Of a stretch of 64,000 nucleotides of DNA, positions 1-64,000 are shown one piece after another; positions within the stretch are counted from its first letter, which is position 1, and each line of letters starts with the position of its first letter. The translations under genes were made by a program, and so were the position numbers. The stretch lies in contig NZ_FMHT01000003.1 of NCBI RefSeq assembly GCF_900091585.1, positions 4,765,501-4,829,500 of the forward strand. Direction: 5' to 3'. The notes under the pieces were generated by a model. That model worked only from the letters and a program-made list of their open reading frames with translations, searched no databases and was not told where the DNA came from. This stretch comes from Micromonospora nigra (GTDB taxonomy: Bacteria > Actinomycetota > Actinomycetes > Mycobacteriales > Micromonosporaceae).

Positions 1-188
1 TGCTGAAGGCGCGCGGCGCGGTCGTCTCCAGCGAGGAACTGCTGGAACGCGTCTGGGACGCCAACACCGACCCGTTCACCACGATCGTCCGGGTTACGGT
101 GATGACGCTGCGCAAGAAGCTGGGCGACCCGCAGCTGATCGAGACGGTGGTGGGCGCGGGCTACCGCACGGCCGGGGTGGTTTCGTGA
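1..188 (+). CDS. response regulator, OmpR/PhoB family, C-terminal part (partial gene)
   Basis: The frame is open from base 3 to the TGA at 186-188, giving the last 61 codons. They read as a winged-helix output domain: a helix with SSEELLERVW, a recognition helix around RVTVMTLRKKLGD, and the closing wing ending in VVGAGYR, the usual end of the Trans_reg_C family. The phospho-receiver domain lies before the window. The stop is inside a GTGA that begins the first 59-bp repeat unit, and the partner histidine kinase starts two units later, so the two form a two-component operon. Target genes cannot be told from the sequence. Confidence 0.88.
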   Translation, partial: LKARGAVVSSEELLERVWDANTDPFTTIVRVTVMTLRKKLGDPQLIETVVGAGYRTAGVVS

Positions 189-355
189 GCGTGAGGAGTG
201 AGCCGGTGTTGCGAGCCCCGCAGTCGCGAACCGGGGTGGTTTCGTGAGCGTGAGGAGTGAGCCGGTGTTGCGAGCCCCGCAGTCGCGAGCCGGGGTGGTT
301 TCGTGAGCGTGAGGAGTGAGCCGGTGTTGCGAGCCCCGCAGTCGCGAACCGGGGG
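185..355 (+). repeat. 59-bp GTGA-bounded element, two full copies plus a third fused to the kinase gene
   Basis: Units begin at 185, 244 and 303, an exact 59-bp period. Each starts GTGAGCGTGAGGAGTGAGCC and has a conserved core of about 47 bp followed by a 12-bp tail. The 12 bases before the first unit (173-184) are identical to the tail of units 1 and 2, as if flanking DNA had been copied with each unit. Read from its GTG, each full unit encodes 20 codons (MSVRSEPVLRAPQSRT plus four residues) and stops at a TGA that overlaps the next GTG by 4 nt (185-247, 244-306). The third copy runs in frame into the kinase. Related copies lie at 5927-5985 and 55831-55948. Confidence 0.9.
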
Positions 356-1553
356 TGACCTGGCGGCCGGTTCGCCCCGGCTGCGGCCGACGTTACGGCT
401 GCGGCTCACGCTGCTCAACGGCGTCCTGCTGGTGGGTGCGGGCGCGATCCTGGTGCTGCTGGCCTGGCTGCTGGTCCGCGACGCCCTGCGCCCCACAGAC
501 GAGCTGCTGCCCGGCACGACGGTGGTGCTGGCCGACGGTCGCACGCTGGACGCCGCGCAGTGGCAGCGGCAGCTGGCCGACTCCGCGTCGGGGGAACTGC
601 TGGCCAAGGGGCTCGGTGCGCTGTTGGCGATCAGCGCGGTCGGGGTGGTCGGCGCGTACGCGGTCGCCGGCCGGGCGCTGCGCCCGCTGCACCAGGTCAC
701 CGCCACCGCCCGCCGGCTCGGCGAGACGACGCTGGACCAGCGCATCGGCTACTCGGGCGCGGACGACGAGGTGGCCGAGCTGGCCGACACCTTCGACGCG
801 ATGCTGGATCGGATCACCGCCGCCTTCGCGGCGCAGAAGCGGTTCGTCGCCAACGCCTCACACGAGCTGCGCACCCCGCTCGCCGTCATGCGAACCGAGA
901 TCGACGTGACGCTCAGCGACGACGAGGCGGACACGGACGAGTACCGCCGGATGGCCACGGTGGTGCGTGACGCCTCCGAGCGGGCCAACGGGCTGGTCGA
1001 CGCGCTGCTGGTACTCGCCCGTAGTGAGGCGCAGACGGGCCGGCGGCTCGGCCGGCGTACCGAATGCGACCTGGCCGTCGGCACCGCCAACGCGTTGTCG
1101 GCGGTACGCCGCGAGGTGGAGCGGATCAAGCTGCGGGTGCAGACCTCGTTGGAGTCCGCGCCGGTGGTCGGCGATCCCGGACTGCTCGACCGGCTGGCCG
1201 GCAACCTCGTCGAGAACGCGGTCCGCTACAACCACCTGCACGGACGGATCTGGGTGCGGACCGGCTCCGACGGATCCCGGTCCTGGCTGGTGGTGGGCAA
1301 CACCGGTTTCGAGGTGGACCAGGCCGACGTGCCGGGGCTGTTCGAGCCGTTCCGGCGGGGCGGGCAGGAACGCACGGGCGCCCGGGGCTCCGGGCTGGGG
1401 CTCTCCATCGTCCGGGCGGTCTGCGACGCGCACGGCGGCACCGTCAAGGTGCTCGCCCAACCGGGCGGTGGACTGGAGGTCACCGTGACCCTGCCCTGCG
1501 CCGACAACCTTCCGGCGGTGGCCGCCAGCGCCAAACGGCGAGCCGGACCGTAG
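303..1553 (+). CDS. sensor histidine kinase (two-component, HAMP-HisKA-HATPase)
   Basis: A 416-residue membrane kinase. Order: cytoplasmic tail (1-35), first membrane helix (about 36-58), short outside loop (about 60-100), second helix (about 103-125), HAMP linker (about 125-178), HisKA with the phospho-acceptor His187 in FVANASHELRTP, and an ATPase domain with N box NLVENAVRYN, a G1-like VGNTG and G2 GARGSGLGLSIV. It should autophosphorylate and pass phosphate to the regulator ending at 188. The first 17 or so residues (MSVRSEPVLRAPQSRTG) come from the 59-bp repeat, which also supplies the GTG start. No other in-frame ATG or GTG exists before the first membrane helix. The signal sensed is unknown. 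Confidence 0.92.
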   Translation: MSVRSEPVLRAPQSRTGGDLAAGSPRLRPTLRLRLTLLNGVLLVGAGAILVLLAWLLVRDALRPTDELLPGTTVVLADGRTLDAAQWQRQLADSASGELLAKGLGALLAISAVGVVGAYAVAGRALRPLHQVTATARRLGETTLDQRIGYSGADDEVAELADTFDAMLDRITAAFAAQKRFVANASHELRTPLAVMRTEIDVTLSDDEADTDEYRRMATVVRDASERANGLVDALLVLARSEAQTGRRLGRRTECDLAVGTANALSAVRREVERIKLRVQTSLESAPVVGDPGLLDRLAGNLVENAVRYNHLHGRIWVRTGSDGSRSWLVVGNTGFEVDQADVPGLFEPFRRGGQERTGARGSGLGLSIVRAVCDAHGGTVKVLAQPGGGLEVTVTLPCADNLPAVAASAKRRAGP

Positions 1554-1727
1554 CCGCCACGGGCTGGGCCGGAATGCCCAGGCCCGACAAGGCCCCTGCC
1601 GCGACACGCCTCGGTTACCGCTGACCGCCCCGTCGGTGCCCGGACGCGGCGGGCCCCCGGCCACACGTCCTCCGGCAGCAGGCAGCGGGTGGAGTCGAGG
1701 TGGCGGGGGCCCGGTCTGGTCGTCGCG

Positions 1728-2801
1728 TCAGCCCCGCTGTTGCACCTGGGCGCGGATGGTCGCGAACTCCCTGGCGGCTTCCGGGCCGGAGGAGAAGTAG
1801 ACGACGAACAGGGCCAGGCTGCCCCGGTCCGCCCAGACGCAGACGCCCAGGGGCACGTTGTCGGTCTTGCCGTCGGCGCACCGCGCCTCGCCGCCGAGCG
1901 GCCCCGCGTCGATGGTGCGGATGTCGCGGACGGCCAGTTCCTTGGACAGCGCCGAAATGGCGTCGACCAGTTCCTGGTTCGGGTTGAGGATCAGCCCCGA
2001 CGCTCCCGCCAGCATGATCATGTCCTGTTTGGCGGGGTCGCCGTAGAACGCGCCGACCGCGCTGGTCTCGTTGCGTACCGAGGACTTCATGTCCCGGACC
2101 ATCTGGTCGGCGACAGCGGTGAACTCCGGTTCGGTGAGCTTCGGCCGCCCGGCGAGGGTCGTCGGCGCGACCAGTCGGGTTCGCCCCGCCGGCGCCGGAT
2201 CCGTCGATGTGCCGGGGTCCGCCGAGGCGTCGGGGTCGGCCGGCGGGGAGCTGCTCGGCACCGGTGGGTTGGACGCGCCGGGCGTCGGGCTGGCACTCGC
2301 CGAGGCGGTCGGGTCGGCGGGATCGTTGTCGGACAGGGCGTACCAGGCGAGGCCGCCACCGCCGCCGAGGCACAACAGCAGGGTCACTGCGGAGAGCAGA
2401 CCCACCAGGAGGCTGGTGCGGGACGTCTTCGGCGGTGGGGCGTACGGCTGCACGGGCGGGTACCCGGCGTAGCCGGGATCACCGTGCGGCGGGAAGCCAC
2501 CCGGCCCCGGGTGGGCCGCCGGCTGCGGGTGACCGGCGTACGGCTGTGGCTCGCCGTATGGCTGTGGCTCGCCGTATGGCTGTGGCTCGCCGTACTGCGG
2601 CTGTTGCTCGGCTGGCGGGGGCCAACCACCGGCGGCCGGTTCGCCGTAGCGTGGTTGCTCGCCGGGCTGCGCCCAACCGCCGGCCGGCGGGGGCGGCGGC
2701 CAGCCAGCCTGCGGAGGATGACCGCCGGCGGGCGGGTAGGAACCGTACGGCGAGCCGGGCTCCGGCTGCGACGGGTGGGGGTCGGCCGGGGGTGGGTACA
2801 T
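1728..2801 (-). CDS. proline-rich single-pass membrane protein, paralogue A
   Basis: A 357-residue protein of unknown function. Residues 1-125 are rich in Pro, Gly, Tyr and Gln, with a perfect triple GEPQPY repeat encoded by an 18-bp DNA repeat near 2540-2600. One membrane helix follows (about 130-155, SLLVGLLSAVTLLLCLGG), then a Ser/Pro/Asp linker, then an outside domain of about 150 residues from TRLVAPTTLAGRPKLTEPE to the end. That domain holds NETSAVGAFYGDPAKQD and two Cys (EARC, GVCVW) that could form a disulfide. It is clearly homologous over this domain to the neighbour at 2925-3704, so the pair arose by duplication. The start has GGAG upstream. The family is not one I can name. Confidence 0.8.
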   Translation of the reverse strand: MYPPPADPHPSQPEPGSPYGSYPPAGGHPPQAGWPPPPPAGGWAQPGEQPRYGEPAAGGWPPPAEQQPQYGEPQPYGEPQPYGEPQPYAGHPQPAAHPGPGGFPPHGDPGYAGYPPVQPYAPPPKTSRTSLLVGLLSAVTLLLCLGGGGGLAWYALSDNDPADPTASASASPTPGASNPPVPSSSPPADPDASADPGTSTDPAPAGRTRLVAPTTLAGRPKLTEPEFTAVADQMVRDMKSSVRNETSAVGAFYGDPAKQDMIMLAGASGLILNPNQELVDAISALSKELAVRDIRTIDAGPLGGEARCADGKTDNVPLGVCVWADRGSLALFVVYFSSGPEAAREFATIRAQVQQRG

Positions 2802-2924
2802 CGGTCAACTCCAGGTGTGGAAGGCGGGCTGATGGTAGCCAGCCGGCGCCACAGCCACTGCCCCGGCCACGGGGAGGCGCGCCGGCCCCGCCGGCACTGG
2901 TGCGACGGGGCCGGGCGGCCCCGG

Positions 2925-3704
2925 TCAGGAACGCTGCTCGACCTGGCCCCGGATGGTCACGAGCTCCGACTCGGCCTGAGCACCGGTCTTGAAGAACATC
3001 ACGATCATGCCGAGGCTGCCCTTGTCGGCCCAGACGCAGACGCCCAGCGGGACCTCGTCGGTCCTGCCGTCGCCGCAGCGGGCCTCACCGCCGAGCGGAC
3101 CCGGCTCGACCGGCCGCATGCCGGTGACGGTCAGCTCGGCCGAGAGACCGCCGATCGCGTCGTCGAGCTCCTTCTTCGGGTCTGCCATCAACCCGGACGC
3201 TCCGGCGATCATCACCAGGTCCTGCTTGGCGGGGTCGCCGTAGAACGCGCCCACCGCGCTCGTCTCGTTCTGCACCGTCGACTTCATCTCGCGGACCATC
3301 TGGTCGGTGAGCGCCTGAAGCTCCGGTTCGGTGATCTTCGGCCGGCCGGCGAGGGTCTCCGGAGCGACCAGGCGGGTCTTCGTGGCGTCGACCGCCTCGG
3401 TGACCTCGTCCTTCAACGCGAACCAGGTGACGCCGGCGCCTGCGGCGCAGAGCACCAGCACCACGGCGAGCACGATCAGCAGGATCTTGCCGGCCTTCGA
3501 CTTCCGCGGAGCCGGCGGAACCGGGAACCCGCCCTGCGCGGGGACCCCTTCCTGCGGGGGGAACCCGCCTTGCGCCGGGAACCCGCCCTGCGCGGGGAAC
3601 CCGCCCTGCGCGGGGAACCCGCCCTGCGCGGGCGGATACGCGCCCGGCTGCGGGAAACCGGGGGTGGGCTCGGACGGGTGGGGGTGGCCTGACGGCTGGG
3701 ACAT
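2925..3704 (-). CDS. proline-rich single-pass membrane protein, paralogue B
   Basis: A 259-residue paralogue of the next gene downstream (1728-2801). The N-terminus carries seven imperfect copies of a GGFPAQ-type hexapeptide (about residues 28-62, DNA 3520-3625), then a basic stretch (RKSKAGK), one membrane helix (about 73-95) and the same conserved outside domain (TRLVAPETLAGRPKITEPE, NETSAVGAFYGDPAKQD, EARC, GVCVWADKGS). The long Ser/Pro linker of paralogue A is missing. AGGAG stands 10 nt before the ATG. Both genes share a conserved stretch upstream (TACGAT or TACCAT before CAGCCC), a likely shared -10 element, so each may have its own promoter. Function unknown. Confidence 0.82.
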   Translation of the reverse strand: MSQPSGHPHPSEPTPGFPQPGAYPPAQGGFPAQGGFPAQGGFPAQGGFPPQEGVPAQGGFPVPPAPRKSKAGKILLIVLAVVLVLCAAGAGVTWFALKDEVTEAVDATKTRLVAPETLAGRPKITEPELQALTDQMVREMKSTVQNETSAVGAFYGDPAKQDLVMIAGASGLMADPKKELDDAIGGLSAELTVTGMRPVEPGPLGGEARCGDGRTDEVPLGVCVWADKGSLGMIVMFFKTGAQAESELVTIRGQVEQRS

Positions 3705-3798
3705 TCGGTCAGCTCCTGATGCGGGGTGCGAAGGGCTGATCGTAGCCAGACCGGGCGACATCCACCGATCCGAGAAGCCACACCCCGGTGGACGTGAC

Positions 3799-3840
3799 AC
3801 GACCGCGGTGGCCGCCCGTGGGGGCGACCACCGCGGTCGT
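3799..3840 (-). terminator. intrinsic hairpin after fadB
   Basis: Perfect 13-bp inverted repeat (3799-3811 with 3828-3840, arm ACGACCGCGGTGG), with more pairing inside the loop. It starts 16 bp past the fadB stop on the minus strand. No U tract follows, as is usual in actinomycetes. It should separate fadB from the proline-rich genes. Confidence 0.75.
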
Positions 3841-3856
3841 CGGGGAGCGGGTGGGG

Positions 3857-5926
3857 TCAGGCGTTCAGGCTCGCCACGCCGGGCGGTAGGAACCGCCGGC
3901 CGGTGACCCGCTCGCTGGTGCCCGTCCGATCCAGGTACGGCGTGACGCCGCCCAGGTGGAACGGCCAGCCGGCACCGAGGATCATGCACAGGTCGATGTC
4001 CTGCGCCTCGGCCACGACACCCTCGTCGAGCATCAGCCGGATCTCCTGCGCCAGCGCGTCGAGCGCGTTCTGGCGCACCTGCTCCTCGGTGAGCGGCTGG
4101 TCGCCGACCACGAGCAGCTTCGCCACCTCGGCGTTGATCTCGTCGTCGACGACGATGGGCTGGCCCGAGTCGGCGATCCGCTTGAGGTTCTCGCTGACGC
4201 CGAACCGGTCCGGGAACGCGGCGTGCAGGGTGCCGCCCACGTGGTACGCCACGGCCGGGCCGACCAGCTGGAGCAGGGCCAGCGGGCGCATCGGCAGGCC
4301 AAGCGGGTCCAGCGCGCGGTTCGCCACCTCCAGCGGTGTGCCCGCGTCGACGGCGGCGAACACGGTGCCGAGGAACCGCGTCAGCAGCCGGTTCACCACG
4401 AACGCCGGGGCGTCGGAGACCAGCACGCTCGACTTCTTGAGCTGCTTGCCCACCGCGAAGGCGGTGGCCAGGGTCGCGTCGTCGGTGCGCTCGCCCCGGA
4501 CGATCTCCAGCAGCGGCAGCACCGCCACCGGGTTGAAGAAGTGGAAGCCGACCACCCGCTCGGGGTGCTCCAGGTCCTCCGCCATCGCGGTGATCGACAG
4601 CGACGACGTGTTCGTCGCCAGCACGGCGTCCGGCTTGACGATCTTCTCCAGCTCCGCCCAGACCTGCTTCTTGATGGCCAGGTCCTCGAAGACGGCCTCG
4701 ATGACGAAGTCGGCATCCGCGAAGACACCCTTGTCGACCGAACCGCTGACCAGGCCGTACAGCTTGGCGGCGGTGCCCTTGTCCATCCGGCCCTTGCTGA
4801 CGGCCTTCTCGATCTGGGCGTGCACGTAGCCGACGCCCTTGTCGACGCGGGCCTGGTCCAGGTCGGTCATGACGACCGGCACCTGGAGGCGGCGGGCGAA
4901 CAGCAGGGCGAGCTGGCTGGCCATCAGCCCGGCACCCACGATGCCCACCTTGGTCACGGGGCGGGCCAGGCCCTTGTCCGGCGCGCCGGCCGGCCGCTTG
5001 GCCCGCCGCTGCACCAGGTCGAAGGCGTACAGGCCGCTGCGCAGCTCCTCGGAGAACACCAGGTCGGCCAGCGCCTCGTCCTCGGCGGCGGTGCCGGTCG
5101 CGAAGTCGGCGTCCTTCGCCGTCTCCAGCAGGTCCAGCGCCCGATAGGCGGCCGGGACCGCGCCGTGCAGCCGGGAGTCGAGGGTCTGCCGGGCGAAGTA
5201 GAGCACGCCCGCCCACATGTCCTTGTCGACCTCGGGCCGGGTCACGGTGACCTCACCCCGGACGACCCCGGCGGCCCACTCCAGGGACCGTTCCAGGAAG
5301 TCAGCCGGCTCCAGCAGGACGTCAGCGATGCCAAGCTCGGCGGCCTGCTTCGGCTTGAGCATCTTGTTCTGCATCAGCGGGTTCTGGATGATCACCTGGG
5401 TCGCCGCCGGGATGCCGATCAGGTTCGGCAGCAACTGGGTGCCGCCCCAGCCCGGGATGAGGCCGAGGGAGACCTCGGGCAGCGCCAGCGCCGCCGCGCC
5501 GGCCGACAGCGTCCGGTAGTGGCAGTGCAGCGCCAACTCCAGGCCACCGCCCATGGCCGCCCCGTTGACGAAGGCGAAGGTCGGGACGTCGGCGTCCTTG
5601 AGCCGGGCGAACACCCGGTGGCCCAGGCGGCCGACCTCCAGCGCCTGCTCGCGGTCCGCGAGGGCCGGCAGGCTGGTGATGTCGGCGCCGACGCAGAAGA
5701 CGTACGGCTTACCGGTGACCGCGACGAACGCCGGGTTCGCCGCCAGGGCGGCGGTGATCGCCTCGTCCAGGCTGGTCAGGCCGCCCGGGCCGAAGGTGTT
5801 CGGCTTGGTGTGGTCGAAGCCGTTGTCCAGGGTGATCAGGGCGGCCGGACGGTCCAGCCCCGGTACGTCCACCTGGCGCAGCAGCGCCTTCGTGACCACC
5901 TCGTTGGGTGCCGTGAGCGCGCTCAC
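3857..5926 (-). CDS. fadB: fatty-acid oxidation complex alpha subunit: enoyl-CoA hydratase / 3-hydroxyacyl-CoA dehydrogenase
   Basis: A 689-residue bifunctional enzyme for steps 2 and 3 of beta-oxidation. The N-terminal crotonase domain (about 1-220) has both acid residues expected for hydration: Glu130 in GAAMGGGLEL and Glu151 in LPEVSLGLIPGWGG. The NAD-binding motif VGIVGAGLMASQ lies at 327-338, NTSSLSI and the catalytic His of GFHFFNPV follow, and two C-terminal dehydrogenase domains complete it. The GTG start (5926) is the last GTGA of a 59-bp unit that separates it from the thiolase stop. The thiolase just upstream is the matching beta subunit, so the pair is a classic fadAB-type operon. 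Confidence 0.95.
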   Translation of the reverse strand: MSALTAPNEVVTKALLRQVDVPGLDRPAALITLDNGFDHTKPNTFGPGGLTSLDEAITAALAANPAFVAVTGKPYVFCVGADITSLPALADREQALEVGRLGHRVFARLKDADVPTFAFVNGAAMGGGLELALHCHYRTLSAGAAALALPEVSLGLIPGWGGTQLLPNLIGIPAATQVIIQNPLMQNKMLKPKQAAELGIADVLLEPADFLERSLEWAAGVVRGEVTVTRPEVDKDMWAGVLYFARQTLDSRLHGAVPAAYRALDLLETAKDADFATGTAAEDEALADLVFSEELRSGLYAFDLVQRRAKRPAGAPDKGLARPVTKVGIVGAGLMASQLALLFARRLQVPVVMTDLDQARVDKGVGYVHAQIEKAVSKGRMDKGTAAKLYGLVSGSVDKGVFADADFVIEAVFEDLAIKKQVWAELEKIVKPDAVLATNTSSLSITAMAEDLEHPERVVGFHFFNPVAVLPLLEIVRGERTDDATLATAFAVGKQLKKSSVLVSDAPAFVVNRLLTRFLGTVFAAVDAGTPLEVANRALDPLGLPMRPLALLQLVGPAVAYHVGGTLHAAFPDRFGVSENLKRIADSGQPIVVDDEINAEVAKLLVVGDQPLTEEQVRQNALDALAQEIRLMLDEGVVAEAQDIDLCMILGAGWPFHLGGVTPYLDRTGTSERVTGRRFLPPGVASLNA

Positions 5927-5985
5927 CGTACGCTCTCCGTTCGCGACTGCGGGACTCGCAGGCCCGGCTCGTTCCTCGCGCTCAC
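5927..5985 (-). repeat. 59-bp GTGA-bounded element, single copy
   Basis: One unit between the thiolase stop (TGA 5984-5982) and the fadB start (GTG 5926). From GTG 5985 it encodes 20 codons (MSARNEPGLRVPQSRT plus four) and stops at TGA 5925-5923, overlapping the fadB GTG by 4 nt. Its 47-bp core matches the bioF/bioD copy at about 41 positions. It lies in the direction of transcription, as do the copies near 185 and 55831. The 12-bp tail does not clearly match the 12 bases before the unit, unlike the copy near 185. Confidence 0.88.
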
Positions 5986-7175
5986 TTGTCTCCCTCCCAG
6001 TGGGGGTTCTCCCAGATGACCGTGCCGCCCATGCCGATGCCGATGCACATCGCGGTCAGGCCGTAACGCACCTCCGGATGCTCGGCGAAGTGCCGGGCGA
6101 GCTGCGTCATCAGCCGCACGCCGGAGGAGGCGAGCGGGTGGCCGATGGAGATCGCGCCGCCCCACGGGTTGACCCGGGGGTCGTCGTCGGCGATGCCGAA
6201 GTGGTCGAGGAAGGCGAGCACCTGCACGGCGAACGCCTCGTTCAGCTCGAACAGGCCGATGTCGTCGATGGTCAGGCCGGCGATACGCAGCGCCTTCTCG
6301 GTCGACGGGATCGGACCGACGCCCATCACCTCCGGCTCGACGCCGACGAAGCCGTACGACACCAGCCGCATGCCGATCGGCAGGCCCAACTCGCGGGCGA
6401 CCTCCTCGGCGACCAGCAGGCTGGCGGTGGCACCGTCGTTCAGGCCGGCCGCGTTGCCCGCGGTCACCTTGCCGTGCGGGCGGAACGGGGTCTTGAGGGT
6501 GGCGAGCTTCTCCAGCGAGGTCTCGCGGGGCGCCTCGTCGGTGGTGGCCAGGCCCCAGCCGGTCTCGGGGTCGCGCACCGCGACGGGCACCAGGTCGCCC
6601 TGGAGCTTGCCGTTGGCGTACGCCTTCGCGGTCTTCTGCTGGGAGGCCAACGCGAACGCGTCGGTGCGCTGCTTGGTGATGTGCGGGACCCGGTCGTGCA
6701 GGTTCTCCGCGGTCGCGCCCATCACCAGCGCGGACGGGTCGACCAGCTTCTCCGCGATGATCCGCGGGTTGGGGTCGACGCCCTCACCCATCGGGTGGCG
6801 GCCCATGTGCTCGACGCCACCGGCGATCGCGACGTCGTACGCGCCCATCGCGATGCCGCTGGCCACGGAGGTGACGGCGGTCATCGCGCCGGCGCACATC
6901 CGGTCGATCGAGTAGCCGGGCACGGTCTTGGGCAGCCCGGCCAGCAGAGCGGCGGTGCGGCCGATGGTCAGGCCCTGGTCGCCGATCTGGGTGGTGGCGG
7001 CGATGGCGACCTCCTCGACCCGCTCCGGTGGCAGCTGCGGGTTGCGGCGTAGCAGCTCGCGGATGCAGCGGATCACCAGGTCGTCGGCGCGGGTGTTGGC
7101 GTACATGCCACCCGCCTTGCCGAACGGGGTGCGGACGCCGTCGACGAACACGACATCCCTAACTTCACGGGGCAC
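5982..7175 (-). CDS. fadA: acetyl-CoA C-acyltransferase (thiolase)
   Basis: A 397-residue thiolase for the last step of beta-oxidation. Seen: nucleophile Cys in DRMCAGAMTA, NEAFAVQ, the His of GGAISIGHPLASSG and the second active Cys in MCIGIGMGG. I chose the GTG at 7175 because a strong AGGAGG (7186-7181) sits 5 nt before it and the protein then begins VPREVRDVVFVDGVRTPFGK, the normal family start. An in-frame ATG at 7196 is the alternative. The product should act with the hydratase/dehydrogenase encoded after the 59-bp element. Confidence 0.93.
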   Translation of the reverse strand: MPREVRDVVFVDGVRTPFGKAGGMYANTRADDLVIRCIRELLRRNPQLPPERVEEVAIAATTQIGDQGLTIGRTAALLAGLPKTVPGYSIDRMCAGAMTAVTSVASGIAMGAYDVAIAGGVEHMGRHPMGEGVDPNPRIIAEKLVDPSALVMGATAENLHDRVPHITKQRTDAFALASQQKTAKAYANGKLQGDLVPVAVRDPETGWGLATTDEAPRETSLEKLATLKTPFRPHGKVTAGNAAGLNDGATASLLVAEEVARELGLPIGMRLVSYGFVGVEPEVMGVGPIPSTEKALRIAGLTIDDIGLFELNEAFAVQVLAFLDHFGIADDDPRVNPWGGAISIGHPLASSGVRLMTQLARHFAEHPEVRYGLTAMCIGIGMGGTVIWENPHWEGDK

Positions 7176-7457
7176 TTGAGCCTCCTCTTCGACCATGATC
7201 CGGCTTCCGTACCGCTGGGCGGCGTTCCGGCCGAACACGGTCGCCGGCACTTGGGCGTTTCCCCGGATGCTACTCGTCAGTAATAAGGCGCGTCCCCACC
7301 CCCGGCTGTGGCCCATCCCACATCCGAGCCCGGCGGCCGAGTTGGTCCGGGTCGGCCCGTACCGGCGGACCGGTACGGCTCCCGGGCGAACCACCCGGTG
7401 AACTCGGCGGGCCAGCGGATCCGCTGGGATCACGGAGGCCGGCCGGTTGCGATGGGG

Positions 7458-8831
7458 TTAGGGGGCGGGGGAGGTCGGGGCTGGTGGGGTGGGCTGGGCC
7501 GGCGGGGCTGGTGCGGTCGGCGGCGCGAGGGCGTCGGCGAGGTCGGGCAGCAGGAGCCCGATCTGCCATTCGCGGGCGCCCAGGCTCCGCAGGGTCTCCG
7601 CCACCGTCTCCTCGGTGACCTGCTCCGGAGGTTGCCAGGCCAGCCGACGTACCGAGTCCGGGGCGATCAGGTTCTCCGGTGGCAGGGTGTGTGCGCCCGC
7701 CACCCGAAGCACCACCTCGCGGCTGCGGGTCAGCCGCCCGGCCGCCACCGGATCACGCTCGGCCCAGCGGTGTGGCGGCGGCGGACCCTCCACCGCCGGG
7801 GCGACGGGCAGCGCCTCGTCGGGTAGCTGCCGGGCATCGTCCAGCGCCGACAGCCAGGTGCGGGCCAGCCGGCGCACGGAACGGCCACCGAAGCCGGGAA
7901 GGGTGAGCAGCGTTCGCTCGTCCTGCGGGTCCAGTTCGGCGGCGGCGATGATCGCGGAGTCGGGCAGCACCCGGCCCGGGGCGGCGTCCCGCCGGGCAGC
8001 GATCTCGTCCCGCGCGTACCACAGCGAGCGGACCCGGGCCTGCGCCCGCGCCCCCCGCAGCCGGTGGATGCCCGAGGTGCGCCGCCACGGATCCGCCCGT
8101 ACCCGGGGCGGGCGCGCCCCGGTGCGGACCAGCGCGTCGAACTCCTCGGCCGCCCACTGCGACTTGCCCTGTCGGCGCAACTCCGCGTCGAGGGCGTCCC
8201 GGAGGTCGACCAGCATCTCCACGTCCAGCGCGGCGTACGTCAGCCAGGACTCCGGCAGCGGTCGGCTCGACCAGTCCGCCGCGGAGTGGTGCTTCTCCAG
8301 GCGATAGCCGAGCAGGTGCTCGGTGAGCGCCGCCAGGCCCACCCGCTCGAACCCGGCCAGCCGTGCGGCCAGCTCCGTGTCGAACAGCCGGCGCGGGCGC
8401 AGCCCCAGTTCCGCGAGGCAGGACAGGTCCTGACTGGCGGCGTGCAGCACCCACTCGGTATCGGCGATCGCCGCGTCGAGGGCACTCAGGTCGGGCAGGG
8501 GCAGCGGGTCGATCAGCGCGGTGCCCGCGCCCGCCCGGCGCAGCTGCACCAGGTAGGCCCGCTGGCTGTAGCGGTAACCGGAGGCGCGTTCGGCGTCGAG
8601 CGCCACGGGGCCGGTGCCGGTGGTGAAACGGGCCACCACCTCGTCGAACTCGGGCGGCGTGGTCACCGGCTCAGGGGTGCCGTCGCGGGGCGCGGTCAGC
8701 GGCACGGGGCCGCCCGCACCCGGGTCGGTCCCCGTGTCGGCCGGGGTCGAGGCGGCTGACGGCGGCTGGTTGATCTCGTCTCCCGTGCGGCTTTCGGCGG
8801 CCCGACGGTGCAGGGGTGATTCGTCGGTCAC
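7458..8831 (-). CDS. rnd: ribonuclease D-like 3'-5' exonuclease with HRDC domain
   Basis: 457 residues. A flexible acidic and Pro-rich N-terminus (1-65) precedes a DEDDy exonuclease domain: ALDAERA (first Asp and Glu), HAASQDLSCL (second Asp) and TYAALDVEML (Tyr and last Asp). An HRDC domain follows (about 240-320), then a C-terminal part ending in a Pro/Ala tail. It probably trims the 3' ends of stable RNAs. GTG start; TAGGGT lies exactly 6 nt before it (8843-8838) with no ribosome site, which suggests a leaderless message. DUF3000 and heme genes next to rnd is an arrangement I know from actinobacteria. Confidence 0.9.
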   Translation of the reverse strand: MTDESPLHRRAAESRTGDEINQPPSAASTPADTGTDPGAGGPVPLTAPRDGTPEPVTTPPEFDEVVARFTTGTGPVALDAERASGYRYSQRAYLVQLRRAGAGTALIDPLPLPDLSALDAAIADTEWVLHAASQDLSCLAELGLRPRRLFDTELAARLAGFERVGLAALTEHLLGYRLEKHHSAADWSSRPLPESWLTYAALDVEMLVDLRDALDAELRRQGKSQWAAEEFDALVRTGARPPRVRADPWRRTSGIHRLRGARAQARVRSLWYARDEIAARRDAAPGRVLPDSAIIAAAELDPQDERTLLTLPGFGGRSVRRLARTWLSALDDARQLPDEALPVAPAVEGPPPPHRWAERDPVAAGRLTRSREVVLRVAGAHTLPPENLIAPDSVRRLAWQPPEQVTEETVAETLRSLGAREWQIGLLLPDLADALAPPTAPAPPAQPTPPAPTSPAP

Positions 8832-8911
8832 CTGACAACCCTAGTGCGCCGGAGGATCACCCCGCGCGCACCCGCCCCGTAGCGTGTCCCCACCCGACCA
8901 GCCCCCACCCC

Positions 8912-9658
8912 TCACCCCGGGCCCCCGGCCGCCCGCGGGCCTCCGCGCTGAGCGTCGATCATGAAGTTGGGGCGGACGGGGCGGGCGTTCTGCTGGACAA
9001 CCAGATGATGAACCGGCCGGGTCGACCGACCGGGGGCCACACCGACCGGGCCAGCCGGGTTCGGGGCCAGCCGGGGCCGGAACGGGTCAGGGGTGGTGGC
9101 GGGACGGCGGGAGGACAGGGGGGTGACGCCGGGTGGGGGGAGGCCCGCGGTGGAGGCGAGCAGGACGCACCACGCCTCCAGATGCGGCGCGAGGTCGTCG
9201 TCGGTGGGCGTCCAGGAGGCGCGGATCTCGATGTCGCCCGCGGCGGGGGGGCCCGCCAGGTCGCCGAACCGGGTCGACATGGTCTGCGTGATCGTCCCGC
9301 CGATCGCCCGGTACCGGGCGTCCTCGGTCTCGAGTGCGTCGGTGAGCCACGTCCAGCCCACGCCGGGTAGCAGCGGGTCGGCGGCCAGATCGATCTCCAG
9401 CTCCGCCGTCACGTACGTGACCAGCCGCAGGGTGCCCTGCCATGCCTCGTGTCCCGTCGGATCGTGCAGCAGGATCAACCGACCCGTGGCCACCTCGTCG
9501 CCGTCGCGCAGCACGGTCGCCGACAGCGCGAACGTGTACGGGGCGAGCCGCTGCGGCGCGCCCACCTCCTCCAGGAGGATCTCCGACCGCGGTACCGCCG
9601 ACCGCAGCCCGGCGACCGCGCGGGCGAAGGTCTCCGGGAACGGGATCGGGGGGGCCAT
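8912..9658 (-). CDS. DUF3000 family protein
   Basis: 248 residues. Residues 1-185 match what I know of DUF3000, an actinobacterial family of unknown function found beside hemE ([12 protein letters not shown] at the start, later [10 protein letters not shown] and [21 protein letters not shown]). The last 50 or so residues (after about 195) are low-complexity and read through an imperfect inverted repeat at 8956-9013, so the true domain is shorter and the tail may be read-through of intergenic DNA. The ATG is preceded by TAGGCT with exactly 6 nt between (9670-9665), indicating a leaderless transcript. No membrane segment or known catalytic motif is visible. Confidence 0.85.
8956..9013. repeat. 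imperfect inverted repeat at the 3' end of the DUF3000 gene
   Basis: The arms TGATCATGAAGTTG and CAACCAGATGATGA pair at about 10 of 14 positions around a GC-rich loop. It looks like a small dispersed palindromic element that extends the DUF3000 reading frame. No second copy was found in this window. Confidence 0.4.
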
Positions 9659-9982
9659 GCCGGCAGCCTATGCCGCTGTCGGCCAGCCCGCCGGGACGGC
9701 ACGCCGACGGGCGGCAGGCCGAGGGGACGCAGACACCGGCGGGGCGGCGGGGGTGCTGACGCGGCGGGCCGACGGGTTGCACTCGACCGGGCGGCAGGCC
9801 GAGGGGGGTGGAACAGACCGACGGCGGGCAGGTGGACCGGCGGGTGGTGGCGGGCACCGGTGGCGGGTGGGCCCCGTGTCGTCCCGCGCCTCGGCGGGTC
9901 CCTTCTTCGTCCGTGTCCTTTCACGTCACAAAAGGCGGCGCTGCCGGTCGTCGTCACCATGCCGCGTGGCACGATTGCCGCG
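9659..9982. other. divergent intergenic region between DUF3000 and hemE
   Basis: 324 bp with no credible gene. It holds the leaderless -10 of DUF3000 (TAGGCT, minus strand) at its left end. A 17-18 bp direct repeat (GGCGGCAGGCCGAGGGG type) occurs near 9711 and 9791. Just before hemE, ACGATT lies 6-7 nt from the ATG and could be its -10. Confidence 0.5.
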
Positions 9983-11080
9983 ATGACCACCGACACGACG
10001 GGCACCGCCGCCCGAGACGACGAACCCCGCCCCGGCGGACCGGCCGACTCGCCCTTCGTCCGGGCCTGCCGGCGTCGGCCCGGGCCACACACGCCCGTCT
10101 GGTTCATGCGCCAGGCCGGCCGGTCGTTGCCGGAGTACCGGGAGATCCGGGCCAACGTGGCGATGCTGGAATCCTGCCGCCGCCCCGAGCTGGTCACCGA
10201 GATCACCCTCCAGCCGGTGCGCCGGCACGGCGTCGACGCGGCGATCCTGTTCAGCGACATCGTCGTGCCGGTTGCCGCCGCCGGCATCGACCTGGACATC
10301 GTGCCGGGCACCGGGCCGGTGGTCGCCGAGCCGGTGCGCACCGCCGCCGACGTCGACCGGATCCGGCCCATCGGTCGCGACGAGGTGTCCTATGTGGACG
10401 AGGCCGTCCGGATGCTGGTCGGGGAGCTGGGCGGCACCCCGCTCATCGGCTTCGCCGGCGCCCCGTTCACCCTGGCCAGCTACCTGGTCGAGGGTGGCCC
10501 CTCGCGTACCCACGCCAGGACGAAGGCCCTGATGTACGGCGATCCCGACCTGTGGCACGCCCTGGCCGGCCGGCTCGCCGACGTCACGCTGTCCTTCCTG
10601 CGGGTGCAGGTCGACGCGGGGGTCTCGGCGGTGCAGCTGTTCGACTCCTGGGCCGGAGCGCTCTCCGAGGCCGACTACCGGCGGTTCGTGCTGCCGCACT
10701 CGGCGAGGGTGCTCGCCGGGCTGGCCGACGCGGGCGTGCCCCGCATCCACTTCGGGGTGGGCACGGCCGAGCTGCTCGGCGCGATGGGCGAGGCCGGCGC
10801 CGACGTGGTCGGCGTCGACTGGCGGACGCCGCTGGACGTCGCCACCCGCCGGGTCGGCCCCGAGCGGGCGGTGCAGGGCAACCTGGACCCGGCGGTGCTG
10901 CTCTCCCCCTGGCCGGTGGTGGAGGCCGAGGTGCGCCGGATCCTGGAGCAGGGCCGCGCCGCCCCGGGGCACGTGTTCAACCTGGGCCACGGGGTGCTGC
11001 CGGAAACCGACCCGGATGTGCTGACCCGGGTGGTCGCGCTCGTGCACGACCTGTCCGTCCGCGCGGCCGACCGGGGCTGA
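9983..11080 (+). CDS. hemE: uroporphyrinogen decarboxylase
   Basis: 365 residues. Converts uroporphyrinogen III to coproporphyrinogen III in the cytoplasm. Family signatures: [16 protein letters not shown] near residue 40 (the substrate-binding Arg loop), the catalytic Asp in [25 protein letters not shown] and [10 protein letters not shown]. First gene of a run hemE-cgoX-chdC with gaps of 5 nt and then a 4-nt overlap, the coproporphyrin-dependent heme route of Gram-positive bacteria. The start is taken at the ATG giving MTTDTTG; an upstream in-frame ATG at 9959 is possible. Confidence 0.95.
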
Positions 11081-11085
11081 CCGGG

Positions 11086-12495
11086 ATGTCAACGCCGTGG
11101 CGCATCGCGGTGGTCGGTGGTGGGATAGCCGGGCTGGCCGCCGCCGTACGGCTCGCCGACCGCGCCCCCGCCGGCACGCGGATCACCGTGTACGAGCAGT
11201 CCGGCGCCCTCGGCGGCAAGCTGCGCACCGGCGAGCTGGCCGGCGGCCCGGTGGAGTTCGGTGCCGAGGCGTTCCTGATGCGCGATCCGGCCGGCGGGGA
11301 GTCGGCGGTGGTGGCCCTGATCCGCCGGCTCGGGCTGGCCGACCGGATAGTGCACCCCACCGTCGGGCAGGCCGCGCTCGCGGTCGACGGTGCCCTGCGG
11401 CCGATCCCGGGCGGCACGCTGGTGGGCGTACCCGGGGATCTGGAGCAGGTGGCCACGGTGGCCCGGCCGGTCGAGGACGGTGACCGCGACGGCGGCCGGC
11501 CGCTGCTCGGCGCGGACGACGACGTGTCCGTCGGCGCGCTGGTCCGCGCCCGGCTCGGCGACGAGGTCGTCGACCGGCTGGTCGATCCGATGCTCGGCGG
11601 TGTCTACGCCGGCCGGGCCGACGACCTGTCCCTGGTCACCACCATGCCCGCGCTGGCCCGCGCCGCCCGGGTCGAGCACACCCTGGTGGGTGCGGTGCGT
11701 GCCGCGCAGGCCGCCGCCCCGCGCGCCCCGGGCCAACCCGTCTTCGGCACCCTCGCCGGTGGGTTGGGCACCCTGGTCGACGCGGCCGTCGCGGCCAGCG
11801 GCGCGACCGTCCGCCGCGATGCCGCGGTCCGCGAGCTGACCCCGGCCGGCGGTGGTTGGCGGCTCACCGTCGGACCCACCCGCGATCCCCAGCACGTCGA
11901 GGCGGACGCGGTGGTGCTTGCCGTGCCGGCCCGGCCGGCGGCCCGGCTGCTCACGGACCTCGCCCCCGACGCCGCCACCGGGATTGGTGGCCTGGACTAC
12001 GCCAGCGTCGCCCTGGTCACCCTGGCGCTGCCCGAGCCGCCGCTGCCCGAGCTGTCCGGCTTCCTGGTGCCCGGCACCGAGGGGCTGCTGATCAAGGCGT
12101 CCACCTTCTTCACCGTCAAGTGGGGGCACCTGCGCCGGCCGGACGGGCTCGCCCTGGTGCGTGCCTCGGTGGGCCGGTACGGCGAGGAGGCCCAGCTCCA
12201 GCGACCCGACGAGGACCTCGCGGCCGTCGTGCACCGGGAGCTGTCGGCGGTTCTCGGCGTGCCACTGCCCGCCCCGGTGGCCGGGCACGTACAGCGGTGG
12301 GGCGGTTCGCTGCCGCAGTACACCCCGGGTCACCGCGACCGGGTGGCCGCCGCGCGCGCGGCCCTGCGGGCGGCCCACCCCACCGTCGCCCTGGCCGGCG
12401 CCGCCTACGAGGGCGTCGGCATCCCGGTCTGCGTCCGCTCCGGCGAGACGGCGGCCGAGGAGATCATCACCGCACTGGGAGGTTCCGGAACATGA
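11086..12495 (+). CDS. cgoX: coproporphyrinogen III oxidase (HemY/HemG type)
   Basis: 469 residues. FAD enzyme that oxidises coproporphyrinogen III to coproporphyrin III with O2. It begins [21 protein letters not shown], a Rossmann FAD motif, then FGAEAFLMR, and ends with a C-terminal FAD motif ([21 protein letters not shown]). Often annotated protoporphyrinogen oxidase; the downstream ChdC argues for coproporphyrinogen as substrate. It starts 5 nt after hemE, and its TGA overlaps the ATG of chdC in an ATGA. Confidence 0.93.
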
Positions 12496-13193
12496 CCGAG
12501 CAGAGCAACGCGGCCCGGCTGCGCGAGCTCAACGAGACCATCCGCTACACCATGTGGTCGGTGTTCCGGGCCAGCGCGCCCCTGCCGTCGCTGCGCGACA
12601 ACGTCACCGGTGAGGTCGAGTCGCTCTTCGAGGAGCTGGCCGGAAAGGACGTGACGGTGCGCGGCACGTACGACGTGTCGGGGCTGCGCGCCGACGCCGA
12701 CCTGATGATCTGGTGGCACTCGTCGTCCAGCGACGCGCTCCAGGACGCCTACCTGCGGTTCCGGCGTACCACCCTGGGCAAGGCCATGACGCCGGTCTGG
12801 TCGCAGATGGCGCTGCACCGCCCGGCCGAGTTCAACAAGAGCCACATCCCGGCGTTCCTCGCCGGCGAGGACGCCCGGGCGTACCTGTGCGTGTATCCGT
12901 TCGTGCGGTCGTACGAGTGGTATCTGCTGCCGGACGCGGAGCGACGGGAACTGCTGGCCGAGCACGGGCAGATGGCCCGCGGCTACCCGGACGTGCGGGC
13001 CAACACCGTGGCCTCGTTCGCCCTCGGCGACTACGAGTGGATGCTCGCCTTCGAGGCAGACGAACTGCACCGGATCGTGGACCTGATGCGGGACCTGCGG
13101 GCCTCCCGGGCGCGAATGCACGTGCGCGAGGAGGTCCCGTTCTACACCGGCCGTCGCCGCTCGGTGGCCGAGATCGTCAACTGCCTGGTCTGA
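12492..13193 (+). CDS. chdC: coproheme decarboxylase
   Basis: 233 residues, the usual length of the HemQ/ChdC family (chlorite-dismutase fold). Removes two propionates from coproheme III to give heme b using peroxide. Seen: [10 protein letters not shown] at the start, the region [16 protein letters not shown] that holds the catalytic Tyr, and [25 protein letters not shown] near the heme site. Translationally coupled to cgoX by the ATGA overlap. The ferrochelatase that would complete the route is not in this window. Confidence 0.95.
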
Positions 13194-13196
13194 GCC

Positions 13197-13238
13197 GGCA
13201 TCCGGCATCCGGCATCCGGCTGCCGGCTGCCGGCGTTC
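13197..13238. repeat. short tandem heptamer array just after chdC
   Basis: Three copies of GGCATCC followed by two of GGCTGCC begin 4 nt past the chdC stop. Confidence 0.7.
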
Positions 13239-13321
13239 GTCGGCCGGGAGCCGTTCGCCGTCGGCCGGCTCGGGGTGACACCCGGGCCGGCCGGGCGAGG
13301 ATACGCGCTACGACGGCCGGG

Positions 13322-13366
13322 CCGGTCGGGGCCGCGCCCGAGGGAGGGAGAGACGGCCCCGACCGG
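13322..13366. terminator. bidirectional hairpin terminator between chdC and the LPMO gene
   Basis: Perfect 13-bp stem (13322-13334 with 13354-13366, arm CCGGTCGGGGCCG) with a purine-rich 19-nt loop. It lies between convergent genes and ends 4 bp from the LPMO stop. Confidence 0.8.
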
Positions 13367-13370
13367 GGTA

Positions 13371-14459
13371 TCAGGCGGTCGTGCAGGTCAGCATCGGCGC
13401 GTTGGCGCTGCCGCTGCCGAGGAAGCCGAACGTGGTGCTGGCTCCGGCCCCGAGGCTGCCGTTCCAGCCGACGTTGCGGGCCGTCACCCTGTTCCCGCTC
13501 GTCGTCACGGTGGCGTTCCACGCCTGGCTGAGCTGCTGCCCGTCCGCGTACGTCCAGGTCACCGACCAGCCGTTGATGGCCGACCCGCCAGCCGTCACCT
13601 GCACCTCACCCTGGAAGCCACCGCTCCAGGTGTTGGTGACCCGGTACGTCGCCGTGCAAGCCCCCGCCGGCGGCGGGGTGGTGGGCGGTGGCGTGGTGGG
13701 CGGGGGAGTGGTGGGCGGCGGGGTCGTGGGTGGGGGAGTGGTGGGCGGCGGCGTGGTGGGCGGCGGGTTGGACCCGCCGAACTGCACGTCGCTGCACAGG
13801 TAGTACGACTGGTCCAGGTGGCTGGCCTGCCAGATGGTGTAGACGACGTGCCGGCCCGTGCGGCCGGGCGCGTTCGCCGGGATGTCGATGGAGACGCCAC
13901 CGGTCTCCTGCCGCCACTGGGAGGCCGGAGTGTTCCCGATCTGACCGACCAGCTCCAGGTCGGACCAGGCCAGCGGCTCGGTGAGCGGATCGTAGCCCTG
14001 CCTCGTCACGTACACCCGGATGTAGTCGGCACCGTGGCTGGCCTGGTCGAACAGGCGGACCCGGAAGTTGTTCGAGACCGAGGTCGTCCGCCAGGCCCCG
14101 ACGGCGTCGAGGGCGTTGTAGCGACCACCCTCGGTACGGCCGGCGCTGCACAGCTGGCCGTCGGGGATGGCGCCCTGGTGGTTGCCGCCGACGCCCTCGC
14201 GGAACAGGCCGTTCCAGTTCCACATGGCGTTGGAGTTGGCCTGCCAGGCCTGCCAGCACATCGGATCCTCGGTGGCCATCCGGGGATTCTGGAAGTCGCC
14301 GCCCCACCGCTGCCAGCAACCGTAGTTGCGCGACGCGGGATCGACGACGGATCCGTGGGCCGAGGCCGGGTTGGCCAGGGCGGTGGTGAGCAGCAGTGTG
14401 GCGGTGACCGCGACGGCCACTGCCCACAGCGCGCGGGATGATCGGAGCAGAGTGGACAC
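13371..14459 (-). CDS. secreted AA10 lytic polysaccharide monooxygenase with CBM2
   Basis: 362 residues from the GTG at 14459. The signal peptide ends ANPASA-HGSVV, so His35 becomes the N-terminal copper ligand. The second ligand is the His of FDQASHGADYIRVYV, and the axial Tyr lies in SYYLCSDVQF, a pattern closer to cellulose-active AA10 enzymes than to chitin-active ones. A PPPTT linker (six repeats, DNA near 13670-13770) leads to a CBM2 (TATYRVTNTWSGGFQGEV) for cellulose binding. The copper enzyme would cleave crystalline glycan oxidatively outside the cell. The longer frame upstream (to 14585) has no signal-peptide logic and was dropped. Confidence 0.93.
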   Translation of the reverse strand: MSTLLRSSRALWAVAVAVTATLLLTTALANPASAHGSVVDPASRNYGCWQRWGGDFQNPRMATEDPMCWQAWQANSNAMWNWNGLFREGVGGNHQGAIPDGQLCSAGRTEGGRYNALDAVGAWRTTSVSNNFRVRLFDQASHGADYIRVYVTRQGYDPLTEPLAWSDLELVGQIGNTPASQWRQETGGVSIDIPANAPGRTGRHVVYTIWQASHLDQSYYLCSDVQFGGSNPPPTTPPPTTPPPTTPPPTTPPPTTPPPTTPPPAGACTATYRVTNTWSGGFQGEVQVTAGGSAINGWSVTWTYADGQQLSQAWNATVTTSGNRVTARNVGWNGSLGAGASTTFGFLGSGSANAPMLTCTTA

Positions 14460-14630
14460 GAAGCCCCCAGGGGGAGTTGTCGGACTGCGATACCGCCCGG
14501 ACGGCGGGGAGTTGCCCCCTCCCGCGCCGACTGCGTGGCTGCTGGCTCCGTGCGAAGAATGACACAATGTATTGCCGAGCGTCAATGGGGAAACCCTTTT
14601 CGAGTCGGCCGGCGACGCGCCCCCCGGCGG

Positions 14631-15077
14631 TCAGCCGTCCCGGCGCATGGGGGTGTGCGGGATGCCGTCCTCGAGGTACTCGTCGCCGCTGACCACGAAG
14701 CCGTACCGGGCGTAGAACCCGACCAGGTGCGACTGGGCCTCCAGCACGCACGGTCGACCGCCGGCCTCGTCGAGGGCGGCGGACATCAGCCGGCCGGCGT
14801 GTCCGCCGCCGCGCGCCGTCGGTGCCACCACCACCCGACCGATGCGGGCCACGCCGCCGGGCTCGGTCAGGATCCGCAGGTACGCCAGGGGAATCCCGCC
14901 CTCGGCCAGCCAGGCGTGGCGGGTGCCGGGTTCGACGTCGCGGCCGTCGAGTTCCGGGTACGGGCAGGACTGCTCCACGACGAACACGTCGATGCGCAGC
15001 TTCAGCAGGTCGTGGAAGGTGCGGACGTCCAGCTCGGTGAACGGCGCGATCCGGAGCACGGCGGTCTGCGACGGCAT
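14631..15077 (-). CDS. GNAT family N-acetyltransferase, ElaA-like
   Basis: 148 residues. Single GNAT fold: LLKLRIDVFVVEQSCPYPELDGRD near the start is typical of the ElaA group, then the acetyl-CoA motif VVVAPTARGGGHAGRLM (about 85-101), and the C-terminal LVGFYARYGFVVSGDEYLEDGIPH. The substrate is unknown. TAGCCT lies exactly 6 nt before the ATG (15089-15084), so the message is probably leaderless. Confidence 0.88.
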   Translation of the reverse strand: MPSQTAVLRIAPFTELDVRTFHDLLKLRIDVFVVEQSCPYPELDGRDVEPGTRHAWLAEGGIPLAYLRILTEPGGVARIGRVVVAPTARGGGHAGRLMSAALDEAGGRPCVLEAQSHLVGFYARYGFVVSGDEYLEDGIPHTPMRRDG

Positions 15078-15144
15078 GCCGCCAGGCTAGGGCGTGCCCC
15101 GGTCCTGGTCGATGCGGGGGAGGCCGGATCGGGTCGGGCCCGGG

Positions 15145-15405
15145 TCAGGCCGGGCGGGAGCCGACGGCGTCGCGGATCTGCGCGCCCTGCTCGCCCTCCT
15201 CGGCACGGGCGCAGTGTGCGCAGCAGAAGAAGCGGCCGGAAACCTCGACCCCGTGCCCGACGATCCTGATCTGGCAGTGTTCGCAGATCGGTGCCAGCTT
15301 GTGTACCGCGCACTCGAAGCAGTCGAAGGTGTGCACGTCGCCGCTGACCGTGCGCACCTCGAACGCCATCCAGTAGTCGTTTCCGCAGACCTCGCAGGTT
15401 GCCAC
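15145..15405 (-). CDS. small Cys-rich zinc-ribbon protein (prokaryotic metallothionein-like)
   Basis: 86 residues from a GTG with GGAGGGG 6 nt upstream. Four CxxC pairs (CEVC, CFEC, CEHC, CAHC, the last in RFFCCAHC) within 75 residues suggest binding of two zinc ions. Actinomycete relatives are often labelled prokaryotic metallothionein, but the rubredoxin- or ribbon-like spacing suggests a structural zinc protein. Role unknown. A longer frame upstream to 15711 lacks the ribosome site. Confidence 0.75.
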   Translation of the reverse strand: MATCEVCGNDYWMAFEVRTVSGDVHTFDCFECAVHKLAPICEHCQIRIVGHGVEVSGRFFCCAHCARAEEGEQGAQIRDAVGSRPA

Positions 15406-15559
15406 GACAGACCCCTCCAGCCGGAACGTGTTTCCTCCAGCGTGGGGCAGCGCGGGCGGCCGGGCGGGCGGAACGGCCGACATCGACCCGTTCCGGCGGC
15501 GCGTCGGCACCGGCGTGTCGGCCGTTGTACCCGGTGACGCCGTGACCCCCGGGAGGAAC

Positions 15560-15838
15560 ATGATGATCAAGCGCAACCGGCTCTTCGGCACGCAGACCCG
15601 GGTCACCTTCTGCCTGCCCCGGGACGCCCCGCCCGGCCCGGTCAGTGTGGTCGGGTCGTTCAACGGCTGGGAGCCGGGTCGGCACGAACTGGTGCCCCGC
15701 CGGGACGGCACCCGGACGGTGACGGTCCGGCTCGGGCCGGGGGAGCACCGCTTCCGCTACCTGGCCGCGGGCGGCCTCTGGCTGGACGACGAGTCGGCCG
15801 ACCGCGTCGACGACCAGGGCAGCCTGCTGGTGCTGTGA
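15560..15838 (+). CDS. isoamylase early-set / CBM48-like glycogen-binding domain protein
   Basis: 92 residues, essentially one immunoglobulin-like domain: VTFCLPRDAPPGPVSVVGSFNGWEPG then GTRTVTVRLGPGEHRFRYLAAGGLWLDDESADR. This matches the AMPK/isoamylase N-terminal glycogen-binding type. GGGAGG lies just before tandem ATGs at 15560 and 15563; the second has better spacing. There is no signal peptide, so it probably binds glycogen or a protein partner in the cytoplasm. Confidence 0.82.
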   Translation: MMIKRNRLFGTQTRVTFCLPRDAPPGPVSVVGSFNGWEPGRHELVPRRDGTRTVTVRLGPGEHRFRYLAAGGLWLDDESADRVDDQGSLLVL

Positions 15839-15895
15839 CCGGGGTGGTGTGGTGACCATCCGCGGCGCTCGGCGGGTGGGTGGGCGTCCCAGACC

Positions 15896-15945
15896 ACTCT
15901 TATCGACAGGAGTCTTTACTGTTAACAAGCTTTAATTTATGTTGG
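15896..15945 (+). promoter_or_regulatory. AT-rich promoter/operator island before the second LPMO gene
   Basis: A sharp drop in GC in an otherwise GC-rich window, with short inverted pieces (TTTACTGTTAACA, AAGCTT, TTAA repeats) in the 90 bp before the gene. Probably the promoter plus a regulator site. The regulator is not identified and no CebR-type box is present here. Confidence 0.45.
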
Positions 15946-15984
15946 TGGCACCTCACCAGGCTTTCTCCCGAAGGAGTGCCGCTG

Positions 15985-16737
15985 ATGCGTCGAAGAATCA
16001 CCCTCCCACTCCTGGCGACCGGTGCCGTCGTCTCCTCCCTCGCCGTGGCCGCGCCGGCCCAGGCCCACGGCTACGTCTCGTCACCGCCCAGCCGACAGGC
16101 ACTCTGCGCGCAGGGCCGGGTCCCCGACTGCGGCCAGATCCGCTACGAACCGCAGAGCGTCGAGGGACCGAAGGGCCTGCGCAGCTGCCACGCCGGCATC
16201 GCCCACTTCGCCGTCCTCAACGACGACAGCCGTGGCTGGCCCGCCACCTCCGTCGGCACCTCGGTCACCTTCACCTGGGTGAACACCGCCCGGCACTCCA
16301 CGGCCAACTGGGAGTACTTCGTGGGCGGCACCCGGGTGGCCGTGTTCGACGGCGGCGGACGCCAGCCCGGCGCCACCGTCTCGCACACCGTCAACCTGGG
16401 CGGCTACCCCGGTCGGCAGAAGGTCCTCGCCGTGTGGAACATCTCCGACACCGCCAACGCGTTCTACTCCTGCGTCGACCTCCAGGTCGGTGGTGGTGGG
16501 GGCGGCCCCACGCCGAGCCCGAGCCCGACTCCGCCACCGACCTCCCCGCCCCCGCCCACGCCCACGCCCACCGCCACCAACCCGCCCGCGCCGGGCGGCA
16601 CCTGGACGGCGGGCCGGGCGTACGCCGTCGGCGACCAGGTCACCTACGGCGGATCCGCCTACCGTTGCCGGCAGGCGCACACCGCTCTCGCCGGCTGGGA
16701 ACCGCCGACCACCCCCGCCCTGTGGAGCCGGGTCTGA
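15985..16737 (+). CDS. secreted AA10 lytic polysaccharide monooxygenase with CBM5/12, chitin-type
   Basis: 250 residues; AAGGAG 8 nt before the ATG. The signal peptide ends APAQA-HGYVSS, making His28 the N-terminal copper ligand. The second His is in NTARHSTANWEYF and the axial Phe in TANAFYSCVDLQV. These, with YEPQSVEGPKG, closely follow the CBP21 type of chitin-active LPMO. A Pro/Thr/Ser linker leads to a C-terminal CBM5/12 (TWTAGRAYAVGDQVTYGG, ending ALWSRV) for chitin. It therefore complements the cellulose-type LPMO at 13371-14459. Confidence 0.93.
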   Translation: MRRRITLPLLATGAVVSSLAVAAPAQAHGYVSSPPSRQALCAQGRVPDCGQIRYEPQSVEGPKGLRSCHAGIAHFAVLNDDSRGWPATSVGTSVTFTWVNTARHSTANWEYFVGGTRVAVFDGGGRQPGATVSHTVNLGGYPGRQKVLAVWNISDTANAFYSCVDLQVGGGGGGPTPSPSPTPPPTSPPPPTPTPTATNPPAPGGTWTAGRAYAVGDQVTYGGSAYRCRQAHTALAGWEPPTTPALWSRV

Positions 16738-17396
16738 GCGACGGGTGCGGCCGGGTCAGCCGGACTCGGCCCGGCCGCGCACCCCGTACCCGCAGCGCAC
16801 CGCACCGCGACCCGGCGCGGCGGCGGGACCGCTGGTGGCTGCCGACCCTGGTGGCCGTCCTGCTGTCCGCCGGCTGCGTGACGTCCGCGCCACCGGCGGA
16901 TCCGGCGTCCGCGCCGCCGCCGTCGGCCGGCGCCCCGTCCGCGTCGACTCCGAGCGGACTCGACCTGCTGTACCTGTCGATGACGCTCGCCCACGTCGAG
17001 CAGACGCTGGAGATCGTCGCGCTCGTCCGGGGCCGGGTCGCCGACCCGCAGCTGCGCACCCTGGTCGCCGCCGTCGAGGTGACCGAGGCCGACGAGCGCG
17101 ACACCGTGCGGGGCTGGCTGCGCGAGGCCGGGCGGGACGGCCGTGACGACCACGACCACAGCGGGCACGTCACCGCGGCCGACGACCTGGCCCGGCTGCG
17201 TACTGCCGCCGACGGCGAGGTCGACGCCGTGCTGGCCGGCGTCCTCTCCGAGCATCAGCGTGCCGCCGCCGACCTGGCCCGGGCGCACCTGACGGCCGGC
17301 TCCGACCCCCGGGTGCTCGACCTGGCCGGGCGGATCGAGCGGTCCCGTACCGCCCAGGTCGCCATGTTGGCGGGACTGCCGTCGCCCGAGCCGTGA
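16722..17396 (+). CDS. DUF305-like lipoprotein
   Basis: About 224 residues. A basic stretch (DPARRRDRW), a membrane segment and a lipobox LLSAGC indicate an exported lipoprotein. Residues after the Pro/Ser linker (DLLYLSMTLAHVEQTLEIVALVRGRV, later EADERDTVRGWLREAG and a DDHDHSGH stretch) resemble DUF305, helical proteins with His/Met-rich metal-binding parts. The start is uncertain: the only GTG in frame before the signal is at 16722, overlapping the LPMO stop by 16 nt, with a weak ribosome site. An 11-bp hairpin (16745-16780) lies over its first codons. Confidence 0.7.
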   Translation: MEPGLSDGCGRVSRTRPGRAPRTRSAPHRDPARRRDRWWLPTLVAVLLSAGCVTSAPPADPASAPPPSAGAPSASTPSGLDLLYLSMTLAHVEQTLEIVALVRGRVADPQLRTLVAAVEVTEADERDTVRGWLREAGRDGRDDHDHSGHVTAADDLARLRTAADGEVDAVLAGVLSEHQRAAADLARAHLTAGSDPRVLDLAGRIERSRTAQVAMLAGLPSPEP

Positions 17397-17435
17397 CCCG
17401 GTGTCCGTGGGGCGGGCGGGGCAGACGCCGATCGG

Positions 17436-17846
17436 TCAGGCGGGACGCGGCTCCAGCCGGAGGGAGACAGAGTTCACGCAGTGCCGGGTGTCCTTCGGGG
17501 TGAAACCCTCGCCCCGGAAGACGTGCCCGAGGTGGCTGTCGCAGCGGGCGCAGCGGATCTCGGTGCGCACCATGCCGAGACTGGAGTCGTCCACCTCACG
17601 GACCGCGCCCGGGATGGCGTCGTCGAAGCTGGGCCAGCCACAGTGCGAGTCGAACTTGGTGTCGCTGGGGTACAACTCCGCACCGCAGGCCCGGCAGTGG
17701 TACATGCCGGCCGTCTTCGTGTCCACGTACTCGCCCGTCCACGGGCGCTCCGTGCCGGCCTCACGCAGCACCCGGAACTCCTCGGGGCTGAGCCGGACCC
17801 GCCACTCGTCCTCGGTGCGGGGCAGTTCACTGTCGTCGAGACTCAC
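17436..17846 (-). CDS. msrB: peptide-methionine (R)-S-oxide reductase
   Basis: 136 residues, whole family length. Reduces methionine-R-sulfoxide in proteins. Seen: two zinc CxxC pairs (CRAC, CARC), GWPSFDDAI, and the catalytic Cys in DTRHCVNSVSL. Convergent with the DUF305-like gene, only 39 bp apart. No msrA is present here. Confidence 0.95.
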   Translation of the reverse strand: MSLDDSELPRTEDEWRVRLSPEEFRVLREAGTERPWTGEYVDTKTAGMYHCRACGAELYPSDTKFDSHCGWPSFDDAIPGAVREVDDSSLGMVRTEIRCARCDSHLGHVFRGEGFTPKDTRHCVNSVSLRLEPRPA

Positions 17847-17894
17847 CCACCAACGGTACGTCGAACGTCGGACCTATCGCATATGGTCGCGGCC

Positions 17895-18920
17895 ATGGGT
17901 GGCACGAAGGCTGCGGCCGAGCAGATCGAGGTGGGCGGGCACACCGTCAGGTTGAGCAGTCCCGACCGGGTGATCTTCCCACAGCGCGGCTTCACCAAGG
18001 CCGACGTCTTCCACTACTACCTCGGGGTGGGAGAGGGCATCGTCCGCGCCCTGAGCAGGCGTCCCACCACGCTGCAGCGCTTCCCCGACGGCATAGAGGG
18101 GGAGGCGTTCTACCAGAAGCGGGTGCCGGCGCGAGGCGTGCCGCCCTGGGTCGAGACGGCCGAGATCACCTTCCCCAGCGGTCGCACCGCCGCCGAGTTG
18201 TGCCCGACCGACCTGGCCCACGTGGCCTGGGCGGCCCAGATGGGCACCGTCGTGTTCCACCCCTGGCCGGTGCGTGCCGCCGCGCCCGACCAACCCGACG
18301 AGCTACGGGTCGACCTCGATCCGCAGCCCGGCACCGACTTCGCCGACGCGGCGGCTGCCGCGGCCGAGCTGCGCGGGCTCCTCGACGAGCTGGGGGTGCC
18401 CGGCTGGCCGAAGACGTCCGGCGGCCGGGGCGTGCACGTCTACCTGCGCATCCAGCCCCGCTGGACGTTCGTCGAGGTGCGCCGCGCGACCATCGCCCTC
18501 GCCCGGGAACTGGAACGCCGCCGGCCGGAGCTGGTCACCACCGCCTGGTGGAAGGAGGAGCGCGGCGAACGGGTCTTCGTCGACTACAACCAGATGGCCC
18601 GCGACCGCACCATCGCCTGCGCGTACTCCCTCCGGGCCAACGGCCGGGCCACCGTCTCCACCCCCGTCACCTGGGAGGAGCTGGCCCAGGTCGATCCCGA
18701 CGACTTCGACCTGCGCACCGTTCCGGCCCGGCTGGCCGAGCGGGGCGACCCGCACGCCGGCATCGACGACGCCGGGTGGGACATCACCCCACTGTTGGAG
18801 TGGGCCGAGCGGGACGCCGCCGCCGGTCAGGGCGACCTGCCGTACCCGCCGGACCACCCGAAGATGCCCGGTGAGCCGAAGCGGGTGCAGCCGTCGAAGG
18901 ACCGCGACCGGCCGCGCTGA
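17895..18920 (+). CDS. LigD-type polymerase (primase-polymerase) for non-homologous end joining
   Basis: 341 residues, a stand-alone LigD polymerase domain of the archaeo-eukaryotic primase fold. Seen: the metal motif DELRVDLDPQPG (DxD), KTSGGRGVHVYLR (the SGxGxH motif) and VFVDYNQMARDRTIACAYSLR (third acid motif). It would fill gaps and add nucleotides at broken ends. The ligase partner is probably the gene at 21112-22224; no Ku gene was found. TATGGT lies 7 nt before the ATG at 17895, so that start (leaderless) was preferred to the ATG at 17883. Confidence 0.9.
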   Translation: MGGTKAAAEQIEVGGHTVRLSSPDRVIFPQRGFTKADVFHYYLGVGEGIVRALSRRPTTLQRFPDGIEGEAFYQKRVPARGVPPWVETAEITFPSGRTAAELCPTDLAHVAWAAQMGTVVFHPWPVRAAAPDQPDELRVDLDPQPGTDFADAAAAAAELRGLLDELGVPGWPKTSGGRGVHVYLRIQPRWTFVEVRRATIALARELERRRPELVTTAWWKEERGERVFVDYNQMARDRTIACAYSLRANGRATVSTPVTWEELAQVDPDDFDLRTVPARLAERGDPHAGIDDAGWDITPLLEWAERDAAAGQGDLPYPPDHPKMPGEPKRVQPSKDRDRPR

Positions 18921-18967
18921 CCGGCCCACCGGCCGCTGCCGCGGGTCGGCGCGGCAGACTGGCGGGC

Positions 18968-19399
18968 ATGGTTTCCACGGCAGGGGTGATCAGGGGGCTC
19001 GTGGGCGTCTACCACGCCGACGGCGGTCTACGCGGCGAGCTGGCGTACGTCGTCGGCAAGCTGCGGGGGACGGCCGAGTGCGCGCTCTGCGACATCACCC
19101 ACGGTGCCCTCGGGCGCAAGCGGGAGTGGCGGGAGCTGCTACCGCAACTGGGTGTCCCGGTCGACCTGGTGCACCTCAACGAGCGGACCGCCGAGGTGTG
19201 CGCCGCCAGCGAAGGGCGCACGCCGTGCGTGCTGGCCATGACGGGCACCGGCCCGGTACCGCTGCTCGGCCCGGCCGACCTCGCCGCCCTCGACGGCAGC
19301 GTGGCCCGCTTCGCCGCGCGGCTGCGCGCCGCCGCCGACGAGGCGGGGCTGCGCTGGGCGGCCACAACCACGGGCGCCTCCGCGCCCCGTGTGCGGTGA
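18968..19399 (+). CDS. conserved protein of unknown function with a CALC motif
   Basis: 143 residues, not recognised. It begins MVSTAGVIRGLVGVYHADGG, contains GKLRGTAECALCDITHG near residue 40 and ends with an Arg/Thr-rich tail. The CxxC could bind metal or be redox-active. No signal peptide or membrane helix. It follows the LigD-type polymerase by 47 bp on the same strand. CAGACT lies 7 nt before the ATG, a weak leaderless -10. Confidence 0.7.
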   Translation: MVSTAGVIRGLVGVYHADGGLRGELAYVVGKLRGTAECALCDITHGALGRKREWRELLPQLGVPVDLVHLNERTAEVCAASEGRTPCVLAMTGTGPVPLLGPADLAALDGSVARFAARLRAAADEAGLRWAATTTGASAPRVR

Positions 19400-19412
19400 C
19401 GACACCGGCGGC

Positions 19413-19496
19413 TCAGAGGGCGAGCTTCATACCCTCGTGACTGGCGACGAAGCCGAGCCGCCGGTAGAAGCGGTGCGCGTCGTCACAACGGCGGTC
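19413..19496 (-). pseudogene. 3' remnant of a GNAT acetyltransferase gene
   Basis: On the minus strand, directly after the hydrolase stop, the frame reads CDDAHRFYRRLGFVASHEGM and then KLAL and a TGA at 19415-19413. HRFYRRLGF is the hallmark end of the GNAT fold, but nothing of the rest of the gene is present: the same frame upstream is hydrolase DNA. So about 25 codons of a lost or transposed acetyltransferase remain, probably left by a deletion. Confidence 0.65.
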
Positions 19497-21078
19497 AACG
19501 GGCCGGGCAGCGCAGCCCCTCCCGGGGAACGGTCAACTCGATCAGGTAGGCGTCGACGGCCTCGGTGATGCACCGCGTCTGCGGGTACGCCGTGTGCCCC
19601 TCACCCTCCCAGGTGAGCACCCGACCCACGCCGAGCATGTCGGCCAGCGCGGGGGTCTGCTCGTACGGCGTCGCCGGGTCGCCCGTCGTGCCCACCACCA
19701 GGATCGGCGGGGCACCCTCGGCCCGGCCCGTCGGGTAGGGGTCCCGCCCGCCCGGCCACTCCGTGCACGACAGCATGCCCACCGCCAGCGCCGGGCCGAA
19801 CAGCGGGTACTTCTGCCGCCACTGCGACTGGAGTTCGCGGATGCGTTCCCGGCTCGGCCGCTCCTCCTCGTCGGCGCAGTTCACCGCGAGGTTGGCGTCG
19901 AACAGGTTGCTGTAGTGGCCGTCGGAGTCCCGGTCGGCGTACGCGTCGGCGAGGCGGAACACCTCGTCGGGGTCGCCGTCGGCCAGGCGGTCGATCGCCC
20001 GCGCCAGCTCCTGCCAACCCGACTCGGTGTAGAGCGACGAGATCACCGCGTAGAAGACCCAACCCGCGGTGGCCTCCCGGCCGTCCGCCGCCCGTACGGG
20101 GGAGACCCGGGCCTTGTCGATGGCCGACGTCACCGCCGCCCGCGCGTCGGGCGCGATCGGGCAGCGCCCCGCGTTGGCGGCGCACCACCGGGTGAAGTTG
20201 GCGAACGCCCGCTCGAAGCCCTTCGCCTGGCTCTCCGAGCCGGCGATCAGCCCCTGGCGGGGGTCCACCGCGCCGTCGAGCACCAGCGCCCGCACCCGCT
20301 GCGGGTAGAGCTGGGCGTACGTGGCGCCGAGCAGCGTGCCGTACGAGTAGCCGAGGTAGGTCAGCTTCTCGTCGCCGACGGCGTTGCGGACGGCGTCCAT
20401 GTCCCGGGCGGCCTGCTCGGTGCTGTAGAGCACGAGCTGGTCGCCGTACCTGTCCCCGCACCCCGCCCCGATCCGCTGGGTGAGTGCGACGTAACCGTCG
20501 AACGCCTGCTGGCTGGCCGGATCGGGGTCGTAGCCGAAGCTGGCGTCCAGGTCGGCGTCGGAGATGCACTCCACGGGGCTGGACCGGTCCACTCCGCGTG
20601 GGTCGAAGCCGACGATGTCGAAGCGTTCGGTGATCGAGTCGGGCAGCCCGCCGAACGACGGCCCGAACGACAGGTAGACGGCCGTGTCCACCCCCGAGGC
20701 GCCCGGCCCGCCCGGGTTGACCACCAGGGAGCCGATCCGGTCGCGCTGCTTGGTGGAGCGGGCCCGCAGCAACGCGATCTCGAAGGTCTCCCCGGCGCCG
20801 GGGCTGGCCGACGCGCCGCCGCCGTCACCCCAGTCGCGGGGGACCTGGATCCGCGCACACTCGTAGCGCATGCCCGGTGCGCCTCGCCCGACCAGCTGCT
20901 CGGGGACCTCCGGGCAGGCCCGCCAGGTCGGCGACGTGCCCACCGCGGCGGCCTCGCTCTCGGCGTCGGTGCGCGGCGCGAACGCCGGCAGCGTGCAGCC
21001 GGCGGCGACCAGCGCACCGGCGACCAGGCCGGCGAGGGTGAGGCGGAACCGGCTGAACCGGTCGGCGGTACGGGTCAC
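19495..21078 (-). CDS. secreted alpha/beta hydrolase, TAP-like (tripeptidyl aminopeptidase family) lipoprotein
   Basis: 527 residues. Signal with lipobox LVAAGC (Cys28), so a membrane-anchored exported enzyme. Alpha/beta-hydrolase core: oxyanion strand VVNPGGPGASG, nucleophile Ser in LGYSYGTLLG, acid in VVGTTGDPATPYE, and His in WEGEGHTAYPQ, with the C-terminal TAP-like domain. Members of this family cleave N-terminal tripeptides or esters. GGAGG precedes the GTG start by about 7 nt. Its stop lies beside the GNAT remnant. Confidence 0.92.
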   Translation of the reverse strand: MTRTADRFSRFRLTLAGLVAGALVAAGCTLPAFAPRTDAESEAAAVGTSPTWRACPEVPEQLVGRGAPGMRYECARIQVPRDWGDGGGASASPGAGETFEIALLRARSTKQRDRIGSLVVNPGGPGASGVDTAVYLSFGPSFGGLPDSITERFDIVGFDPRGVDRSSPVECISDADLDASFGYDPDPASQQAFDGYVALTQRIGAGCGDRYGDQLVLYSTEQAARDMDAVRNAVGDEKLTYLGYSYGTLLGATYAQLYPQRVRALVLDGAVDPRQGLIAGSESQAKGFERAFANFTRWCAANAGRCPIAPDARAAVTSAIDKARVSPVRAADGREATAGWVFYAVISSLYTESGWQELARAIDRLADGDPDEVFRLADAYADRDSDGHYSNLFDANLAVNCADEEERPSRERIRELQSQWRQKYPLFGPALAVGMLSCTEWPGGRDPYPTGRAEGAPPILVVGTTGDPATPYEQTPALADMLGVGRVLTWEGEGHTAYPQTRCITEAVDAYLIELTVPREGLRCPAR

Positions 21079-21111
21079 GAGCGGGCCTCCGTGGTGGGGT
21101 CGACGGCCAGG

Positions 21112-22224
21112 CTACGCGGGGTCGCGCGAGGCCCCCACGGGCACCGCCGGATCGCCCCGCAGGACCTGGTCCACGTCGAACCGGACCGGACGGTCGAGCT
21201 GGTCGTAGCGGCACGAGCGGGGGTCGCGGTCGGGGCGCCAGCGCGCGAAGCGGGCCGTGTGTCGGAACCGGTCGCCCTCCATCGCGTCGTAGGCCACCTC
21301 GACGACCAGCTCGGGTCGCACCGGCTCCCACTCCAGGTTCTTGCCGCCCGTCCACCGGCTCACCCCGCCCGGGATGCGCTGCCCGCGTTCGTGGTCGCCG
21401 TGCGCCCACGGGTGGTCGTCGCCCACCTCCCGGTAGGGAGCCAGCTCCTCCAGCAGCTCGGCGCGGCGGGCCATGGTGAACGAGGCGCTCACGCCGACGT
21501 GGTGCAGGATCCCCTCGTCGTCGTAGAGGCCGAGCAGCAGCGAACCCACCACCGGACCGGACTTGTGCCAGCGGAAGCCGGCCACCACCACGTCGGCGGT
21601 ACGGGTGTGCTTGACCTTGAACATGAGCCGCCTGCCCGGCTCGTACGGCAGGTCGGCGGGCTTGGCGATCAGGCCGTCGAGCCCGGCGCCCTCGAACACG
21701 TCGAACCAGCGGTGGGCCGTGTCGACGTCGGTGGTGACCTGGGTGACGTGCACCGGCGGGCGCACCCCGGCCAGAGCCTGCTCCAGCCGGGCCCGGCGCT
21801 GCGGGTAGGGCAGGTCGAGCAGCGCCTCGTCGCCCAGGGCGAGCAGGTCGAACGCGACGAAGTCGGCCGGGGTGGTCTCGGCCAGCAGCTTCACCCGGGA
21901 CGCGGCCGGGTGGATGCGTTGGGCCAGCAGCTCGAAGTCGAGCCGAGGCTGGGCGCTCGGGCCGTCGCGCCGGATGACGATCAGCTCACCGTCGACGGCG
22001 CAGCGTTCCGGCAGCTGTCGACGGGCCTGCTCCACCACCTCGGGGAAGTAGCGCGTCATCATCTTGCCGCCCCGGCTGGCCAGCTCGACGGAGTCGCCGT
22101 CGCGCAGCACGACGCAGCGGAAACCGTCCCACTTCGGCTCGTAGGTCATGCCGGCCGCGGTGGGGATCTTCGACACGCTCTTGGCCAGCATCGGTTCGAC
22201 GGGCGAAGTGATCGGCAGCTCCAC
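21112..22224 (-). CDS. ATP-dependent DNA ligase (LigC/LigD ligase-domain type)
   Basis: 370 residues. Nucleotidyltransferase domain with adenylated Lys31 in YEPKWDGFR, CAVDGELIV (motif III region), DGLIAKPADLPY (motif IV) and RLMFKVKHTRTADVVVAGF (motif V), then an OB-fold domain. It seals nicks or blunt ends, probably with the LigD-type polymerase at 17895-18920. The C-terminus ends in a short Arg/Asp/Pro-rich tail. It lies 33 bp upstream of the hydrolase gene on the same strand. GTG start. Confidence 0.93.
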   Translation of the reverse strand: MELPITSPVEPMLAKSVSKIPTAAGMTYEPKWDGFRCVVLRDGDSVELASRGGKMMTRYFPEVVEQARRQLPERCAVDGELIVIRRDGPSAQPRLDFELLAQRIHPAASRVKLLAETTPADFVAFDLLALGDEALLDLPYPQRRARLEQALAGVRPPVHVTQVTTDVDTAHRWFDVFEGAGLDGLIAKPADLPYEPGRRLMFKVKHTRTADVVVAGFRWHKSGPVVGSLLLGLYDDEGILHHVGVSASFTMARRAELLEELAPYREVGDDHPWAHGDHERGQRIPGGVSRWTGGKNLEWEPVRPELVVEVAYDAMEGDRFRHTARFARWRPDRDPRSCRYDQLDRPVRFDVDQVLRGDPAVPVGASRDPA

Positions 22225-22347
22225 GGCGACCAGTCAACCAGACGCCACCGACAGTCGTGAGCAGGATCACGGTGGGTGGACGGGCGCCGTGTCCGGCGGA
22301 GCCCCGCCCGTCACCGCCGGGCGAATCAGAAAGCCGCTGCTCAGAGC

Positions 22348-22353
22348 TACTTT
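22348..22353 (+). promoter_or_regulatory. -10 element TACTTT of a leaderless promoter
   Basis: TACTTT followed by exactly 6 nt and the GTG at 22360. There is no ribosome site between. It fixes the start of the small gene. Confidence 0.65.
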
Positions 22354-22359
22354 CGCGGG

Positions 22360-22572
22360 GTGTCTGAGTGGGTGTGCGGGTGTTGCGGGCGATGGCGGGT
22401 GACCGTCGAGCTGATCCGTGGCCGGCACCGCTACCGCCTGGTGCGGCGGTACCCGCCGAGCTTCGGCGGCGGCAAGGACGTGCTCGGCGAGGTCGGTTCC
22501 GTGGCGGAACTGGAGGACCTGCTGCGCAGGCGTACCCCGCTGGGGCTGGCCGACCTGCGCGAGGCCGCCTGA
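22360..22572 (+). CDS. small conserved protein with a CGCC motif
   Basis: 70 residues from the leaderless GTG. It begins VSEWVCGCCGRWRVTVEL and continues with a basic, beta-like stretch GRHRYRLVRRYPPSFGGG and an acidic/Leu C-terminus (VAELEDLLRRRTPLGLADL). The three Cys could bind metal, but no known fold is evident. Convergent with the next GNAT gene. Function unknown. Confidence 0.65.
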   Translation: MSEWVCGCCGRWRVTVELIRGRHRYRLVRRYPPSFGGGKDVLGEVGSVAELEDLLRRRTPLGLADLREAA

Positions 22573-22597
22573 GCGTCACCGACCGGGCCCGGTCCGG

Positions 22598-23101
22598 TCA
22601 ACCGCAGGCGGAACCGTTCGGGTCCGCCACCGGGGTCAACCGCTTCTCCAGCAGGGCCAACCGGATGCCGTTCGGGTCCGGCCGGTGGCCCACCACCTGG
22701 TAGCCGTGCCGGTGGTAGAGGCGCAGGTTCTGCCCGCTGTCGGCCCCGGTGAACAACGCGAACCGCGACACCCGGTCGGCGCAGGCGGCCTCGACCGCGC
22801 GCAGCAGTCGACCGCCGAGGCCCCGGCCCTGCTGGTCCGGGGCCACCGACAACCGCCCGACGTGCGCGGTGCCGCCCTCGACGCGGGCCCGCACCGAGCC
22901 GACCAGACGTGACCCCAGTCGGGCGGCCAGCACCACCTGCCCGTCGGCGAGCGCGGCCCGCACCTCCTCCAGGGTCTCGGTCAGCGGCGGCAGGAACGGG
23001 TCGGCGTAGCGCTGTGCCTCGACCACGTAGGCGGCGCGCTGCACGGTGAGGATCTCGCCAGCGTCGACGGGAGCCGCCGGGGCGATCAACGCAGTGGTCA
23101 C
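22598..23101 (-). CDS. GNAT family N-acetyltransferase
   Basis: 167 residues from the GTG at 23101. N-terminal beta/alpha part (AGEILTVQRAAYVVEAQRY), VLAARLGSRLVGSVRARVEG, then the acetyl-CoA motif VGRLSVAPDQQGRGLGGRLL (about 95-115) and LYHRHGYQVVG. Substrate not predictable. TGGGCT stands 6 nt before the start. The longer frame to 23638 is antisense to the DUF1990 gene. Confidence 0.88.
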   Translation of the reverse strand: MTTALIAPAAPVDAGEILTVQRAAYVVEAQRYADPFLPPLTETLEEVRAALADGQVVLAARLGSRLVGSVRARVEGGTAHVGRLSVAPDQQGRGLGGRLLRAVEAACADRVSRFALFTGADSGQNLRLYHRHGYQVVGHRPDPNGIRLALLEKRLTPVADPNGSACG

Positions 23102-23191
23102 GCCGCCAGCCCACCACACCGTCGCCACCCGGCACCCGGCGGCCCGGCCGTACGCTGGCGGCATCGCAGTCGAGCCCTGGAGGTGCGCGCC

Positions 23192-23695
23192 GTGCCGGAG
23201 CTGACCTACCCGCACGTCGGCGCCACCCGTGCCGGCGACCTGCCCGCCGGGTGGCGGCACGTGCGACACCGCGTCCGCCTGCCCGACACCTGCTATGCCA
23301 CGGCCGGCGCGGCGGTGCTCGGATTCGACCTGCACCGGGCGGCGGGCATCGGGATCCGGGCCGACGCCGACCGGGCCGCCCCCGGCGTGTGCGTGGTGTC
23401 CCGCCTCGGCGTCGGGCCGCTGCGCATGTCCGCGCCGTGCGCGGTGGTCTGGGCCGTCGACGACGACCGGCGGACCGGCTTCGGGTACGGCACCCTGCCC
23501 GGGCATCCCGCCCGCGGCGAGGAGGCGTTCGTGGTGAGCCGGGACGACGCCGGCCGGGTCTGGTTCGAGGTGGTGGCGTTCAGCCGCCCCGCCAGCCCGC
23601 TGATGCGGGCCGCCGGCCCCGTCGGGCGGGCCTTCCAACGGGCGTACGCCTGGTGGCTCGGCCGCACGCTGCGTCGCCTGTGCCGGCGGGCCTGA
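23192..23695 (+). CDS. DUF1990 family protein
   Basis: 167 residues. LTYPHVGATRAGDLPAGWRHVRHRVRLP at the start and GFGYGTLPGHPARGEEAFVVSRDDAGRVWFEVVAFSRPA later are typical of DUF1990, small beta-rich proteins of unknown role found in plants and actinobacteria. GGAGG (23179-23183) lies 8 nt before the GTG chosen; a GTG at 23183 is too close to the ribosome site. Confidence 0.85.
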   Translation: MPELTYPHVGATRAGDLPAGWRHVRHRVRLPDTCYATAGAAVLGFDLHRAAGIGIRADADRAAPGVCVVSRLGVGPLRMSAPCAVVWAVDDDRRTGFGYGTLPGHPARGEEAFVVSRDDAGRVWFEVVAFSRPASPLMRAAGPVGRAFQRAYAWWLGRTLRRLCRRA

Positions 23696-23734
23696 CAGCG
23701 ATGGCCGGCGGGCCCGGACCCCGGGCGGGTCGGC

Positions 23735-24655
23735 TCAGAACCGGGCGAAGGAGCGGATCGGGGCGCGGGGCCCGAACTTGGGGGCCTGGACGCCCGCCGC
23801 CTCCAGCAGCCGGCAGACCCGGCCCCGGTGCCCCCGGAACGGCTCCAGCAGCGCCAACATCCGGGCGTCGTCACCGCGCGGCTCGCCGGCGAGGGCCCAG
23901 GCGACCGTGTTCGGCACGTGGTAGTCGCCGACACTGACCGCGTCGGCGTCCCCGTACGCGACCCGCACCACCTCGGCGGCCGTCCACGGCCCGATCCCGG
24001 GGACGGCGGTCAACCGGCGGGTGGCCTCGGCCGAGTCCGCGCAGCGTTCCCACCGCTGCGCCAGGGCGGCGGCCCGACGCAGCGTCTCGGCGCGGCGCTG
24101 CTCCACTCCGAACGGGTGGAAGACCCAGTAGGGCGTCGCGGCGATCGCCGCCGGTTCGGGCGGCAGCAGCAGCGGCTGCATCGGTCCCGGCGCGGGTTCC
24201 GCGAAGTGGCGAACCGTGGCCGCGTACCCCCGGTACGCCTCCTTGCCGGTCACCTTCTGCTCCAGGACCGCCCGCAACACCCGGGGGAACACCAGCCCGG
24301 TGGCGGGCATCCGCAGCCCCGCGTGCCGGGCGGCCAGCCGGGCCACCACCGGATGGGCCGCGGCCAGGGCGGCGAACCCCGTCAGGTCGTCGCGCAGCCC
24401 GGCCACCGCGTCGGCCCGGTGCACCAGCCAGTCGCCGCCCGGTCCGTACCCCTCGGCGTGCAGCTCGCCCGCCGCCGGGCGCAGCCCCAGCGTGCCCGGC
24501 CCGGTCGGGGTGCGGGCGGCCCACCAGAAGGTGCCCCCGACGATCCGCGCGCAGGGGTCGTACGGGCTGAAGGTCAACGGCCGGACCGACTCGGCCAGCC
24601 GGTATCCGGGCGGTGGGCGCAGCACCCGGCGGGCGGTGGGTTCGGAGCCGGTCAC
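23735..24655 (-). CDS. DNA-3-methyladenine glycosylase II-like base-excision enzyme (HhH-GPD)
   Basis: 306 residues. The helix-hairpin-helix is LTAVPGIGPWTAAEVVRVAYG, and the catalytic Asp follows in AVSVGDYHVPNTVAW, as in AlkA. The N-terminal half (RPLTFSPYDPC..) is a beta domain like AlkA. It would excise alkylated bases. No iron-sulfur cluster Cys set is present. CAGCAT lies 6 nt before the GTG start, consistent with a leaderless message. Set off from the next gene upstream by a set of three hairpins. Confidence 0.88.
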   Translation of the reverse strand: MTGSEPTARRVLRPPPGYRLAESVRPLTFSPYDPCARIVGGTFWWAARTPTGPGTLGLRPAAGELHAEGYGPGGDWLVHRADAVAGLRDDLTGFAALAAAHPVVARLAARHAGLRMPATGLVFPRVLRAVLEQKVTGKEAYRGYAATVRHFAEPAPGPMQPLLLPPEPAAIAATPYWVFHPFGVEQRRAETLRRAAALAQRWERCADSAEATRRLTAVPGIGPWTAAEVVRVAYGDADAVSVGDYHVPNTVAWALAGEPRGDDARMLALLEPFRGHRGRVCRLLEAAGVQAPKFGPRAPIRSFARF

Positions 24656-24719
24656 CCCGACATGCTGCCACGACGCCTCCGACCCGACCGCACCGCAGAG
24701 CCGACCGCACCGCGAACAC

Positions 24720-24753
24720 GACGACACCGCCGACACGGGTCGGCGGTGTCGTC
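24720..24753 (-). terminator. 15-bp perfect hairpin
   Basis: Arms 24720-24734 and 24739-24753 (GACGACACCGCCGAC and its complement) with a 4-nt loop. Third hairpin met by transcription from the lipoprotein gene. Confidence 0.65.
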
Positions 24754-24766
24754 CGCACCGGGACGG

Positions 24767-24787
24767 CCCGGCCGGAGACCGGCCGGG
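24767..24787 (-). terminator. 9-bp perfect hairpin
   Basis: Arms CCCGGCCGG and CCGGCCGGG with a 3-nt loop AGA. Middle of the three hairpins. Confidence 0.5.
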
Positions 24788-24896
24788 ATCGGGCTGGGGG
24801 GACCTCGGTGGGCGCCTGCTGGCGTCGGCGCCGTCACCGCCCTCGACCGTCCCGGGGGCACCGGGACAGGTGGTGCGCGTCCGGCGGTTCGCGAGT

Positions 24897-24931
24897 CGCG
24901 ACGCCGGCCCGGTCGACGGGCCGGCGTCGCG
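24897..24931 (-). terminator. 15-bp perfect hairpin after the lipoprotein gene
   Basis: Arms 24897-24911 and 24917-24931 (CGCGACGCCGGCCCG and its complement), loop GTCGA. It begins about 95 nt past the lipoprotein stop and is the first of the three encountered. Confidence 0.7.
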
Positions 24932-25025
24932 GTCGGGACGCGTGGCGTTGCCGGTCCGCCAGCGTCCTGCTCGCTTCGGTGGCCGGCCGTGCCCTCCCGG
25001 CTGCGACCGACCACCGGGCCCGGGG

Positions 25026-25667
25026 TCAGTACGAGTAGTCGGAGTCCGAGTCCGAGTCGTTCTTCGACGGCGGTGCCACCGGCTTCGGGGTGCCGGTCGG
25101 CAGGCACTCCAGGTTCTTCCTGCCGTCCGGCTGGATCACGAACCAGGTGCCGCCGACGCCCTGGCCCTTCCACTGCCCCGGCTTCTTGTCACCGATGTAG
25201 CGGTACAGCGGCCACCCGTCGAGGGTGAGCTGGCGGGTGCCGTCCTCCCGGGTGATGGTGCCCACGAGATCGTCGGAGACGCCCTTGAGCTTCGGGTTGC
25301 CGTCGGTCAGCGACGGCGGCCAGATCTCCTCGCACTCGCCGGAGCAGTTCGACGCCGGGGGGTCGTTGGTGTCCTTGTCGAACCGGTACAGGATGAACCC
25401 GTCCTGGTCGAAGACCGCCCGGCCCATCCGGGGAACGCTCTTGCCGGTGAGGCTCTCGGTGAGTTCGACGTCGGCCGGCGGCGCGTCGTCGGCCTCCACC
25501 TCCGGCTCCGCCGTGGTCTCGGGTGTCGGTGCCACGGTCGGCTCGGCCGCGGCGACGGCGACCGGCTCGGCGGCGTCGGGGTTCGCCGCGTCGTAGCCCG
25601 CGGGAGCGCAGGCCGTGAGTGCGACCATCGCACTCACGGCGATGACGGTCCGCTTCATCTGTGCCAC
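25026..25667 (-). CDS. lipoprotein with secreted Y-x4-D repeats (COG4315-like)
   Basis: 213 residues. Signal with lipobox ALTAC, a long Ala/Pro/Glu linker, then two units of the secreted repeat family with the Y-x4-D motif: YRFDKD in FDQDGFILYRFDKDTND and YRYIGD in LTLDGWPLYRYIGDKKPGQ, plus a Cys pair (NCSGEC). It ends in an Asp/Ser tail. Family members are small exported proteins of unknown role. AGGAGG lies 4 nt before the GTG. It follows the sigma/anti-sigma operon but is split from it by a long hairpin, so it may be a target of that sigma factor; this is inference. Confidence 0.85.
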   Translation of the reverse strand: MAQMKRTVIAVSAMVALTACAPAGYDAANPDAAEPVAVAAAEPTVAPTPETTAEPEVEADDAPPADVELTESLTGKSVPRMGRAVFDQDGFILYRFDKDTNDPPASNCSGECEEIWPPSLTDGNPKLKGVSDDLVGTITREDGTRQLTLDGWPLYRYIGDKKPGQWKGQGVGGTWFVIQPDGRKNLECLPTGTPKPVAPPSKNDSDSDSDYSY

Positions 25668-25823
25668 GTGCCCTCCTCATTCTTGGCAGTTCACCGATTG
25701 ATACGGAAAGGAGGGCTGTCAAGGTTGAACGTGCGGAGGTGGTCAACTTCACTGAGGACCATTGAACCGGAACGGCGTTCCGCACGTACGCATGGAATGC
25801 TTTCTCCGCACGGAACGCGGATA

Positions 25824-25874
25824 CGACGACAGATCGGCACCGGTCATTGCGAAACCGGGGCCGACCTGTCGTCG
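25824..25874 (-). terminator. long hairpin after the anti-sigma gene
   Basis: 21-bp arms (25824-25844 with 25854-25874) with two mismatches and a 9-nt loop, beginning 5 nt past the anti-sigma stop. Confidence 0.75.
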
Positions 25875-25878
25875 AGGG

Positions 25879-26664
25879 TCAGGCGGGAATGGTCACCAAC
25901 GGGCTCGCCACCCCGTCACGGTCCACCGACTGCACCTGGAAGTGCCGGATGTCGTCCAGCGGTGTCGCCGTGGAGCCGGACAGCTGCAACGGCTGCGGGT
26001 TCTCCGTCGTGCCGTACCCCTGCTCGGGCACCAGCCAGGTGGAGACGATCTCGGTGGAACCGTTGGTCCGCACCACCACCAGCTGACACACCCGGGGCCC
26101 GGGCAACCGGGCCAGGTTGAAGTCCGCACGGGTGCCGAAGTCCTTGCTGACCAGCCAGAACGTCGCCTGCACGCCCGTGCTCGGGTCGGTGACGTTCTTC
26201 TTCTCGCCCTCCTGCTCGAAGGGGCCACCGACGTTCGGATCACCCGGGTCGCTGGACCGCACCACGGTCGGCTCACCCACCGACGCACCCGTGGACGGCT
26301 CGGCGACCACGGTCGGCGACCCGTCGCCACCGACCACGTTGGCGAACCCGATCCCCGTCACCGCACCGAACACCACCACGGCGGCGGCCGTCGCGAACAA
26401 CTGCCGGACCCGGTTACGCCGTCGGTGCGCCCGGACCGCCACCAGCGTCCGGTCCAGCAGCAGGGGATCCGTGCGCGTCTGCTCCATCGCCGCCATCGAC
26501 TCGCCGTCGATGTCCGACAGCAGCCCGACGACCGGCACCATCGTCTCCAGTTCGGCGGCACACGCCCAGCACGAAGCGAGGTGTTCCTCGAACCGTTCCG
26601 TGTCCTGCTCGTCCAGGACGCCGAGCGCGTATGCGGCGACGTCCATGTGGTCGACCCGGCTCAT
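25879..26664 (-). CDS. anti-sigma factor, RskA-like with zinc-binding ZAS domain
   Basis: 261 residues. N-terminal anti-sigma domain with the HxxxCxxC zinc motif (EEHLASCWAC), a membrane helix at about 95-115 (LFATAAAVVVFGAVTGIGFANVV), and an outside C-terminal domain. It should hold the ECF sigma factor at the membrane until an extracytoplasmic signal causes release. Its ATG overlaps the sigma gene stop (ATGA at 26661-26664), the usual coupling of sigma and anti-sigma. Confidence 0.92.
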   Translation of the reverse strand: MSRVDHMDVAAYALGVLDEQDTERFEEHLASCWACAAELETMVPVVGLLSDIDGESMAAMEQTRTDPLLLDRTLVAVRAHRRRNRVRQLFATAAAVVVFGAVTGIGFANVVGGDGSPTVVAEPSTGASVGEPTVVRSSDPGDPNVGGPFEQEGEKKNVTDPSTGVQATFWLVSKDFGTRADFNLARLPGPRVCQLVVVRTNGSTEIVSTWLVPEQGYGTTENPQPLQLSGSTATPLDDIRHFQVQSVDRDGVASPLVTIPA

Positions 26665-27221
26665 TCCGTCACCCCCCTTTCCTGCAGAGCTGTGCGCAGC
26701 GCGCGCAGCGCGTAGTAGACGCGGGACTTGGCCGTCCCGAGCGGCAGCCCCAGTTCCTCGGCCGCCTCCGGCACCGTCCTTCCCCGGAAGTACGTCGCCA
26801 CCAGGATCTCCCGGTGGGAATGACTCAGCGTACGCAGTGCGTCCGCCACCGTCATCGTGCGCAGCACCTTGTCGGTGCTGTCGGACTCCGGGAACAGGGT
26901 CAGGTCGCGGTCGTAGGTCTCCGCCGGCCGGGCCTGCTCGCTACGGTGCTCGTCGATCGCGATCCGCCGGGCCACCGTGACCAGCCACGGCCGCAGCGAA
27001 CCCTGGCCCTGCGCCCCCAGCCGGTGGGCGTTGCGCCAGGCCCGCAGCAGCGTCTCCTGGACGATGTCCTCGGCCCGCTGCCGGTCCCCGCCGGTCAGCC
27101 GCATGACGAACATCAGCAGCGGGCCGGCGTGTTCGGCGTAGAGCTGACGGACCAGTTGATCGGAGTGGGCGGCCTCGGTGGACGCCGCCTGATGGCGTCC
27201 GGGTGCCGGTCGAGGCGTCAC
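26661..27221 (-). CDS. ECF-family RNA polymerase sigma factor
   Basis: 186 residues from the GTG at 27221. Sigma region 2: LVRQLYAEHAGPLLMFVMRLTGGDRQRAEDIVQETLLRAWR. Region 4: LSHSHREILVATYFRGRTVPEAAEELGLPLGTAKSRVYYAL. The pairing with an RskA-like membrane anti-sigma suggests a SigK/SigL-type envelope response. CAGAAT stands 6 nt before the start codon, consistent with a leaderless message. The frame continues upstream to 27398, but without typical sigma residues. Confidence 0.94.
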   Translation of the reverse strand: MTPRPAPGRHQAASTEAAHSDQLVRQLYAEHAGPLLMFVMRLTGGDRQRAEDIVQETLLRAWRNAHRLGAQGQGSLRPWLVTVARRIAIDEHRSEQARPAETYDRDLTLFPESDSTDKVLRTMTVADALRTLSHSHREILVATYFRGRTVPEAAEELGLPLGTAKSRVYYALRALRTALQERGVTE

Positions 27222-27434
27222 CGGGCCATTCTGGCGAGCCGCCGTGCGGGAGTCGACCCCGCGGGCAGACGTGGTCGGCCGCGACTGGGAACGCGCGGAC
27301 ATCCAGTCCGGGCGGACCCTGTCGCCGTGCCAGCCGGCCGCCACCGCATGCATGCAGACCTCCGGGTGTCCGATCGAGCCCTGTCCCCCCAAGGGCATGG
27401 CCGCCCCTGGATACGCACGGGCGGCGCGAACGGA

Positions 27435-28292
27435 TCAACGGCGCACGGAAAAAGTCCCTGACGGCGGGGGAGGGGAGCCGGTGGCGTCCCCGTCGTGCAC
27501 CACGGGAGCGCCACCTTCGAAGCGGTCGAGTTCCGCCCCGGCCAGCACCCGACCGGGAAACCAGTCGCCGGCCGCCCGCCGGGTCAGCTCCGCCACCGGT
27601 GGCTCGCCCCGGCCCGCGACCAGCACCAGATTCCCGTGCCGGCGCCCGCGCAGCACCGCCGCGTCGGCGACCAGGCAGGCCCGGGGCAACACCCGGCGTA
27701 CGGTGGAGACCTGACCACGGGCGTGGCGCAGCGGCGGCCCGTCTGCCACGTTCGCCAGGTACCAGCCGGCCGGCCGCAGCACCCGCGCCACGTGCGTGGC
27801 GAACTCGACCGACGTCAGGTGGGCCGGGGTGCGACCACCGGAGAAGACGTCCGCGACCACCACGTCGACGCTGGCGTCCGGGGTGGACTCCAGCACCGCC
27901 CGCGCATCGGCCACCCGCACCTTCAACCGTGGGTCGGGCCGCCACGGCAGCTCCCGGCGCACCAGGTCGACCAGGGCGCCGTCCACCTCGCACACCCGCT
28001 GGGTGGAGCCCGGCCGGGTGGCCGCGACGTAACGGGGCAGGGTCAGCGCCCCGCCGCCCAGATGCAGCATCCGCAGCGGTACCCCGGCGGCAGCGACCAG
28101 GTCGACGGCGGCGGCGAACCGGCGCACGTACTCGAACTCCAGGTGGGTGGGGTCGTCGAGGTCCACGTGGGACTGCGGCACGCCGTCGAGCAGCAGCGTC
28201 CACGAGCCCGGCCGGTCAGGATCGGGCACCAGCTCCGCCACGCCGGTGTCGACCTGCGCGGTCACCCGGTCCGCGCCGCGCCGCCGCCCCAT
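27435..28292 (-). CDS. spermidine-synthase-like class I methyltransferase
   Basis: 285 residues. SAM-type fold: SHVDLDDPTHLEFEYVRRF at the start resembles spermidine synthases, then LRMLHLGGGALTLPRYVAATRPG (nucleotide loop) and VCEVDGALVDLVRRELP (acidic loop), VRVADARAVLES, and VVVADVFSGGRTP. No polyamine aminopropyltransferase signature was confirmed, so the substrate is open. Its ATG shares one base with the NurA-like stop (TGATG at 28292), making it the last gene of the herA-sbcD-sbcC-nurA operon. The link to DNA repair may be only positional. Confidence 0.8.
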   Translation of the reverse strand: MGRRRGADRVTAQVDTGVAELVPDPDRPGSWTLLLDGVPQSHVDLDDPTHLEFEYVRRFAAAVDLVAAAGVPLRMLHLGGGALTLPRYVAATRPGSTQRVCEVDGALVDLVRRELPWRPDPRLKVRVADARAVLESTPDASVDVVVADVFSGGRTPAHLTSVEFATHVARVLRPAGWYLANVADGPPLRHARGQVSTVRRVLPRACLVADAAVLRGRRHGNLVLVAGRGEPPVAELTRRAAGDWFPGRVLAGAELDRFEGGAPVVHDGDATGSPPPPSGTFSVRR

Positions 28293-29275
28293 CAGCCGCG
28301 GGACCGGGCGGCGGTGGCCAACGCCCGGTGCAGCAGCCGCACGTCGCCGAGCAGCGCCCGCAGCCGCCGCTCCAACCCGGCGATCGGCACGAGGTTCTGC
28401 GGGGCGCGCGGGTCCTTGTAGGGAGAGGAGGCGAACCTCGGCAACGTCACCTGCGACAGGTCGGCCAACGCCACCGCATCCTCCACCGGCAGCTCGGCGG
28501 AGCACTCCAGCCGGACGATGCCCGCCCAGGGCGCCCCGGCGGCCACCGGCAACCGCAGATACCACGACCAGCCGCCCCACGCCGTGCCCAGCCGGAACAC
28601 CGGCGACCGTTCACCGGCGGCGAGACCCGTCACCACGGCCGTCAGCCGCGCGTCCAGATACTGGCTGTGCTGGGTCTTGATGTAGCCGAGGGTGCGCGGC
28701 AACTGCCGCCGGTTGCGCAGCGGCCCGTCCACCACCAGCAGGTCGCCGTCGCAGCGGGCCGCGCCGGAGACCTCCACCTCCAACGCGGTCAGCGGTCCCT
28801 GCACGGCGGCGGGCAACTTCGCCAGCTCACCCGTGCCGCCCACCCGGTGCACCGGGTAGCGCACCGAACCGGCCACCACGTCCGCCGCCGACGGGCTCGC
28901 GGTGAACAGGCCCCGGCCCACCTTCGCGCCGGCCAGCCCCGCCGCGCCCCGCTCCAGGTCGCAGCGCACCACCCCGGCCGCGTACGAGGCGGCCAGCCCG
29001 GGGAACGAACCCCCGTCGTCCTCGGCCGTCCACACGCTGGCGTCGATCCGGCGTACCCCGTCGACCAGCAGCACCACGTCGGGGGCGCGGACGCCCGCCT
29101 TCGGCCCGACGGCCCGCCAGTCGACCGCGGGACACTCCACGTCGGCGTCGACCTGCGCACTGCTGGGTGCGGCCGGCCCGGCGGCGGACGCCTCGAACGA
29201 CGCCCCGTACGCCGGATCCCAGGCGTCGACGAAGAACCGCGCCGCGTCCTGCCCGCCGCCCGCCGGCCGGGTCAC
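28292..29275 (-). CDS. nurA: NurA-like 5'-3' nuclease
   Basis: 327 residues. I assign it to the NurA family from the acidic motif VVLLVDGVRRIDASVW near residue 67, the later LLVVDGPLRNRRQLPRTLGYIK motif with conserved Asp and Lys, and its place in an operon with HerA, SbcD and SbcC homologues. In archaea NurA works with HerA to resect DNA ends after Mre11-Rad50. The GTG start overlaps the sbcC stop (GTGA at 29272-29275) and no 59-bp element is present there. A structural comparison would settle the family. Confidence 0.75.
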   Translation of the reverse strand: MTRPAGGGQDAARFFVDAWDPAYGASFEASAAGPAAPSSAQVDADVECPAVDWRAVGPKAGVRAPDVVLLVDGVRRIDASVWTAEDDGGSFPGLAASYAAGVVRCDLERGAAGLAGAKVGRGLFTASPSAADVVAGSVRYPVHRVGGTGELAKLPAAVQGPLTALEVEVSGAARCDGDLLVVDGPLRNRRQLPRTLGYIKTQHSQYLDARLTAVVTGLAAGERSPVFRLGTAWGGWSWYLRLPVAAGAPWAGIVRLECSAELPVEDAVALADLSQVTLPRFASSPYKDPRAPQNLVPIAGLERRLRALLGDVRLLHRALATAARSRG

Positions 29276-31746
29276 CGGCCCGTCCGCTCGACGCGCGCCG
29301 ACCGGGCGTCCTTGTGCACCTCGAACCGCACCGGGATACGTTCGGCCAGCGCCGGCACGTGGGTGACCACGCCGACCATCCGGTCGCCCCGGGCCGCCAG
29401 GTTCTCCAGCGTGGCGGCCACCGTGTCGAGAGTGGCCACGTCCAGGGTGCCGAAGCCCTCGTCGAGCACGATGGACTCCAGGCTCGCCGCCGTGGTGGAC
29501 AGGCCCGCCAACTGTTCCGACAGCGCCAGGGCCAGCGCCAGCGACGCCTGGAACGTCTCGCCGCCGGACAGCGTGCGCACCCCCCGGCGCAGACCCGCGT
29601 CATGGTGGTCGACCACGAAGAACTCGCCCTTGTCGTGCACCAGGTCGTACTGTTCGCCCGACAGCTCCCGCAGGATCCGCGACGCGCCGTCGACCAGCAG
29701 GTCCAGCGCCTCCGCCAGCAGCCACCGCTCGAAGTTGTTGGCCCGCAGGTGCCCCGCCAGGGCCCGGGCGACCTGGGCGGCCCGCTCGTGCTCCGCGCGC
29801 TGCCCGCGCAGCCCCGCCGCCTGCTCACGACGCTGCTCCAGATGGCGCAGCTCCGCCTCGGCCCGCTCCCCGGCGACGGCGACGGCGCGAACCGGATCGT
29901 CGGGAGCCGGCAGGCCGGCCCCGGTGAACAGGGCCGCGACCCGCTCCCGCACGGCGGTGGCCGCCGCCTCGGCCTCGGCGACCGCGGCGGCGCGGCGGAC
30001 CCGGTCGGCGTGCCGGCGACCCGCCTCCGCCTCCGCCCAGCCGACCAGCGTCGCCCAGGCCGCCGCCACGTCCTCCCGGTCCGCCGCCGGCGGGCCGAAG
30101 CGGGCCAGGGTGTCGCGGGTGGCGTCGAAGCCGCGCCAGGTCGCCCGCAGCCGCTCCTGCGCGGCGTCGCGGGCGCTGCGGGCCCGGCGGGCCGCCTCCC
30201 GGCCGGCCCGCACCGCCGCCGCCGACTCCTCCAGGACCCGACGCAACCGGTCATGCTCGTCGAGGTCACGGCGCAGCGCCTCCGGGGCGGCGGCGTCGGC
30301 GAGCTGCGCGTCCAGTTCGGCCAGCCGGGCGTCCACCTGCTCCTGCCGGGTCCGGGCCCGCACCAGGACCCGTTCGAGGTCCCGCGCGGCGGCGTCACGT
30401 TCGCGCACCACCGCGTTCGCCGCCTCCACCGCCGCCCGCGCGGTGCGGCCCGCCGCCACGGCGGCGGCCACCTTCGAGTCGGCCGGCATCGCCGGCACCC
30501 GCGCCACGGGCTGCTCGCAGACCGGGCAGGGCTCACCGGCGGTCAGGTGCGTCCGCAACGCCACCGCCTGGTCGGCGGCCCTGGCCTCCTCGTGGACCTG
30601 GAAGGCCGCCGCCAGCTCCGTCTCCGCCGCCTCGGCCGCCGCCCGGGCCTGCGCCAGGGCCGCGACCGCCACGCCGTGTTCGGTCTGCGCCGTGTCGGCC
30701 GCCGCACGGACCGTGCCGGCCTCGGCGGCCAACCGTTCCCGATCGGAGTACGCGCGCAGCAACAGCCGTGCGGCGCTTTCGTCGCCGGCCGAGGCCAGCT
30801 CGCCGCGGAGCTTCTCCTCCCGCTCCTCGGCCGACACGACCGTGGCCGCCGCCTCGTCGGCCGCCTCCCGTGCCTCGGCCACCGCCCGGGCCACCTCGGC
30901 GACCCCCGCCGGGGCACGCACCCCGGCCAGCACCGCCAGGTCGGCGTCCAGGGCCTCCAGTGCGCCGGCGGCCTCCCGGGCGGCCGTGCGCGCCGCCTCC
31001 AGTTCCGGCTCGGCGGCCGTCACCGCCGCCGCCAGCCCGCGCAGCCGGTCGACCTGCCCGGCGGCCTCCGCCAACGCCGCGTCGTCGGCGTCGGCCAGCC
31101 CGGCGAGCACCTGGTCGACGGCCTCCAGCTTCGCCTCCGCCTGCGCGGCCCGCGCGGTCGCCCGCTTCTGCACCTCCTCGTAGACGCCCAGCCCGAGCAG
31201 GTTGACCAGGATCTGCTGCCGGGTGGCCGGCTTGGCGTGCAGGAAGTCGGCGAACTGCCCCTGCGGCAGCACCACGCAGCTGGTGAACTGCTCGTACGGC
31301 AGGCCCACGGCCGCCAGCACCGCGGCGTCCATCTCCGCCGGGGTGCCCGCGACCACCTCGCCCAGGTCGTCCGGGCTCAGCCCCGTGTCGAGCTTGGTCA
31401 CGTCGAACCCGGCCGGCATCAGTTGCAGGCCCGCGTTGGCGGTCTTGACGTTGCCCCGGGAGTCGCGGCGCACCACCCGGGTCGCCACGTACCGGTCCCC
31501 GGCCGACTCGAACACCAGCCGCACCCGGGCCTCCGTGGCCGACGGCGCGAGCGCATTGGACAGCCCCCGGGCCCCGCCCCAGCGGGGCACCGTGCCGTAG
31601 AGGGCGAAGCAGATCGCGTCCAGCACCGTCGACTTGCCCGAACCCGTCGGGCCGACCAGGGCGAAGAAGTCGGCGTCGGTGAAGTCGACCGTGGTCTCGT
31701 CGCGGAAGACGGTGAATCCCGCCATGTCCAGCCGCATCGGCCGCAT
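29272..31746 (-). CDS. sbcC: exonuclease subunit SbcC (Rad50-like ATPase)
   Basis: 824 residues, short for the family. Walker A GPTGSGKST (about 32-40) in FFALVGPTGSGKSTVLDAIC, the Q-loop region FTSCVVLPQGQFADFL, Ala/Glu/Arg-rich coiled coil, zinc hook CPVC at about residue 408, a second coil, signature LSGGETFQASLALALALSEQL and Walker B SIVLDEGFGTLD. Dimers joined at the hook hold the SbcD nuclease at DNA ends and hairpins. The start shares a base with the sbcD stop (TGATG at 31746). Confidence 0.95.
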   Translation of the reverse strand: MRPMRLDMAGFTVFRDETTVDFTDADFFALVGPTGSGKSTVLDAICFALYGTVPRWGGARGLSNALAPSATEARVRLVFESAGDRYVATRVVRRDSRGNVKTANAGLQLMPAGFDVTKLDTGLSPDDLGEVVAGTPAEMDAAVLAAVGLPYEQFTSCVVLPQGQFADFLHAKPATRQQILVNLLGLGVYEEVQKRATARAAQAEAKLEAVDQVLAGLADADDAALAEAAGQVDRLRGLAAAVTAAEPELEAARTAAREAAGALEALDADLAVLAGVRAPAGVAEVARAVAEAREAADEAAATVVSAEEREEKLRGELASAGDESAARLLLRAYSDRERLAAEAGTVRAAADTAQTEHGVAVAALAQARAAAEAAETELAAAFQVHEEARAADQAVALRTHLTAGEPCPVCEQPVARVPAMPADSKVAAAVAAGRTARAAVEAANAVVRERDAAARDLERVLVRARTRQEQVDARLAELDAQLADAAAPEALRRDLDEHDRLRRVLEESAAAVRAGREAARRARSARDAAQERLRATWRGFDATRDTLARFGPPAADREDVAAAWATLVGWAEAEAGRRHADRVRRAAAVAEAEAAATAVRERVAALFTGAGLPAPDDPVRAVAVAGERAEAELRHLEQRREQAAGLRGQRAEHERAAQVARALAGHLRANNFERWLLAEALDLLVDGASRILRELSGEQYDLVHDKGEFFVVDHHDAGLRRGVRTLSGGETFQASLALALALSEQLAGLSTTAASLESIVLDEGFGTLDVATLDTVAATLENLAARGDRMVGVVTHVPALAERIPVRFEVHKDARSARVERTGR

Positions 31747-32894
31747 CAGCGCTCGACCTCCTCGAACAGCTCGTCGAAGAGCTCCCGCACGCCGTCGTCG
31801 GCGTGGCCCCGGCTGCCCAGGTAGTCGGCGAACAGCTCCCGTGGCGAGCGGCCGGCCCGCTGCGCCACCCGGGTGCCGCTGCCCGGCGCGGGCACCAGCT
31901 CCGGGTCGATGCGGATCTCCAACGCCCCGGGGAGCAGCTCCTGCACCTCCTCACGCAGCCCGGCGCGGGGCTGCTCGCGCACGTACACCCGCAGCCAGCC
32001 CTCCGGTGGGGTGACCGCCGCGAGCTGGGCGAGGGTGCCCCGCACCGTGCGCAGCGCCGTCGCCGCCGTCACCGGCACCTCGCGCACCTGCGCCGCCGTC
32101 GTCGCCGTGACCTCCACCAGCGTCACCGACGGCACGTTCTCCTGCTCGCCGAAGTCGACCGCCAGCGGCGCCCCGCTGTAGCGGATCGGGCAGGGCCCCT
32201 GCACCCGCTGCGCCCGGTGCAGGTGGCCCAGTGCGACGTAGTGGGCGGTGCCCGGGAAGACCGTCGCCGGGACGGCGTACCCGAGCACGGTGTGCGCGTC
32301 CCGCTCGCCACCGCCGGTGCTCGCCCCGACCACGGTCAGGTGGGCGGTGACCAGGTGCACCCGGTCGGGCTCGTCGAACCCCTCGGTCAGCCGGGCGAGC
32401 ACCCGGCCGAGGTGGTCGGCGTACGTCTGGGTGGTCTCCGCGGCGGTCAGCTCGTACATCTCCACCGCGCGGACCGCGTACCGCTGGGACAGGAACGGCA
32501 GCGCGGCCAGCCGCCACCGTTCCCCGCCGGCCGTCGTGCCGTCGATCACGTGCTCGACCGGATCCTCCCGGACGCTGCCGCGCAGGGTGATCCCCGCCGC
32601 CTCGGCCCACGGGCGCAGCGCGTCGAGGGCCTGACCGTTGTCGTGGTTGCCGCCGATGGCGACCACGTCCGCGCCGGTGCGGCGCAGCGCCGTCAGCGCC
32701 CGGGTCACCAGCCGGGTCGCCTCCGGCGTCGGCGCGGCCGTGTCGTACAGGTCGCCGGCCACGACGACCAGGTCGGGCCGCTCGGCGCGGGCGACGTCGA
32801 TCACCCCGGCCAGCACCGCCTTGTGCTCGTCGGCCCGGGACCGGCCCTTGAGCACCTTGCCCACGTGCCAGTCGGACGTGTGCAGGATCTTCAC
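31746..32894 (-). CDS. sbcD: exonuclease subunit SbcD (Mre11-like)
   Basis: 382 residues. Phosphoesterase motifs in order: HTSDWHVGK, VVAGDLYDTAAP, IGGNHDNGQ, VTAHLTVVG and GHLHRAQ, which bind two manganese ions. Makes the SbcCD nuclease with the next gene. GTG start with AGGAGG about 10 nt upstream. It lies 53 bp after the HerA-like gene in the same operon. Confidence 0.96.
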   Translation of the reverse strand: MKILHTSDWHVGKVLKGRSRADEHKAVLAGVIDVARAERPDLVVVAGDLYDTAAPTPEATRLVTRALTALRRTGADVVAIGGNHDNGQALDALRPWAEAAGITLRGSVREDPVEHVIDGTTAGGERWRLAALPFLSQRYAVRAVEMYELTAAETTQTYADHLGRVLARLTEGFDEPDRVHLVTAHLTVVGASTGGGERDAHTVLGYAVPATVFPGTAHYVALGHLHRAQRVQGPCPIRYSGAPLAVDFGEQENVPSVTLVEVTATTAAQVREVPVTAATALRTVRGTLAQLAAVTPPEGWLRVYVREQPRAGLREEVQELLPGALEIRIDPELVPAPGSGTRVAQRAGRSPRELFADYLGSRGHADDGVRELFDELFEEVER

Positions 32895-32947
32895 GGTCGT
32901 CGTCCTCCTCGGGCCGCCGCGGGGCTGCTGAGCCCCACCAACGGCCC

Positions 32948-34702
32948 CTAGAACGGGATGTCGTCGTCGGTCGCTCCGCCGCCGGAGCCCACCACCGCGA
33001 ACGGGTCGGCGGACTGGGTGATCGAGCGCAGCGTGCCCGACGGGGCGGCACCGGCCTCGGACACCCGGGTCGCCCAGGCGGGGAAGGGGAACTCCAGACA
33101 GAGCGGGACGGGGATGTCGGGCTGGTTGACGAACATGGTGCCCGGCTTGGCCAGCAGGGCACGCTGCCGTTGCGCGGGCGGCAGGAAGCCGTACTCCGGG
33201 CGGGACGCCTCGGCCGGGTCGAGGCGGCCGACCACCCGGATCGCCGAGTTGGTGACGATGCGCCGCTCCACCTCGCTGGCGGTCTGCTGCGCGCCGACCA
33301 GGATGACGCCCAGCGAGCGGCCCCGCTCCGCGATGTCGAGCAGCACCTCCTTGATGGGGGAGGAACCCTCGCGTGGGGCGTACTTGTTCAGCTCGTCGAG
33401 GACGACGAACAGCAGCGGCTTGGCCGTGCCGGCCTTCTCCTTGCGTTCGAACTCGCTCTTGAGCGTCACGCCGACCACGAAGCGCTGCGCCCGGTCGGGC
33501 AGGTTGTGCAGGTCGACCACGGTCACCTGGGCGCTCTCGGCGGTGTTGATCGAGTGTGGACGGCGGGTGGCCAGGTCGCCCCGGATCAGTCGGCCCAGGT
33601 CCTTCTTGCTGCCGATCAGCCGACGGGCGAACGCGTTGACCGTGCCCAGACCCACCGCGCTGCCGGCCCACTCGCCGCGGGTCTCGTCGTCGTTGAGCTG
33701 CTCGACGACGTGGTCGACCAGGTCGGCGTAGGTGCCGAGGCGCACCCCGTCGATGCTCACCCCGCCGTCGGCGGGCTGCGCGTAGCGGGCCAGGTGGGCG
33801 GCGACCGAGTGCACCACCATCGTGTACTGCTGGCGTTCGTCGTCGGCGTCGGCGAACACGTAGGGCAGCAGGCGGTCGGCGCAGAACTCCGACAGGGTCC
33901 AGTAGAAGCTGTCCACCCCCGTCAACCGACTGCTCACGTCGGGCGTGCCGGAGGAGTCGCCGACCCGGGGCGGGGCGTAGACCCGCACGTCGGGGAACGC
34001 CCCGGCGGTCAGCCCGAGCTTCGCGTACGACGCCCGGGTGGCGTCGTCGAGCCGGGCGTTGGGGTGGTCGAGGAACAGCAGATCCTCACCCTTGACGTTG
34101 AAGATCAGCGCCTTGGCGTTGACCGCGTCGCCGCCCAGCACCCCGGAGCGGAACACCGAGTAGAGCAGGAAGGTGGCGAAGCTGGTCTTGGTGGCCACGC
34201 CGGAGATGCCGGAGATCGACACGTGTGCGCCCCGGCTGCCGTCGAGGAAGTCGGCGTTGAGGTAGACCGGCACCCCGTCGCGGCCCATGCCCATCGGGAT
34301 GCGCCGCTCCATCCGGTCGAAGTGCAGCGCCCGCGCCCGCGCGTCGCCCTGCGCCCGGTACACCGCCGCACCCGGCTGCGGCGGCACGTAGAACTCCGGG
34401 TCGACCCGGGTGGTGGTGATCTCGGCAGCCTCCTGCACCTGGGCGGGCAGGGTGCCGTCGGCGATGGCGAACACGTCGGAGTCGAACTGGGCGCCCTCGT
34501 GTCGCGCCCGCACCTGGGTGACCACGCCGGCGATGGTCACCGGCTCCCGGTCGGGTAGTTCCCGGCGGGTCACCACCACGTCGTCGAGTTGGAGATAGCT
34601 GTCGGGGGACACCGCCGTCCAGAACTGCAACGGCGTGGCGTCGGCGGTGCCCAGCACCCGGCCGACACTCTCGGCCGGGCCGTCGAAACCGTCGTCGGTC
34701 AT
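32948..34702 (-). CDS. herA: HerA-like DNA translocase ATPase
   Basis: 584 residues. N-terminal HAS-barrel-like part (DDVVVTRRELPDREPVTIAGVV), then a FtsK/HerA ATPase core. The P-loop region reads SISGISGVATKTSFA, with Thr where HerA normally has Gly just before the Lys. Walker B is PLLFVVLDELNKYAP with the catalytic Glu after Asp, and AERGRSLGVILVGAQQTASEV is the sensor/arginine-finger region. In archaea HerA drives DNA through a ring while NurA cuts; here it is the first gene of an operon with SbcCD and NurA-like. Acidic C-terminal tail. Confidence 0.85.
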   Translation of the reverse strand: MTDDGFDGPAESVGRVLGTADATPLQFWTAVSPDSYLQLDDVVVTRRELPDREPVTIAGVVTQVRARHEGAQFDSDVFAIADGTLPAQVQEAAEITTTRVDPEFYVPPQPGAAVYRAQGDARARALHFDRMERRIPMGMGRDGVPVYLNADFLDGSRGAHVSISGISGVATKTSFATFLLYSVFRSGVLGGDAVNAKALIFNVKGEDLLFLDHPNARLDDATRASYAKLGLTAGAFPDVRVYAPPRVGDSSGTPDVSSRLTGVDSFYWTLSEFCADRLLPYVFADADDERQQYTMVVHSVAAHLARYAQPADGGVSIDGVRLGTYADLVDHVVEQLNDDETRGEWAGSAVGLGTVNAFARRLIGSKKDLGRLIRGDLATRRPHSINTAESAQVTVVDLHNLPDRAQRFVVGVTLKSEFERKEKAGTAKPLLFVVLDELNKYAPREGSSPIKEVLLDIAERGRSLGVILVGAQQTASEVERRIVTNSAIRVVGRLDPAEASRPEYGFLPPAQRQRALLAKPGTMFVNQPDIPVPLCLEFPFPAWATRVSEAGAAPSGTLRSITQSADPFAVVGSGGGATDDDIPF

Positions 34703-34881
34703 CGGGCAACTCCGGTCGGTAGGTGGCGACCCGCACCGACCCGGAGGTCTCGCGCAGCGCGGCGGTCGGTGGGGTGGGCGGGCACGCCCTGCATCCTGCC
34801 CGAGGAGTACGACAGGTTGCCACGCGACGCGGCGGACGCCACGCTTTCCCGGTCATCCCGTTCCGGACAGTCGCCGTACCG

Positions 34882-35628
34882 TCACGCGCGGGCGTAGCGC
34901 AGCATCAGCATGCCGTCGGCGGCGGCGAGCACGTGCCGCAGCGGCAGGTGGCGTACCGGGCTCGCCCCGCCCGCGGTGATCCGACCCGGCCCCGCCCCGG
35001 CCAGCAGCGGGGCCACCGTCAGGCAGACCTCGTCGACCAGGTCGGCGGCGGTGAGTGCGCCGAACAGTCGCGGCCCGCCCTCGCACAGCAGCTGGTCGTG
35101 TCCCCGCTCGCGCAGCCGGGCGAGACCGGCGGCCAGGTCGACCGCCCCGTCGCCGCAGCGCACCACGTCGGCGACCTCGGCCAGGCCGGACGGGGCCGGG
35201 GTGTCGGCCCGGGTGAGCACGACGGGGCGTACCGGCGCGTCGGCGAACGCGGCCTGCGCCGGGTCGAGGTCGAGGGAGCCCGAGACGACCACCAGGGTGG
35301 GAACCTCGGCCAACCCGTGATCACGCCGCCAGGCGCGGCGTCGTTCGTCCAGGCGTACCGCCCGGTAGCCCTCGTGGCGTAGGGTGCCGGCGGCCACGAC
35401 CAGGGCGTCGCAGAGCATCCGCAGCAGGCCGAAGACCCGCTTGTCCGGCTGACCCGACAGGCCGGCGGAGTAGCCGTCCACGCTGACCGCGCCGTCGACG
35501 CTGGTGACGAAGTTGACCCGCAGGTGGGGGCGGTCCGCCCGGCCGTAGCGGGCGGTCAGCGCGGCGTCGTCCAGGGGGTGCGGCGACGGTGTCGGCCACA
35601 GGGCCGTGATCGGAGTTTCGGCGGTCAT
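34882..35628 (-). CDS. pyrimidine reductase family protein (RibD C-terminal domain)
   Basis: 248 residues, a lone dihydrofolate-reductase-like RibD_C domain: LRVNFVTSVDGAVSVDGYSAGLSGQPDKRVFGLLR, DALVVAAGTLRHEGYR (NADPH loop) and LLCEGGPRLFGALTAADLVDE. Could reduce a riboflavin-type pyrimidine or another substrate. No deaminase half is present. The ATG overlaps the stop of a tiny Cys-rich gene (ATGA at 35625-35628). Confidence 0.9.
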   Translation of the reverse strand: MTAETPITALWPTPSPHPLDDAALTARYGRADRPHLRVNFVTSVDGAVSVDGYSAGLSGQPDKRVFGLLRMLCDALVVAAGTLRHEGYRAVRLDERRRAWRRDHGLAEVPTLVVVSGSLDLDPAQAAFADAPVRPVVLTRADTPAPSGLAEVADVVRCGDGAVDLAAGLARLRERGHDQLLCEGGPRLFGALTAADLVDEVCLTVAPLLAGAGPGRITAGGASPVRHLPLRHVLAAADGMLMLRYARA

Positions 35629-35744
35629 TCGCCGGCCGGACCGGTGACCGGAGGGGTGGGGCGGGGGGTGCGGTGCTGGCAGTCGCACCAGGTCCGGCCC
35701 GGGCAGTCGTCGTGCCGCCTCGCCCGGCACGCTCGGCAGATCAT
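35625..35744 (-). CDS. 39-residue Cys-rich protein, probable zinc knuckle
   Basis: Frame MICRACRARRHDDCPGR then TWCDCQH, ending PPVTGPAGE and a TGA that overlaps the RibD-like ATG by 4 nt. Five Cys and two His in the first 25 residues suit one zinc site. TAGGCT lies exactly 6 nt before the ATG (35756-35751), so transcription and translation probably begin together here and this gene is the first cistron of the RibD-like operon. Function unknown. Confidence 0.7.
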   Translation of the reverse strand: MICRACRARRHDDCPGRTWCDCQHRTPRPTPPVTGPAGE

Positions 35745-35956
35745 GCTCGCAGCCTATGCCGAGCAGGGACGGGGCAGCACCGCCGACCGGGAAATGAGCC
35801 ACCCGACCCGCTCGGGCGGCGGGCGGGCCGGACCCCACCGCGGGGCGTCGGCGAGCCGCGCGCGAGCGGCTGTTGCCGGCGTCGGTCGGCGTCGGCCCGC
35901 TCGGGCGGCGCTATTCCCAGGCCACGTCACGGGTTAACGCTCTCGCGGTAACGATC

Positions 35957-35970
35957 TGGGAACGCTCCCA
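35957..35970. promoter_or_regulatory. CebR-type operator 1, TGGGAACGCTCCCA
   Basis: Palindrome one step off the TGGGAGCGCTCCCA site known for CebR in streptomycetes, 8 bp upstream of the -35. Confidence 0.85.
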
Positions 35971-35978
35971 GAGGCCTA

Positions 35979-36007
35979 TTGACACCCCCGACACTCGCCG
36001 GCAATCT
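35979..36007 (+). promoter_or_regulatory. cebE promoter, TTGACA - 17 bp - CAATCT
   Basis: A near-consensus housekeeping promoter between the two operators. Transcription would start near 36014, inside operator 2. Confidence 0.75.
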
Positions 36008-36009
36008 CA

Positions 36010-36023
36010 TGGGAGCGTTCCCA
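36010..36023. promoter_or_regulatory. CebR-type operator 2, TGGGAGCGTTCCCA
   Basis: The mirror image of operator 1, covering the expected transcription start, the right place for a LacI-family repressor. Confidence 0.88.
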
Positions 36024-36147
36024 GGCATGACCCGGATCACTCCGGGGGCCCGGGAGCCGACACCGGGCCCTCCGGCCCGGCGCCGGTAGACGCTGCGGCA
36101 CCCCCCACCACAACCACCCACCAGCCTCACACCGAAAGAGGGTCAGG

Positions 36148-37437
36148 ATGAGCCTCCCCACGCGGCGTACCCGCATGGCGGCTGCCACCCTGGCCGCGAT
36201 CACCGCTGTCAGCGGTCTTGCGGCCTGTGGCAACGACGACGACGCGCCGGCCGACGGCGAGAAGCCCGCCAAGCTGGTCGTCGACACCTTCGGCGAGTTC
36301 GGCTACGACGAGCTCGTCAAGCAGTACGAGCAGCAGACCGGCATCAAGGTCGAGCTGCGCAAGACCGCACAGCTCGGCGAGTACCGGCCCAAGCTGGTCC
36401 GCTACCTCGCCACCGGCAAGGGCGCGGCCGACGTGACCGCGCTCGAAGAGGGCATCCTCAACGAGTTCAAGGCGAACCCGCGCAACTGGACGGACCTCAG
36501 CCCGCTGATCGCCGACCACTCCAACGACTACCTGCCCTGGAAGTGGGAGCTCGGCAAGGCGCCGGACGGCCGGCTCGTCGGCCTGCCGACCGACGTCGGC
36601 AGCCTCGCCGTCTGCTACCGCAAGGACCTGTTCGAGGCCGCCGGCCTGCCCAGCGACCGGGAGCAGGTGTCGGCGCTCTGGGCGGACTGGAACGGCTTCC
36701 ACGAGACCGGCCGCAAGTACAAGCAGGGCAGCGGCGGCAAGGCGTTCATCGACTCGATCACCGCCGTCTCCAACGGCATGCTGTTCCAGCAGGGCAGCGA
36801 CCTGTTCTACGACAAGGAGAACAACATCATCGCGGACTCCAGCCCCGCGGTGAAGGCCGCGTGGGACACCGCGACCTCGATGGTGGACATCTCGGCCAAG
36901 GCGTCCACCTGGTCGCCGGAGTGGTCGGGCGGTTTCAAGCAGGGCACCTTCGCGGCGACCTTCTGCCCGTCCTGGATGCTGGGCATCGTCGCGGAGAACT
37001 CCGGCGAGGCCAACAAGGGCAAGTGGGACGTGGCGGCCATGCCGGGTGGCGGCGGCAACTGGGGCGGCTCCTGGCTGGCCGTGCCGGCGCAGAGCAAGTA
37101 CCAGAAGGAGGCGGCGAAGCTCGCCGAGTTCCTGACCAGCGCCACCAGCCAGATCGAGGCCTTCAAGGCCAAGGGCCCGCTGCCCACCAACCTGGAGGCG
37201 CTGAAGAACGAGGCGTTCCTCAGCTACACCAACGAGTACTTCAGCAACGCGCCGACCGGCAAGATCTTCGGTGAGAGCGTCAGCAAGATCGAGCCGATTC
37301 ACCTGGGCCCGAAGCACCAGGCGGTCAAGGAGAACGCGCTCGAGCCGGCACTGCGGGCGTTCGAGAACGGGCAGGCCAGCAAGGACGAGGCCTGGGAGCA
37401 GTTCACGAAGGACGCACAGACTCAGGGTGCTTTCTGA
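36148..37437 (+). CDS. cebE: cellobiose/cello-oligosaccharide ABC transporter substrate-binding lipoprotein
   Basis: 429 residues. Lipobox GLAAC (Cys27) anchors it outside the membrane. Family 1 sugar-binding fold: KLVVDTFGEFGYDELVKQYEQQTGIKVE, GLPTDVGSLAVCYRKDLFEAAGLP, WDVAAMPGGGGNWGGSWLAVP. The operon (cebEFG, GH1 glucosidase, LacI regulator) and the CebR-type boxes point to cellobiose or short cellodextrins as ligand. As is common, the ATPase subunit is not in the operon and is probably a shared MsiK-type protein elsewhere. Confidence 0.92.
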   Translation: MSLPTRRTRMAAATLAAITAVSGLAACGNDDDAPADGEKPAKLVVDTFGEFGYDELVKQYEQQTGIKVELRKTAQLGEYRPKLVRYLATGKGAADVTALEEGILNEFKANPRNWTDLSPLIADHSNDYLPWKWELGKAPDGRLVGLPTDVGSLAVCYRKDLFEAAGLPSDREQVSALWADWNGFHETGRKYKQGSGGKAFIDSITAVSNGMLFQQGSDLFYDKENNIIADSSPAVKAAWDTATSMVDISAKASTWSPEWSGGFKQGTFAATFCPSWMLGIVAENSGEANKGKWDVAAMPGGGGNWGGSWLAVPAQSKYQKEAAKLAEFLTSATSQIEAFKAKGPLPTNLEALKNEAFLSYTNEYFSNAPTGKIFGESVSKIEPIHLGPKHQAVKENALEPALRAFENGQASKDEAWEQFTKDAQTQGAF

Positions 37438-37448
37438 GTGATTCCCTT

Positions 37449-37483
37449 CCGGTGGCGTTCGGGGATGACCCGGACGCCACCGG
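37449..37483 (+). promoter_or_regulatory. stem-loop between cebE and cebF
   Basis: 15-bp stem with one G-T pair (37449-37463 with 37469-37483) and a 5-nt loop, 12 nt after the cebE stop. Probably a partial terminator or 3'-end stabiliser giving more binding protein than permease. Confidence 0.75.
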
Positions 37484-37548
37484 TCGGTCCCCCCTCCGCG
37501 TAGCACCCGCGCGAGGGCCCCCGGGCCTCGCCGGGAAAGGAATGTCCC

Positions 37549-38517
37549 ATGAGCCTGTCGGCCACGACGGCGCCGCCGTCGCCAGCACCACCACCCCCCG
37601 ACGTCACCCCTCGACGTCGCCGGGGGTATCTCCTCAACCGCCTCGACCTCAAGTACTCGCCGTACCTCTACATCGCGCCGTTCTTCCTGATCTTCGGCGC
37701 GTTCGGGTTGTACCCGATGCTGCGCACCGCGTGGATGTCGCTGCACGACTGGGACATGATCGGCGACCACACGTTCATCGGACTCGACAACTACACCGAG
37801 TTGGCCTCCGACGAGTACTTCTGGAACGCGCTGGTCAACACGTTCGGCATGTTCGCCCTGTCGACCATCCCGCAGCTGCTGCTGGCGCTGTTCCTGGCGA
37901 ACCTGCTCAACCGCACCTTCCTGCGCGCCAAGACCTTCTTCCGGATGGCCATCTTCGTCCCGAACGTGGTCTCGGTGGCCGCGGTCGCGATCGTCTTCGG
38001 CATGCTGTTCCAGCGGGAGTTCGGCCTGTTCAACTGGCTGCTCAGCTTCGTCGGTGTCGACCAGATCGACTGGGACGGCAACCGGTGGAGTTCCTGGACC
38101 GCGATCGCCACCATGGTCAACTGGCGGTGGACCGGTTACAACACCCTGATCCTGCTCGCCGGCATGCAGGCCATCCCGAAGGACCTGTACGAGGCGGCCG
38201 CGATCGACGGGGCGAGCCAGTGGCGGCAGTTCTGGCAGATCACCCTGCCCATGCTCAAGCCCACCTTCATCTTCGTGGTCATCCTCTCCACGATCGGCGG
38301 CATGCAACTGTTCACCGAGCCCCTGCTCTTCGGCAACGGCAACATCATCGGCGGCAACCAGCGGGAGTTCCAGACGCTGGCCATGTACATGTACGAGAAG
38401 GGCATCACGAACCTGAACACCGCGGGTTACGGAGCCGCCGTCGCCTGGGCGATCTTCATGATCATCGTGCTGGTGTCGCTGATCAACTTCCTTCTCGTCC
38501 GCCGCACGGCCAAGTAA
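37549..38517 (+). CDS. cebF: sugar ABC transporter permease
   Basis: 322 residues, six predicted membrane helices after a Pro-rich cytoplasmic start. The permease EAA loop is EAAAIDGASQWRQFWQITLPML (about 215-236), which docks on the ATPase. MalF-type. Forms the cello-oligosaccharide channel with the next gene 10 bp on. Confidence 0.94.
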   Translation: MSLSATTAPPSPAPPPPDVTPRRRRGYLLNRLDLKYSPYLYIAPFFLIFGAFGLYPMLRTAWMSLHDWDMIGDHTFIGLDNYTELASDEYFWNALVNTFGMFALSTIPQLLLALFLANLLNRTFLRAKTFFRMAIFVPNVVSVAAVAIVFGMLFQREFGLFNWLLSFVGVDQIDWDGNRWSSWTAIATMVNWRWTGYNTLILLAGMQAIPKDLYEAAAIDGASQWRQFWQITLPMLKPTFIFVVILSTIGGMQLFTEPLLFGNGNIIGGNQREFQTLAMYMYEKGITNLNTAGYGAAVAWAIFMIIVLVSLINFLLVRRTAK

Positions 38518-38527
38518 GGAGAGATCG

Positions 38528-39366
38528 GTGATCTCGGCTTCCCGGCGCCTGTGGCGCACCAGTCCGCTGACCTACGTGGCGCTCGTCCTGGCGGCGCTGC
38601 TGTCGATCTATCCCTTCTACTACATGGTGGTCATCGGCACCCGCAGCCTTGACTCCATCAACGACGTGCCACCGCCGATGACCCCCGGTGGCGCGTTCGG
38701 CGACAACTTCGGCCGGGTGCTCGACAACGACGCGGCCAACTTCCTCAAGGGCCTGATGAACTCGATCATCGTGTCCTCGGTGGTCACCGTGTCGGTGGTG
38801 CTCACCGGCTCGCTGGCGGGTTTCGCCTTCGCGAAGCTGCGCTTCCGGGGCCGCAACATCCTGCTGCTGGCGATCGTCATCACCATGATGATCCCGACCC
38901 AGATGGGCCTCATCCCGCTCTGGGGCATGATGCAGGACCTCAACTGGTACGACACCCTCTACGCGGTGACGGTGCCGTTCCTGGTCAGCGCCTTCGGCGT
39001 GTTCATGATGCGGCAGTACGCCAGCCAGGCGATCTCGGACGAGCTGATCGAGGCCGGGCGCGTCGACGGTGCCAGCACCTTCCGGATCTACTGGAACATC
39101 GTGCTGCCCGCGCTGCGTCCGGCGGCGGGCGTGCTGGGTCTGCTGACCTTCATGGAGACCTGGAACTCGTTCCTCTGGCCGTACGCGATCCTCTCCCCGG
39201 AGAACCCGACCCTCCAGGTGTCGCTCTCGTTCCTGTCGTACGCGTACTACACCGACTACTCCCAGGTCTTCGCCGCCACGGCGGTCGGGACAATCCCGTT
39301 GGTGCTCGTCTTTCTCCTGTTCGGCCGCCAGATCATCGGCGGGATCATGGAAGGTGCAGTCAAGTC

Positions 39367-39370
<4 letters not shown>
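38528..39370 (+). CDS. cebG: sugar ABC transporter permease
   Basis: 280 residues, MalG-type, six helices, EAA loop [22 protein letters not shown] (about 178-199). AAGGAGA precedes the GTG start. Its TGA overlaps the GTG of the glucosidase gene (GTGA at 39367-39370), a junction of the same type as those carrying the 59-bp element, but here without one. Confidence 0.94.
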
Positions 39371-40800
<1,430 letters not shown>

Positions 40801-40826
40801 GCGAGGGCCAGCCAGTAACGGGCGGC

Positions 40827-40855
40827 CCGGCACCGACACCCACCGTCGGTGCCGG
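40827..40855 (+). terminator. hairpin between bglC and cebR
   Basis: Perfect 11-bp stem (40827-40837 with 40845-40855, arm CCGGCACCGAC), 7-nt loop, just before the cebR ribosome site. Probably lowers read-through into the repressor gene. Confidence 0.65.
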
Positions 40856-40881
40856 TCCGCCCGACGTCGGAGGAGCACACG

Positions 40882-41928
40882 ATGACAACGCAGCGCACCC
40901 GGTCGCTCGGGCGCCCGACCCTCGACGCGGTCGCTGCCCGGGCCGGGGTCGGCCGCGGGACGGTCTCCCGCGTGGTCAACGGCTCTCCCCAGGTGAGCCC
41001 CGAGGCCCGCGCCGCGGTGCAGCAGGCCATCGCCGAGCTGGGGTACGTGCCGAACCGGGCCGCCCGGGCGCTGGTGACCCAGCGGACCGACTCGGTGGCC
41101 CTGGTGGTCTCCGAGTCCGGTGACCGGATCTTCACCGAGCCGTTCTTCGCGGGCATCGTCCGCGGGATCTCCTCGGCCCTGGTGGAGACGCCCATGCAGC
41201 TGTGGCTGGCCATGGCGCAGTCGCCGGTGGAGCGGGAACGGGTCGAGCACCATCTCACCAACCAGCACGTCGACGGCGTGCTGCTGCTGTCCCTGCACGA
41301 CGCCGATCCGCTGCCCACCCTGCTGGAGGAACGCGGCCTGCCCACCGTGCTCGGCGGTCGGCCGGCGCGCATGCTGCACCCCGACGCCCGGCCCGCCTGG
41401 TTCGTCGACGTCGACAACGCCGGCGGTGCGCGGCAGGCCGTGGAATACCTGGCCGACCGGGGGCGGCACCGGATCGCGACCATCGCCGGCCCGCAGGACA
41501 TGGGCGCCGGCCTGGCCCGACTGTCCGGTTACCGGGAGGCGGTGCGGACCGCCGGGTTCGGCGTGAACCCCGACCTGATCGCGTACGGCGACTTCAGCGA
41601 GGGCAGCGGCGCGGCGGCGATGCGCCGGCTGCTGGAGGTCTGCCCCGACCTCGACGCGGTGTTCGTGGCGTCCGACCTGATGGCCTTCGGCGCGCTGCGG
41701 ACGCTGCGCGAGTCCGGCCGGCGGGTGCCCCAGGACGTCGCGGTGATCGGCTTCGACGACGCCCCGGTGGCCCGGCAGACCGAACCGCCGCTGACCAGCG
41801 TGTTCCAGCCGGTCGAGGAGATGGGCCGGCAGATGGCCCGGCTGCTGGTGGCCCGCATCCGGGGAGAGGAACTACTGGCCCCGTACGTCGTCCTCGACAC
41901 CCAGCTGGTGCAGCGCGCCTCCGCCTGA
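40882..41928 (+). CDS. cebR: LacI-family transcriptional regulator, CebR-like repressor
   Basis: 348 residues; GGAGGAG 6 nt before the ATG. DNA-binding helix-turn-helix and hinge: TLDAVAARAGVGRGTVSRVVNGSPQVSP then NRAARALVTQRTDSVALVV. The rest is a sugar-binding periplasmic-protein fold. Its place at the end of cebEFG-bglC and the TGGGAnCGnTCCCA palindromes at cebE and before the GH9 gene make it very probably the CebR repressor, released by cellobiose. Confidence 0.92.
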   Translation: MTTQRTRSLGRPTLDAVAARAGVGRGTVSRVVNGSPQVSPEARAAVQQAIAELGYVPNRAARALVTQRTDSVALVVSESGDRIFTEPFFAGIVRGISSALVETPMQLWLAMAQSPVERERVEHHLTNQHVDGVLLLSLHDADPLPTLLEERGLPTVLGGRPARMLHPDARPAWFVDVDNAGGARQAVEYLADRGRHRIATIAGPQDMGAGLARLSGYREAVRTAGFGVNPDLIAYGDFSEGSGAAAMRRLLEVCPDLDAVFVASDLMAFGALRTLRESGRRVPQDVAVIGFDDAPVARQTEPPLTSVFQPVEEMGRQMARLLVARIRGEELLAPYVVLDTQLVQRASA

Positions 41929-41958
41929 CCAACCGCCCTGCCGGCGTGCTCTGCCGCC

Positions 41959-42005
41959 GCGCTCTGCCCTGCCTACGCGCTCTGTCCTGCCTTCGCGCTC
42001 TGCCG
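41959..42005. repeat. 18-bp imperfect tandem repeat after cebR
   Basis: Two and a half units of GCGCTCTGCCCTGCCTAC type beginning 31 bp past the cebR stop. The region to 42106 has no gene. Confidence 0.65.
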
Positions 42006-42106
42006 GCGCGTGTTGCGGCATGTCGCGGTATCCCGGCCGCCAAACACCCCACCTTGCCGCACGTCGAGTGGATCACCCGCGTTCCGGGTGTCCGGGGTGG
42101 GCGTCG

Positions 42107-43327
42107 TCAGGTGGTGGTGGACCAGCGGCGCAGTTCGCGCTTGGCCAGCGAGGCGCGGTGGACCTCGTCGGGACCGTCGGCCAGGCGCAGGGTGCGGGCC
42201 TGGGCCCACAGGGCGGCGAGCGGGGTGTCCTGGCTGACGCCGGCCCCGCCGTACGCCTGGATGGCCTTGTCGATCACCCACTCCGCCATCGCCGGGGTGG
42301 CGATCTTGATGGCCTGGATCTCGGCGTGCGCGCCCTTATTGCCGACGGTGTCCATCAGCCAGGCGGTCTTGAGCACCAGCAGCCGGGCCTGCTCGATGCG
42401 GACCCGCGACTCGGCGATCCACTCGCGGACCACCCCCTGCTCGGCGAGCGGCCGACCGAACGCCACGCGGTCCAGCACGCGGCGGCAGAGCAACTCCAGA
42501 GCCCGCTCGGCCATGCCGACCAGGCGCATGCAGTGGTGGATCCGGCCGGGGCCGAGCCGGGCCTGGGCGATCGCGAAGCCGGTGCCCTCGGCGCCGATCA
42601 GGTTGTCGGCCGGCACCCGGACGTCGGTGAAGTCGATCTCGGCGTGGCCGCCGTGCGGGCCGTCGCTGTAGCCGAACACGTGCAGGCCCCGCCGCACGGT
42701 GACGCCCGGCGTGTCCCGGGGGACCAGGATCATGCTCTGCTGCTTGTGCCGGTCGGCGTCCGGATCGGTCTTGCCCATCACGATGAAGATCTCGCACGCC
42801 GGGTCCATCGCCCCCGACGACCACCACTTGCGGCCGTTGACCACGTACTGGTCGCCGTCGCGGGTGATCCGGGTGGCGATGTTGGTGGCGTCCGAGGAAG
42901 CGACCTCCGGCTCGGTCATGCAGAACGCGGAGCGGATCTCCCCCTCCAGCAGCGGGGTGAGCCACCGCTGCCGCTGCTGCGGCGAGCCGAACTCGGCCAG
43001 CAGCTCCATGTTGCCCGTGTCGGGGGCGGCGCAGTTGACCGCCTCGGGCGCGAGGTGCGGGCTGCGGCCGGTCAGCTCCGCGAGAGGGGCGTACTGGAGG
43101 TTGGTCAGCCCGGCACCGAAACGCGGGTCGGGCAGGAAGAGGTTCCACAGGCCGCGCCGTCGGGCCTCGGCCTTCAGCTCCGCCAGCACCGGCGGACGGG
43201 CCCACGGGTCACCGGCGGCGGCCACCTGCTCGGCGTGGACGGCCTCGGCGGGCAGCACGTGCTGTTCGAGGAACTCGGTCAGCTCACCGCGCAGCTGCTC
43301 GGTGCGGGCGTCGTACGCGAATTCCAT
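42107..43327 (-). CDS. acyl-CoA dehydrogenase family protein (ACAD11-like)
   Basis: 406 residues. ACAD fold: [17 protein letters not shown] (FAD/substrate loop), [43 protein letters not shown], and near the end [36 protein letters not shown]. This subgroup matches the ACAD half of human ACAD10/11 and of levulinate-pathway LvaC. Its ATG shares one base with the stop of the kinase gene (TGATG at 43327). Together they probably convert 4-hydroxyacyl-CoA through a 4-phospho intermediate to the 3-hydroxy form. Confidence 0.88.
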
Positions 43328-44424
43328 CAGTTCTCCCTCACAGCGGTCAGCCCGTGATCCACCAGCGGCGTCACCATCTCACCGATCCGGTCGAAGCCCT
43401 CGCCGAGGGTCTGCCCGAGGGTGTGCCGGTAGTGGATGCCCTCGCAGATCACGGCCAGTTTGAAGCAACCCAGCGCGACGTGCCAGTGCAGCGGGCCGAC
43501 GTCGACGTCGCTGCGGCCGGCGTACCGGTCGATCAGTTCGGTGCCGGTGGGGAAGCCGGCGCGTGGACCGAGCCCGTCGGCGACCGGGTTGTCGGCGGCG
43601 GTGTCGCTGTCACCGAGCACGTCCCAGTAGGTCAGCAGCAGCCCCAGGTCGGCCAGGGGGTCGCCGAGGGTGGCCATCTCCCAGTCGAGCACCGCCCGCA
43701 CGGTCACCGGCTCCACCGTGGCGAGGACGTTGTCGAGCCGGTAGTCGCCGTGCACGATGCGCCCCGCGTTGGCCCCCTCGGGTGCGGTGGCGGCGAGTCG
43801 GTCGCGGAGCTCGTCGATGCCCGGCACGGGTCGGCTGCGGGAGCGGTCGAGTTGGCCCGCCCACCGGCGGACCTGCCGGGCGAGGTAACCGTCGGGTCGG
43901 CCGAAGTCGGCGAGCCCCACCGAGGCGGGCTCGACGGCGTGCAGGGCGGCGAGGGTGTCCATCATCGCCATCGCCAGGTCCCGGCGCTGGCCGGCGGTCA
44001 GCGGGTCGGTCTGGGCGCGGCTGCGGAACACCTCGCCGGGCACCCGTTCCATCAGGTAGAACGGCGCGCCCACGACGTCGGTGTCGGTGCAGAGCAGCAG
44101 CGCCTCCGGCACGGGAACCCCGGTCGGCGCCAGAGCGGAGATCACCCGGAACTCGCGGGCCATGTCGTGGGCGGTGGCGAGCACGTGCCCCAGCGGTGGG
44201 CGGCGCAGCACGACCTGCTGCCCGCCGGTGTCGAGCAGGTAGGTCAGGTTGGACTTGCCGCCGGCGATCAGCCGGGCGCGCAGCGGCCCGGTGACCAGCC
44301 CGGGGCGCGACGACGCCAGGTAGGTCGCGAGCCGGTCGAGATCAAGGCCGGCGGGCCCGCGGCCGGGGTGGGCGGGGGTGGCCGGGGTCTCCGGCCGGAG
44401 CGGGTCGTCGGCCGGATCGGTCAT
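43327..44424 (-). CDS. APH-family phosphotransferase (probable hydroxyacyl-CoA kinase)
   Basis: 365 residues. Kinase-like fold: [26 protein letters not shown] (N lobe), catalytic loop [13 protein letters not shown] and metal motif [20 protein letters not shown]. It is not an aminoglycoside enzyme by context: it is fused by a 1-nt overlap to an ACAD gene, the same pairing as the two halves of ACAD11 and of LvaA/LvaC. The start is the ATG at 44424; the frame continues to 44511 without family residues. Confidence 0.88.
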
Positions 44425-44573
44425 CCGACTAGTTGATGGCAGCTCAACCGCATTGTCAAGGTCAGGTTTTCCGCCGGGGACATGCCGCTGCAACAGGGAC
44501 GAAATGGTCACGGGGCAGGCTGGGGCCCAGCCTGCCGGCCGTCACGCCGGCCCGCCGAGCGGAGGGGTTCATC

Positions 44574-45278
44574 ATGTTGCTGCGCGTTCGGGTCACCCTG
44601 CCGGACCGGCCGGGCACGCTCGGCCAGGTCGCCCGCACCCTGGGTGTGTCGGGCGCGGACATCGTCCAGGTGGTGGTCCTCGAACGGCTCGGCGGGCGGG
44701 CGGTCGACGACTTCACGGTCGTGTGGCCGGGCGCGGCCCGCGTGGAGCGGCTGCTGGCGGGCCTGGCGGCCATTCCGGGGGTACGCGTCGACGGGGTGTG
44801 GCGGGCGATCGGCGCGCCCACCACCACGGGGCAGGACGCCGAGTTGCTGGCCCAGATCGCCGGGAACCCGGTCGACGGGGTGGCCACGCTGGTCGACGCG
44901 GTGCCCGGCCTGCTCGCGGCCGACTGGGCGGTCGCCGCCGTCGTGCCGGTGGACTGGGCCTCCCGCACCGGCGCGACCGGCGGGGCGACGGTGGGGCACG
45001 CGAGCTGGCGGGCGCCCGTACCGCCGCGGCTGCCGGAGGTGACCCCCCTGCGGGCCCGGGCGATGACCGCTCCCGACGGCGGTCACTTCGCCGTCGCGCC
45101 GTTCGGCCGGGCCGGGCTGGTCCTGGTGGTGGCCCGCGGGCACGGCGAGACCCTCGCCCCGGCCGCGTTCCACTCCACCGAGGTGGACCGGCTGGCGCAG
45201 CTCGTCCGGGCCAGCGCGGTGATCCTCGGTGATCGGCTCGACCTGGTCGGCGGGCCGTCGGTGACCGCGAACCCCTGA
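44574..45278 (+). CDS. ACT-domain protein
   Basis: 234 residues; GGAGGGG 6 nt before the ATG. Residues 1-75 are an ACT domain (LLRVRVTLPDRPGTLGQVARTLGVSGADIVQVVVLE), a small-molecule, usually amino acid, sensor. Residues 80-230 form a second domain related to the middle part of the next gene's product (GQDAELLAQIAGNPVDGVATLV, later HFAVAPFGRAGLVLVVAR). No DNA-binding or enzyme motif is visible. Paralogous to the first two-thirds of the next gene but lacks its GNAT domain. Confidence 0.8.
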   Translation: MLLRVRVTLPDRPGTLGQVARTLGVSGADIVQVVVLERLGGRAVDDFTVVWPGAARVERLLAGLAAIPGVRVDGVWRAIGAPTTTGQDAELLAQIAGNPVDGVATLVDAVPGLLAADWAVAAVVPVDWASRTGATGGATVGHASWRAPVPPRLPEVTPLRARAMTAPDGGHFAVAPFGRAGLVLVVARGHGETLAPAAFHSTEVDRLAQLVRASAVILGDRLDLVGGPSVTANP

Positions 45279-45392
45279 CCCGCGGCCAGCGGTGGTGACG
45301 CAGGCCGCAGTGGTCGAACCCTTGCCGTCACGGTGGGGCAACCGGGCCGCAACAGCCACCGACGAGGGTACTACCGGGGAAGGGAGCGAGCC

Positions 45393-46454
45393 ATGACGCT
45401 GTGGCGGATCAGAGCCACCGTGGACGACCGACCGGGCTACCTGTCGGTACTCACGGCGAGTCTCGCGTTGCGCGGGGTCAACATCCTGACCGTGCAGGTG
45501 CACACCACCGAACGGGGCGCGGTCGACGACTTCCTCGTCGACGCCCCGGACACCCTCGACGAGGCGGATCTCGTCGCGGCCGTGGAGCGCGGGCGGGGCC
45601 GCGACTGCTGGGTGGCGCGCAGCGAGGCGCGGGGCCTGGTCGACCAGCCCACCCGGGTACTCGGCCTGGCCGCCCGGCTGGTCCGGGACCCGGACGGCAC
45701 CGGGGAGGCGCTGCGGGCCCTGCTCGGCGCGCAGGAGGTGACGTGGCGGCCCGCCCCGGCGTGCTCCCGGGCCGGGATCGGGGACACCACGATGCTGGTC
45801 GCCGACCCGCACGGCGGGTCGTACGAGCTGCGCCGGGCGCAGCCCAGCTTCACCCCGGCCGAGTACGCCCGCGCGCAGGCGCTGGTGGAACTGGCGGGTG
45901 CCGTCGCGCGCCGCTCCGCCGACCAGGTCACCGTGGTCCTGCCCGACGGCGCGGACCTGGCCGTGCGCCCGGCCACCGCCGACGACCTGGCGGGCGCGGC
46001 GGAGCTGCACGAGAGCTGTTCGGCGCGGAGCCGGCACCGTCGCTACCTGGGTGGGGCCAGCCTGCCGCAGCCGGCCCGGCTGCGCCGGCTGCTGGAGCCG
46101 ACGCGTGGGGTGACGCTGGTGGCGACGACCGTCGGTGCCGCCGGCACACCGGAGTCGGTGGTGGCGATGGCGAACCTGCTGGGCGAGGGCGACGAGGCCG
46201 AGGTGGCGCTGCTGGTGCGCGACGACTGGCAGCGCCGGGGGGTGGGGTCGGCGTTGCTCAACCGGTTGGTCCGGCACGCCGAGTCGGTCGGGTTCGTGGC
46301 CCTGGTGCTGCACGTGCAGGCCGACAACGCGCCGATGCTGCGGACCCTGCGGCGGTTGTCACGTCCGATGGTGGCCGACCGTGACGGCGGCCTGCTGACG
46401 TTGACGGTGCCGCTGGCCACCGGCGTGCCCGCGGAGGTTCCCCGACCGCGCTGA
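45393..46454 (+). CDS. ACT-domain / GNAT acetyltransferase fusion
   Basis: 353 residues. ACT domain at 1-75 (LWRIRATVDDRPGYLSVLTASLALRGVNILTVQVH), a middle domain at 80-185, and a GNAT domain at about 190-340 with DDLAGAAELHESCSARSRHRRYLGG and the acetyl-CoA motif VALLVRDDWQRRGVGSALLNRLV. The layout suggests acetylation of a protein switched by an amino acid, as in actinobacterial AAPatA-type protein acetyltransferases where ACT and GNAT are joined. AGGGAGCGAG precedes the ATG. The target is unknown. Confidence 0.88.
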   Translation: MTLWRIRATVDDRPGYLSVLTASLALRGVNILTVQVHTTERGAVDDFLVDAPDTLDEADLVAAVERGRGRDCWVARSEARGLVDQPTRVLGLAARLVRDPDGTGEALRALLGAQEVTWRPAPACSRAGIGDTTMLVADPHGGSYELRRAQPSFTPAEYARAQALVELAGAVARRSADQVTVVLPDGADLAVRPATADDLAGAAELHESCSARSRHRRYLGGASLPQPARLRRLLEPTRGVTLVATTVGAAGTPESVVAMANLLGEGDEAEVALLVRDDWQRRGVGSALLNRLVRHAESVGFVALVLHVQADNAPMLRTLRRLSRPMVADRDGGLLTLTVPLATGVPAEVPRPR

Positions 46455-46596
46455 GCGGCGCGGGCCGCGGCGGGCACGGAACGACCGCCGCCGAGCCCGG
46501 TGTGCGAGCGGGCGGCCCGCCACCCGCGCCAGGGAAGGGGCCGCCACCTGTGCGGCCGACGAGACGGCCGACCTCCGGTGCGGAGGACGGTGGAAC

Positions 46597-46625
46597 GGCA
46601 GGGCCCCCGGTTCGGGGGCCCTGCC
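46597..46625. terminator. bidirectional terminator
   Basis: Perfect 12-bp stem (GGCAGGGCCCCC with its complement), loop GGTTC, between the convergent ACT-GNAT and aldehyde dehydrogenase genes. Confidence 0.85.
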
Positions 46626-46681
46626 CATGTCCGGCGCGGGGGGACCAGGGCTGGGGGGCGGGACCTCCCGCGCCGGACGAC

Positions 46682-48250
46682 TCAGGTGGCGGGGTAGCTG
46701 CTGCGGTCGGGGAAGTTGCCGTACAACCGGTCGTCGCCGTCGCCCACCGTGACCGCCTGCACCAGCAGGTCGCCGCCGACGAATGCGCCCTTCCACGAGG
46801 CGCCCCGACCGCCGAACGGCTCCTCCCGGTCGCCCCGCGAACGGGGCCGGTTGATGCCGACCTTGAACGCCTGGAGGTCGACCGCGAGCTTCTCGGCCTC
46901 GTCGGTGTCGTCGCAGGCCAGCGAGGCGACCAGGGCGCCGTTGGAGGCGTTCATCTGGGCCAGCAACTCGTCGGTGGTGTCCACCACGACGATCGTGTCG
47001 ACCGGGCCGAACGGTTCGGCGTGCATGAGCCGGGACCGGCCGGGCGGGGCGAGCAGCACCGACGGGGCCACGTAGGCGGAGGTGTCCTGCCCGTCGAGGA
47101 AGGGCACCCCGTCGAGCTTGCCCCGGTGCAGTGGCACCGCACCGTCCCGGAGTGCCTCCTCGACCTTGCGACGCAGTTCCTCGGCCTTGGCCGCGCTGAT
47201 CAGGGGGCCGAAGTCCAGCTCGGGCAGCGGGTCACCGGCCGACCAGTCGTCGCCGACGGCGAGGGGGTGCCCGAGGCGGACGGAGCGCACCACCGGCAGG
47301 TACATGTCGAGGAACTCGTCGACCAGGTCCCGTTGCACCACGAACCGTGGGTACGCGGTGCACCGCTGCTTGCCGTACTCGAAGCCCTTGCGCAGATGGG
47401 TGGCCAGCAGGTCCCACTGGGAGAAGTTCCAGATGCCCCAGGCGTTGAGCCCCTCCTGCTCGATGAAGTGCCGCTTGTTCGAGTCGAGCAGCGCGGCGGC
47501 CACCTTGCCGCCGTTGGAGCGTCCGCCGACGAACGCCACCGCCCCGACCTCCGGTGCGCGGACGAGGACCTCCGACAGTTCCTCGCCGCTTCCGGAGACG
47601 AGGGTGGCGGGCAGGCCGGCGCGGTGCATCAGCGCGTGCGCGACGGTGAGGCAGACCGCGCCGCCCTGCGAGGGGGTCTTGGCGATGACGGCGTTGCCGG
47701 CGAGCAACTGCACCAGCTCGGCGTGCACGAGCACGCTCATCGGGTAGTTCCAGGAGGCGATGTTGCTGACCGGGCCGGGCAGTGGTTCCCGCCCGCCGGC
47801 GAGCATCCGGTCGATCTCGTCGACATACCAGCGCACCCCGTCGAGGGCCCGGTCCACGTCGGCGCAGGCCAGCCGCCACGGCTTGCCGATCTCCCAGACG
47901 AGCAGCAGGGCGAGCAGGTCGCGGTGGGCGGTGAGGGCGTCCAGGGCGTCGGTGACCCGGGCCTTGCGTTCGGCGAGGCCGGTGGCGGCCCAGGTGGCGT
48001 GGGTGGCGGCGGCGTGGGCGACCGCGGCGCGGGCGGCTGGCGCGTCCAGTCGGGACAGGTTGACCAGGACGGTGTTGTCGACGGGAGTGCGTACGGGGGT
48101 GGGCGTGCCCACTGCCCGCCAGTCGCCCTCGACCAGGTTGTGCAGGGTGGCGACGCCGTCGACCGGGGCGGCGAACGCCTCCGGTGCGGCGGCCACCGCC
48201 CGGGCGAGGGTGTCGGACCAGGCGGTGTGGTCGGCGAGTCGTAGAGCCAT
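46682..48250 (-). CDS. aldehyde dehydrogenase family protein (PaaN-like)
   Basis: 522 residues. ALDH fold: SNIASWNYPMSVLVHAELVQLLAGNAVIAKTPSQGG (cofactor region), general base in FIEQEGLNAWG, catalytic Cys in YGKQRCTAYPRFVV, and AEPFGPVDTIVVVDTTDEL. Its spacing is unlike ordinary short-chain ALDHs and is nearer to those annotated PaaN. No other paa genes are in this window, so the aldehyde it oxidises is unknown. The upstream 316 bp hold no clear promoter. Confidence 0.85.
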   Translation of the reverse strand: MALRLADHTAWSDTLARAVAAAPEAFAAPVDGVATLHNLVEGDWRAVGTPTPVRTPVDNTVLVNLSRLDAPAARAAVAHAAATHATWAATGLAERKARVTDALDALTAHRDLLALLLVWEIGKPWRLACADVDRALDGVRWYVDEIDRMLAGGREPLPGPVSNIASWNYPMSVLVHAELVQLLAGNAVIAKTPSQGGAVCLTVAHALMHRAGLPATLVSGSGEELSEVLVRAPEVGAVAFVGGRSNGGKVAAALLDSNKRHFIEQEGLNAWGIWNFSQWDLLATHLRKGFEYGKQRCTAYPRFVVQRDLVDEFLDMYLPVVRSVRLGHPLAVGDDWSAGDPLPELDFGPLISAAKAEELRRKVEEALRDGAVPLHRGKLDGVPFLDGQDTSAYVAPSVLLAPPGRSRLMHAEPFGPVDTIVVVDTTDELLAQMNASNGALVASLACDDTDEAEKLAVDLQAFKVGINRPRSRGDREEPFGGRGASWKGAFVGGDLLVQAVTVGDGDDRLYGNFPDRSSYPAT

Positions 48251-48567
48251 CGCGGTCTCCTCAGGTTGGCCGGGGGAGCGGCGGCGTCGATGGCACCGCC
48301 AGGCGTGGCCGTACTGTCACCCGTCGCCGATCGGGGCGGCAACAGTACGTTCGTATGCCAGGACGCACAGTGCGCCCACGTCCTCAGTGGAGTGAGCTTT
48401 CGGCTGCGCGCTGACCGCTGTCACCTGCGGAATCACCGCACCCGCATTGGCAAGCATCGATGATGTGATGAATGCCCCGATGTTACTCGTCGGTAGAGTC
48501 GTGGACCGCTTCCGGGCGCACGACGGCCGCCGGACCTTCGTCCGGCGGCCGTCGTCGTGGTGGGGTG
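48251..48567. other. 317 bp without an accepted gene
   Basis: Lower GC than its neighbours. It holds a minus-strand frame of 46 codons (48317-48457) beginning MLANAGAVIPQVTAV; there is no ribosome site, so I do not accept it as a gene. The right end carries the terminator of the LPXTG gene. Confidence 0.5.
48520..48555 (-). terminator. terminator of the LPXTG gene
   Basis: Perfect 15-bp stem (48520-48534 with 48541-48555), 6-nt loop CCTTCG, 13 nt past the gene's stop. Confidence 0.85.
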
Positions 48568-49290
48568 TCAGCTCGTGAAGGTGACCCGGTCGCGGCGGCG
48601 ACGCACCGCCACCAGGGCGGCGCCGCCGCCGACCAGACCCGCGCCGACGAGGGCCATGGTGGTCGCGGCCGCGCCGGTGACCGGCAGCCCGCCGTCGTCG
48701 TCCCCGCCGCCACCGCCACCGGTGCTGGGCGACGGGGTGACCGACGGGGTGGCCTCCGGGGTGGTCGAGGGTGACGGTGACGCCGACACCGACTCCGACG
48801 GGGTCGGCGTCGCGGTCGTCGGGGTGCCCTCGCCGGCACACGTGTGGCTCAGGTTGAACCGGTCGGCCGCGCCGCTGACCGAGGCGGTGCCGTCGACGAG
48901 CGTCCACCCCGCCGGGGTGAACAGGTAGGCGTGGATGAGGCGGTCGCTGTTCCTGCCGGCCGGGTACAGCGCATCCGGGTAGGCGTCGGTGGAGTCGGGC
49001 ACGGTCACGGTGACCTGCTCGTCGCCGTCGCTGAAGGTCAGGGTCAGGGACTCGAAGCCGCCTGATGCATTGCCGCCCGGCAGGACGAAGTGCCAGCCGT
49101 CGTGGTCGTCGGGGCGCGTGGCGAACCGGTCGTCGTCGCACTCCTGCTGGAAGGCCGCCGCGGTGGAGCCCCGGTGGGCGGCGTGGAGCGGAACGTCGCC
49201 GCCCGCCCAGGCGGGAGTCGCGAGGGCGAGGCACGCCGTGGCGGCGGCGGTGGAAACGGCCGCGCGCGCCACGTGCCGACGCTGTGGCAT
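48568..49290 (-). CDS. secreted LPXTG-anchored surface protein
   Basis: 240 residues from the ATG with GGAGGA 7 nt upstream. Signal peptide to about residue 29 (LALATPAWAGG), a domain of about 130 residues (CDDDRFATRPDDHDGWHFVLPGG, later VDGTASVSGAADRFNLSHTC) with two Cys, a Ser/Thr/Pro spacer, then sorting signal LPVTG, a hydrophobic stretch and RRRRDR. Sortase should link it to the wall. No sortase gene is nearby and the domain is not one I recognise. Confidence 0.88.
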   Translation of the reverse strand: MPQRRHVARAAVSTAAATACLALATPAWAGGDVPLHAAHRGSTAAAFQQECDDDRFATRPDDHDGWHFVLPGGNASGGFESLTLTFSDGDEQVTVTVPDSTDAYPDALYPAGRNSDRLIHAYLFTPAGWTLVDGTASVSGAADRFNLSHTCAGEGTPTTATPTPSESVSASPSPSTTPEATPSVTPSPSTGGGGGGDDDGGLPVTGAAATTMALVGAGLVGGGAALVAVRRRRDRVTFTS

Positions 49291-52608
<3,318 letters not shown>

Positions 52609-52661
52609 GGTTGGCTGCTCGTCGGCCAGCCGGTCAGGCACGGCGTGCCCCGGCGCGCGTG

Positions 52662-53177
52662 TCAGTCGGGCAGGTCGTCGGCGAGCAGGTCCATCAGCAG
52701 GCCGTCGTGCCAGCGTCCGTCCTCGCCGCGCTCGTACCGGCGCAGGATCCCGACCGGGCGGAAACCGACCTTCGCGTACGCGCGGATGGCGGCGGTGTTC
52801 GCCGCCGCCGGGTCGATGGTGAAGCGGTGGTGCCCGTGCGCGTCGACCAGGTGCCGGGCGAGGGTGCGTACGGCGTCGCCGCCCAGCCCCCGGCCGTGCA
52901 CCGCCGGGTCGAGGAAGACGTCCAGGCTGGCGTGCCGGTAGTCGGGGTCGTCCTCGGCGTACCACTGGATCGCGCCGACCACCCGCCCGTCGTGCTCGAC
53001 CACGTACACCGTCGTGTCGTCGTCGGCGAGGTCGGCCTCGACGGCCGCGACCAGGTCATCACCGCCGCGCCACCAGCGGCGCACCTGCGGGTCGGCCCGG
53101 ATCTCGGCGAGCGCGGGCACGTCCTTCGCCGTCGCCGGCCGCAACGTCACCGCCCGTCCCCGCAGCATCCCGGTCAT
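52662..53177 (-). CDS. GNAT family N-acetyltransferase, AAC(6')-like
   Basis: 171 residues. RAVTLRPATAKDVPALAEIRADPQVRRWW at the start, VGAIQWYAEDDPDYRHASLDVFLDPAVHGRGLGGDAVRTLARHL (acetyl-CoA motif) and NTAAIRAYAKVGFRPVGILRRYERG. This is the pattern of AAC(6')-type and RimJ-like enzymes; an effect on aminoglycosides cannot be claimed. It starts in a 4-nt ATGA overlap with the BsaP-like gene, so it is the third gene of the bioB operon. Confidence 0.87.
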   Translation of the reverse strand: MTGMLRGRAVTLRPATAKDVPALAEIRADPQVRRWWRGGDDLVAAVEADLADDDTTVYVVEHDGRVVGAIQWYAEDDPDYRHASLDVFLDPAVHGRGLGGDAVRTLARHLVDAHGHHRFTIDPAAANTAAIRAYAKVGFRPVGILRRYERGEDGRWHDGLLMDLLADDLPD

Positions 53178-53542
53178 CCCCGGGTCTCGCCGTGCTCGAC
53201 GCAGATCGCGGACCAGCCCACCGGCAGCACCTGCACCTTCATCCGGCGTCGGCAGTGCGCGCAGAACCGGGGCGGCTCAAGCGCGCGGGCCACCCCGCAG
53301 GGCGCGTGGTCGCCGGCACCGGCCGGCTCGCCGCAGCGGTCGCACCAGCCGGCGGCGACAGTTGCGGGCACCACGGCGGGCGTCCCGGCCGCACCCGGCA
53401 CCACGGCGGGCGTCCCGGCCGCACCCGGCACCACGGCGGGCGTCCCGGCCGCACCCGGCACCACGCGGCTGGCCGGCACCGTGTTCCTGGCCGGCACCGT
53501 GCGGCCGGCCGGGCCGGCCGGCGCGGCGTCGCTCGTGGTCAT
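53174..53542 (-). CDS. bsaP: biotin synthase auxiliary protein (BsaP)-like small Fe-S protein
   Basis: 122 residues. The N-terminal 60 are Ala/Pro-rich and include three identical VVPGAAGTPA decapeptides. The C-terminal part has WCDRCGEPAG, then RFCAHCRRRMKVQVLPVGW and CVEHG, the Cys pattern I know from BsaP, a small protein reported to help mycobacterial biotin synthase regenerate its Fe-S cluster. It lies 16 bp after bioB and is probably translated with it. BsaP is usually shorter, so the repeat-rich start looks like an add-on. Confidence 0.8.
   Translation of the reverse strand: MTTSDAAPAGPAGRTVPARNTVPASRVVPGAAGTPAVVPGAAGTPAVVPGAAGTPAVVPATVAAGWCDRCGEPAGAGDHAPCGVARALEPPRFCAHCRRRMKVQVLPVGWSAICVEHGETRG
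53371..53460. repeat. three perfect 30-bp tandem units inside the BsaP-like gene
   Basis: Units at 53371, 53401 and 53431 keep the frame and encode a ten-residue Ala/Pro/Val repeat before the Cys-rich domain. Copy number is likely to vary between strains. Confidence 0.92.
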
Positions 53543-53558
53543 CTGGTCGATCCCGCCG

Positions 53559-54554
53559 TCAGAGAGTGGCCGACAGCGCCTTGACCGGCATCTTCAGGTC
53601 GTCGAGCAGCTTGAGGTCGTCGGTGGCCGGCCGTCCCAGCGTGGTCAGGTAGTTGCCGACGATCACCGCGTTGATGCCGCCGAGCAGGCCGTCGCGGGTG
53701 CCCAGGTCACCGAGGGTGAGTTCCCGGCCGCCCGCGTACCGCAGAATGGTGCGCGGCATGGCCAGGCGGAACGCGGCGATGGCCCGCAGCGCGTCCTTGC
53801 CCTCGACCACCGGTCGGTCACCCAGTGGCGTGCCCGGTCGCGGGTTGAGGAAGTTCAGCGGCACCTCGTGCGGGTTCAGCTCGGCGAGCTGCGCGGCGAA
53901 CTCGGCGCGCTGCTCCACCGTCTCGCCGAGACCCAGGATGCCGCCGCAGCAGACCTCCATGCCGGAGTCCCGCACCATCCGCAGGGTGTCCCAGCGCTCC
54001 TCCCAGGTGTGCGTGGTGACCACGTTCGGGAAGTAGGAGCGGCAGGTCTCCAGGTTGTGGTTGTAGCGGTGCACGCCCATGTCGACCAGCTCGTCGACCT
54101 GCTCCTGGCTGAGCATGCCCAGCGAGGCGGCCACCTGGATGTCAACCTCCGCCTTGATGGCGGCGACGCCCTCGCGCATCTGCTTCATCAGCCGCGCGTC
54201 GGGCCCGCGAACGGCGGCCACGATGCAGAACTCGGTCGCCCCCGTCGCGGCGGTCTGCCGGGCCGCCTCGACGAGCGAGGGGATGTCGAGCCAGACGGCC
54301 CGGACCGGGGAGGTGAACAGGCCGGACTGGGAGCAGAAGTGGCAGTCCTCCGGGCAGCCCCCGGTCTTGAGCGAGACGATGCCCTCGACCTCGACCTCCG
54401 GGCCGCACCAGCGCATCCGCACCTCGTGGGCGAGCTGGAGCGCGGCGGGCAGGTGCTCGTCGGGCAGGTTCAACACGGCGAGGGCACCGGCCTCGTCGAG
54501 GCCGACACCGTTCTCCAGCACCTGGGCACGGGCCTGGTCGAGGATCTCTGGCAT
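53559..54554 (-). CDS. bioB: biotin synthase
   Basis: 331 residues. Radical SAM enzyme that inserts sulfur into dethiobiotin. The 4Fe-4S/SAM motif is [13 protein letters not shown] (CxxxCxxC); [12 protein letters not shown] and [14 protein letters not shown] are family marks. TAGGGT lies 7 nt before the ATG, suggesting a leaderless start. Divergent from bioF-bioD with 143 bp between. The frame upstream to 54776 is not coding by family comparison. Confidence 0.96.
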
Positions 54555-54697
54555 GGCTCGTACCCTACAAGGCCGGTGTGCGGTGGCCCGCGCCACGCCG
54601 ACCCCGCCCTGCCGGGTGGTAACTTCGCCCGGCGGCGGATCGCCGCCGACGGTCCCCGGCCCGGTCGGGGCGTACCGGCTCAGGAGGGACGTGAGGG

Positions 54698-55834
54698 GTG
54701 GCGGACTGGCTGGCGGCGCTCGACCGTCGCGCCGAGCTGCGGGCCAAGGCGGGACTGACCCGCCGGTTGCGCCCACGTGCCGCCGACGACGGAGTGGTCG
54801 ACCTGGCCGGCAACGACTACCTCGGGCTGGCCGGTCACCCGGAGGTCACCGCCGCGGCCACCCGGGCGCTGTCGGCGTACGGGCTGGGTGCCACCGGATC
54901 GCGGCTGGTCCGCGGCTCCACGCACACCCACCACACCCTTGAGGACGCCCTGGCCGACTGGTTGGGTGCCGAACGGGCCCTGGTGTTCTCCTCCGGCTAC
55001 CTGGCGAACCTCGGTGCCGTCCGGGGGCTGGTGCAGCCGCGTACGCTGCTGGTCTCCGACGCCCACAACCACGCCTCGCTGATCGACGGCTGCCGGATCT
55101 CCGGCGCGGAGACGCTGGTGACCCCGCATGCCGATGTGGCCGCCGTGGCGGCGGCGCTCGCCGCGGCCCCCGGTCGACCGGCGGTGGTGGTCACCGAGTC
55201 GGTCTTCTCCGTCGACGGCGACCTGGCTCCGCTGGCCCGGCTGCACGCCGTCGCCCGCGAACACGGCGCGTTGCTGCTGGTCGACGACGCCCACGCCCTC
55301 GGTGTGGTGGGTCCGCACGGGGCGGGGGGCGTGGCCGCCGCAGGGCTCGCCGGCCAGCCGGACGTCGTGGTCACCGCGACGTTGTCCAAGGCGCTCGGCG
55401 GGGCCGGGGGTGTGGTCGCCGGCCCGGCGGCCTTCGTCCGGCACCTGGTCGAGACCGGCCGGACCTTCATCTTCGACACCGCGCTGCCGCCGGCCGTGGC
55501 CGCCGGGGTGCAGGTCGCCGTCGGGTTGGCCCGTGCCGGGGATCCGCTGCGCGCCGAACTGGCCGACCGGGCGGCCCTGGCGGTGCGCCGGCTGCGTGCC
55601 GCCGGGCTCGGTGTCTCCGTACCCGACGCGGCGGTGGTCTCGGTGACCGCGCCGGGCCCGGAGGCCGCCACCGCCTGGGCGGCGGACTGTCGGGACCGGG
55701 GCGTGGCGGTCGGCTGCTTCCGCCCGCCGTCCACCCCGGACAGCCGGTCCCGGCTGCGCCTGACCATCGGCGCGGGGGTGCCGAGGTGGGACTTCGAGCG
55801 GGCGCTGGAGGTCATAGTGGAGGTGGCACCGTGA
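54698..55834 (+). CDS. bioF: 8-amino-7-oxononanoate synthase
   Basis: 378 residues. PLP enzyme that joins pimeloyl thioester and alanine. Seen: [51 protein letters not shown], and the PLP Lys in [13 protein letters not shown] start with GGAGGG upstream; TAACTT at 54620-54625 is a possible -10. Its TGA is in the first GTGA of the 59-bp tandem that separates it from bioD. No bioA is in this window. Confidence 0.95.
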
Positions 55835-55948
55835 GCGTGAGGAGTGAGCCGGGTTTGCGAGCCCCGCAGTCGCGAACTGAGCAGGCACCGTGAGCGTGAG
55901 GAGTGAGCCGGGTTTGCGAGCCCCGCAGTCGCGAACTGAGCAGGCACC
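55831..55948 (+). repeat. 59-bp GTGA-bounded element, two tandem copies between bioF and bioD
   Basis: Units start at 55831 and 55890 and are identical; the next GTGA at 55949 starts bioD. Each encodes 20 codons ([16 protein letters not shown] plus four) ending at a TGA that overlaps the next GTG (55831-55893, 55890-55952). The core differs from that near 185 at about 2 of 47 positions. GGCACC before the first unit is repeated at the end of each unit. Within a unit, GTTTGCGA and TCGCGAAC can form an 8-bp stem with one G-U pair. Confidence 0.92.
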
Positions 55949-56686
55949 GTGAGTGCGGCGGGTGAGCCGTGGCGGGGTCCGGTGCTGGTCACCGGCACCG
56001 ACACCGAGGTGGGCAAGACGGTGGTGACGGCGGCGGTCGCCGCTGCGGCGCAGGCCGCCGGCCTGCGGGTCGGGGTGGTCAAGCCCGGTCAGACGGGTAC
56101 GGTCACCGGCGAACCGACCGACACCGAGACGGTCACCCGACTCGCCGCGCCGTTGACCGCGCGGACCCTGGCCAGCTTCCCCGACCCGCTGGCCCCGCTG
56201 GCCGCCGCCCGGGTGGCGGGGTTGGAGCCGCTGGAGCTCTACGCCGCCGTCGACGCCGTCCGCGAGGAGGCCGGGAAGCACGATCTGGTGCTGGTCGAGG
56301 GGGCCGGCGGGCTGTTGGTGCCGATGGGGCTGCGCCCGTCGGGTGAGCCCTGGACGATGGCCGACCTGGCGGTGGCGCTGGGCGCGCCGGCGGTGGTGGT
56401 GGCACGCGCCGGGCTGGGCACGCTCAACCACACGGCGCTGACCCTGGAGGCACTGGAGCGCCGGGCGGTGCCCGCCGGGGTGGTGATCGGCGCCTGGCCG
56501 GCCGAACCGGAACTGGTGCACTGGGCGAATCTGACGGATCTGGTGCCCCACCTGCTGGGCGCCCTGCCGGCCGGTGCCGGCGCGATGGATCCGGGGGTTT
56601 TCCGCCGGTCGGCGCCGGGCTGGTTGACCCCGGCGCTGTACGGCGTCCTCGACGACTGGCGTGCCTGGGCCGAGGACGCCGGCTGA
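55949..56686 (+). CDS. bioD: dethiobiotin synthase
   Basis: 245 residues. P-loop VTGTDTEVGKTVVTAA near the start, KPGQTG (substrate Lys), VEGAGGLLVPMG, and VVVARAGLGTLNHTALTLEAL: all marks of the ATP-dependent carboxylase that closes the ureido ring. The GTG start is the last GTGA of the 59-bp tandem, so its expression should depend on coupling through the two mini-ORFs. Confidence 0.95.
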   Translation: MSAAGEPWRGPVLVTGTDTEVGKTVVTAAVAAAAQAAGLRVGVVKPGQTGTVTGEPTDTETVTRLAAPLTARTLASFPDPLAPLAAARVAGLEPLELYAAVDAVREEAGKHDLVLVEGAGGLLVPMGLRPSGEPWTMADLAVALGAPAVVVARAGLGTLNHTALTLEALERRAVPAGVVIGAWPAEPELVHWANLTDLVPHLLGALPAGAGAMDPGVFRRSAPGWLTPALYGVLDDWRAWAEDAG

Positions 56687-56872
56687 CCCGACAGGGGCGG
56701 TTGCGGCGGGATGCGGCCGGGACCCGCTGGGCAGAAATCACCTCATATAGGTCCAATCTGGATCAAAGTGGTGGGATAGGTGCCATCATCGGAGTTCTGG
56801 CGGTGCACGTCCTGATGTCGACGGAAGGCGCGACCGCGAGCGGTGGCGGGTCGAGGTCGAGAGGAATCGCGG

Positions 56873-58090
56873 GTGCACACCACCAGGAACATCCGGTCGT
56901 GGGTCCAGGCGGTCGCGCTGGCGCTGCTGCTCGTCGGAACCCTCCTCCCGGGCGGAGGGCTACCCGTCTTCACGCTGACCGCAGTTGTCCTGGTGCCGAT
57001 CCTGCTCTGGTTGATCGTGACGGATCTCCGGGTGGTGCACCGGGCGGTGCCGTGCGTGCTGATCCTCGCCGCCGTGGTGGCCGTCCCGGCGGTCCTGGCG
57101 TCACCCACGACCGACTACGGGTCCACCAAGGTGACGGGCTTCCTGCTGTTCACACTGCCCACCGCCCTTGCCGTCGTCCTGATCCGGGACCGACGTGACA
57201 TCACCACCTGGGCGAAGGTGTGGGTGGCGTCCGGGTGCCTCCTCGCGGTCGTCGCTCTGGTCGGCGAGGTGGACCCGGCCGGCCGTGCCATCGGCGACGG
57301 CGACAGCAACCCGATCTGGCTCGCCAGGGCGATCGGTTCTCCCGCGGTCGCGCTGCTGTGGCTGACCTACCGCCGGGCGCTACCGAGGGTGGCGGTGGTG
57401 GGTGCCGTGGTGCTCCTCGGCGCGGGCCTGAACGCCACCGGCTCCCGTGGCCCTGTCGTGGCACTGGCCATCGCCACCCTGATCACGGTCACCCTGTCGT
57501 CGCCGGCGGCCCGAACCGGCCGGGCCGCCGCCGTCATCCTCAGCACCGCCGCCGCCCTGTACCTCGTGCTCGCCTTCCAGCTCGTTCCCGCCACGTCGAG
57601 GCTCGGCGCGGTCCTCTACGACCCGCGTGGTGAGCTGGAGGCATCGCAACGCATCGAACTCGCCCGGCCGACGATCGAGCTGATCAAGGCGCACCCGGGC
57701 GGGGTGGGCTTCGGCAGCTGGGCCGACCACGTCACGATCCTGCTCCACCGCTACCCGCACAACCTGTTCCTGGAGGTGTTCGCCGAGGCCGGTTGGATCC
57801 CCGGCGCAGCGCTCCTCGCGCTCGTGGCGTGGGTGATGGTGCGGTTGTGGCGCGCTTCCGGCGCAGAACCCACGGCGGTGCTCTGCCTGGCGCTGCTGGT
57901 GTTCGAGACGACGTGTGTCAGCGTGTCCGGTGACCTCAACGCCCGGACGTTCTACTTCGTCCTGACGTTGGGCTACGCCGTCAGCTACTGGACCCGGACC
58001 GCTGCTCCGCCCCGAACAACGCGGCCCGCCCCGACGACCTCTTGGCCGCAGGCGCAGCCGATGGTTCCGTCAGGCCCGGCCCGGCGGTAG
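56873..58090 (+). CDS. O-antigen ligase / Wzy polymerase family membrane protein
   Basis: 405 residues, about ten membrane helices. LNATGSRGPVVALAIATL (the Arg of the family's conserved loop), a long outside loop around QLVPATSRLGAVLYDPRGELEASQRIELARPTIELIKAHPGGVGFGSW, and HNLFLEVFAEAGWIPG with the conserved His match the Wzy_C group. It probably polymerises or ligates a surface polysaccharide. The GTG chosen follows GAGAGGAA; an earlier GTG at 56843 is possible. An AT-rich promoter region precedes it (56735-56790). The last 110 bp overlap the P450 gene tail-to-tail. Confidence 0.82.
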   Translation: MHTTRNIRSWVQAVALALLLVGTLLPGGGLPVFTLTAVVLVPILLWLIVTDLRVVHRAVPCVLILAAVVAVPAVLASPTTDYGSTKVTGFLLFTLPTALAVVLIRDRRDITTWAKVWVASGCLLAVVALVGEVDPAGRAIGDGDSNPIWLARAIGSPAVALLWLTYRRALPRVAVVGAVVLLGAGLNATGSRGPVVALAIATLITVTLSSPAARTGRAAAVILSTAAALYLVLAFQLVPATSRLGAVLYDPRGELEASQRIELARPTIELIKAHPGGVGFGSWADHVTILLHRYPHNLFLEVFAEAGWIPGAALLALVAWVMVRLWRASGAEPTAVLCLALLVFETTCVSVSGDLNARTFYFVLTLGYAVSYWTRTAAPPRTTRPAPTTSWPQAQPMVPSGPARR

Positions 58091-59264
58091 CCCGCGGCGC
58101 GCCTGCGCGGCGGACCACGAAGGCGTCGGGCATCCGGAAGGTGAGGTTGTCAGGGCACCACGGGGCACGGACGACCCGCACCCCGTCCAGCAGCGGGACG
58201 ACCCGCTCCACCACCACCGCCGCCTCCATCCGGGCCAACTGGTCGCCGACGCAGCGGTGCGCGCCCGCCCCGAAGGCCAGGTGCCGGCGGGAGCCGCGCT
58301 GCCCGGGACGGAAGGCGTACGGGGCCTCGACCGTCGCCGGGTCCCGGCCCGCCCGGGCCAGCCACAGCACCACGCTGGTGCCTGCCCGAACGGCCGTCGC
58401 GCCCAGCGTGGTGTCCACCGCGGCCACCCGCCGCCAGGTCACGATCGGCGGTTCCAGCCGCAGCCCCTCCTCCACCACGTCGGCGACGGCCACGGTGCCG
58501 GCGCGCAGCCCGGCCCGCACCGCCGGCTCACCGGCGAGGCGGTGCAGCAGCAGGGTGAGGAACTGACTGGTGGTCTCCTGGCCGGCGACCAGCAGGAAGA
58601 ACAACGCTCCGACCACCACGTCGGGCGGGTGCCCGGCGGCCCGCAGGTCGCCGGCCAGGCCACCGCCGGTGGCGGCGAACTCCCGCAGCACCCGGTGGAA
58701 GCGGCCCACCTCGGCGGCGAGGACCTGCTGCCGGTCGGCGTCCAGCGGGGCCCAGAACAGCTCCAGCGCGGCACGGGCGAACCGGGTGACCGCGTCGACC
58801 GGGGCGTCGGGCAGCTCCACCAGCCGGGCCAGCACCAGCAGCGGCAGGTCGGCGGCGAGGTCGGCGTACAGGTCGACGGATCGGCCGGCGGCGAGCGCCG
58901 CGTCGAGGCGGGCGACCCGGTCGGAGACGAGAGCGGTCAGCCAGGGTCGTTGCGCGGCCACCCGGGCCGGGTGCAGCGCGTCCGCGACGACCGACCGGAT
59001 CGCCGGATGACGGGGACCGCCGTTGTTGGCCAGCGTCGGGGGCAGCCGGAACCGGTGCGTGGCGAGGATCCGCAGCGCCGCCACCGGCATCGGGGTGACC
59101 GCGTCGAGCGCGTTGTCCGGACGGTACGTCACCGGGTCGGCGAGCACCTGCCGGACCAGCGCGTGCCGGGTCACCACCAGGTGTTCCACGCCGACGTGGT
59201 CGGCGACGCGGGCCACGTCCGGCCAGGGCGCGTCGACCGGTTCCGCCCAGCTCCGCAACAGCAC
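57981..59264 (-). CDS. cytochrome P450
   Basis: 427 residues, soluble actinobacterial type. I-helix VAGQETTSQFL, K-helix ExxR in EEGLRLEPP, heme Cys in HLAFGAGAHRCVGDQLARME. The last 45 residues, after FRMPDAFVVRRAG, are Ala/Ser-rich and beyond the normal family end; they are encoded opposite the end of the O-antigen-ligase-like gene. No ferredoxin gene is nearby and the substrate is unknown. It starts 9 bp after the methyltransferase gene, probably in the same operon. Confidence 0.92.
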   Translation of the reverse strand: MLLRSWAEPVDAPWPDVARVADHVGVEHLVVTRHALVRQVLADPVTYRPDNALDAVTPMPVAALRILATHRFRLPPTLANNGGPRHPAIRSVVADALHPARVAAQRPWLTALVSDRVARLDAALAAGRSVDLYADLAADLPLLVLARLVELPDAPVDAVTRFARAALELFWAPLDADRQQVLAAEVGRFHRVLREFAATGGGLAGDLRAAGHPPDVVVGALFFLLVAGQETTSQFLTLLLHRLAGEPAVRAGLRAGTVAVADVVEEGLRLEPPIVTWRRVAAVDTTLGATAVRAGTSVVLWLARAGRDPATVEAPYAFRPGQRGSRRHLAFGAGAHRCVGDQLARMEAAVVVERVVPLLDGVRVVRAPWCPDNLTFRMPDAFVVRRAGAPRATAGPGLTEPSAAPAAKRSSGRAALFGAEQRSGSSS

Positions 59265-59273
59265 GGCGTCACG

Positions 59274-59942
59274 CTAGCGGGCGGCCCCCGGCAGCCCGGC
59301 CCGCAACCGCCACACCGTGGTGCGCTTCACCCGTACGCTCTCCAACGCCTCGCTGACCGGAACGTCGTAGCGGGCCACCTCGTCGAAACGGTCCCGGGGC
59401 AGGAACGCCCGGCCCGGGTCGCCGACGAGCACCTGCGCGCCGGCCCGGGCGGCACGCAGCAGGAACCGCAGCATCCGGTCGGCCATCGCCTGGCTGTAGA
59501 AGACGTCCCCGGCGAGCACCACCTGCGCGTCGCCGGCGTCACCGTCGAGGATGTCACCCCGCTGCGCGTCGATGCGAACCCCGTTGGCCTCGGCGTTGAC
59601 GGCGACCGCCGCCACGGCCAGTTCGTCGACCTCCACCGCACGCACGGCGGCGGCCCCGGCGCGGGCGGCGGCGATGGCGACCAGACCGGAACCGGCGGCC
59701 AGGTCCAGCACCCGGCGGCCGGCGACCAGGTCCGGGTGGTCGGTGACGTGCCGGGCCAGCCCCTGCCCGCCGGCCCAGGCGAACGCCCAGAACGGGGGCG
59801 GCTGGTCACTGCGGAACTCGCCCTCGGTCAACTCCCACAGCCCGATCGGTTCGTCGGCCTGGTGCAGCCGCACCTCGGGAACGAACGCGACCGGCGCGAG
59901 CCGGGCATGCAGCCGGACGAAGGCGGAGGAGAGTTCGGACAT
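59274..59942 (-). CDS. class I SAM methyltransferase, EtfB-lysine / PrmA-like
   Basis: 222 residues. SAM motif VLDLAAGSGLVAIAAARAGA (about 80-99), VRAVEVDELAVAAVAVNAEANG, and the post-I motif VVLAGDVFYSQAMA. PPPFWAFAWAGGQGLARHV and the D-V-F-Y motif match the METTL20/PrmA-type protein-lysine methyltransferases. GAGAAT lies 6 nt before the ATG at 59942, which would make it leaderless; the GTG at 59957 is less likely. Likely substrate: a protein lysine. Inference. Confidence 0.82.
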   Translation of the reverse strand: MSELSSAFVRLHARLAPVAFVPEVRLHQADEPIGLWELTEGEFRSDQPPPFWAFAWAGGQGLARHVTDHPDLVAGRRVLDLAAGSGLVAIAAARAGAAAVRAVEVDELAVAAVAVNAEANGVRIDAQRGDILDGDAGDAQVVLAGDVFYSQAMADRMLRFLLRAARAGAQVLVGDPGRAFLPRDRFDEVARYDVPVSEALESVRVKRTTVWRLRAGLPGAAR

Positions 59943-60179
59943 CCGCTGATTCTCCACCCGTGGTGGGGTGGGGTGGGTCGGGGGTGGATCGCCCCGGGCG
60001 TGCCGCGTTCCCGCGATTGCCCGTACGTCTCGGCGTGTCGCGGTTCGCCGGTGACCGGTTCACCACTGTCGGTGAAAGCCACCCCCGGGTGTGACGGTCC
60101 GTGCGAACACGCCCGTCTACCGGCTGGCCCCGCCCGCTCCTAGCGTTGCTCGGTGGAGGCGACCGACGGGAGGACGAAC

Positions 60180-61037
60180 GTGAAGAGGCTGTGGCGGTAC
60201 ACGCTACGGGTCGGGGCGGTGCTGGCCTGCCTGACCGGGGTGGAGGTCGCCATGGTCGCCCCGGCGCACGCGGCGTTCGCCACCGAACTCAGTGGCCTGC
60301 CCGACGAGTTCACCGCAGGTGACCGGGTCGAGACGGTCTCGGCGGTGGTGTCCCGCACCGACCGTGGTGGCTGCGTCAAGGTGCGCTGGTCGATGGTGCT
60401 GCGGGTGGAGAACATGCGACTCGACCAGGTGAAGGTGGACCGGGTCGAGGAGACCGGCTCGTTCCCGCTGGAGATCCGCACCGAGGGCGACGCGGCCCGG
60501 CTGACCGACCGGCAACTCGACCCGGGCACGTTGTGCCCTGGCCGCACCGTCACGGCCACCTACCGGATGGCGTTCGCCGAGGACGTGGTCCGGGGACGGG
60601 TCACGCTCGCCGCCGAGGCGTACGACGCGAACCTGCGACTGCTGTCCCGGCAGACGGCCACCCGCTCGGTCGTCGGCGTGGCGCGGCCCACGACGGCGGC
60701 TCCGCCGCCGACCGTGGAGCCGGTGCCGACGCAGGAGCCGGTGCCGACCGAAGACCCGGACGACCCGGCGGCCGAGGAGGATCCGGAGCCGACGGAAGCC
60801 GCCGGGGCCCCGGCGGCCGGAACGGCGGGAGCTCCCGTCGCGCAGTCCGGCGGATTCGGGTTGACGCACGCCGCGTTCCTGCTCGGTGGTCTGCTGCTGT
60901 TCCTCGGTGTCGGACTGCTGCTGCGGCTACGGCAGCTCACCCAACCCGCGGACGGCGGCGCACCGACCGGCGCGGCCGGCGACCGCTGGGAGCGCCGGGA
61001 TCCCCCGGCGGGGCGCTGGCGGTCCGGACGTCGCTGA
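60180..61037 (+). CDS. secreted, membrane-anchored protein with a Pro/Glu stalk
   Basis: 285 residues; GGGAGG 6 nt before the GTG. Signal peptide to about residue 32 (VAMVAPAHAAFATEL), a beta-rich outside domain of about 135 residues with two Cys (GGCVKVRW, TLCPGRTVTATY), a stalk rich in Pro, Glu and Thr, one membrane helix (about 230-250) and a short cytoplasmic basic tail. Orientation: type I. Not a family I can name. Confidence 0.82.
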   Translation: MKRLWRYTLRVGAVLACLTGVEVAMVAPAHAAFATELSGLPDEFTAGDRVETVSAVVSRTDRGGCVKVRWSMVLRVENMRLDQVKVDRVEETGSFPLEIRTEGDAARLTDRQLDPGTLCPGRTVTATYRMAFAEDVVRGRVTLAAEAYDANLRLLSRQTATRSVVGVARPTTAAPPPTVEPVPTQEPVPTEDPDDPAAEEDPEPTEAAGAPAAGTAGAPVAQSGGFGLTHAAFLLGGLLLFLGVGLLLRLRQLTQPADGGAPTGAAGDRWERRDPPAGRWRSGRR

Positions 61038-61111
61038 CGACAGGGGCAGTCCCCCTGCGCTGAGCCCGCCGAAGCCGTTCGGGTCGCCTCGCGGCCGGTC
61101 GGCGGGGGAGT

Positions 61112-61142
61112 CCCGGGGGCCGGCCGTCTGCCGGCCCCCGGG
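61112..61142. terminator. bidirectional terminator
   Basis: Perfect 13-bp stem (61112-61124 with 61130-61142, arm CCCGGGGGCCGGC), loop CGTCT, between convergent genes. Confidence 0.85.
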
Positions 61143-61148
61143 AGGCGT

Positions 61149-64000
61149 TCACTTCGAGAACGCCTGGAACTCCGCGATGCGTACCTGGTCGCGCGCCGGG
61201 CTGCTGGTCGCGCAGTCGGTGCTCGTGGCCGGGTCGTCGTCCTGCTCACCCGCGTAGTGCGGCCCACCCGTGCACTGGCTGGTCAAGACCTCCAGGCGCA
61301 GGTGGGTGGCGCGGGTGGTGGGCACCCGGAACCCGCGAACCACGAGGTCCGGCACGTACGCCCGGAACGCCCCACCCGGAAAGGCGTCCGGCGCGCTGGT
61401 GTAGACGCGCCGGAAGTTCGCCGGGTCCGCACAGTCGGCACGGGTCGCGTCGCACGCCGCCACGGCGAACGACCGCAACGCGCTGAGCGTGTTCTGCCCA
61501 CCGGCGTCCACGTCGCCGGTGATCGCGGGACGCAGCATGGCGCTGACGTTGACCCGCTTCACCAGGTGGGCGCGGTCCCCGGGCAGCGCGACGGTGACCT
61601 GGCGTCCGGCCACCCCGTCGAGGGAGGCCCAGTTGGTGGCCTCGGTGTCGTCGGCGATCCGGTCCAGGTTCACCCCGTCGCCGCTGACCGTCGCCCCGGC
61701 GGCGGTGGACGCCAGGTTCCGGCTCATCCGCAGGGTGAGGTGACGCGCCTGACCGGCCCGGGCCACGACCTTCAGCCGCTGGTGGCCGAAGCCGGGCGCG
61801 ACGGCGAGCAACTGGTACCTGCCCGGCACCAGCTCGACGGAGTCCGGCAGCGGCGTGGCCGGGTCGGTGTCGGCGACCGGCACGGCCCGCGCCTCGTACG
61901 CCCCGACGTACACCCGGACGGGCGCGTCGGCGCTGTCGCCCTTCGGCCGCAGGGTGAGCGTGGCGTTGTCGCCCAGCGGGGTGGCGAAGCTGGGCGTCGG
62001 GTCGGAGTCGGTGGCGCCGGCGGTGGCCGCGTCGCGGCCCATCCCGGACCGGGCGAACTCGGCCCAGATCAGCTTCTGGTTGGCCCCGCCGAAGCGCAGC
62101 AGGTCGGCGGTCAGCATGTTGTCGCGCATGTCGAGCATGCTGACCTGGCTCGCGGCCTGGAGCAGGAACGAGTCGAACACCAGCTGCGACCAGCGCCGGT
62201 TGCCGGGGCACCGGTCGACGGCCACCTTCCCGAGCGCGCAGTCGAGCTGGCGCTGCGGGGTGCCGGCGCCGTACCGCTTGACCATGGCGGCGCGGATGCG
62301 CAGGTTGGTGGCGCTCCAGATCTCGCCGTCGGGGTGCACGGCCGGCCCGCCGGTGTTGTAGCCGACGTCGGAGTAGTTCAGCGGGCTGCGGCTCGGGTCG
62401 TGGTTGCGGATGCCGCTGACCAGGTTCCCGGTGACGTACCCGCCGGTGACCCAGGGGGACCTGCCGGGGGCCCGTAGGTTGTGCTGGACGAGGTACTCGG
62501 CGGCGAGCAGGTCGCTCCACGACTCGCCCATCGCTCCGCCCTGGAGGCCGCCGATGCCGCTGTCCGGGCCGGCGATCATCCGGTTGGTGATGGCGTGGGT
62601 GTACTCGTGCCCGATCACCGTCATGTCGTAGTCGCCGTCCACGCAGGGCGGGTAGGGGCCGCCGGCGATGGGCTGCCACAGGTACATGTTGGTCGTCGGC
62701 GGCAGGCCGTCGCGGGGGGTGCCCTGGTTGGCGTTGTTGCGGCTGCCGCTGAGCGCGCCGGCCTGGGCCCGGCCCTGCTCGGCGTCGCCACCCAGTCCGT
62801 CGGGGGTGAGGTTGACGGTCTGCAGGTTCCAGGTGGCCTCGGTGAAGCCGAGGTGCCAGGCCCAGTCGTGCATCCGGTTGTGCATGGCGAACAGGTTGGC
62901 CGCCGCCGCGTCGGCGTCGTTGCGCTGCGCCGAGGTGAACACCTCGGGGTTGCAGCGGGCCTGGTGCCACTGGTCGGTGAACGGGTACTCGTAGCGACGG
63001 TCGGCACGCGGGGTGGCCGGCAGGATCGGGCTGCCCGCACCCCAGGAGACGACGGTGTTGGCGGAGTTGCCCCGGGTCGTGGTCGTCGTGGCGTCGGTGG
63101 TCAGGTCGACGTCCCAGGGCCGGCCGCTCGCCGGGTCGCGGTAGGCGGCGGCGCACTCCGGTGCCGCGTCGGCGCACCAGCGCACCCGGGGGTCGTCGCC
63201 GGGCGCGAGGTCGACCGGCGGGGTGGCGGGGAACACCGCCCAGCTCGGGTTGTCGGAGTCGAAGTCGACGAGGTCCTCACGTACCAGCACCTGGCCGGTG
63301 ATCCCGTCGACGTAGGTGGTGAACGCCTCCGGGTGGTCGGTGCCGGAGCCGATCAGGGTCACCTCGTACGCGGCCCGGGGCCCGTCCAGCGGGGTGGGTA
63401 CGGCGACGGGGCGGACGCTGTGCCGGGCGACGGTCCCGGCGGTGAGCCCGGCGTCGGCGAGCGCCGCCGTGTACGCCTGCGCTTCGGTGAGGGTGGCCGG
63501 CTGCGGTGCGGTGGTGTCCCGTGAGAGCGAGGAGCTGACCGATAGGACCCGGCCGTCGGCGACCGCGAGGGTGACCAGGCCGTCGTGCCCGGCGGGCAGG
63601 TCGCCGAAGCGCTGCCGCAGGGTGACCACCGCCCCGGTGCCGATCGGCCTGACGAGCAGCCGTTCCATGCCGGCCACCGCAGCGGCGTCGAGGCCGAACA
63701 GCTCCTGGTTGGCGGTCAGGTAGGCGCGGGCGGCGGCTTCCGGGGCGGCCGGCAGGCCGGTGGCGAGGGGGGTCCGGCCGGGGCCGAGCGCGTGCGGGGT
63801 GCCCAGCCGGTTCCACCGCACGTCCGGGTCGGCGCGGCGGGCCAGCCCGCGCTGGCGGGCGTCGGGCGCGGCGTTGCCGGCGCGGTTGTCGACGTCGGCG
63901 TGCTGGTGACCCTCCGTGAACGGACCGGACCGCGGCCCATCCGCACCGCCGGTGGGGGCGGCGGGGGCCGCGGCGGTGGGGCCGCCGATCAGCAGGGCGG
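61149..64000 (-). CDS. secreted M36 (fungalysin-type) zinc metallopeptidase, 5' end outside window
   Basis: The frame is open from the window edge (first whole codon at 63998) to the stop at 61149, about 950 codons seen. Just inside the edge it reads ALLIGGPTAAAPAAPTGGADG, the end of a signal peptide. A propeptide with FTP-like parts follows, then the peptidase domain with zinc motif GHEYTHAITN and the third ligand Glu in AMGESWSDLLAAEYL. After it come a beta domain and a C-terminal discoidin-like part (DRIADDTEATNWASLDGVAGRQVTVAL). It digests protein outside the cell. The GTG at 63821 is an internal codon, not the start. Confidence 0.93.
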   Translation of the reverse strand, partial: ALLIGGPTAAAPAAPTGGADGPRSGPFTEGHQHADVDNRAGNAAPDARQRGLARRADPDVRWNRLGTPHALGPGRTPLATGLPAAPEAAARAYLTANQELFGLDAAAVAGMERLLVRPIGTGAVVTLRQRFGDLPAGHDGLVTLAVADGRVLSVSSSLSRDTTAPQPATLTEAQAYTAALADAGLTAGTVARHSVRPVAVPTPLDGPRAAYEVTLIGSGTDHPEAFTTYVDGITGQVLVREDLVDFDSDNPSWAVFPATPPVDLAPGDDPRVRWCADAAPECAAAYRDPASGRPWDVDLTTDATTTTTRGNSANTVVSWGAGSPILPATPRADRRYEYPFTDQWHQARCNPEVFTSAQRNDADAAAANLFAMHNRMHDWAWHLGFTEATWNLQTVNLTPDGLGGDAEQGRAQAGALSGSRNNANQGTPRDGLPPTTNMYLWQPIAGGPYPPCVDGDYDMTVIGHEYTHAITNRMIAGPDSGIGGLQGGAMGESWSDLLAAEYLVQHNLRAPGRSPWVTGGYVTGNLVSGIRNHDPSRSPLNYSDVGYNTGGPAVHPDGEIWSATNLRIRAAMVKRYGAGTPQRQLDCALGKVAVDRCPGNRRWSQLVFDSFLLQAASQVSMLDMRDNMLTADLLRFGGANQKLIWAEFARSGMGRDAATAGATDSDPTPSFATPLGDNATLTLRPKGDSADAPVRVYVGAYEARAVPVADTDPATPLPDSVELVPGRYQLLAVAPGFGHQRLKVVARAGQARHLTLRMSRNLASTAAGATVSGDGVNLDRIADDTEATNWASLDGVAGRQVTVALPGDRAHLVKRVNVSAMLRPAITGDVDAGGQNTLSALRSFAVAACDATRADCADPANFRRVYTSAPDAFPGGAFRAYVPDLVVRGFRVPTTRATHLRLEVLTSQCTGGPHYAGEQDDDPATSTDCATSSPARDQVRIAEFQAFSK

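Follow-up and report, generated by a model that had tools for sequence, protein, structure and literature searches.

A probable MIRU-type family of short repeats at the NTGA start codons of Micromonosporaceae

The DNA studied here is a window of 64,000 nt from Micromonospora nigra (assembly GCF_900091585.1, contig NZ_FMHT01000003.1, positions 4,765,501-4,829,500 of the forward strand), which carries six units of a short repeat at three sites: three units at 185-361, one on the minus strand at 5985-5927, and two at 55831-55948 (Table 1). The flanking genes are co-oriented at all three sites, and the stop codon of the upstream gene is in each case contained in the leading GTGA. According to Pfam, the neighbors encode a response regulator and a histidine kinase, a thiolase and a protein of the enoyl-CoA hydratase type, and an aminotransferase and an AAA_26 protein (bioF/bioD-like), respectively. 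A preliminary description of the window had reported the 59-bp spacing of the units at 185, 244, and 303, the related units at the other two sites, and their location between genes of the same direction, all of which is borne out, in the case of the related units by both a sequence model and the sequence itself. It had also assigned a 63-nt ORF to every unit, which is correct for the first two units of the first array; the third (core and model match at 303-349) opens at 303 and reads into the kinase gene, where it forms the first codons and thus an in-frame N-terminal extension. In relatives that lack the element, the start lies at the overlap itself.

Table 1. Coordinates of the repeat units and adjoining genes in the 64,000-nt window.
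Feature	Position	Strand	Remarks
Response regulator gene, 3' end	3..188	+	Gene begins left of the window; stop TGA at 186-188; open frame to 188
Same response regulator (upstream gene of the first array)	L027:1088-1786		Response_reg and Trans_reg_C (Pfam)
First array, unit 1	185..247	+	Mini-ORF of 20 codons plus stop; core and model match at 185-231, linker, next GTGA at 244
First array, unit 2	244..306	+	Mini-ORF of 20 codons plus stop; model match at 244-290
Histidine kinase gene	303..1553	+	416 aa from GTG at 303; HAMP and HisKA (Pfam)
Single unit, thiolase/enoyl-CoA hydratase-type junction	5923..5985	-	63-nt mini-ORF; model match at 5985-5938; thiolase stop overlaps 5985-5982; enoyl-CoA hydratase-type start at 5926, GTGA
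bioF/bioD-type junction, unit 1	55831..55893	+	GTGA overlaps the aminotransferase stop; model match at 55831-55877
bioF/bioD-type junction, unit 2	55890..55952	+	Stop overlaps the GTGA start of the AAA_26 (bioD-like) gene at 55949; match at 55890-55936

A chance origin of the core words in the window is ruled out, because the word GAGCCCCGCAGTCGCGA, with up to three mismatches, occurs six times against an expectation of 1.49, a number reached by none of 100 shuffles. The sequence model scores the six units at E values of 1.3e-17 to 2.7e-15 (next best, E ≥0.35), which is a restatement rather than a test, because the model was built from copies in the same genome. The upstream flank of the first array, CCGGGGTGGTTTC, recurs in the linker of unit 1 and again in that of unit 2, and the linker of unit 3 differs, as if the edge of the array had been homogenized or duplicated. 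Elsewhere in the window (1728-2801, minus strand), the translation of an ORF has a proline-rich N-terminal part with YGEPQP repeats, and a likely membrane segment comes after it.

Each unit consists of a core of roughly 43-48 bp, in which a variable stretch separates GTGAGCGCGAGGAGTG from GAGCCCCGCAGTCGCGAAC, and a short linker that usually contains a Shine-Dalgarno-like word. Among the matches listed, unit length is mostly 53-62 bp, and 91 spacings between consecutive units range from 48 to 68 bp, with 59 (30 cases), 60 (21), and 56 (13) being the commonest and some of the extreme values stemming from loosely detected units; a cleaned set of 55 spacings comprises values of 56-62 and a single one of 114. 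This range rules out the exact 59-bp period that had been considered a general and defining trait of the element. Among the same matches, 53 of the 91 spacings are 2 mod 3, 35 are 0 mod 3, and only 3 are 1 mod 3 (36, 17, and 2 of the cleaned 55), and the three classes were seen in 21, 9, and 2 of the 31 array-bearing junction families, respectively. It is the frame that is kept, rather than period or unit length.

With a spacing of 2 mod 3, the stop/start overlap is restored between units, as had been claimed for all units; with a spacing of 0 mod 3, consecutive units merge into one longer ORF. In arrays with a spacing of 60, the ORF of the first unit spans all units and its stop still overlaps the start of the next gene, for example in the seven units of L043. 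By these frames, the translational coupling originally proposed is supported in a wider form, which would include both overlap and in-frame fusion. Array size among the matches listed is 1 to 4 units in 102 arrays and reaches 7 in L043, a variation that was compared between species and not between strains of one species. The distance from the last unit to the overlapping start is 59, 56, 62, or 53 in 72 of the 78 overlap cases listed.

The genome of M. nigra contains many further copies. DNA searches located 19 places with one query (E ≤1e-3) and 34 with another (E ≤10), and a sequence-only model made from 21 units of this genome yielded 52 matches at E ≤1. Twenty sites (L009-L027 and L259) were read individually; both neighbors are in frame at 15 of them, with 13 overlaps and 2 fusions to the next gene (L014 and L027). 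At L019 and L026, the downstream coupling frame is present without a convincing in-frame upstream gene. Misfits are L016, where the upstream stop is a TAG 5 nt away and the frame is the third one, and L021, which has no GTGA. At L015 (G000:C3:1128600-1132100), 54-bp repeats are fused in frame to a Mur ligase gene, and their stop overlaps an mraY-type start; here, the GTGA is changed to GGGA, and the units read as 18-residue repeats at the C-terminus of the ligase. Other junctions identified by Pfam include gap/pgk, Mur ligase/MraY, CobN/Mg-chelatase, acyl-CoA dehydrogenase/carboxyltransferase, WYL/PafC, PaaC/PaaD, RNase PH/Ham1, and MurJ/glycosyltransferase. Four weaker matches (L260-L263) are eroded copies amid coding DNA with a start codon shortly downstream. 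Six weak and eroded matches, two of which were inspected, lie within 11 kb (G000:C3:3319898-3330595; L260 and L261) and may represent several old insertions in one operon.

The position of the repeat relative to genes was assessed in 120 stretches chosen by the core pattern and not by position, which contain, among the matches listed, 124 arrays; 22 were left out because of short flanks, leaving 102 usable arrays (with L132 counted twice). Gene frames were called by codon usage, with 32 long ORFs from the window as the training set; this replaced a test for long open frames because control sites often pass the latter (194 of 514 upstream, 93 of 514 with a downstream overlap). In 85 of the 102 arrays listed, the TGA within the GTGA of the first unit is in the frame of the upstream gene, compared with 50 of the 514 GTGAG sites taken from this DNA as controls; some arrays in this count had spurious leading units, which were removed later for the downstream frames only, and such units are also present in some of the 17 arrays that lack the upstream frame. 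An upstream frame combined with a downstream overlap occurs in 63 of the 102 arrays versus 17 of the 514 controls.

On the downstream side, 78 of the 102 arrays listed place the last unit in the overlap frame of the next gene, 18 are fused to it, 4 are in the third frame, and 2 face an antisense gene, an arrangement found at 190 of the 514 control sites. Downstream coding is thus on the strand of the element in 100 of 102 arrays, and the location and orientation seen in the window are upheld among the matches listed. When the arrays are grouped by downstream protein into 74 junction families, the majority classes are 55 overlap, 14 fusion, 3 third frame, and 2 antisense. A third frame in 3 of 72 families compares with an expectation of one third (p about 2e-9 if families are independent); one additional family has a third-frame member beside a fused one. 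Part of this bias could reflect the length of the founder, because a 59-bp unit placed before an NTGA has the overlap frame from the outset. Most copies lie at sites at which the TGA of one gene and the NTGA start of the next overlap, in the orientation of these genes. In L090, L106, and L123, the units lie by a Shine-Dalgarno-like word (GAGAGG or GAGAGGA) and have no clear in-frame upstream gene; they may have inserted at the start codon of the leading gene of an operon.

Comparison of orthologous junctions, which had been suggested in the preliminary description, revealed both empty and filled sites. Among the best 30 loci for each of two junctions (from 55 and 35 matching genomes, own genome included; L200 is cut off and uninformative), units are present in 5 of 30 at the regulator/kinase junction and in 14 of 30 at the bioF/bioD junction. 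A single insert of exactly 59 bp, immediately in front of the ATGA start, distinguishes the close relatives L216 and L226. L195 and L221 retain shortened inserts between two NTGA (44 and 32 nt, respectively); judged by eye, these inserts are open and in the overlap frame, and L215 has a remnant that, again by eye, forms an in-frame fusion with bioF. In a phylogeny of the upstream gene, occupancy of the bioF/bioD junction requires 7 changes, at least 4 of which are forced by well-supported branches (mean for shuffled labels, 10.3), which shows repeated gain or loss.

The family was found in all 121 genomes of a sample of the genus Micromonospora, with 6 to 53 matches each, the high counts being lower bounds because about 50 first-look candidates were scored per genome. 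In a sample of the family Micromonosporaceae, it is present in 71 of 160 genomes and 21 of 44 genera, with Micromonospora accounting for 20 of the 71. The matches listed include at least 120 named stretches from Micromonospora, Plantactinospora, Paractinoplanes, and other Micromonosporaceae. In a sample of 296 genomes from the phylum, searched with strict filters (E ≤1e-5), the only two genomes with matches are both Micromonospora. A phage origin is ruled out by the absence of matches in 50,697 phage records. A single match among 72,556 plasmid records is located on pLB1 of Micromonospora terminaliae (24,912 bp), where a unit (L258; NZ_CP045310.1, 2476-7563) lies between the genes of an acyltransferase and a glycerol-3-phosphate dehydrogenase, in 55 bases that have no annotated gene, mini-ORF included, in a plasmid gene table stated to be incomplete. 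Searches of the open-licence literature listed no paper whose entry points to this repeat in Micromonospora.

REP/BIME, ERIC, and similar repeats are palindromic and extragenic. The present family shares with them the small size, the large copy number, and the lack of enzyme genes of its own; it differs in that its units have one direction and lie in stop/start overlaps, and in that, of five units, only one has a fold clearly superior to those of its shuffles, the other four being no more than about one SD better. A closer parallel is provided by the mycobacterial interspersed repetitive units (MIRUs), which underlie tuberculosis typing; Supply et al. reportedly found them to run in the direction of the neighboring genes, and they are said to lack dyad symmetry. 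MIRUs (Supply et al. 1997) are treated in PMC12548453, PMC2734929, PMC4213456, and PMC2453075. The first of these, a review, portrays them as repeats of apparent mobility whose insertion point is the start codon and whose ORF is coupled by a spacing of -4 nt, probably with minimal impact on the gene (PMC12548453). Strain H37Rv has 41 places with MIRU units of 40-100 bp, whose function and spread are said to be not well understood (PMC2734929). Units of 77 and 53 bp between senX3 and regX3 are said to occur only in Mycobacterium leprae and the M. tuberculosis complex (PMC4213456), and one gene without a leader in M. marinum carries, in M. bovis, a 5' leader that consists of a single MIRU (PMC4128351).

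The likeness extends to the dispersal of short units at start codons, to an ORF coupled at a distance of -4 nt, and to tandem arrays of variable size, and also to a two-component operon, which is among the best-known MIRU sites and has its counterpart in the regulator/kinase junction of Micromonospora. By our own comparison, the MIRU lengths of 77 and 53 bp are both 2 mod 3, like the commonest spacing class here (53 of 91 among the matches listed). Tens of scattered units per genome (20 readable sites and 52 matches at E ≤1 in M. nigra) and an orientation along the gene strand (100 of the 102 arrays listed) are further common features. Differences lie in the host, since the senX3-regX3 MIRUs described are mycobacterial and the present family belongs to Micromonosporaceae, and in the unit, which is about 53-62 bp here; in-frame read-through arrays are common in the Micromonosporaceae family (35 of the 91 spacings listed). 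By analogy with MIRUs as described, the family would be a MIRU-type repeat, matched by place, direction, overlap, and arrays. The preliminary description knew of no described repeat family with this logic, which must be corrected, because MIRUs are described in this way in PMC12548453. The coupling logic had already been described for MIRUs and is met here in a second bacterial family, Micromonosporaceae.

The reading we consider probable is that of a MIRU-type repeat at NTGA starts whose mini-ORF, in overlap or fusion frame, serves mainly to make the insertion tolerable. As the empty and filled sites show, a unit sits immediately in front of an NTGA start, and in most cases this start overlaps the preceding stop. 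The upstream stop then overlaps the unit's own GTGA instead, and the ORF of the unit extends to the downstream NTGA, so that, judging from the frames, a ribosome that ends the upstream gene could initiate anew on the mini-ORF and once more on the gene that follows. Shine-Dalgarno-like words in the linkers (61 of 72, by a loose definition without control) and the synonymous excess in the mini-ORF frame (given below) count in favor of this reading. Tandem multiplication would follow, in which the readable spacings (2 or 0 mod 3) predominate, and some copies, according to their frame, have become N- or C-terminal extensions of the adjoining proteins. The mini-ORF may mainly make the insertion tolerable rather than encode a useful peptide, because the second half of the peptide changes with the length of the core type while the end frame stays the same.

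It is rather unlikely that the units are beneficial expression modules, in which the linker with its Shine-Dalgarno-like word and the restart site set or raise downstream translation and copy number acts as a dial. Such a role would agree with the recurrence of units at junctions of core metabolism, with a Shine-Dalgarno-like word before the downstream start in the linkers of 61 of the 72 coupled cases listed (loose definition, without control), and with the larger amounts of mRNA that accompanied longer arrays upstream of fpg1 in M. tuberculosis, as reported in PMC2734929. However, by the same loose definition, again without control, such a word is already present within the upstream gene for 64 of the 102 first units listed, and the patchy occupancy of the bioF/bioD and regulator/kinase junctions (14 and 5 of the best 30 loci each) indicates that relatives manage without units. 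An action on transcription, as a promoter or regulator site inside the operon, is very improbable; although the MIRUs of senX3-regX3 are reported to drive senX3-independent expression of regX3 (PMC4213456), this would leave the frame rule unexplained.

We attach an equally small probability to the notion that the selected product is the 20-residue peptide or the extension added to neighboring proteins. In type-A units, the mini-ORF frame has 13 synonymous and 11 other changes, against an opportunity of 37:98, and this excess would fit a constraint on the peptide; yet only 11 distinct units were counted, one of the other frames also shows some excess (8:13 against 31:104; the remaining one 3:19 against 35:100), and the second halves of the core types of 43, 46, and 48 bp are read in different frames and give different peptides. 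Least probable of all is a structured RNA or REP-like element whose relation to the frame is a by-product, which again leaves the frame rule unexplained. The unit of L010 folds clearly better than shuffles (z = -2.62), but the other four units examined do not (z = 0.62, 0.56, 0.11, and -1.20), and Rfam gave no match in 5 loci, which makes RNA structure improbable as the main feature.

Returning to the MIRU-type reading, a more far-reaching version, which we put forward tentatively and at somewhat less than even chances, is that these are independently evolved and still mobile mini-elements of Micromonosporaceae, about 53-62 bp long and placed precisely before NTGA starts, whose frame rule makes many operon junctions natural re-initiation experiments. 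A second family of the MIRU kind across a large soil genus, with empty and filled sites in close relatives and frame-keeping deletions, is a harmless system rich in data, in which one can ask by what means a repeat gets into start codons without doing damage and whether ribosomes are in fact handed on at stop/start overlaps.
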